From positions 1-27,507 of the IMG/VR virus record IMGVR_UViG_3300004806_000074: a stretch of 27,507 bases of DNA; one strand, written 5' to 3'. Shown here one piece after another: positions 1-27,507 of this stretch; the first letter of the stretch is position 1; each line of letters opens with the position of its first letter. This DNA comes from a virus. The notes under the pieces were generated by a model that was not told the DNA's origin, did no database searches, and worked only from the letters and a program-made list of their open reading frames with translations. Made by a program: the position numbers and the translations under genes.

Positions 1-1
1 T

Positions 2-112
2 CAAGGTACCCAAGGTACCCAAGGCACTATTGGATCTACAGGTACTCAAGGTTCACAGGGAACACAAGGTTCTCAAGGAACTCAAGGTTCTCAAGGTACT
101 ACAGGAAGTGGG
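2..112 (+). repeat. 9-base collagen-type minisatellite, block 1
   Basis: Tandem 9-base units close to GGTACCCAA or GGTTCTCAA, each coding Gly-Thr-Gln or Gly-Ser-Gln. The units lie inside the fibre gene and run off the left edge. The palindrome GGTACC recurs. Confidence 0.85.
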
Positions 113-1519
113 CTATGGACTGAGGCACCTACTGCTACACCTCCTTCTTCTCCACAATTCGGTGACCGCTGGTTTAACACCGATAACGGTCACGAGTACA
201 CATGGATTCACGATGGAACTACCGGACAATGGGTTGATACTCGTACATCTGGATATGTAGGCCCTCAAGGTACGCAGGGCACCCAAGGTACTCAAGGTAC
301 CCAGGGTACGCAAGGCACCCAAGGTCAAGCTATAACAGGTAGCCAAGGAACCCAGGGAACTCAAGGTCTTGCTGGAAGCTCACAGGGAACTCAAGGTACT
401 CAGGGACCTTCAGGCTCAGGAGTATCTGTACCATCTGGTGCCATTGTTCCGTTCCCATCTACTACAACACCTTCTGGTTATCTAAAAGTTGACGGAACTG
501 CTTACGCTCAATCCTCATACCCAGCGCTTTATGCTGCTATTGGTTTAATCTCTGATGCTACATACAACTGGACTACCACAACCTCGGGCGGTGCTACTGT
601 AAACGCCTTGGTCTACGCAAGCGGTCAGACAAACCAGTATGTAGGAACTGGTGTTGACTCTAACCCTAACCTTTCATTTGTTTACTCTACAAACGGTATC
701 GCTTGGACTAAGACATCTTACTCACCATCCTCTACTGCCTATGCTCTTGCATACGGCGCTGGAGCTACTAACCCTTGGGTTGCAGCAGGTGCTGGTGGAG
801 TAGTTGCTTACTCTACAAATGGCGCTGCTTGGACAACAACTACAGCGGGCTCAGCTTCTACTGTTTACGCACTAGCTTATGGCGCAGTATTCGTAGGAGT
901 TGGTGCTACAGGTTATGCTGGAACATCAACTAACGGATTAACCTGGACTCTTCGTACAATGCCTGCAACAACCTCTACTTACCGAGCTTTGGTATATGGA
1001 ACAGCGACAGGCTTCACAGGTTACGTTGCAGTAGGAAACGGTGGAGTTGCAGCATACTCTACAGACGGAACTACTTGGACCGCTGGAACTCTCCCAACAA
1101 CCACCAGCTATCTTGCACTTGCCTACGGTAACAACCTGTATGTAGCAGTAGGAAACGGTGGAGCTATCGCCACCTCTACTAACGGAGCTGCATGGACAGC
1201 TAGAACTTCCCCAACAGCCTCTTCTTTGCTGTCTGCAACATTTGCAAACTCTCAGTTCTATGCTGGAGGAGTGGGTGGAATCGGACTTACTTCTACAGAC
1301 GGAATCAGCTGGTATACCTTCCCATTTACTACAGCTGCCTCTGTTACTGCCTTGATCTACGGAAATAACAACTACATCGCTGGAGCCACCTCCACCATTA
1401 ACTACGCCCCTCTGTACTCTTACAGCACAGCCGGATCCTTCATCGTACCTAAGGCACTTCCAGGAGGAGCACTAATGTATGGCGGACCTATCCCTAACCA
1501 GCTGTACATAAAGACGTGA
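2..1519 (+). CDS. Collagen-like tail fibre with collar domain and Asp-box propeller (5' partial)
   Basis: The reading frame is open from base 2, so the gene begins outside the window; no internal start is needed. In order it encodes Gly-Thr-Gln/Gly-Ser-Gln collagen-like repeats (to about 112), a Trp-rich module with GDRWFNTDNG (113-268), more collagen-like repeats (269-415), a phage tail-collar domain (about 427-560; GAIVPFPS, PSGYLKVDG, YPALYAAIG), and a C-terminal half of six repeats of about 40-50 residues. Each repeat carries an Asp-box-like S-T-N/D-G-x-x-W and most carry ALAYG or YVAVGNGG. The repeats suggest a six-bladed beta propeller, a common binding fold. This is almost certainly a virion fibre or receptor-binding protein at the tail tip. 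Glycan binding by the propeller is an inference, since no binding residues can be assigned. A glycosyltransferase gene follows six bases downstream. Confidence 0.85.
   Translation, partial: QGTQGTQGTIGSTGTQGSQGTQGSQGTQGSQGTTGSGLWTEAPTATPPSSPQFGDRWFNTDNGHEYTWIHDGTTGQWVDTRTSGYVGPQGTQGTQGTQGTQGTQGTQGQAITGSQGTQGTQGLAGSSQGTQGTQGPSGSGVSVPSGAIVPFPSTTTPSGYLKVDGTAYAQSSYPALYAAIGLISDATYNWTTTTSGGATVNALVYASGQTNQYVGTGVDSNPNLSFVYSTNGIAWTKTSYSPSSTAYALAYGAGATNPWVAAGAGGVVAYSTNGAAWTTTTAGSASTVYALAYGAVFVGVGATGYAGTSTNGLTWTLRTMPATTSTYRALVYGTATGFTGYVAVGNGGVAAYSTDGTTWTAGTLPTTTSYLALAYGNNLYVAVGNGGAIATSTNGAAWTARTSPTASSLLSATFANSQFYAGGVGGIGLTSTDGISWYTFPFTTAASVTALIYGNNNYIAGATSTINYAPLYSYSTAGSFIVPKALPGGALMYGGPIPNQLYIKT
269..415 (+). 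repeat. 9-base collagen-type minisatellite, block 2
   Basis: A second run of Gly-x-Gln codon triplets in the same gene. It is interrupted by a GQAITGSQG segment (about 323-350) that recurs almost unchanged in the fibre gene at 2230. Confidence 0.85.
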
Positions 1520-1525
1520 TATTAT

Positions 1526-2233
1526 ATGTCAATGGAGAGTACAAACAAAAAGCACCTAATGATTGCTACACCCGCATACAGTGGGCAGGTAAACATTCAG
1601 TTTGCTTTGGCCTTGTCTGATACCGCCCTACATCTTGCCGAGCTAGGTATACAGTTGAGCACCAGACTATTACGTGGTGGAGCTTTATTGGTGGCTGATA
1701 GAAACAGGATTATTGAAGAGTTCTGGAGATCTGACTGCACCCATCTTCTATGTATCGATGCGGACTTAGGATGGCCGGTACAGGCTGTTAGCGCTATGCT
1801 TGCTCAGGATTTAGACTTTGTTGCTGGAGTATATCCAGCTAGAATGGAAGACACTTACTATTTTATTCCGGACTTAACAGAATATACTAAGCTCATATTT
1901 AAGGAACACCTTATAAAGGCAAAGTATATTCCAGCAGGATTTATACTGATTAGTAGGGAATGCGTAGCAAAACTTAGAGATAAGTTCTCACATTTATACT
2001 ATGAACCAAAGCGTGAAGATAAAAAAGATGAGGGCGCACATCTGCTGTTTAATACAGAGATACATGATGGAGAGTTTTGGGGAGAAGACTTTGTATTCTG
2101 CCGTAGGGTTGCTGAAGCAGGAATAGATATCTGGGTAGACCCTCTTATCGAGTTTGATCATAATGGTAAGCGTGGACAGCTTATAGATTTTATAAAGAGC
2201 GAATCAGAGAAGTATAAGGAAGCTAAATTATGA
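1526..2233 (+). CDS. GT-A fold glycosyltransferase
   Basis: A 235-residue protein with the layout of a GT-A, nucleotide-sugar-dependent glycosyltransferase. It has an N-terminal strand LMIATPAYSG (11-20), an LLVADRNRIIEEF helix (55-67), a metal-binding DAD at 78-80 (CIDADLGWP), GVYPAR (101-106), an acceptor-side GED at 186-188 (FWGEDFVFCRR), and a late His in FDHNG (about 212) that could be a metal ligand. There is no signal peptide or membrane segment, so it would act in the host cytoplasm. It lies six bases after a fibre gene and overlaps the next fibre gene by ATGA, so it is co-expressed with fibres. Glycosylation of a virion protein is therefore a reasonable guess; host glycan modification is the alternative. 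Sugar and acceptor are unknown. A second in-frame ATG lies at 1532, and neither start has a clear ribosome site. Confidence 0.8.
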   Translation: MSMESTNKKHLMIATPAYSGQVNIQFALALSDTALHLAELGIQLSTRLLRGGALLVADRNRIIEEFWRSDCTHLLCIDADLGWPVQAVSAMLAQDLDFVAGVYPARMEDTYYFIPDLTEYTKLIFKEHLIKAKYIPAGFILISRECVAKLRDKFSHLYYEPKREDKKDEGAHLLFNTEIHDGEFWGEDFVFCRRVAEAGIDIWVDPLIEFDHNGKRGQLIDFIKSESEKYKEAKL

Positions 2234-2892
2234 CAGTAAGTTTTCCAGCCCTCCCTACTTTAAACCAAACATATACCTATGGCTCTACTACTTGGATATG
2301 GAACGGCACTGCCTGGGATAACACATCTACAACTTTTGGTCCACAAGGTACGCAAGGTACCCAAGGTCAAGCTATTACAGGTAGCCAAGGAACCCAGGGA
2401 ACTCAGGGCACCCAAGGATCACAAGGTACTCAAGGTACCCAAGGTACCCAAGGTACCCAAGGTACACAAGGTTTAGGTACACAAGGTGCCCAAGGCACCA
2501 CAGGATCTCAAGGAACATTAGGTTCACAAGGTTCTCAAGGAACCTATGGTGCTACTGGATCACAAGGAACTCAAGGAACTCAAGGATCACAAGGTACTCA
2601 AGGTACCCAAGGTACCCAAGGTACCCAAGGTACCCAAGGAACCCAAGGAACCCAAGGTACACAAGGTTTAGGTACACAAGGTACCCAAGGCACACAGGGA
2701 ACACAAGGAACTTCGTACACCTCAATCGTAACTGCTAAAGGTGATATTATCGTTGCAACAGCAAGCGGTACGGTGACTAACCAAGCAATCGGTGTGGCGT
2801 ATCAAACTATTATTCCTGATACAACTCAAACCGACGGGCTTCGTTGGGGCGACGATATTCGCTTACTAGACATTATGGGAGTAAATAACTAA
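2230..2892 (+). CDS. Collagen-like tail fibre protein
   Basis: A 220-residue protein in three parts. The N-terminal module (1-36) has Tyr/Trp-rich TTWIWNGTAWDN, a short domain often found at the start of phage fibre proteins. Next comes a long collagen-like stretch of Gly-Thr-Gln and Gly-Ser-Gln triplets (about 37-160). The C-terminal module is about 60 residues (KGDIIVATASGTV, TDGLRWGDDIR). Collagen-like phage fibres normally trimerise into a thin rod. The start ATG overlaps the stop of the glycosyltransferase gene (ATGA), and the stop overlaps the next start by one base, which indicates translational coupling. It shares the GQAITGSQG block with the fibre gene at the left edge. Confidence 0.8.
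   Translation: MTVSFPALPTLNQTYTYGSTTWIWNGTAWDNTSTTFGPQGTQGTQGQAITGSQGTQGTQGTQGSQGTQGTQGTQGTQGTQGLGTQGAQGTTGSQGTLGSQGSQGTYGATGSQGTQGTQGSQGTQGTQGTQGTQGTQGTQGTQGTQGLGTQGTQGTQGTQGTSYTSIVTAKGDIIVATASGTVTNQAIGVAYQTIIPDTTQTDGLRWGDDIRLLDIMGVNN
2338..2712 (+). repeat. 9-base collagen-type minisatellite, block 3
   Basis: About forty units near GGTACCCAA coding Gly-x-Gln. A larger block including GGTTTAGGTACACAAGGT occurs twice (near 2470 and 2663), so the array has also been duplicated at a higher order. Such arrays are prone to length change by recombination or slippage. Confidence 0.85.
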
Positions 2893-3203
2893 TGGCAGTT
2901 ACACCTTTAACGCTATTTCGCGGAGCCGCGACTACTACAACCTCAACCACTCTTTACACAGGCCCAGCAACAGGTACATTCATTGTTACCAATATCGCCG
3001 TAACGAACACCGCTGCATCTGCTGGTACTTATACAATTGGTTTAGATGGAACTTCTTTATTTACAACTACTACTATTGCTGCAAACACAACAGTGTTTAT
3101 TGATTTAAAACAGACAGTTGTCTCTACTGGTACTGCTAAAACAATTACTGGTGGTGCGTCAGCCACAACTATTAACTTCCATATCACAGGAGTAACACTC
3201 TAA
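2892..3203 (+). CDS. Small beta-rich phage protein, unknown role
   Basis: A 103-residue protein, very rich in Thr and Ala, with alternating hydrophobic residues that predict a single beta sandwich (FIVTNIAVTN, YTIGLDGTSLF, TTVFIDLKQTVV, INFHITGVTL). There are no cysteines, signal peptide or membrane segment. It sits between two fibre genes, overlapping each by one base, so it is expressed with them and is likely a fibre accessory or small tip protein. The layout (FIVTNIAVTNTA, then NTTVFIDLKQ, ending in a HITG strand) resembles small structural proteins found near phage fibre genes, but I cannot name a family with confidence. Confidence 0.6.
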   Translation: MAVTPLTLFRGAATTTTSTTLYTGPATGTFIVTNIAVTNTAASAGTYTIGLDGTSLFTTTTIAANTTVFIDLKQTVVSTGTAKTITGGASATTINFHITGVTL

Positions 3204-4048
3204 TGGGTATCTCAACCTTACCAGCCGCTGGAAGTACAGTCGCTCCAAGAGACTTAACTCTTCAACAAACTATCACTTCTGGAACTTCTATCACAATTCC
3301 TTCAGGTATTAACTGGGTTTACGCAGTATTAGTTGGTGGTGGCGGGGGAAGCGCTTCAGCATCTGGTGGAGGTGGAGGCGGTGGAGTCACTATTGGTTGG
3401 GTTAAAGTTTCAACATCCACTCCTTGCACAATTGGTGCTGGAGGAGCAGGAGGTTCGACGACAGGTGCTACTGGAGGAATAACGCTTTGCGGAGGTTTAT
3501 TCGCTGGTGGAGGCGGAGGTGTTACGGCATCAACAGGCATAATTGGAACTTTTGGCGGTGGTGGCGGAGGCGGAAGCGGAGCAGGTGCTGGTGCTGCAGG
3601 AGCGGCAGGTTTCTTTGCGACTCCTGGTGGTACTGCTGGAACAAACCCTAGTGGAACTGGTGGAACTGGCTATGGGGGCGGTGGTGGAGGTTCAGGTACC
3701 GGAACAGGAAACGGTGGCACAGGCGGCACAGGAGTTTCAGGTGGCGGAGGCGGAGCAAGTGGAACAAGCAGTGGAACAGGCGGCACAGGAGGAAGCGGAA
3801 GTTTTGTAGGCGGTGGCGGTGGATGGGGCGCAGCCACAGGAGGAACTGGGGGCTCTGGACTATTTTCAGGAGCCGCAGGTAGCGGAACTCTTGGCGGAGG
3901 TGGTGGTGGAGTTTTAGCAACAGGTAGCGCGGGTTCAGGTTCCACAGGAGGCAATGGTGGTTCAGGAGGCGGTGGAGGAGGAGGCGGTTCTTCTCTTAGC
4001 GGAACAGGTGGAAACGGCGGCGGTGGCTGCATCCTTCTTTACTACTAA
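3203..4048 (+). CDS. Glycine-rich tail adhesin-like protein
   Basis: A 281-residue protein. The first 45 residues form a beta segment (TITSGTSITIPSGINWVYAVLV). From there to the end it is dominated by runs of Gly, broken by Ser, Thr and Ala, and it closes with the strand GGGCILLYY. This arrangement (short beta entry, Gly-rich body, final hydrophobic strand) matches Gly-rich domains seen in phage tail proteins. It also recalls the polyglycine sandwich of T-even gp38-type adhesins, although I cannot show homology. It belongs to the fibre gene cluster and overlaps the previous gene by one base. Its strand and frame are clear: the opposite strand shows only Pro-rich open frames that mirror the Gly codons. 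Confidence 0.75.
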   Translation: MGISTLPAAGSTVAPRDLTLQQTITSGTSITIPSGINWVYAVLVGGGGGSASASGGGGGGGVTIGWVKVSTSTPCTIGAGGAGGSTTGATGGITLCGGLFAGGGGGVTASTGIIGTFGGGGGGGSGAGAGAAGAAGFFATPGGTAGTNPSGTGGTGYGGGGGGSGTGTGNGGTGGTGVSGGGGGASGTSSGTGGTGGSGSFVGGGGGWGAATGGTGGSGLFSGAAGSGTLGGGGGGVLATGSAGSGSTGGNGGSGGGGGGGGSSLSGTGGNGGGGCILLYY

Positions 4049-4066
4049 AATATAGGAGAATAATAA

Positions 4067-4213
4067 ATGACTACAAAATATATATATACGTCTGCTTGTT
4101 GCGGACACACTTATATTGAGCAACGCGGAGAAGATGAACCCCAATACATAACCGTTTGCAATCAATGCGGTAATGCGGACTATGTTCTCACAGACTCAGA
4201 GGTTGTCGAGTAA
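4067..4213 (+). CDS. 48-residue zinc-ribbon-like mini-protein
   Basis: A short gene whose start is set by AGGAG at 4054-4058, nine bases before ATG. The product has SACCGH near residue 9 and CNQCG near 35, a pair of knuckles that could hold one zinc ion, and an acidic C-terminus. It is the last + gene before the minus-strand block. Its stop codon (4211-4213) directly abuts the stop codon of the convergent glycosyltransferase gene. Function is unknown; small zinc-ribbon proteins are common in phages. Confidence 0.6.
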   Translation: MTTKYIYTSACCGHTYIEQRGEDEPQYITVCNQCGNADYVLTDSEVVE

Positions 4214-4939
4214 TTAAGCCAGTTCAGTAGTCTCTGGAATAGAGCTAACAGAAGCTACTGGAGCTAACCACACCGGTCTATACACATTGGGCTTTACTGA
4301 ATACGTATTAAAGTAAACATGGCGGGTACGACCGTGGAACCCAGCATTAAATAAGTACCAATCTATAGGCTCAGTTATGCCGTGGGCTTCAACATCATCC
4401 ACTGCTTTCTTAGCCCCAGCTCTGCTGATCGCATAGCTAGCGCAAGACCAGTCTTGATAGGTTCTGCATATGTCATCATTGCCTGGGATATCGTAATCTG
4501 AGTTATACCAACCTAGACAATCACTTGGAACAAAGATAGGAAATACATCCCAACCTTCTGGGAGTTTAGCTACTTGTTGCTCTACTATATAAGAAAAGTT
4601 AGGGCTAATAAGGGCGTCATCCTCAAAGATAAAAAGAATGTCTTTATCTGTCTCTAAGAAAGATTTGTAAGCCACATAGTTACTAGCCCAAATACCTACT
4701 AGACCGGAATTTGGCGGGAACGGTCCACCTCCCTCTACCATGGGTTCTCTGCGCTCTACTTTAAGAGCGGGGGTCTTCTTTAAAAACTCATCCATCTCAG
4801 CAAAGGTGCGTAGGTATACGGTTTCAGAGTTAAGTTTGGTATAGCTTCTAGATAGGATGCTATCCATCTGCTTAGCGCAATAATTCCTCTGGTAATTTCC
4901 TAGATCTACATGCAGGATTTTGTAAGTAGCATTTAGCAC
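4214..4939 (-). CDS. GT25-like glycosyltransferase
   Basis: A 241-residue protein resembling the LPS-type glycosyltransferase family 25. The early strand KILHVDLGN matches the family's opening, the segment GLVGIWASNYVAYKSFL (79-95) corresponds to the family's conserved helix, and FIFEDDALISPNF (103-115) carries the metal-binding EDD. A SYAISRAGAKKAVD-type segment follows, as in the family. No membrane segment is seen, so it is presumably cytoplasmic. It is the last gene of a three-gene minus-strand operon and overlaps the upstream methyltransferase by seven bases. A role in modifying a virion or host glycan is inferred; donor and acceptor are unknown. Confidence 0.8.
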   Translation of the reverse strand: MLNATYKILHVDLGNYQRNYCAKQMDSILSRSYTKLNSETVYLRTFAEMDEFLKKTPALKVERREPMVEGGGPFPPNSGLVGIWASNYVAYKSFLETDKDILFIFEDDALISPNFSYIVEQQVAKLPEGWDVFPIFVPSDCLGWYNSDYDIPGNDDICRTYQDWSCASYAISRAGAKKAVDDVEAHGITEPIDWYLFNAGFHGRTRHVYFNTYSVKPNVYRPVWLAPVASVSSIPETTELA

Positions 4940-5481
4940 TTTCTAATCCATAACTGATAACCGCTCTCAATAATCTCAACTCTGCTACCAAATACTTTAA
5001 GGGCAGCTTCTACCCCATGTACAGGGGTGTCCTCAATAGCGTAGGCTGGATTATCCATGTGCCACAGAAAATCATCAAAGGCCATGACCCCGCCAGTTTC
5101 TAAACTCTTAAACGCGTTAAGTGCATCTAGCGCGGTTTGAAGAGCAGTGTGATCCCCATCAATATAAATAAAGTTATACCTACAAGTAGGGACATGTTGA
5201 AAGAAGTAATCACTGGTCATCTTGTACTTATAGACATTAGGTAGATGCTTAAACCTGGAGTCGTAGTACTCCTCCACAGATTTAAAATCTATAGATGTAT
5301 GAGCCTCTTCATGACTACCCTCCCACGTATCCACATCATCTATGTACTCTACTTCTTTATTACGCAATAACCACTCGGTAGCATCACCTGTGTAGGTGCC
5401 AATCTGCAAAGCACGGAGAGGAACATTTGGCACATTACGCTCAAAGTAATGGCGTTGGCCTTCAAACCAATTAGGAAACAT
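4933..5481 (-). CDS. Class I SAM-dependent methyltransferase (Methyltransferase_24 type)
   Basis: A 182-residue protein with a Rossmann methyltransferase pattern. The glycine motif ALQIGTYTGDAT (24-35) binds the cofactor, FIYIDGDHTALQTALDA (104-120) is typical of the Methyltransferase_24 family, and GGVMAFDDFLW (130-140) forms the following strand with paired Asp. This family often methylates sugars or small molecules in glycan clusters. It starts two bases after the stop of the TPR gene and overlaps the glycosyltransferase gene, so the three form one operon. O-methylation of a sugar added by a neighbouring glycosyltransferase is a plausible but unproven role. Confidence 0.8.
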   Translation of the reverse strand: MFPNWFEGQRHYFERNVPNVPLRALQIGTYTGDATEWLLRNKEVEYIDDVDTWEGSHEEAHTSIDFKSVEEYYDSRFKHLPNVYKYKMTSDYFFQHVPTCRYNFIYIDGDHTALQTALDALNAFKSLETGGVMAFDDFLWHMDNPAYAIEDTPVHGVEAALKVFGSRVEIIESGYQLWIRKC

Positions 5482-5483
5482 AT

Positions 5484-6053
5484 TTACCCCAAGTTCTTTA
5501 TATTATTGAGACATGCTTGAACGTAGTCGTCTGACATCTCATATTCATTTAATAAGTGACGGAATAGATACTTACTCTCCTCTGGGCGACCTACCCACCA
5601 ACCAGAGACAGCCTTTTCAAATAGAAGACCATAGGGGCCGGGATATTCCACATCTGCTGGCAAAGCCGGTAGATGAGTGCCCTTCCTGTCATTAGCAGAC
5701 AATCCCATACAGGCCCAGCTATAGGACTCCTGCCATTGAGAAGCTCTTTCAAAGTATTGGGACATCTTAAAGTAAGCCTCTGGACGTTCTGGCCAGAACG
5801 CCACCGCCTGTAGCAGAGCGTTAGTTACGCTATGCTCCCTGCCATTCTGATCATTAAAACATCTAGCCATCTTTAATAGAGAGGTGTAGATAACCTCAGC
5901 ATCAGATTCTCCGCCATACTCAGCTGCCCTTAGATAGAACGATACTGCGGAAGCGGTCTGATTAATGCGCTCATACTCTAATGCAGCGTTGAAGTTCTTC
6001 CTGGCATTAAACGGGTCATTAGATAGCTCTATAACTAGGTCCTCAATTTTCAT
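5484..6053 (-). CDS. TPR-repeat protein of a glycosyltransferase cluster
   Basis: A 189-residue, all-helical protein with tetratricopeptide-like helix pairs: DPFNARKNFNAALEYER then TASAVSFYLRAAEYG (about 13-48), RPEAYFKMSQYFERA (95-109), and ESYSWACMGL after it. The C-terminal part (YPGPYGLLFEKAVSGWW, then ESKYLFRHLL) resembles helical segments that accompany glycosyltransferase domains in phage and bacterial proteins. Here no catalytic domain is attached, so it may be a scaffold for the glycosyltransferase and methyltransferase that follow. It is the first gene of the minus operon. It appears leaderless: the predicted transcription start coincides with its ATG at 6053. Confidence 0.75.
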   Translation of the reverse strand: MKIEDLVIELSNDPFNARKNFNAALEYERINQTASAVSFYLRAAEYGGESDAEVIYTSLLKMARCFNDQNGREHSVTNALLQAVAFWPERPEAYFKMSQYFERASQWQESYSWACMGLSANDRKGTHLPALPADVEYPGPYGLLFEKAVSGWWVGRPEESKYLFRHLLNEYEMSDDYVQACLNNIKNLG

Positions 6054-6059
6054 ATGAAA

Positions 6060-6068
6060 AGTTTATCA
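6060..6068 (-). promoter_or_regulatory. Extended -10 promoter for the minus operon, probably leaderless
   Basis: On the minus strand the sequence reads TGA-TAAACT, followed by six bases and then the ATG of the TPR gene. With the usual 6-7 base gap, transcription would begin at the A of ATG. The -35 position overlaps the -10 of the opposing promoter. Confidence 0.5.
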
Positions 6069-6081
6069 CACCTCTAGAGTA

Positions 6082-6090
6082 TGCTAAACT
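6082..6090 (+). promoter_or_regulatory. Extended -10 promoter for the GH130-like gene, probably leaderless
   Basis: TGC-TAAACT followed by six bases and the ATG at 6097, the same spacing as on the other strand. Together with the minus copy it forms a 31-base quasi-palindrome (6060-6090) in which 10 of 12 arm positions match. A weak TTTATC lies 17 bases upstream. No ribosome binding site fits between the box and the ATG. Confidence 0.5.
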
Positions 6091-6096
6091 GGGCAA

Positions 6097-7095
6097 ATGA
6101 ACTTAGTAGAAAAGGCCGTAAAGTACGGCGGTAAACTGGCCCCACTAGTCATAGAAAATGGGCTGACCTCAGGCACAGGTTTAATGAACCCGTCTATATT
6201 CATAGACAATGATGGCGACATTCTTGTAAATCTACGCCATGTTAACTACACGCTATACCACTCAGAGAACCAGCAAAAGTTTCCGTCTAGGTGGGGACCG
6301 CTATCTTATCTGCATCCTGAAAAGGACATGCGACTTGTTACTGAAAACTACCTGTGCAGGTTAAACTCTAATCTAGAGATGACAGACTTTACTAGGGTAG
6401 AGATGCTCAGCCTCCATGAACCTATCTGGGAGTTTGTTGGACTAGAAGATTGCCGCCTAGTTCAGTGGGAAGGTGAGTACTACCTCATAGGAGTACGTAG
6501 GGATACAACTACTCATGGCGAAGGTCGTATGGAGTATACCCATTTAGATCTAAACAAAAAAGACTGGACAGCTAAAGAAACAAAGAGAGTTAGAATACCT
6601 GCTCCAGAAGCTAACGACTCCTACTGTGAAAAGAATTGGTACCCAATCTTAGATAAGCCATTTAACTTTATTAAGTGGACTATGCCTACTGAAATAGTAA
6701 AGGCTGATCCTAACGAGCCCCTAATTGAACAAGTTGCGGTAAAGAGCACTCCTCCAGCTCCAGCGGATCAAAGGGGAAGCTCTCAGCTTATTAAGTGGGG
6801 AAGCATGTACATCGCTATTACCCATGAAGTAAACCTATTCAAAAACTACCTACAACAAAAGGACGGCATCTATAGGCATAGATTGGCTATGTTTGATGAC
6901 CAGCTAAACTTTGTAGGGTTATCTAATCCATTCTCCTTCTTGGATGCTAGGATCGAATTCTGTGTGGGGGCGGCCGTACATAACGGCGATCTTCTTATTA
7001 GCTTTGGGTTCCAGGATAATGCCGCCTTTGTTTTAAGAACCCCAAAGGTAGTGGTAGAGGATCTTATTATTGAAGCTCTTAGGTATGAGGTGTAA
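6097..7095 (+). CDS. GH130-like five-bladed propeller protein
   Basis: A 332-residue protein with the blade pattern of glycoside hydrolase/phosphorylase family 130 and relatives. It has NPSIFIDNDGDILVNLRHVN (31-50), GLEDCRLVQWEGEYYLIGVR (115-134; the EDxR motif is typical of this family), EKNWYPI (178-184), GSSQLIKWGSMYIAITHE near 230-245, and VGAAVHNGDLLISFG near the end. GH130 enzymes cleave beta-mannosides with phosphate, but related propellers have other or no activity, so substrate and chemistry cannot be read here. There is no signal peptide. It is the first gene of the right arm of the glycan cassette and is followed at once by an FkbM methyltransferase. It probably acts on the same glycan as its neighbours. 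Confidence 0.7.
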   Translation: MNLVEKAVKYGGKLAPLVIENGLTSGTGLMNPSIFIDNDGDILVNLRHVNYTLYHSENQQKFPSRWGPLSYLHPEKDMRLVTENYLCRLNSNLEMTDFTRVEMLSLHEPIWEFVGLEDCRLVQWEGEYYLIGVRRDTTTHGEGRMEYTHLDLNKKDWTAKETKRVRIPAPEANDSYCEKNWYPILDKPFNFIKWTMPTEIVKADPNEPLIEQVAVKSTPPAPADQRGSSQLIKWGSMYIAITHEVNLFKNYLQQKDGIYRHRLAMFDDQLNFVGLSNPFSFLDARIEFCVGAAVHNGDLLISFGFQDNAAFVLRTPKVVVEDLIIEALRYEV

Positions 7096-7100
7096 CTAAA

Positions 7101-7766
7101 ATGCTGCTATTCGATATCGGTGCTAATCGTGGGGATGCTACGATAGCTGGACTTAATAAGGGATTTGATAGGGTGATTGCTGTAGAGGCTGCTCCTAGAA
7201 TCTACGGCCAGCTAGTTAACAACTTCTTGTATGACACTAGGATTACCTGTATAAAGTCAGCAGTATCAGACGAAGACAATAAGGTTATCGAGTTCTATGA
7301 GGCCGAGGAAGATGGCCTATCCACTATAAATAAAGACTGGCTAACAGCAGATACTATGCCATATGCCGGTAAGCCCTACAGGACCGTGTACTCAAGCACT
7401 ATAACTCTTGACACCCTTGTAAATGAATACGGTACCCCTGACCTTATAAAGGTAGACGTAGAGGGGGCAGAGTGGTCGGTATTTAAAGGTATGACCAAGT
7501 ACTATGGAAAGATGGCGTTTGAATGGACGGACGTAACCCTTGATGAGCATAACACTCAGCTAGAGTATCTTCTTTCTTTAGGATACACAGAGGTTGCGCC
7601 ACAGTTCATAGTTCACCATCTAGACGAGCCGAGTGAATGGCTTCCTTTAGAAGGCTTTGACCTAACTGACTGGGTGGATACCCATAAAGACGCCTGGGTA
7701 GGTGGGGGCTGGAAAGAGGCTAATCTTAGGCCTACAGCTGATGTGGGAATGTGTTGGGTGAGGTAG
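7101..7766 (+). CDS. FkbM-family methyltransferase
   Basis: A 221-residue protein with the FkbM hallmarks: cofactor motif FDIGANRGDAT (4-14), an acidic residue ending the next strand (AVEAAP, 27-32), and DLIKVDVEGAEWSVFKGM (114-131), the most diagnostic segment of the family. FkbM enzymes are O-methyltransferases, and many in glycan clusters methylate sugars. The gene starts five bases after the propeller gene, with GAGG about ten bases before the ATG, so the two form a unit. With the Methyltransferase_24 gene at 4933 the cassette has two separate methyltransferases, suggesting two methylation sites or substrates. Confidence 0.85.
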   Translation: MLLFDIGANRGDATIAGLNKGFDRVIAVEAAPRIYGQLVNNFLYDTRITCIKSAVSDEDNKVIEFYEAEEDGLSTINKDWLTADTMPYAGKPYRTVYSSTITLDTLVNEYGTPDLIKVDVEGAEWSVFKGMTKYYGKMAFEWTDVTLDEHNTQLEYLLSLGYTEVAPQFIVHHLDEPSEWLPLEGFDLTDWVDTHKDAWVGGGWKEANLRPTADVGMCWVR

Positions 7767-7790
7767 AGCAGTACAAAAACCTGTTTTTTT

Positions 7791-7823
7791 AGTATTGTAT
7801 ACAGTGTCTAACTCTTAAGGAGA
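7791..7823 (+). promoter_or_regulatory. Possible promoter and strong ribosome site before the fibre gene
   Basis: The 62-base gap after the FkbM gene holds a T-run, then TGTATACAGT (a TANNNT-type -10 may be TACAGT at 7800-7805), then AAGGAGA at 7817-7823. The ribosome site supports the GTG start at 7829. The promoter itself is a weak call. Confidence 0.3.
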
Positions 7824-7828
7824 CATAA

Positions 7829-8764
7829 GTGGCAGTATACCAATCTAATGGGTTTCCCAACCAAGTTCGAAGCTTAAGCCCAGTAACCGACCTTGTAAGC
7901 ATAGTAGATGCGTCTGACGTAGACTCTCTTCAACAAGAGGTTCTATCTATTGAGACTGCTTTAGGAACAGCCGCCACTACTAACCCCCTAGTATCAACGT
8001 TTACAGGTACTTGGACTACAACCATGAATGGTGGAACTTCCTGGAACACCATTGCAGATCGTCTTCTAAACATTGAGGCTGGCCTAGTAAACGGCGTAGG
8101 AACCGCATCTAACTACGTATCTAAAAGCGGTGGCAGCACCATCTCTGTAACTACAAGTACAGGTGCTCCCGGATTAACTTTGGTTACAACCTCAGGTACT
8201 AACAACCTTTTAAAGGCAGCCGCATTTACTCTAAGCTATCTTGGTATTCCACAGGTTAATGGAAGCAACGTCCTATATGTAGGAAGCTCAGATTATACAA
8301 GTCTAGTAAACAGTATTAACGCAGCCTCAGGTACAGGCGGAGCAGCTATTGCAAAGTCCGTCTTTACAGCAGCTGGAGATATGCTCTATGCAACAGCTGC
8401 GGGAACACCTACAAATCTTCCTATTGGAAGTGCTGGACAATACCTTATGGTAATGAGTGGTATGCCAGTATGGACAACGATGCCTATGGGCGTACCAACA
8501 TCTACGCTTACAACTAACGGCGATCTCATGTACTACAACAGCGGTATTACACGTCTTCCTGTAGGAAGTAGCGGCCAAGTATTGACGGTTGTTAGTGGAT
8601 TACCTTCATGGCAGGCACCTAGTAGCGCGTTCGTTTCTCAAACAAATGGAACAGTATCTACTGCTTCTACCTCTTTAGGTGTTGTTAGAAACGTATGGAC
8701 AAGCACCGCAACACCTACATCTTCTAATGGGGCAGATGGAGACATCTGGCTGGTATACGTATAA
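7829..8764 (+). CDS. Tail fibre protein with LPxGSxGQ repeats
   Basis: A 311-residue protein with a GTG start chosen because AAGGAGA lies five bases upstream. The N-terminus (LSPVTDLVSIVDASDVDSL, about 16-34) is followed by a coiled-coil-like stretch and Ser/Thr-rich beta segments. Near residues 180-270 there are two copies of a module of about 40 residues: GDMLYATAAGTPTNLPIGSAG then GDLMYYNSGITRLPVGSSG, each followed by a VVSGLPSW-type end. This module is typical of phage tail fibres, where it marks trimeric beta shafts. The C-terminal strand GADGDIWLVYV is also common in such proteins. It overlaps the next fibre gene by one base. Confidence 0.7.
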   Translation: MAVYQSNGFPNQVRSLSPVTDLVSIVDASDVDSLQQEVLSIETALGTAATTNPLVSTFTGTWTTTMNGGTSWNTIADRLLNIEAGLVNGVGTASNYVSKSGGSTISVTTSTGAPGLTLVTTSGTNNLLKAAAFTLSYLGIPQVNGSNVLYVGSSDYTSLVNSINAASGTGGAAIAKSVFTAAGDMLYATAAGTPTNLPIGSAGQYLMVMSGMPVWTTMPMGVPTSTLTTNGDLMYYNSGITRLPVGSSGQVLTVVSGLPSWQAPSSAFVSQTNGTVSTASTSLGVVRNVWTSTATPTSSNGADGDIWLVYV

Positions 8765-10059
8765 TGCCTGGTCAAATTAGGGTAAGTGGTACCTGGCACA
8801 ATGCAAACTCCGCTCTTGTAAGGGTTTCTGGATCTTGGCGCTCTGTTTCTTCTGGATGGATCAGGATTGCAGGAACTTGGCATAAGTGGTTTACCGGAGC
8901 AGTAACAGACACCTTTACTAGGACAACTACTGCTGGTTCTTTAGGCACAGCTGATACAGGACAGGCTTGGACTACTAACTTTGGTAACTGGTACGCAAAC
9001 GGCTCACAAGCTACATCAGCAGACTCTACATCTACTGGAGTTGCCGGCGCCCTATCTACCATCAATCTTGGTACAGCCAACGTTCAAGAATTTTTGGGCA
9101 CACAAGCAACAAGCACATCTAACCCTTCAGGACTAACACCTCCAGGAACAGGCCTAGCATTCTGGGCAACCCCAGGAGGCTCTTGGTGGGGAGCAATGTC
9201 ATATAGCGATGTCACTACTAGTACGTATTCTTGCCCTGGAACTCCATACTGCAACCCTGTTTATACATGTAATAACGTGACCTCTACATCTACCTATACA
9301 GGTACAGCAGTTCCTGGAACAACAACCTATACATATGTAGGATCAGCAGTTAGCTCATCTGCATCTGTTAGTCAGCGTACGTGTACTTCTGGTGACGTAT
9401 CAAATCCAAGTAGCCCCTGCTTTGGTTATTCTGTGGGTACATGTAGTGTTAGTGGAAGCGGAACCCCTTGCGCATACTCTTGCTCTACAGGCTATAACGC
9501 CCAAAACGGATATTGCTACACATGCTCTACTGGATTTAATGGACCAGCTGGTGGATCAGGAAGCTACGCATCTTGCTATACCTCTTCGACTAGCGCTACA
9601 ACCTATACTTGTAACGCTGGAGATACTGGAGGAGGAACAAGCTCAACCTGTACACATACAACTGTTACTAGTGGGGGAACATATCCATCCTGTAGTAATG
9701 GGTTTACTACCTCTTCTGGTGGAACCTATCCGTCTTGTAGCAATGGGTCCACAACCCCTACTACAACCTGCACCTCTTCTACAACTAACTATTATGTACA
9801 GGTAATCTACTCCTCAGCTGGAGGGTCTAGCTATGCCGTTCAAAGTACAACAGCAACTACTGCCCAGCCTACCTCACTAGAGGTAACTACCAGCGGAAAT
9901 AACTATACAGTTATTGGTTCTACATCAACTGCTACAAACCTAGTGCAGGTTACCGGTACCAACACGGGAACCAAGGGCACATATCATGGTATAGTTAAGG
10001 CATATAGTGCTAATGCACAGGGATCTACAGTAGACAATTTCTCAGCACAAGGACAATAA
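8764..10059 (+). CDS. Fibre protein with lectin-like domain split by a Cys-rich insert
   Basis: A 431-residue protein. The first 42 residues hold three copies of a VRVSGTW-type motif (RVSGTWH, RVSGSWR, RIAGTWHKW), a common phage tail repeat. DTFTRTTTAGSLGTADTGQAW (about 49-69) opens what looks like a concanavalin-type beta sandwich; its closing half appears only near 345-430 (YYVQVIYSSAGG, then GTYHGIVKAYSANAQGS and DNFSAQGQ). Between them lies about 180 residues with 16 cysteines, otherwise Ser, Thr, Gly and Tyr, including a duplicated SGGTYPSCSNG. The cysteines suggest disulfides in the mature virion or metal binding. It is probably exposed on the particle; its ligand is unknown. Confidence 0.65.
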   Translation: MPGQIRVSGTWHNANSALVRVSGSWRSVSSGWIRIAGTWHKWFTGAVTDTFTRTTTAGSLGTADTGQAWTTNFGNWYANGSQATSADSTSTGVAGALSTINLGTANVQEFLGTQATSTSNPSGLTPPGTGLAFWATPGGSWWGAMSYSDVTTSTYSCPGTPYCNPVYTCNNVTSTSTYTGTAVPGTTTYTYVGSAVSSSASVSQRTCTSGDVSNPSSPCFGYSVGTCSVSGSGTPCAYSCSTGYNAQNGYCYTCSTGFNGPAGGSGSYASCYTSSTSATTYTCNAGDTGGGTSSTCTHTTVTSGGTYPSCSNGFTTSSGGTYPSCSNGSTTPTTTCTSSTTNYYVQVIYSSAGGSSYAVQSTTATTAQPTSLEVTTSGNNYTVIGSTSTATNLVQVTGTNTGTKGTYHGIVKAYSANAQGSTVDNFSAQGQ

Positions 10060-10060
10060 T

Positions 10061-10309
10061 ATGAGCACACCATACGATAGGCCAGCAAGGCCTTGGGACT
10101 TATTTAATAAGAATCTGGGTAGGGTTCAAACCACAGTAGCAGAGGAAAGATTTGCTATTTGCAAAGCCTGCCCTGAACTGCTTCCTACAGGAAACTGTAA
10201 GCAATGTGGATGCTTTATGTCAGCTAAGGTAAAGCTGCCTAATGCATCTTGCCCATTACATAAGTGGGATCAGGTTAGAGTTTCTTATCTAGAAGAAGAA
10301 GGAGAATAA
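10061..10309 (+). CDS. Small Cys-cluster protein (DUF6171-like)
   Basis: An 82-residue protein with CKACPELLPTGNCKQCGCF (34-52) and a later CPLHKW (about 64-69). The pattern C-x2-C-x8-C-x2-C-G-C with a final C-P-L-x-K-W resembles a small phage family I recall as DUF6171, expected to bind zinc or another metal. The remainder is hydrophilic. It starts one base after the fibre gene stop and is one base from the next gene, so it belongs to the same transcript. Its role is unknown. Confidence 0.65.
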   Translation: MSTPYDRPARPWDLFNKNLGRVQTTVAEERFAICKACPELLPTGNCKQCGCFMSAKVKLPNASCPLHKWDQVRVSYLEEEGE

Positions 10310-10310
10310 G

Positions 10311-10529
10311 ATGACAGAAGAACTACCCCCATACAAAATTGCATTCGTAATTGACGGAAAAGTTGTAGATGTAATTCAGACAGATAGCCGGTTAGCTGCA
10401 ATCTTTTTAAGTGAGCCTGTAATTGTAGACATTACTGAAAAGACAACTACAGACGGAATCTCGCCTATTATCATAGGAACTGACTATGATGAAGTTACTG
10501 GCGTGTTCACCCTACCAGGTAACCTATAA
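10311..10529 (+). CDS. Small phage protein, unknown role
   Basis: A 72-residue protein with alternating beta strands: YKIAFVIDGKVVDVIQTD (8-25), AAIFLSEPVIVDIT (29-42), then an acidic turn and a final strand. GGAG lies about seven bases before the ATG. The IDGKVVDV-type opening and the LSEP segment recall short hypothetical proteins of T4-like phages, but I cannot name a family. It is coupled to the Cys-cluster gene upstream. Confidence 0.55.
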   Translation: MTEELPPYKIAFVIDGKVVDVIQTDSRLAAIFLSEPVIVDITEKTTTDGISPIIIGTDYDEVTGVFTLPGNL

Positions 10530-10538
10530 GGAACGATA

Positions 10539-11117
10539 ATGCGTGGAGAGAATAGACAGGGCCGGTTTAACATACCGTTTGAGCATTCCTCAATAATCTC
10601 TGGTACCACCAATGAACTGGTATCTACTGTAGGAACAACTGTAGCCTGGTGGCAGTATGATCCAGCCAGCACAGTAGTTGATCCAATCTACGACGTGGGT
10701 GGAAACTCTGGGACTGGACGTATGTGGAAGAGCCCTATCACCATACCTGTGGTAAATGCTCACCTAGAACAAGGCGTCACAGTGCAGAGTGACCGAGGCT
10801 TCTACAACGTGGACCAGCTAACTATTATAATAAATGTGGACGTTATTGAAAACCACCTGAACTTTTATGGAGCTAACGCTAACAATATCCCACAGCTTAG
10901 CAACGTAGAGATCAACCCTGATGAGTACCTCCGTGATCGCATTGTGTTTAGGGACGAAGTCTTTACCCCTATTAGGGCACTCCCTGAAGGAATTATCCAG
11001 AACAATTACACTCTTTTGCGTGTACAATGTAATCAGGTGAATCCGGAAGAGCTGGTCAACGACTCGCAATTCCAGCACTATGCCAACTATTCTGCGTTTG
11101 ACCCTACTACTCTCTAA
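10539..11117 (+). CDS. Putative head-closure/neck protein
   Basis: A 192-residue protein with a mostly beta middle section. The segment WWQYDPASTVVDPIYDVGG (37-55) and the following Trp-containing MWKSPITIPVVNAHLEQG resemble head-closure (connector) proteins of tailed phages. So does a later barrel with RDRIVFRDEVFTPIRAL (131-147) and YTLLRVQCNQVNPEELV near 156-172. Such proteins seal the portal and join head to tail. The gene lies a few genes before the tail terminator and sheath, which fits that role. The match is by pattern only; a minor structural protein is the alternative. Confidence 0.45.
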   Translation: MRGENRQGRFNIPFEHSSIISGTTNELVSTVGTTVAWWQYDPASTVVDPIYDVGGNSGTGRMWKSPITIPVVNAHLEQGVTVQSDRGFYNVDQLTIIINVDVIENHLNFYGANANNIPQLSNVEINPDEYLRDRIVFRDEVFTPIRALPEGIIQNNYTLLRVQCNQVNPEELVNDSQFQHYANYSAFDPTTL

Positions 11118-11125
11118 GGAAAATC

Positions 11126-11431
11126 ATGTCACTATCACACAGCGTTGTAGATTTAAATAGCTCAACCGCCGTCTCTCTTACCCCTTCAGATCCAACAGTA
11201 ACAGTTAATGGAGAAAACTATCCTACATGGAGTAGCATGTCCATTAACATTCAAAATGTAGACCTTGTAGCTACAGTGTATATTGGTTCTTCTTCAGTAA
11301 CCTCGTCTTCATACGGACTTACTTTGTTGCCAGGAACTTCTGTCTCTATTGATAGCCTAAGTGTTAATGAGCCAGTTTATGCAATTTCATCTGCTTCATC
11401 TAGCGTATCTGTACTGGCGGTATTAAAGTGA
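11126..11431 (+). CDS. Small beta-sandwich virion protein, unknown
   Basis: A 101-residue protein rich in Ser and Val with regular beta strands: SMSINIQNVDLVATVYIGSS (37-56), YGLTLLPGTSVSID (63-76), and a final VSVLAVLK. Small proteins of this type often decorate phage heads or fibres. AAGGA lies six bases before the ATG. Its stop overlaps the GTG start of the next gene (GTGA), so the pair is translationally coupled. Confidence 0.5.
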   Translation: MSLSHSVVDLNSSTAVSLTPSDPTVTVNGENYPTWSSMSINIQNVDLVATVYIGSSSVTSSSYGLTLLPGTSVSIDSLSVNEPVYAISSASSSVSVLAVLK

Positions 11432-11931
11432 GCATCCGTGTAAACAGCCCTGTAATTCCCGCAGCCATTCTTTACTACGGCAACTTTGCTTTAAGCACAA
11501 ACCAGGCTAGCGGAGGAACCACCACAGATAACCTTATTACTTGGGACACGACCAATATAAGCAAGGGCATGACCCTTAACTCATCGGATAAAAGTAAGAT
11601 TGTTTTTGCAAACCCAGGAACATACAACCTTAACTTTTTAGGTCAGTTTAGCTTCACTGGCGGTACAAGTGATTATCACATCACAACTTGGTTCTCTAAA
11701 AACGGCGTTCAAGTTCCAGCCTCTGCTTTTACCTTTACCACAGCTAGTGCGCAGGGCTCACAGGTTTTAGCAAACATTGAGTCTCCAATTTCTGTGTTGC
11801 CAAATGACTACATTCAATTTCATTGGTGGTCTGGCGCATCAGGAATGTCCCTTCTTGCTACAGCAGCGGGTACAAACCCAACCCGTCCAGCTTCCCCGTC
11901 AGCTAACTTAACAATCTATAACGTAGGGTAG
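11428..11931 (+). CDS. C1q/TNF-like jelly-roll virion protein
   Basis: A 167-residue protein with a GTG start in a GTGA overlap with the previous gene. Strand pattern and key words fit a C1q/TNF-like jelly roll: ITWDTTNISKGM, KIVFANPGTYNLNFLGQFSF (58-77), ITTWFSKNGVQVPASAFTF (about 84-103), and SVLPNDYIQFHWWSG (about 123-137). These domains trimerise and, in phages, usually form the tips of fibres or head decorations. There are no cysteines. Its place next to another small beta protein and before the Lys-rich proteins suggests a head or neck decoration, but a fibre tip cannot be excluded. Confidence 0.55.
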   Translation: MSIRVNSPVIPAAILYYGNFALSTNQASGGTTTDNLITWDTTNISKGMTLNSSDKSKIVFANPGTYNLNFLGQFSFTGGTSDYHITTWFSKNGVQVPASAFTFTTASAQGSQVLANIESPISVLPNDYIQFHWWSGASGMSLLATAAGTNPTRPASPSANLTIYNVG

Positions 11932-11939
11932 GAATAGAA

Positions 11940-12110
11940 ATGGCAAAAGAACACCCAGGCTTTAAGGCCGCACAGAATAAAATTGCAGCAAAAGAAGGTG
12001 TCTCCAAGGAGGCAGCCGGCGCTATACTAGCTTCATCCTCTCGCAAGGCTTCGGCTAAGGCGAAGGCTAAGAATCCTAATTTGAAGAAGGTAAAGGGTGC
12101 CAAAAAGTAA
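11940..12110 (+). CDS. 56-residue Lys/Ala-rich phage protein
   Basis: A short, strongly basic protein opening with MAKEHPGFKAAQNKIAAKEG, then VSKEAAGAILASSSRKA and a Lys-rich tail. The HPGFK-x-x-x-x-K-I-x-x-x-E-G-V-S pattern occurs in many phage mini-proteins near structural genes, where the role is unknown but DNA or capsid-interior binding is often supposed. The gene begins eight bases after the jelly-roll gene stop, with AGGAAT upstream. It overlaps the next gene by 14 bases in another frame. Confidence 0.65.
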   Translation: MAKEHPGFKAAQNKIAAKEGVSKEAAGAILASSSRKASAKAKAKNPNLKKVKGAKK

Positions 12111-12300
12111 GCTACGCCCAAAGGCGGTAGAGAAGAAGAAAAGAGCTCAGGCTAATAAGGTAGCTACCAAGCCTAAAGCTGCTGAATCGGGAAACCCTGG
12201 AGGCAAAACATACTATGCTAATAGTTTGGCCGGAGCTGTAAAACTAGGTAGTGGGGTTAAAAAGACCTCATTCCATAACCGTAAAGGCGGAGGTGAATAA
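12097..12300 (+). CDS. 67-residue basic protein
   Basis: GTG start inside the end of the previous gene, where AAGAAGGTAAAGG supplies a ribosome site. The product begins MPKSKLRPKAVEKKKRAQ and is rich in Lys, with GNPGGKTYYANSLAGAV in the middle. It is likely a nucleic-acid or virion-interior protein, by composition only. Its stop overlaps the next ATG by one base. Confidence 0.55.
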   Translation: MPKSKLRPKAVEKKKRAQANKVATKPKAAESGNPGGKTYYANSLAGAVKLGSGVKKTSFHNRKGGGE

Positions 12301-12386
12301 TGTGTAAGTCATGCGGATGCGGATGCTCAAAGCCTAATTGCAAGGGCGCCTGCAAGAAGAAGTCGACCACTAAGAAGGGAAAGTAA
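12300..12386 (+). CDS. 28-residue Cys/Lys metallothionein-like mini-protein
   Basis: Encodes a peptide of 28 residues: MCKSCGCGCSKPNCKGACKK followed by a Lys/Thr tail. Six cysteines lie within the first 18 residues in C-x2-C-x-C-x-C spacing, as in metal-cluster proteins. It is kept between tightly overlapping genes (ATAATG overlap with the previous stop, and the next ATG follows its TAA at once). AAAGGCGGAGG lies upstream as a ribosome site. That packing is the main argument that it is translated. Metal binding is inferred. Confidence 0.55.
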   Translation: MCKSCGCGCSKPNCKGACKKKSTTKKGK

Positions 12387-12542
12387 ATGGCTCATAAAGA
12401 TAGTAAGTTTGAAAAGGGCATGAACAAAGCTCAGAAGGAGGAGTTTGAGTCTAAGGACGAAAAGAACGACTCTAAGCTAGCTAAGGAAATCAAAGGCAAG
12501 GGCAAGAAGAAAGCCCCAGCAAAGAAACCTAAAAAGAAGTAA
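12387..12542 (+). CDS. 51-residue Lys-rich charged protein
   Basis: Starts directly after the stop of the mini-protein gene, with AAGGGAAAG as ribosome site. The product is almost entirely charged (MAHKDSKFEKGMNKAQKEEF, then alternating Lys/Asp/Glu) and ends in a Lys-Ala-Pro tail. It is predicted to be helical or disordered. It is the last gene before the terminator, closing the four-gene basic cluster. Function is unknown. Confidence 0.55.
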   Translation: MAHKDSKFEKGMNKAQKEEFESKDEKNDSKLAKEIKGKGKKKAPAKKPKKK

Positions 12543-12547
12543 GAGTT

Positions 12548-12576
12548 AAGCCCCCAGAGATGGGGGCTTTACTTTA
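12548..12576 (+). terminator. Rho-independent terminator
   Basis: A nine-base-pair stem, AAGCCCCCA and TGGGGGCTT, closes a GAGA loop and is followed by a T-rich tail. It ends the transcript of the basic mini-protein cluster and is the only convincing terminator in the window. Confidence 0.85.
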
Positions 12577-12580
12577 TGAT
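12575..12580 (+). promoter_or_regulatory. Possible -10 box after the terminator
   Basis: TATGAT overlaps the T-tail of the terminator and lies about 65 bases before the ATG at 12646. There is no recognisable -35. It could restart transcription for the neck and tail genes. Confidence 0.25.
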
Positions 12581-12636
12581 TGACCTTGACGCCAGAGCAA
12601 TCTGGAACCCTGCTGCTGTACCTTGCGCCTTCCTAT

Positions 12637-12641
12637 GGAGG
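12637..12641 (+). promoter_or_regulatory. Ribosome site that decides the start at 12646
   Basis: GGAGG four bases before ATG 12646. The frame is open further upstream to TTG codons at 12580 and 12586, which have no ribosome site, so the ATG is preferred. Confidence 0.5.
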
Positions 12642-12645
12642 AAAT

Positions 12646-12813
12646 ATGATCAACCTAGCTAATAAGCTAAACCGGTATGAAACTGATGCCGATAAACAGG
12701 AGTTTATCAAGGGAGTAGTTGGGCTGGACAAAAACAATGCGGGAGCTAAAAAAGCCGCAATTGGTTTTGTAGCTGGATACCTACTTTCTAAGAAGCTCCG
12801 TAAAAATGGCTAA
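12646..12813 (+). CDS. Small protein with one hydrophobic helix, unknown
   Basis: A 55-residue protein (MINLANKLNRYETDADKQEF, then GVVGLDKNNAGAKKAAIGFVAG and a short hydrophobic stretch ending in LLSKKLRKNG). The AAIGFVAGYLL segment may be a weak membrane or packing helix. The frame stays open to 12580 and the extra 22 residues (LTPEQSGTLLLYLAPSYGGN) also look protein-like, so a 77-residue form from a TTG start is a real alternative. It overlaps the next gene by eight bases. Function unknown; its position suggests a neck or assembly role. Confidence 0.55.
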   Translation: MINLANKLNRYETDADKQEFIKGVVGLDKNNAGAKKAAIGFVAGYLLSKKLRKNG

Positions 12814-13084
12814 GGTAAGTATTAAATCATATTTAAACGCAGCAGTGGCAGATGCAGAGCGTAAAGCTGAAGGCATCTACACACAGACTTTGCGCAGCCA
12901 TGTTTCTATGTATAACTGGCCAGAGGATATAGTTAGCCAGCTATCTGTTACATATGGAGCTAGTGGCCATCAAGTTACCTATCCTAAGAGTATCGAAGAT
13001 CAGGTACTCACGCTTGAGTATGGAACTCAGACCTCACAACCTTCCCCAGCAATACGCAACTTCCATTTTAGAATGGGGGCTTAA
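12806..13084 (+). CDS. Small neck/tail-completion candidate
   Basis: A 92-residue protein. Residues 1-50 are helical (SYLNAAVADAERKAEGIYTQ, then LRSHVSMYNWPEDIVSQL) and the rest is beta-like, ending IRNFHFRMGA. The position between the head-closure-like protein and the likely tail terminator fits a neck or tail-completion factor, as does its small size, but no family motif is recognised. The start overlaps the previous gene by eight bases; the next gene starts two bases after its stop. Confidence 0.5.
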   Translation: MAKVSIKSYLNAAVADAERKAEGIYTQTLRSHVSMYNWPEDIVSQLSVTYGASGHQVTYPKSIEDQVLTLEYGTQTSQPSPAIRNFHFRMGA

Positions 13085-13086
13085 TA

Positions 13087-13692
13087 ATGCCTTTTGTTAT
13101 AAATGAAGAAGAAGCACTTAAGAAGTTGCTTACAGGAATTACAGTTTCTGATGGAGGAAACTCTGCACGTCCGGTAGGCGTATTCTATGGACAACCTGAT
13201 CCTCAGATTAGGCAACAGTCCTACCCATATATTACTTTAGACCTTGTAGGTATCCAAGAGGATACTACTAGGGCACACCGTGGATACGTACCAACTACCT
13301 ACCCTGTTGAGGGATCTACCTTAGACGTAGGAAGTCTAACCGACTTCCCAATCCCTGTAGACTTGTTCTATCAGATCTCTACCTGGTCCCGTCAACCTAG
13401 GCATGACCGCCAACTTATTGCAGCACTATTTAGCCCTGGCAGGCTACCATTAAGATTTGGGCAACTCTTTATTACAGAGGACGCAACCTTGCGCCGTCTG
13501 GATGTCTTAGGGTTCTCAAAAAGAGACAGTACTGAATCGGATAAGCGCCTGTTCAATAATGTCTACAACATCAGGATTAGCTCTGAACTGTTCCCAGATC
13601 AGATCGTCCAGTTAACACCTGTAACACAAGCACCAAACATAACATACAACTACCAAACAGAAGTATTCACCTCGCCAACATTCCCTGCATAA
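13087..13692 (+). CDS. Putative tail terminator protein
   Basis: A 201-residue protein. The N-terminus opens with a helix (NEEEALKKLLTGITVSD), followed by a GVFYGQPDPQIRQQSYPYI segment (31-49) in which inputs and product strands alternate, VDLFYQISTWSRQPRHDRQL (91-110), LPLRFGQLFITEDATLRRLD (119-138), then VYNIRISSELF. The pattern of an N-terminal helix, paired strands with a YQIS-type strand and a helix after it, and the position directly before the sheath gene, match tail terminator proteins that cap the tube and sheath. No residue-level proof is available. Confidence 0.5.
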   Translation: MPFVINEEEALKKLLTGITVSDGGNSARPVGVFYGQPDPQIRQQSYPYITLDLVGIQEDTTRAHRGYVPTTYPVEGSTLDVGSLTDFPIPVDLFYQISTWSRQPRHDRQLIAALFSPGRLPLRFGQLFITEDATLRRLDVLGFSKRDSTESDKRLFNNVYNIRISSELFPDQIVQLTPVTQAPNITYNYQTEVFTSPTFPA

Positions 13693-13738
13693 TCTGGCCA
13701 CCCAAAGAAAACAAACTAACCCTAAGGAGTAAACCCGA

Positions 13739-15829
13739 ATGGCAACATTCAGCCGTCCCGGAGTCTATATCCAAGAGATGCCTTTACCTCAGGCAGTTGG
13801 ACAAGCAAACATTACTAACGCAGCAGGTGCGTTCGTTGGAGCCCTTGTTAAGGGACCAACAACACCTACTCTAGTAACCAACTGGACTGATTTCGTAAAG
13901 AACTTTGGAAATCTAAGTGACTCTTACCCAACAACTTGGGCTGCCTATAACTTTTTTGCTAATGGTGGCCGCCAGCTTTACGTACGTCGTGTAGCCTCAT
14001 CTACTGCTACAGCAGGTGCTGTTACATTTACAGACGGTACTGGAAGCACAACTACAGCTACTGTAACTGCAGCTTCTGCTTCAGGTACTTCAGGAAACTA
14101 CACGTTTACCTATACAGCGGCTAACACATTTACTGCTGGAACCCCAGTAGTAGTTACAGGTCTTCAAGGATCAGTAACCCTTACCGGTGCTACAGCTAGC
14201 GGTACAGGATCTGGAACAACAATCACATTTACAACTGCAAGCACTACTGGATTGTCAACAGGAACTGTAATTACCATTGCCGGTATTACAGGCGCAACTA
14301 CTGGTTCCTTTAACGGAACATTCACAATCACCACAGTAACTGCAAACACCAGCTTTGTAGTATCTCCAGGCTCAACCGTTGCAGGTACTGCAGTAGTCAC
14401 AAGTGCTACAGCACTCTATGGCTCAGCATTTAACTTGAGCGGAACAATTGCTACTGCTAACGGAACTCAGTTCACTGTAGCAAGCACAGCATCAACAGCA
14501 GATCGTTCTGTATCAGGTGCTTCTGGAACTGCAACAGTTACAATCGCTTCTAACAACGTCTTTACTCTTACTGCTAACAGCGTAGGTTCATGGTCGTCAA
14601 ACATCTCAGCTCAGGTATTGCCTGGCGGAGTAAGCACACGTTTTAACCTGAACATCTACACCACTGTAGTACAAAACGGAGTATCTTCTACCTCTTTGGC
14701 AGAAAGCTACAGAGACCTAAGCATGACCACCTCAGACAGGAACTATGTTGTCGCGGTTATCAATGCCTACTCTTCTCTTGTAACTGCAGCACTATCCTCT
14801 AACAATACTGTTAACGCTACAACACAGACTGCAGCGTACTTCCCAGCAATTGCTGCCACCTCTCCAACAGCACTCAGCGGCTATAGCGATGGCACAAACT
14901 TCTTGGGAATCTCATCGTTTGCTCGTTCAGACTATGCTGTCTGGTCTAGCTTTGATAGCATTGTTCAGCCTCTAGTTATCTATGCGGCAGATGCAGCATA
15001 CCTAGGAGCATCACTGTCATCTCAGGTACACGGAGACGCAGTAATCTATGCGGCAAGCCGTACAGATTGCTTTGCAATTATTGATACGCCAGCAGGTGAA
15101 GGCACAGCCTCTGCAGCCCAACAGCAAGTAAACACAATTCAATCCGTGTTTGGTTCTAGCACTACAGGAAATATTGCAGCTGCTTACTGGCCATGGTACA
15201 ACATCCCAGATGGAACTAAGGCAGTAGGCGCACTACGTCTTCAGGCTCCAGGCGCAGGTGTTGCAGGTCAATATCTAAACACAGATGCTGTACGCGGCGC
15301 TGCAAAGACCCCAGCTGGTTTGAGCAACCGACTAGCTCTAGCAGTATCTACAGAGCACTTGTTTACAAATGCTGAGCTTGATCAGATGAATAACCCGCCT
15401 AGCAACTCAAGCTACTCTGTAGTTAACCCGATTCGTCAGGTACCTGGAGCAGGTATTGTGATCATGGGTGGACGTACTCTAGATAACACACCAAACAACC
15501 GCTACATTAATATCCGCCGTTCTCTTATCTACATTGAGAACGCGTTGAATAACCTGACCTCTTTTGCACTCTTTGAGAACAACGATTCTGTTCTCTGGAA
15601 TAGGTTGGAGCTTGCCTGCGGTAACTTCTTGCGCAACTATTGGCAAGGCGGAAACCTACGCGGCACTACACCAGATCAGGCGTTCTACGTAAAGTGCGAC
15701 TCCACAACTACTAGCTTCTCCGATATTCAAAACGGACGAGTCAATATCCAAATCGGAGTTGCTCTACAATACCCAGCAGAGTTCGTTGTCATTACTATTG
15801 GACAACTTACAGGAAACGCTTCAGCGTAA
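13739..15829 (+). CDS. Contractile tail sheath protein
   Basis: A 696-residue sheath subunit. The N-terminus has the family opening RPGVYIQEMPLPQAVGQ (6-22) and TTWAAYNFFANGGRQLYVRRV (65-85). The C-terminal half has RYINIRRSLIYIENALNNLT and WQGGNLRGTTPDQAFYVKCD, with a final strand pair after it, both diagnostic of phage sheaths. The sheath assembles around the tube and contracts on infection. Between residues about 89 and 270 lies a Thr/Ala/Gly/Ser-rich insertion that is not part of the core sheath; it includes two copies of a beta module (106-150 and 151-225) similar to ones in the baseplate J protein. The core resumes at FTLTANSVGSWSSNI (276-290). TAAGGAG lies before the start. The tube gene follows after 14 bases. 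Confidence 0.95.
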   Translation: MATFSRPGVYIQEMPLPQAVGQANITNAAGAFVGALVKGPTTPTLVTNWTDFVKNFGNLSDSYPTTWAAYNFFANGGRQLYVRRVASSTATAGAVTFTDGTGSTTTATVTAASASGTSGNYTFTYTAANTFTAGTPVVVTGLQGSVTLTGATASGTGSGTTITFTTASTTGLSTGTVITIAGITGATTGSFNGTFTITTVTANTSFVVSPGSTVAGTAVVTSATALYGSAFNLSGTIATANGTQFTVASTASTADRSVSGASGTATVTIASNNVFTLTANSVGSWSSNISAQVLPGGVSTRFNLNIYTTVVQNGVSSTSLAESYRDLSMTTSDRNYVVAVINAYSSLVTAALSSNNTVNATTQTAAYFPAIAATSPTALSGYSDGTNFLGISSFARSDYAVWSSFDSIVQPLVIYAADAAYLGASLSSQVHGDAVIYAASRTDCFAIIDTPAGEGTASAAQQQVNTIQSVFGSSTTGNIAAAYWPWYNIPDGTKAVGALRLQAPGAGVAGQYLNTDAVRGAAKTPAGLSNRLALAVSTEHLFTNAELDQMNNPPSNSSYSVVNPIRQVPGAGIVIMGGRTLDNTPNNRYINIRRSLIYIENALNNLTSFALFENNDSVLWNRLELACGNFLRNYWQGGNLRGTTPDQAFYVKCDSTTTSFSDIQNGRVNIQIGVALQYPAEFVVITIGQLTGNASA

Positions 15830-15843
15830 GGAGATAGATAAAA

Positions 15844-16551
15844 ATGACAACATCAACAACACCTACACCGGGTGGATATCAAAACCCTCTAAGTACTTTA
15901 ATGTCGGATCCAGTCCGTAATTTTAAGTTCTTAGTTACATTTACACCTAATGACCTCACAAACTGGGGTGCATTATCTGGTGGATTTGGAACCATGGGAT
16001 TCGTTTCACTTACAGGTCTATCAGTATCAACAGAGTCTATCGCATACCGTGAAGGCGGATACAACACCAACGTGCATCAGATTCCCGGACAATCTTCTTT
16101 CACCCCACTTACTCTTTCAAAGGGAGTACTTATGGGCAATGATGGAAATGCTCTATGGATGAAGAGGTTGTTCTCGGTGATGACCCCTACAGCTGTAGCC
16201 GGGTACGGTATCGACTTCCGTTGCACAATCGATATCCAAGTGCTATCGCATCCAAACCCACTTGCTGCTACTGGGTCTGACTCATCTACTACAGTAGCAA
16301 ACGGAGTAGATCAACACACTGCTCTACGATTCCGCGTCTATAACGCTTGGATCACCTCCCTTGCCTACAGCAATCTGGATGCAGGTGGAAACACTTTGAT
16401 GGTAGAAGACATGACTATCGTTCATGAAGGCTTTGATGTAAGCTACGCTACCGGCTTGGCCGCTAGCTTGGGAGCACCAAAGTTCACCTCAAGTGGAGCA
16501 ACTAGCTCTACTGTTTCAGGTGGTGGCGGTAAAGGTCCTATCATCGCATAG
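15844..16551 (+). CDS. Tail tube protein (T4 gp19-like)
   Basis: A 235-residue protein of the T4 gp19 tube family. PVRNFKFLVTFTP (22-34), SLTGLSVSTESIAYREGGYN (55-74), HQIPGQSSFTPLTLSKGVLM (78-97) and the late VYNAWITSLAYSNLDAGGN and MVEDMTIVHEGFDVSY segments are the classic family order. It forms the inner tube through which DNA passes. The C-terminus has a Ser/Gly-rich tail (residues about 220-235) not typical of the core. GGAG lies before the ATG. The promoter-like box at 16554 begins just after its stop. Confidence 0.93.
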   Translation: MTTSTTPTPGGYQNPLSTLMSDPVRNFKFLVTFTPNDLTNWGALSGGFGTMGFVSLTGLSVSTESIAYREGGYNTNVHQIPGQSSFTPLTLSKGVLMGNDGNALWMKRLFSVMTPTAVAGYGIDFRCTIDIQVLSHPNPLAATGSDSSTTVANGVDQHTALRFRVYNAWITSLAYSNLDAGGNTLMVEDMTIVHEGFDVSYATGLAASLGAPKFTSSGATSSTVSGGGGKGPIIA

Positions 16552-16553
16552 TA

Positions 16554-16562
16554 TGCTAAACT
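16554..16562 (+). promoter_or_regulatory. Extended -10 promoter before the tail chaperone gene
   Basis: TGC-TAAACT, inside a 13-base string AGTATGCTAAACT shared exactly with the promoter at 6078-6090. Here the predicted start is near 16569, giving a leader of about 24 bases with AAGGA at 16581-16585, so this transcript is not leaderless. Confidence 0.45.
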
Positions 16563-16592
16563 AAGGGTAATCAATCACATAAGGAAAACAAC

Positions 16593-17399
16593 ATGACTAC
16601 AGATACATTTATAAATGCTACAAGTGATCCTAGCCTAGCTAACAAGCTAGCTGAAAAAGCAATGTCCGATACGGAGGCGGTTGTTACTACACCTAAAGTA
16701 CAGCTGCCTCCGGATCCAACCGTAGAGCTTCCTGGTGGACTTCATGACCCAATTCATGGACACATCACTACAGCTCAGGTAAGGGAATTGATCGGCTCAG
16801 ATGAGGAAGCCGTAACTAAGCTAAATGATATCGGCAAGGCACTTCTTCTAATCCTTGACAGAGCAACAGTAAAGCTTGGGGATGTAGAGCCAGAGAAAGA
16901 GATGCTAGACGCCCTTCTCTCAGGAGATAGGGAAGCCATGCTATTAAAGATCAGAATGATGACCTTTGGCTCAGACGTTAAGATGGGCCCGGGTAAATGC
17001 CCAAGCTGCGGTGAAGAACAGATCTGGGATATCGACCTAGTAAACGATGTTCCTGTAAAAATCCTAGAGGGCAGCAGAGAATTTACTATGCAATGTAAGG
17101 TTGGAGAGGTAGTAGTTAGCCTCCCTACGGGAGGTACCCAAAAAGAAATTATCAACTCTACCAATAAAACCTCAGCAGAAATAGATACAATTGTACTAAA
17201 GAGCTGCATTAAGTCTATTAACGGACTTCCAGTTTTTGGATTGGAAGCCATACGATCTCTAAGTATTAAAGATCGTAGAGACATTCTGCAGCAAATATCA
17301 GACCGCAACCCTGGACCACAACTCGGAGATGTTAAAAAAGCTTGTAGTGCCTGCGGCACGGAGGTACCGCTTCCGCTAACGTTAGCGGAGTTGTTTTAA
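16593..17399 (+). CDS. gp26-like / tail assembly chaperone protein, zero-frame product
   Basis: A 268-residue protein placed between tube and tape measure, the classic position of tail assembly chaperones. Helical segments (TTAQVRELIG, AVTKLNDIGKALLLILDRAT, MLDALLSGDREAMLLKIRMMTFG) lead to a split zinc site, CPSC (136-139) and CSAC (251-254). This resembles T4 gp26-type baseplate proteins, which carry a similar DRE-x-L-L-x-K-I-R and Cys knuckles. The final residues are PLTLAELF, ending at UUU-UAA-C. A +1 frameshift there would extend it by 49 residues (see 17398-17547). The gene follows a promoter-like box and AAGGA. Confidence 0.75.
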   Translation: MTTDTFINATSDPSLANKLAEKAMSDTEAVVTTPKVQLPPDPTVELPGGLHDPIHGHITTAQVRELIGSDEEAVTKLNDIGKALLLILDRATVKLGDVEPEKEMLDALLSGDREAMLLKIRMMTFGSDVKMGPGKCPSCGEEQIWDIDLVNDVPVKILEGSREFTMQCKVGEVVVSLPTGGTQKEIINSTNKTSAEIDTIVLKSCIKSINGLPVFGLEAIRSLSIKDRRDILQQISDRNPGPQLGDVKKACSACGTEVPLPLTLAELF

Positions 17400-17400
17400 C
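17372..17400 (+). other. Candidate programmed +1 frameshift site with upstream palindrome
   Basis: The zero frame ends GAG-TTG-TTT-TAA-C. GGAG (17387-17390) lies three bases before TTT. TTT can slip one base forward onto TTT (17395-17397) while the weak stop TAA-C waits, the same arrangement as the RF2 gene (SD, three bases, slippery codon, stop, C). An 18-base perfect palindrome, TCCGCTAACGTTAGCGGA (17372-17389), overlaps the SD and could fold as a hairpin. Confidence 0.65.
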
Positions 17401-17547
17401 GGCGAAATAAGCTATGAGTTCCTGCTAGATATGTATGACATATTAAGTCAAGGATATCCTGGATGGAACTTAGAAGACATACGATCTCTTAGCTTAAGAG
17501 AACGAGTCATATGGTTAGAGAAACTACGGAACAGAGCAAGGCGGTGA
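17398..17547 (+). CDS. +1-frame extension of the tail chaperone gene
   Basis: After the slip the frame reads NGEISYEFLLDMYDILSQGY, then PGWNLEDIRSLSLRERVIWL and EKLRNRARR before TGA (17545-17547): 49 codons with no stop. It has no good start of its own; the only in-frame ATG (17431) lacks a ribosome site. The segment LEDIRSLSLRER copies LEAIRSLSIKDR (217-228) of the zero-frame protein, which is strong support that this stretch is coding. The tape-measure gene starts five bases later. The full fusion would be 16593-17547, about 317 residues. A sequencing indel in the TTTT run is the alternative. Confidence 0.65.
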   Translation, partial: NGEISYEFLLDMYDILSQGYPGWNLEDIRSLSLRERVIWLEKLRNRARR

Positions 17548-17552
17548 TATAA

Positions 17553-20228
17553 ATGGCAATCGATAATATGCAGACACCTTCAGACGGAGAACCGTCTATT
17601 CCTGTCGTAAATACCGATGCGTTATTTGAAGACCTTCCTAAAGAAATGCTCCGCCTCTTTAAAGAGGTTGAAAAGTATGTAACCTCTATATCTAAAAAGT
17701 GGACCGACGCTCTTAAAGAGACTAGACAAGCTACTGGAGATTTATCTAAAAATACTCCTGGTTCAGGACGTCTAGGACTTGGATCATTTTCTACAACTGA
17801 AAAGGTTGGTCTTGGTCTAGGCCTAGCAACAATGGGCTATATGTCTGCCACCCCAAATACAATGGCAGCAGTTACTCAACGCATTGCTGCAGATAGCTAT
17901 GCTGGCTTAAGCGGAATGTCCTCCCGTCAGGCTATCATGCAGGCCAATAGGCTTGTAGGCGGCGGAGTAACCAGCGCTATGGGTCCAACCATGGCAGCTA
18001 TGAATCTCTTTTATCAAGGCGGCTATACTGCTAGCTCATTAAGCTCCAAGAATATTATGGGGTCTCTTGCTGGTTTGAGCGCCATGACTGGTATGACAAA
18101 CGAGCAGGCGGCATCTAGCGTTGCTGGAATTAACGGCATGAGCTTCTTGCGTATGGGTATTAGGGTACGTGACAATAACGGAAACCTAAGACCTATCGGT
18201 GACATTGTTAATGATGTATATAACTTCCTATACCGTGGCCAGAAGATTACAAAAGAGCAGGCAGCTCTTGTATATAACCCAGGAAGTAAGGGCTATCAAA
18301 CACTCTCTATGATTGCTGGAGGCGACTCCGGATTAATGCAGGCTCTTCAAGCAGGCGTAGTAGCTAGAGCGTCAGCTTCTTCTGGTACGCAATTTGCTAG
18401 TGCTATGTCTAGCCGTGATCCTAATCAGATGCTTAATATCATGGGCGTTGATCAAAGCAGCCCATTACGTAGAAACTTTAAGTTCCAGACTAGCCAAGCT
18501 AATGTTCTTCAAGCTACTGAGCAAGGATTAGTTGGCGGATACAACACTGCTTTAGATGTAGCAAGTGCTGCTAACAATGGCTTAGCTACATTTGCCAACC
18601 TTCTAGGACCAATCAATCAAGGTCTCATGACCTTAAAAGGAATACTTGAAACTCTTCCTGGTGCTGGAAATGTGGGAGGAACTATAAGCGGTGCTGCAGG
18701 GGCGGCAATAGGTCTTGGTAAAAACTACCTTCAATATAAGATGTTAGGTAGGCTTCTAGAAGGTGGCGGAGCAAGAGCTGCTGGAACAAGCCTGCTATCT
18801 AAAGGAAAAGGATTACTTGGCCGTATAGGTTCATGGCTTGGAAAAGAAGCACCTGTTATTGCAGAAGATGCGGCAATTATTGCTACCGGTGGTCCTTCTG
18901 ATCACGGAGGTACTGGCTCTGGAGGAGCTTCAGCTATCTCATTAAATGATAGTAAGGTGCACTACCCTATCTCTAGGAATGCCCCTATTACCCAAAACTT
19001 TGCACGCTCTGGACACACCGGCGTTGACTTTGGAATAAAGCTTAATAGCCCAGTATACGCATATGCGGACGGAATAGTTACCCACATAGGTAATGAGCCA
19101 ACTGGCTATGGTAACTGGATTGAAATCTCTCACCCAGAACTAGGCATTAAAACAAGGTACGGACACTTAAAAAGCATTAGTGTAACTAGAAAGCAAGTAG
19201 TTACTGAAGGTCAGATAATTGGTACCTCTGGTTCTACGGGTAGGTCTAAGGGCCCACACCTTCACTTTGAAGTGCTCGTAAATAATCAAAAGGTAGATCC
19301 AGAGAAATACCTTAATGCTACTAATAGCAGCGGAAAGAAGCTTAATTCTAAGTCTCTAGCTTCACGTCTACAGGAAGATACTTCAAATAGTTTAGCTGGT
19401 TTTAAGGCTAGACCTTTTAGGGCAAACAACGGTAAATGGGTTTTTCCAAGCTATAATGGATCTAAATCTGGAGCATACAACGCAGGCTTCATTGTTAACT
19501 CTGGTACTGGTACCGGCAATGCTGAAATAGTAAAGAACTTTTTAGTTGCTAATGGGCTTACTACTTCTGCAGGTATAGGTGTTGTAGGTAACTTACTTGT
19601 AGAGTCCGGGGTAAATCCAAATAACCCAGGAGACTACGGAACATACGACGCTAGAGGAAACTTCATACCAATGAGAAAAGGAACACCAGGTGGTCAATAT
19701 ACCTCTGGTGGAATTGCTCAATGGCATGCCAGCCGTTATGATCTACTTACTAAGTTTGCACAAAGTAGAAATCTAGATCCTCTAAACCTTACTACCCAAG
19801 AACAATTTATGATGGCAGAGTTAAAGCGCCCTCAATATGCTCAGCTATTTGCTCAGTTGAGAAACCCAAATACTACTGAACAAGCTGCTGCAGACATGTG
19901 GATGAGGCAGTATGAGAAGCCAAATTTAGGTTCAGACAATGGCGTGTCAAACTCTGCAAGTAGAGCTGCCGCTGGACTTGCTGCATTTAAGACTGCTCAA
20001 GGCGGACCAACAGATCATGGAAACATGGCTACGGTTGCACACATCGGAGGCTCCTACTCATCTGGAGGATCTGCCACCCTTAATAGCAGAAAAGATGTAC
20101 ACATTAATTTAAACATGAAAGTATATATTGCTAATGCTAGCGTTCAACAAACTGAAGCACTAGTCAATGCTGTTAGCCAAAAACTTAAGAATAGTGAGGC
20201 TCTTAAGATGATTGCGAGCTCCTTATAA
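17553..20228 (+). CDS. Tape measure protein with M23 peptidase and tail lysozyme domains
   Basis: An 891-residue protein. The N-terminal half is helical and Ala/Gly/Met-rich, as in tape measures, with hydrophobic segments (VGLGLGLATMGYM; ISGAAGAAIGLGKNYL). Residues about 470-590 are an M23 endopeptidase: H488-x3-D492 (HTGVDFG), then YGHLKSI, and H569-L-H571 (GPHLHFEV), the zinc ligands. Residues about 650-800 match the phage tail lysozyme domain: VVGNLLVESGVNP with probable catalytic E684, GIAQWHASRYDLL, EQFMMAELKR, and AADMWMRQYEKP. Both activities would cut peptidoglycan while the tail penetrates. It follows the chaperone gene and overlaps the next gene by one base, as expected for a tape measure. 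The C-terminal end holds short beta strands (DVHINLNMKVYI). Confidence 0.85.
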   Translation: MAIDNMQTPSDGEPSIPVVNTDALFEDLPKEMLRLFKEVEKYVTSISKKWTDALKETRQATGDLSKNTPGSGRLGLGSFSTTEKVGLGLGLATMGYMSATPNTMAAVTQRIAADSYAGLSGMSSRQAIMQANRLVGGGVTSAMGPTMAAMNLFYQGGYTASSLSSKNIMGSLAGLSAMTGMTNEQAASSVAGINGMSFLRMGIRVRDNNGNLRPIGDIVNDVYNFLYRGQKITKEQAALVYNPGSKGYQTLSMIAGGDSGLMQALQAGVVARASASSGTQFASAMSSRDPNQMLNIMGVDQSSPLRRNFKFQTSQANVLQATEQGLVGGYNTALDVASAANNGLATFANLLGPINQGLMTLKGILETLPGAGNVGGTISGAAGAAIGLGKNYLQYKMLGRLLEGGGARAAGTSLLSKGKGLLGRIGSWLGKEAPVIAEDAAIIATGGPSDHGGTGSGGASAISLNDSKVHYPISRNAPITQNFARSGHTGVDFGIKLNSPVYAYADGIVTHIGNEPTGYGNWIEISHPELGIKTRYGHLKSISVTRKQVVTEGQIIGTSGSTGRSKGPHLHFEVLVNNQKVDPEKYLNATNSSGKKLNSKSLASRLQEDTSNSLAGFKARPFRANNGKWVFPSYNGSKSGAYNAGFIVNSGTGTGNAEIVKNFLVANGLTTSAGIGVVGNLLVESGVNPNNPGDYGTYDARGNFIPMRKGTPGGQYTSGGIAQWHASRYDLLTKFAQSRNLDPLNLTTQEQFMMAELKRPQYAQLFAQLRNPNTTEQAAADMWMRQYEKPNLGSDNGVSNSASRAAAGLAAFKTAQGGPTDHGNMATVAHIGGSYSSGGSATLNSRKDVHINLNMKVYIANASVQQTEALVNAVSQKLKNSEALKMIASSL

Positions 20229-22129
20229 TGGCAAACTATTACTATGCAACAGTACGCGTATATACTACCACTAGTAGCGGAAGCCCAACTACATGCTACA
20301 ATAATAAGTTAGAAACAAATAGCATTATAGTAGCTGCTACTGGAAATATTATATGGTACGTCGTAGATGTGTACAAGTCTAGTTTATCTACTTTTAGCGC
20401 ATGGGCAGCAGCGTATAACTCTGCGAATGGAACCTTAGACGGAACCCTTGTACCTTATACACAAAAGTCAGTAACTATTAACCTTAATACAACTGATCAG
20501 TATATCCTTATTGATCAACTTAATAACACTTGGCTTTCTGCTAATGGTTGGCTTGGACAAAGTTGGAGCAATCCAGGACCTACTCTCAATAAACCTTATC
20601 TAGTTGGTTCTGGAAACGGTGGGTCAAGTTTAACAGCAATTGACTATATAAACAGTCACATCATATTCCCAGTCACCCATAAAGGTGGGGCAGAAGGCGG
20701 TAACGGCCCATACACTTGTACCCCAACTTTTACTATTAGGCAAACAGATCCTCAAAATGGCAATGGTGGCGCCGCCATGCAAGTAAGCGGAGTTATTTAT
20801 CTTGGACAAAAACCATCTACTGCTGGAGACTTGACCACCACATCTTCTCCAACTATTGGGTTTAGTACCAATGTCGCTCAGCCTACTTTCCCAGCAACAA
20901 TTATTCAAAATCAATTTGCTCAATTTATTAGACCTACCCAAAGCTTTTGGTATAAATGTATAAATAAATGGTATGTTGCAATGTATGATAGTCATGCAGG
21001 AGTTACAACAACATATTCATTTAATGAGGATGGTTCAGGTAAAACACAGCTAATAAGCGGACTGCCCGGTAACACTCCTGCACTAAAATCTGACTGGAGT
21101 AAGAAGAACCTTGCACTTATAACAGCAGCTATAGCAGACCTAAGCTGTACAGGTCCAGCTGCTTTAGCTAATCCTGGTGGAAGTAATGGGCTGGTAACTA
21201 CCTATTTGCCTACAGTTCCTCCAACAGATCAAGACAGGTATAACCCGCCTCCACATGTATCTTCAAGAGGAGTATCTTTTGGAGAACGTATTGCTGCAAA
21301 AAATGCAAGTGGACAGACCCTACCAGCAAGTGCGGTTACAGATATATTTACCCAGGTTCAAACTCAAAACATAGAACGTGGCCGTATAATCCAGGACGCA
21401 AGTAGCGCAGCAGTTTTGAACTCAAACTTTGACAAGATCAATCTACCTAGCCCTAAGAGTCTTTGGGGATTTAGGTTTATGTACAACCCAACAGGTTACT
21501 CATACACAACTTCGTCTAACAACTCTGTTGACTGGACGTTGGGAAGTAAAGATCCAGCTACTCTTATGGCTGGAAATCAGATCGTTACTTTACAGCTATA
21601 TTTAAACCGCATAGCAGATCTCTCTTATCTTAGAGATTACACGGCAGACCCTAACTCTGTACCGCCGCTATCCTCATCCTATATATCTCCGGATGGAAGT
21701 GGAGGCATCTCTCCAGAAGCTGTGGACGGTATTCTACATAGAGGTACTGAGTACGATATTGAGTTCCTGTATAGAGTTCTTAATGGCGATCCTTTAGAGA
21801 ACCCACTACTGTTTGGAGGCGATTACCAAAGTAGAGGTTATACCGCAGACTTTGGGTATACGACTGCAACTCCTTGTTGGCTATATCTAAGCGATAACAT
21901 CAGGTACTTTGGTAGCGTTACAAGCCTAACAGTTAATCACGCAATGTTCGATATGAACATGGTGCCTATGTTCTCTACTGTGGATATCTCATTTACCCGT
22001 TACCCAGCGCTGTGGACTGATAAGGCAGCTAATAGTAATGGTCTTACATATGCATCAAGCATTCAAGCTCTACAGTCGTCTCTGAACCCAACTCCTGTTG
22101 CTGGAACAGGAAAAGCTCCTACAACGTAA
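20228..22129 (+). CDS. Large baseplate/hub-adaptor protein with CIS-tube-like C-terminus
   Basis: A 633-residue protein, starting by a one-base overlap with the tape measure gene. The N-terminal half (YYYATVRVYTTTSSGSP, LNTTDQYILIDQLNNTW) is beta-rich with a few Cys and no known motif. The C-terminal part has LWGFRFMYNPTGYSYTT (about 417-433), QIVTLQLYLNRIADLSYL (about 455-472), EYDIEFLYRVLN, and VTSLTVNHAMFDMNMVPMFS followed by VDISFTRYP. This pattern (FMYNPTGY opening, late SLTVNH segment) resembles the CIS-tube/gp53-adjacent hub proteins that sit just before a LysM protein in contractile systems. It probably connects tube and baseplate. The N-terminal half may be lineage-specific. Confidence 0.55.
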   Translation: MANYYYATVRVYTTTSSGSPTTCYNNKLETNSIIVAATGNIIWYVVDVYKSSLSTFSAWAAAYNSANGTLDGTLVPYTQKSVTINLNTTDQYILIDQLNNTWLSANGWLGQSWSNPGPTLNKPYLVGSGNGGSSLTAIDYINSHIIFPVTHKGGAEGGNGPYTCTPTFTIRQTDPQNGNGGAAMQVSGVIYLGQKPSTAGDLTTTSSPTIGFSTNVAQPTFPATIIQNQFAQFIRPTQSFWYKCINKWYVAMYDSHAGVTTTYSFNEDGSGKTQLISGLPGNTPALKSDWSKKNLALITAAIADLSCTGPAALANPGGSNGLVTTYLPTVPPTDQDRYNPPPHVSSRGVSFGERIAAKNASGQTLPASAVTDIFTQVQTQNIERGRIIQDASSAAVLNSNFDKINLPSPKSLWGFRFMYNPTGYSYTTSSNNSVDWTLGSKDPATLMAGNQIVTLQLYLNRIADLSYLRDYTADPNSVPPLSSSYISPDGSGGISPEAVDGILHRGTEYDIEFLYRVLNGDPLENPLLFGGDYQSRGYTADFGYTTATPCWLYLSDNIRYFGSVTSLTVNHAMFDMNMVPMFSTVDISFTRYPALWTDKAANSNGLTYASSIQALQSSLNPTPVAGTGKAPTT

Positions 22130-22137
22130 GGATCATA

Positions 22138-22419
22138 ATGATTGAGCGTGTATCTAGATACTATAACGGTCCTCTTGCACAGACTGTAGACAAGACAACC
22201 GGACAGTACGTTATTTCCGTATTCAGGAAATTTCCTACAAGCAAGGTAGTTCGGTACATTATGTACACGTGGAAAGATGGAGACAACCTATCTACTATTG
22301 CTGAGCACTATGGCTCTGGGGCAAAGTATTGGTGGGAAATCATGGAGATAAATCCAGAGATACTGGACCCTTTCTATATCAAACCTGGAACTGTTTTGAG
22401 GGTTCCATATGGAAATTAA
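22138..22419 (+). CDS. LysM-domain baseplate protein (gp53/gpX-like)
   Basis: A 93-residue protein with a C-terminal LysM motif: YTWKDGDNLSTIAEHYGSGAK (43-63), YWWEIMEINPEILDPFYIKPG (64-84), and TVLRVPYGN. Tail proteins with a LysM bound to the hub are standard between the tube-adaptor gene and the hub in contractile tails (T4 gp53, P2 gpX family). The 40-residue N-terminal part is family-specific. AAGGATC precedes the ATG. It overlaps the hub gene by 11 bases. Confidence 0.8.
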   Translation: MIERVSRYYNGPLAQTVDKTTGQYVISVFRKFPTSKVVRYIMYTWKDGDNLSTIAEHYGSGAKYWWEIMEINPEILDPFYIKPGTVLRVPYGN

Positions 22420-23260
22420 TGTACCCAACAACCTAAGAAACTTTGTATGGAAAGACGAGTCCACACAGAGTAGCTTTGCTGTTACCTTTCCAAATGCTCC
22501 AGACATGGATCTTATCCTTATAGGTGCAGAGCTTCATCAAGACATAGAAGCACATGATCGATTAGTGCTGCACTTTAAAGGACATCCATTTATTAACCGA
22601 AGCCCTATAACAGGCGGTGACCCTGTTCAATTTGTATTCAGGGGAGTAAATGAATCCTCTACATGGAATGGTTACGTACATCACATTAAGCAAGTAAATA
22701 CCCATCAAGGTGGAAACACGGACATCATCTGTGTAGGAGCTTCATGGGTTCTAAAAGAAACTGCTCAAAAGATCTACAAAACTACTACCTCAGATAAAGT
22801 AGTTACTGCCATAGCTAATGCTCATGGGTTTGAGGCCATTACTCAGAGAGATCCACGCCCTCGTGATAGCGTAGTGCTGGCAGGACAAAGCTACTGGCAG
22901 TTGATAAAGAGATTAGCAAATCAAAATGGAAACGCCTTTAGGTGTGAGAATACAACCATCTATTTTGTATCTAAAGATAAGATCTACCAAAGTAAACTTA
23001 ACTCAGCTCCCTATTATTTCTATGTAGATTCTGAAGTAGACGGAGCTATTCCTCGTGAGCTACGTATGACAGGATCAATTATTAACTTTACCCCTGTAGT
23101 ATCAGACCAAGCACCTGAGATGGGTGTACGAGTAGATAGAGTAGTTACCGGATTAAACCACAATACAGGCGTAGTTATTAAAACCGTACATCCTCACAAG
23201 GCACCGACGTCTTCACCGTCTGGTGTGGTGGTACCGTCACCTGGGTACTTCTTAACATGA
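22409..23260 (+). CDS. Baseplate hub, N-terminal part (gpD/gp27-like)
   Basis: A 283-residue protein resembling the first half of late-control gpD / hub proteins. It has DLILIGAELHQDIEAHDRLV (about 33-52; GYSLDIE-like first barrel), GVNESSTWNGYVHHIKQVNT (about 79-98), DIICVGASWVLKETAQKIYK, DKVVTAIANAHGFEAITQRD (about 128-147), and AGQSYWQLIKRLANQNGNAF (about 158-177). That is the usual gpD order. The second barrel expected at the C-terminus (PxxLRPxDxVxL) is missing here and is found instead in the next gene. The hub binds the spike and the tube. Its stop overlaps the next start (ATGA). The start is preceded by GAGGG inside the LysM gene. Confidence 0.75.
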   Translation: MEINVPNNLRNFVWKDESTQSSFAVTFPNAPDMDLILIGAELHQDIEAHDRLVLHFKGHPFINRSPITGGDPVQFVFRGVNESSTWNGYVHHIKQVNTHQGGNTDIICVGASWVLKETAQKIYKTTTSDKVVTAIANAHGFEAITQRDPRPRDSVVLAGQSYWQLIKRLANQNGNAFRCENTTIYFVSKDKIYQSKLNSAPYYFYVDSEVDGAIPRELRMTGSIINFTPVVSDQAPEMGVRVDRVVTGLNHNTGVVIKTVHPHKAPTSSPSGVVVPSPGYFLT

Positions 23261-23871
23261 GTAACTTTTCAAACAATACTTCCGCATCTAATGTAAAGGC
23301 AATCTTTACAAAGCACCACGTATATGAGGTAGCTTCTAGCTTAGCTGAGTCTAAACAAATCGCTGATGGGTATAGCAGCACTCACCGCTGGCAGCATAGA
23401 GCTCACGTAACAATTATTGGTAACCCTTCTATAAGACCATATGATCCTATATACCTAGACGGACTTCCTAACGGTATGTCTGGATATTGGACAGTGTTAT
23501 CTGTAGTACACGTATTTGGTGGACGCCCATCTAACTACTTTGTAGAGCTGGAAGTTGGAACAGATATAGTAGGTCTTACAGACCCAGCAGCTGCTTCTAG
23601 GGCGGGAACTAGGGACCTACAAAGCGACCTAGCTGGTCAGTCCTTAGTTGCATCTGACTCTACCTTAACCTCCTATACATTGTCGCCAAACGCTAACAGT
23701 TTAGTTTTGGCCACAGGAACAACAAGCCCAACATCTATAACCTCAATAGGCGCAGTATCCATACCTAATGTACCAAATATCACTACCTATATAGATGCCC
23801 CACCTGATCTTACTGGGGTAAAAAAGACGATACAATGGACATCCACAAAGAGTAGCAGGGTTATTTCATGA
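23257..23871 (+). CDS. Baseplate hub, C-terminal part as a separate gene
   Basis: A 204-residue protein whose first half matches the end of gpD-like hubs: EVASSLAESKQIADGYSSTH (24-43), HVTIIGNPSIRPYDPIYLDG (50-69), and GYWTVLSVVHVFGG, then YFVELEVGTD (about 92-103). The remaining 100 residues are Ser/Thr-rich and variable. The ATGA overlap with the previous gene, which is in a different frame, and the exact fit of the missing gpD part indicate a split hub encoded by two coupled genes. I saw no slippery site, so I think the two products assemble after translation. Confidence 0.7.
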   Translation: MSNFSNNTSASNVKAIFTKHHVYEVASSLAESKQIADGYSSTHRWQHRAHVTIIGNPSIRPYDPIYLDGLPNGMSGYWTVLSVVHVFGGRPSNYFVELEVGTDIVGLTDPAAASRAGTRDLQSDLAGQSLVASDSTLTSYTLSPNANSLVLATGTTSPTSITSIGAVSIPNVPNITTYIDAPPDLTGVKKTIQWTSTKSSRVIS

Positions 23872-24626
23872 TTAACGATAATGAGTATGGGGAAGACCCA
23901 CAGGGACGTAGAAGGTTTTATGGCATTTATTCTGCCTCAGTAGTTAATGTTAACGACCCGCTACGCAGAAACAGAATCCAGGTTCAAGTACATATGCCTA
24001 CCGGTTCAGAGATTACTCACTGGGCTAAAGCCTGTCTTCCAGTAACTTCTAACTCTTACCATCCAGACCACCTAGCTCACACAGCGTCTCAGGTAGCAGC
24101 CATGCTTACAACGACCCCAGTAACCATCACTGCTGCTGGTACAGGCACAGGTACCGGAACAGGTACCGGAACAGGTACCGGATCTGGCACAGGTACAGAC
24201 TCGGCTGTTACAGGCAGCGCCGTATCAGTAACGGTTACTACTACCGACACAGTTACAGTAACAACTACAGATACAGTTACTAGCACAGTCAATATTCCAG
24301 CTCTTACCGTAGTGCCTATAAACACCGCCATGCAGTTAAATCATCCTCACGCACCGGTCAATAAAAAGGTAGCACCTGTAAACTCCTCTACCGATCCTAG
24401 GGCTAACCTCATAGAATCGGCTTCTCCTTTAGCAGCTACAGAAGTAGACAGCAGCACATATACTACCTCTAGTGGAATAACAGCTCCAGGAACAACAGCT
24501 ACAGCTGGAGTAACAACCCCAGAGCACACATTCCATAGGAACATACCGGCAGTACAGCAGTTAGTGTGGGTAATGTTTGAGGCCGGAGACCCAGAGAAAC
24601 CAGTATGGATAGGAGTACAGTCATGA
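23868..24626 (+). CDS. Baseplate spike OB-fold protein (gp5/gpV-like) with low-complexity insert
   Basis: A 252-residue protein. The N-terminal FYGIYSASVVNVNDPLRRNR (17-36) and IQVQV begin the OB fold of T4 gp5 / gpV-type spikes; a Trp-containing SEITHWAKACLPVT follows. The closing strand WVMFEAGDPEKPVWIGVQS lies only at the C-terminus (about 234-252). Between residues about 63 and 220 there is a long Gly-Thr, Ser-Thr and Val-Thr-rich stretch with runs of GT dipeptides. No lysozyme domain is present, so the cell-wall hydrolysis is presumably done by the tape measure protein. It overlaps the previous gene by ATGA and the next gene by four bases. Confidence 0.75.
   Translation: MINDNEYGEDPQGRRRFYGIYSASVVNVNDPLRRNRIQVQVHMPTGSEITHWAKACLPVTSNSYHPDHLAHTASQVAAMLTTTPVTITAAGTGTGTGTGTGTGTGSGTGTDSAVTGSAVSVTVTTTDTVTVTTTDTVTSTVNIPALTVVPINTAMQLNHPHAPVNKKVAPVNSSTDPRANLIESASPLAATEVDSSTYTTSSGITAPGTTATAGVTTPEHTFHRNIPAVQQLVWVMFEAGDPEKPVWIGVQS
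24138..24199 (+). repeat. 12-base Gly-Thr minisatellite in the spike gene
   Basis: About five copies of a unit near GGTACCGGAACA coding Gly-Thr-Gly-Thr. The palindrome GGTACC occurs in each unit, as in the collagen arrays. Confidence 0.75.
24611..24615 (+). promoter_or_regulatory. Ribosome site that decides the gp25 start
   Basis: AGGAG seven bases before ATG 24623, inside the end of the spike gene. An upstream in-frame ATG at 24605 lies before this site, so 24623 is preferred. Confidence 0.6.
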
Positions 24627-25018
24627 CTTATGCGGAAGCCATTTCTTTCCCTTATACTGTTGACCCTACAGGTAAAGTAGTCTCTACAACTAATACATCT
24701 AAGATCTATATTGATAGAGTACTTACCCTGCTCTCTACTAATATAGGTCAAAGGCCTATCACTGTTAACTACGGAGTTGACTGGTCTAAAGCATTATTTG
24801 AAGCTGACGGAGATGCCCAGACAGCTATACGCCAAGCGATAAACTCTGCTATATCTCAATGGCTTCCTGAAATAAAAGTTATATCTATTAATATAGCTTA
24901 CGATCAAGCGTCTGGAATAGAAAACGTAGATCTAGCAGTTAAGCTTCCAGACAATACAGTTGCAAACATATCAGTTAACTCAGCAATACTAAACTATGAC
25001 GGAACCATTACGAGGTAA
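24623..25018 (+). CDS. Baseplate wedge protein, gp25-like
   Basis: A 131-residue protein from ATG 24623 (ATGA overlap with the spike stop). The gp25 family pattern is clear: SKIYIDRVLTLLSTNIGQRP (27-46), ITVNYGVDWSKALFE, AIRQAINSAISQWLPEIKVI, then INIAYDQASGIENVDLAVKL and a final strand. gp25 initiates sheath and baseplate assembly and is a hallmark of contractile systems. Its gene sits directly before baseplate J, as in P2 and T4-like phages. An ATG at 24605 would add six residues. Confidence 0.85.
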   Translation: MTYAEAISFPYTVDPTGKVVSTTNTSKIYIDRVLTLLSTNIGQRPITVNYGVDWSKALFEADGDAQTAIRQAINSAISQWLPEIKVISINIAYDQASGIENVDLAVKLPDNTVANISVNSAILNYDGTITR

Positions 25019-25020
25019 AA

Positions 25021-27030
25021 ATGCAAATAGACTATACATCACGAGACTTTGCTTCTTTAAAAGCAGACCTTATTTCGCTAATTAGTCAGCGCACTGCAAC
25101 CAGCGCCAGTACTTGGAATCCTACAGACTACTCAGACTTAGGCAACGTACTGGTTGAAGCATTCTCTTATATGGGAGACGTTATGTCTCACTATCTAGAC
25201 CGCGTAGCAAACGAGACATCTATCGATACCGCGATACAATCAGATACGCTTCTGTCATTTGCCAACCTCTATGATTACCACCCATCAGGACCAACACCTG
25301 CGGCTATCTCTCTTACCTTTACTAACAACAGCACATCCTCAATCGATCTTCCTGTCGGAACCCAAGTTATGGCACCACTGTCTTATGGAAACTATACTCA
25401 GGCTTACTTTGAGACCACACAGGCAGCTACCGGACTTGCCCCAAGCGCACAAATTACTTTAACTGCTTTAGAGGGAAAGACTGTAAACACTGATCGTCCT
25501 GACCTAATCAACCAGACATACAATAAGCCGCTTCCTTCAAACCTCGGTACATCCAACGGGACACCTAACCAATCATTTACAATTATTGATGTTAACATCA
25601 TTGATAGTTCTATAAAAGTATACGTAGGACAAAGTGTAGCTTTTAATAGCTGGACATATGTAGATAGTCTTCTTGAGTATGGTCCAGGAGACACCGTATT
25701 TACAACTACTAGAAGCTCTGACGGAACCACCAGTATTTTGTTGGGCGATGGAATTAACGGAAGCATTCCTTTGCAGGGTCAGCTCATCAGCTCCCTCTAT
25801 AAGACCAGCGTAGGTATTGCTGGAAACGTAAAAGCACAAAGTGTTACTGAAGTAACCTTTATTCCTGGAAACACTAACGTCCAAGCTCCAGCATACCTAT
25901 CAGTTACAAACCAATATCCAGCTACTGGAGGAGCAGACCCAGTCTCCTCTACAAATATACGTCAGCATATTAAGAATGCCGTATCGTCTAGAGGACGTGC
26001 GGTTACTCTTTCTGATTATGGATACCTTGCGTCTCTAGTATCTCAGGTTGGAAAAGCAAACGCATCTTCCAGCGTATACTCATCTGTTAACCTTTATATA
26101 CAGCCAACCAATGATGGCTCTGCTGCTCCGGGATACCCTCAAGCTACTCTAGTATCTGCCGTAGCTAACGGAACAAATATCGTGTATACCACAGACTATA
26201 AGGGACATAACTTTGCAGTTGGAGATTTTGTAAACATCAGTGGATTTACTCCTACAAGCTTAAACTTACAAGGAGCACAGATATCTGCAATTCAGGCAGC
26301 AACACCATCTACAACATTTACAATAACTAACACGCTTTCTGCGACATCAAACACTAACTCTGGTGGATACGCTATTGATCTTACTCCTACATATGCATTC
26401 ACCAATACTTTAGTTCCAGCCGTACAGGCATACATGGCTCCTACTATTCCAGCAGGAGTAACATTGACTGTTGCTCCTCCTACCTATGCGCCGGTCTACT
26501 TAAGCCTGTCTGTTATCGCCCAACCATCCTATAGAAATGCTGACGTTAAGCTTGCTGTGTATCAAGCAATGTTGGGTACCGGAGGATTGTTTGAATACTC
26601 TAACAATCTATTTGGAGACACGATCTATCTATCCTCTATTATCTCCGCAGTCAACAATATTCCTGGCGTAGTTTCCTCAACAGTCACTCAGCTAAATATT
26701 GACGGTAGCTCCTCTGTAGCTGTGCAGACAGCGACAGTAACTGCTGCAACTGCTACAGGAACGTATATCACATACGTAGCTAACAACACGTTCCAACCAG
26801 GAGAAGTAGTAACGATTAGCGGACTGTCTTCTCTTAACCTGACAAACGTCACTGTCTACTCTGCCACACCTACTCAATTTGTTGTGGCTAATGGAGCTGC
26901 CGCAGCTTCAGTAACTGGTGCATCAGGAACAGCAACAGTTAATGGGGCAATAACCTTGGCTCCTAACCAGATGCCTTTCTTGGTAAACACCAGTCTTGTT
27001 ACAACTGTAAGCGGCGGAATCAACTCTTAA
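25021..27030 (+). CDS. Baseplate J-like protein
   Basis: A 669-residue protein starting two bases after gp25. The family opening is present: DYTSRDFASLKADLISLISQ (4-23), WNPTDYSDLGNVLVEAFSYM (32-51), YLDRVANETSIDTAIQSDTL (58-77). In the middle, TNIRQHIKNAVSSRGRAVTL then SDYGYLASLVSQVGKANA (about 310-350) is the diagnostic baseplate J segment. LGTGGLFEYSNNLFGDTIYL lies further on. Two beta modules are inserted or appended: residues about 373-455 and about 569-640. Both have a GT-x-x-x-Y-T/V then F-x-x-G-x-x-V-x-I-S-G pattern and resemble the modules inserted in the sheath. J forms the wedge ring of the baseplate. Confidence 0.9.
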   Translation: MQIDYTSRDFASLKADLISLISQRTATSASTWNPTDYSDLGNVLVEAFSYMGDVMSHYLDRVANETSIDTAIQSDTLLSFANLYDYHPSGPTPAAISLTFTNNSTSSIDLPVGTQVMAPLSYGNYTQAYFETTQAATGLAPSAQITLTALEGKTVNTDRPDLINQTYNKPLPSNLGTSNGTPNQSFTIIDVNIIDSSIKVYVGQSVAFNSWTYVDSLLEYGPGDTVFTTTRSSDGTTSILLGDGINGSIPLQGQLISSLYKTSVGIAGNVKAQSVTEVTFIPGNTNVQAPAYLSVTNQYPATGGADPVSSTNIRQHIKNAVSSRGRAVTLSDYGYLASLVSQVGKANASSSVYSSVNLYIQPTNDGSAAPGYPQATLVSAVANGTNIVYTTDYKGHNFAVGDFVNISGFTPTSLNLQGAQISAIQAATPSTTFTITNTLSATSNTNSGGYAIDLTPTYAFTNTLVPAVQAYMAPTIPAGVTLTVAPPTYAPVYLSLSVIAQPSYRNADVKLAVYQAMLGTGGLFEYSNNLFGDTIYLSSIISAVNNIPGVVSSTVTQLNIDGSSSVAVQTATVTAATATGTYITYVANNTFQPGEVVTISGLSSLNLTNVTVYSATPTQFVVANGAAAASVTGASGTATVNGAITLAPNQMPFLVNTSLVTTVSGGINS

Positions 27031-27040
27031 GGAGCAATAA

Positions 27041-27507
27041 ATGACTAAGTATGGTGTAAGCCGATACGGATCTGGATTTAAATACGGTGAAACTAGCGCT
27101 GTAAGCGTTTACTATAACGCCAACCTTGTAGCCACAACAAGTGACTATAACACCGTCACCATTAACTGGACTAACTTTTCTACAGACCCATCTGATGGTG
27201 CTCCAAGCTCAAGTTGGTTTTGGAAACTTGTAAAGAGCTATACCGGTACTCACGACAATCCTTTAGATGGAACTACGTTAGCTGGAGGACAGTACGCAGG
27301 TACAGGAGCAAACTTCCTTACCACCTATCAGGACATAGATACCAACTTAACTGATGTACAAGTATCTTATTCTCTATGGGTATTCACAGGATCTAGGTGG
27401 GTACTGTGTGGAGCTGACTATGGATACATAGTTCAAGATACTGGAACTCTTAATACTCTTACTAGTTGGATACCTAAAGCTTGGCTTAACTCTTCAGGAT
27501 TACTAGG
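27041..27507 (+). CDS. Baseplate/tail protein following J (3' partial)
   Basis: The gene runs off the right edge; 155 codons are visible. AAGGAG (27029-27034), which overlaps the stop of the J gene, sets the start. The product begins MTKYGVSRYGSGFKYGETSA, then a beta sandwich like fibronectin type III (NTVTINWTNFSTDPSDG, then SSWFWKLVKSYTGTHDNPLD), and VQVSYSLWVFTGSRWVLCG. Its position after J is that of gpI/gp7-type tail proteins, which often begin with a module like this before fibre attachment parts. The name is uncertain. Confidence 0.6.
   Translation, partial: MTKYGVSRYGSGFKYGETSAVSVYYNANLVATTSDYNTVTINWTNFSTDPSDGAPSSSWFWKLVKSYTGTHDNPLDGTTLAGGQYAGTGANFLTTYQDIDTNLTDVQVSYSLWVFTGSRWVLCGADYGYIVQDTGTLNTLTSWIPKAWLNSSGLL

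Follow-up and report, generated by a model that had tools for sequence, protein, structure and literature searches.

The main known bacterial case of programmed +1 frameshifting is prfB, with its Shine-Dalgarno (SD) sequence. In tail genes, phage lambda makes two isoforms with a common N domain, G and GT, and the lambda type of shift is a -1 slip at X_XXY_YYZ. For haloviruses, a +1 shift at TTT-CGC has been proposed for the tail assembly chaperones (TACs) of the HF1 group (PMC7230728), and +1 shifting has also been proposed for the tail assembly chaperone of HSTV-2 (PMC5009743). In bacteria, the tetranucleotide UUU_Ynn is prone to +1 shifting even when no stop adjoins it (PMC5009743). An upstream hairpin placed by the E site stimulates +1 shifting both in yeast and in a 70S lysate, standing in for the SD-antiSD helix (PMC6321510, PMC3639245). 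In the 70S lysate it has ~60% of the effect of an SD, an effect published only for reactions lacking RF2, with CUUUGA as the site and a stem of 12 bp (PMC6321510). In T4 gene 60, a 5' stem-loop is thought to pull the mRNA while it re-forms at the exit channel (PMC5009743).

The DNA analyzed here is a 27.5-kb virus record, referred to as the window, and its tail genes were read within that stretch. Open reading frames and domain searches indicate that it encodes contractile-tail sheath, tube, tape-measure, and baseplate genes, with the chaperone gene (16593-17547) lying between the tail tube and the tape measure (Table 1). The zero frame starts with the ATG at 16593 and ends TTG-TTT-TAA, followed by C at 17400, with GGAG exactly 3 nt 5' of TTT. 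A +1 slip on TTTT would open 49 codons (17398-17544) up to a TGA at 17545-17547, leaving five bases before the tape-measure ATG, so that TAC-N plus the extension would give a predicted long form of 317 aa. These elements, on which the initial annotation had built its proposal of an RF2-like site, were read directly in the sequence. In the window the +1 frame is open for only 3 codons 5' of the slip; the TAG that precedes them limits where the shift can occur to the final few codons of the zero frame, and within this bounded region TTT_T is the only site with full re-pairing after a +1 slip. A -1 slippery heptamer of the form X_XXY_YYZ is ruled out for the window and its clade, since the extension is in the +1 frame.

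Table 1. Features of the chaperone locus and its neighbors, in window coordinates
Feature	Coordinates	Strand	Basis
Tail sheath gene	13739..15829	+	context: contractile tail
Tail tube gene, PF06841 T4 gp19	15844..16551	+	domain match
Zero-frame tail assembly chaperone, short form (TAC-N, G-like), 268 aa	16593..17399	+	ORF, PF12322, structure model
5' RNA hairpin	17371..17390	+	folding vs synonymous resampling, relatives
TAG in +1 frame, 5' bound of shift region	17383..17385	+	sequence
GGAG, Shine-Dalgarno-like, 3 nt 5' of UUU, within hairpin 3' arm	17387..17390	+	sequence
E-site codon UUG	17391..17393	+	kept in 44/50 relatives
Slippery tetranucleotide UUU_U (UUU_Y in +1 relatives)	17394..17397	+	relatives
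Zero-frame stop UAA, adjoining UUU	17397..17399	+	sequence
+1-frame extension (T-like), 49 aa + TGA	17398..17547	+	frame reading, relatives, codon-position bias
Tape measure gene, M23 peptidase + phage tail lysozyme domains	17553..20228	+	domain matches

The locus resembles those of the HF1 group and HSTV-2 in that a TAC gene lies between tube and tape measure in a contractile-tailed virus, and the likeness to the HF1 group extends to a +1 shift at UUU-CGC shortly 5' of the zero-frame stop, as read in the HF2 sequence. The halovirus proposals (PMC7230728, PMC5009743) thus partly anticipate what the initial annotation had called unusual, a +1 shift in a tail assembly chaperone. Unlike the product studied here, the HF2 TAC-N has no PF12322 match, and the host of the HF1 group is archaeal; HF2, considered as a second hairpin-bearing TAC, showed no 5' hairpin (p 0.39). 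The likeness to the HF1-group sites looks convergent. With lambda G/GT, the gene shares its position, two isoforms (here predicted) with a common N domain, and the predicted function; it differs in shifting +1 at UUU_Y where the lambda type shifts -1 at X_XXY_YYZ.

The +1 arrangement is widely conserved. We collected close relatives from IMG/VR (80 loci, reduced to 50 nonredundant ones) and three more distant sets, consisting of 57 distinct actinophage-type relatives, 69 distinct aquatic contigs, and 8 loci from bacterial genome assemblies. The zero-frame gene is accompanied by a +1-frame extension in all 50 nonredundant close relatives, and the same arrangement with TTT-Y is found in 57/57 actinophage-type, 69/69 aquatic, and 8/8 actinobacterial-type genome-assembly loci. 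More than 170 distinct relatives thus have the identical offset, complete phage genomes included. Named phages with the +1 arrangement are Streptomyces phages LuckySocke, BRock, pSt2308, and GiJojo, Bacillus phage SP-15, Listeria phage LIS04, and Streptococcus phage GXN1; it also occurs in one Microcystis and one Flavobacterium phage, and the genome-assembly loci come from five Streptomyces, Terracoccus, Nonomuraea, and one metagenome-assembled genome. Within the extension, substitutions fall on +1-frame codon positions 1, 2, and 3 in the numbers 3089, 1688, and 4726, a bias which indicates protein-coding constraint, i.e., purifying selection, in the +1 frame. The initial annotation's central claim, a +1 frameshift at TTT that adds a C-terminal extension to the chaperone, is thereby borne out in close and distant relatives alike: at the sequence level the +1 frameshift is real, the arrangement is far beyond chance, and comparison fixes the site, direction, and frame of the shift. 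Nothing beyond the window's being a single contig speaks for a sequencing error or a pseudogene, a reading which the identical offset in so many relatives refutes and whose probability we consider negligible.

Judged by these alignments, the invariant element of the site is UUU followed by a pyrimidine (UUU_Y) and not an RF2-like signal. UUU_Y occurs together with a +1-frame extension in the window and in the close, actinophage, aquatic, and chromosomal +1 relatives; the slip site common to them is UUU plus U or C at the end of a (L/I/F)-F motif, and LIS04 fits UUU_U at its first UUU. TTT is kept at the site although the ratio of TTT to TTC elsewhere is 117:337 in actinophage-type genes and 23:232 at the actinobacterial chromosomal loci. 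Elsewhere in the genes of the close relatives, 17 of 199 instances have TTT followed by a pyrimidine, compared with 50 of 50 at the site. The E-site UUG, present in 44 of the 50 relatives, has a synonymous identity of 0.84 against 0.30 expected. What follows UUU is more variable. The A-site codon in the close relatives is CGN (27), CAR (15), or a stop (8), while UGG or UAC takes this place in almost every member of the aquatic group. The zero-frame stop follows UUU after 0, 1, or 2 codons in 8, 8, and 34 of the 50 close relatives, mostly after 3 codons in the actinophage type, and after 4-7 in the aquatic group. As a separate observation, the Glu codon at 17361-17363, 11 codons 5' of UUU, is GAG and never GAA in all 50 close relatives, a case of synonymous conservation just 5' of the hairpin described below.

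The same comparison bears on the RF2-like proposal, in which the internal SD (GGAG) and slow termination at UAA would drive the +1 shift and make expression sensitive to release factors. The window itself has the features expected of such a site, GGAG at 3-nt spacing and UUU_UAA_C; a small fraction of prfB genes slip on UUU_U, and +1 sites have their SD at a distance of 3 nt (PMC5009743). With prfB the locus shares a P-site +1 slip with re-pairing on a U-rich sequence and a duplex beside the E site, and, in the window only, the SD spacing and the adjacent stop followed by C. It differs in having UUU for CUU, UAA-C for UGA-C, and a hairpin for the conserved SD, in that the stop is not conserved, and in not encoding a release factor. 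Alignment of the homologues conserves the +1 frame but neither the SD nor TTT-TAA-C. GGAG is found in only 5 of the 50 relatives, which tells against SD stimulation as a conserved mechanism, and L012 and L014, which are near relatives of the window, retain the hairpin with GGAA at this position. The proposed dependence on the stop fares no better, since a stop adjoins UUU in only 8 of 50, in two clades; it arose twice on the tree and may be UAA, UAG, or UGA with any base next, so that the base after the stop is not conserved either. Because a sense codon (CGN or CAR) follows UUU in the other 42, the suggested RF1/RF2 sensitivity cannot be a general property. An RF2-like mechanism is therefore ruled out as a conserved feature by the counts for GGAG and the adjacent stop, and we regard it as unlikely to account for the shift, while SD pairing or a slow stop may help in the window phage itself.

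Two further readings would dispense with ribosomal frameshifting. In the first, the extension is a separate small gene reached by termination-reinitiation and is not fused to the chaperone. Annotations of LuckySocke, BRock, GiJojo, and SP-15 do show separate small downstream ORFs, and some ATG, GTG, or TTG lies within the scanned stretch in 21 of the 50 close relatives. However, the early extension of the remaining 29 contains none of these codons, which makes separate initiation unlikely; where starts do occur their positions are not conserved, and amino-acid conservation begins ~3 codons past the slip, 5' of most candidate starts. We consider this reading very unlikely. In the second, the polymerase rather than the ribosome slips. 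A U7 run (TTTTTTT) in the aquatic group (A9) makes polymerase slippage possible there, but the run is 4 T long in the window and no more than TTTC in most of the close and actinophage-type relatives, too short for efficient polymerase slippage, so that transcriptional slippage is highly improbable as the general explanation. The shift site of these aquatic contigs (L210-L289) is a near-invariant TTT TTT TGG CCT or TTT TTT TAC CCT.

A second element of the locus, a predicted RNA hairpin 5' of the slip site, is better conserved than the SD among the close relatives. Its core stem pairs CCGCUA (17373-17378) with UAGCGG (17383-17388) around the loop ACGU (17379-17382), and flanking U.G and U-A pairs (17371-17372 with 17389-17390) lengthen it to 8 bp. 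Folding energy was taken over the 27 nt 5' of UUU and compared with synonymous recodings. The window hairpin has a minimum free energy of -10.7 against a synonymous-resampling mean of -1.3 (z -5.5), and over the 50 nonredundant relatives the mean z is -5.0 versus -0.29 in control windows of the same genes. The stability thus exceeds what the protein sequence requires, at a site positioned 5' of the P-site codon; the hairpin end lies usually 5 nt, and mostly 3-5 nt, 5' of UUU in the relatives. The GGAG of the window falls in the hairpin 3' arm, and the hairpin is kept in relatives without GGAG.

Two registers of the stem occur. In one, CCGCUA pairs with UAGCGG and the alanine codons are GCG; in the other, CUGCCA pairs with UGGCAG and they are GCA. 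G.U pairs bridge the intermediates. In 49 of 50 relatives the wobble base of the 5'-arm proline codon matches that of the 3'-arm alanine codon. About 7 register switches occurred on the protein tree, at least 4 of which are forced by supported branches. Swapping 5' and 3' halves between relatives destabilized the stem: the native combinations averaged -9.13 versus -6.86 for the swapped ones, and 0 of 2000 permutations reached the native mean. Strongly supported branches provide 3 independent pairs for coupling of the arms and 0 against, too few for significance, and double-substitution covariation within one register was not found in the close relatives.

Outside the close relatives, the five Streptomyces chromosomal loci have 8-9 bp stems ending exactly 5 nt 5' of UUU (p 0.002-0.0135), a 7-bp stem in LR756508, an uncultured phage, ends 3 nt 5' of UUU (p 0.006), and BRock has a stem with a 5-bp core (p 0.011). 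The hairpin is weaker in the large distant groups (mean z about -1.6; 19/53 and 29/64 below 0.05), where fixed-register helices were not significant or weak in the two groups, and it is absent in several relatives (LIS04, GXN1, Mel-JY01, and immuto). A search of Rfam gave no match in the window. The weakness or absence of the hairpin in distant relatives indicates that it is lineage dependent, strong in some lineages and optional in others, whereas the UUU_Y slip is general.

The main rival for the hairpin part of our reading is that the stem is an intrinsic transcription terminator or attenuator which lowers expression of the tape measure and is unrelated to the frameshift. A terminator scan flags TTCCGCTAACGTTAGCGGAG-TTGTTTTAAC, a hairpin with a U-rich tail fits the pattern, and at least 5 T occur in the 8-nt tail in 45 of the 50 relatives. 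Yet one such site was found where 1.1 were expected in shuffles, and two non-U bases come between the core stem and a U tract that is itself interrupted. The Streptomyces chromosomal loci, moreover, combine a stronger stem with a tail of only, e.g., ACATCTTTCTC, and the stem keeps a near-fixed distance to UUU. We consider it quite unlikely that the hairpin serves as a terminator.

Two chaperone isoforms made by a +1 slip on UUU, with the hairpin as stimulator, are the best explanation of these observations and a probable one. From the arrangement we infer stimulation by the hairpin, the size of its effect, and the role of the A-site codon. Most ribosomes would terminate and yield the 268-aa TAC-N, while a fraction would shift +1 and yield the 317-aa TAC-NC with its T-like tail. 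In the shift, P-site tRNAPhe (anticodon GAA) would slip from UUU to the overlapping UUU, or UUC in most relatives. When the P site receives UUU, the hairpin's 3' arm would emerge from the ribosome, and the stem would re-form within the mRNA exit channel, beside the E site and ~5 nt 5' of the P-site codon, where it could mimic an SD. It may then act like the internal SD helix of prfB, by straining or releasing the tRNA-mRNA contacts of the E and P sites or by blocking backward movement. The A-site codon, which is a stop here and CGN or CAR in most relatives, would set only how long the ribosome waits. The hairpin mechanism is suggested by the precedents of engineered hairpins and T4 gene 60. 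The engineered refolding hairpins are likewise SD mimics juxtaposed to the E site (PMC6321510, PMC3639245), but those are synthetic, and the one described here appears to be a natural, conserved element. Influenza PA-X (UUU_CGN) and YopN-TyeA (UUU_Ynn) have the same slippery tetranucleotide class (PMC3498833, PMC5009743), although PA-X has no evident stimulator and different genes are involved.

The literature searched contained no natural +1 site with an upstream hairpin stimulator, and two points appear to be new there: that a natural +1 site has a conserved hairpin on its 5' side, and that UUU_Y shifting is so widespread among gp26-type chaperones. We lean somewhat towards a broader view, in which these loci would form a natural, widely conserved +1 class whose exit-channel 5' hairpin replaces the SD helix, drives the tRNAPhe slip on UUU_Y, and serves gp26-type contractile-tail chaperones, and whose lineages switch between +1 shifting, -1 shifting, and, in T4, gene duplication. 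If this is true, the set of over 170 distinct UUU_Y sites, many of which have a 5' hairpin in position, would show that evolution can substitute an intramolecular duplex for the SD helix. Natural variants with or without an A-site stop, with or without an SD, and with the hairpin in register A or B would separate the contribution of each element. The reading would also supply the expected long product of a chaperone gene whose usual annotation is "baseplate hub" or a pair of unrelated ORFs, affecting annotations in Streptomyces, Bacillus, Listeria, and aquatic phages.

Switching of the shift direction is indicated by PF12322-type relatives that have a -1-frame extension, namely, LR756511, Atu_ph07, and Lysobacter and Ramlibacter loci; such extensions suggest that lineages switch direction at the same place. 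Among the loci L119-L122, L092, and L094, the -1-frame extension is at U6-U9 runs, in the place of the +1 site. For T4, the comparison is with two genes and no frameshift: gp26 and gp51 both match PF12322, and gp51 has ~48 extra C-terminal residues. In a full-length HHalign comparison, the alignment of gp51 to the fused family is collinear (91.6%, E 8e-7), which fits two genes in T4 versus one frameshifted gene here; the extension alone gave no significant HHalign match to T4 gp51 (probability ~1%). A 2022 paper in Virology on T4-like TACs probably deals with the T4 two-gene point.

The identity of the gene as a tail assembly chaperone, putatively bridging tape measure and tube, is suggested by its position, family, and fold. 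The zero-frame product matches PF12322 (T4_baseplate, gp26-type) with an E value of 7.9e-10 and 39.2 bits against a cut-off of 24.5, and also matches phrog_150 (baseplate hub); it contains two CxxC pairs. The AlphaFold model of TAC-N has a mean pLDDT of 81.9, and its top match in the PDB is the HK97 tail assembly chaperone 2ob9 (Foldseek E 0.12, prob 0.97; VIA Z 6.6, which is below the Z 8 confidence level, over 89 residues with an rmsd of 4.6). Searching PDB sequences with a profile turned up no relative. The extension, modeled from one sequence with a pLDDT of ~60, has three predicted helices. The end of the zero-frame protein (IRSLSIKDRRDIL; 17238-17290) and the extension (IRSLSLRERVIWL; 17468-17520) have a common 27-residue motif (HHalign E 1.5e-4), and the DNA run CATACGATCTCT is common to the same two stretches of the window. 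The extension may, on this repeat, have arisen from an internal duplication.

Several minor observations concern the surroundings of the gene. In the actinobacterial genome assemblies (L111-L118), the order of genes is sheath, tube, TAC, and tape measure. Of four host genomes searched for portal and terminase families, only that of Streptomyces rimosus has a terminase near the TAC locus, 25 kb away. Neither a PF04860 portal nor a PF03237 terminase was found in the Terracoccus genome (L117), and its locus possibly encodes a tailocin-like particle. In the window, M23 peptidase and phage tail lysozyme domains occur together in the tape measure. A cysteine-rich repetitive ORF with TYPSCSNG repeats lies at 8764-10059, and long collagen-like QGTQGT repeats occur in two proteins, encoded at 2-1519 and 2230-2892.
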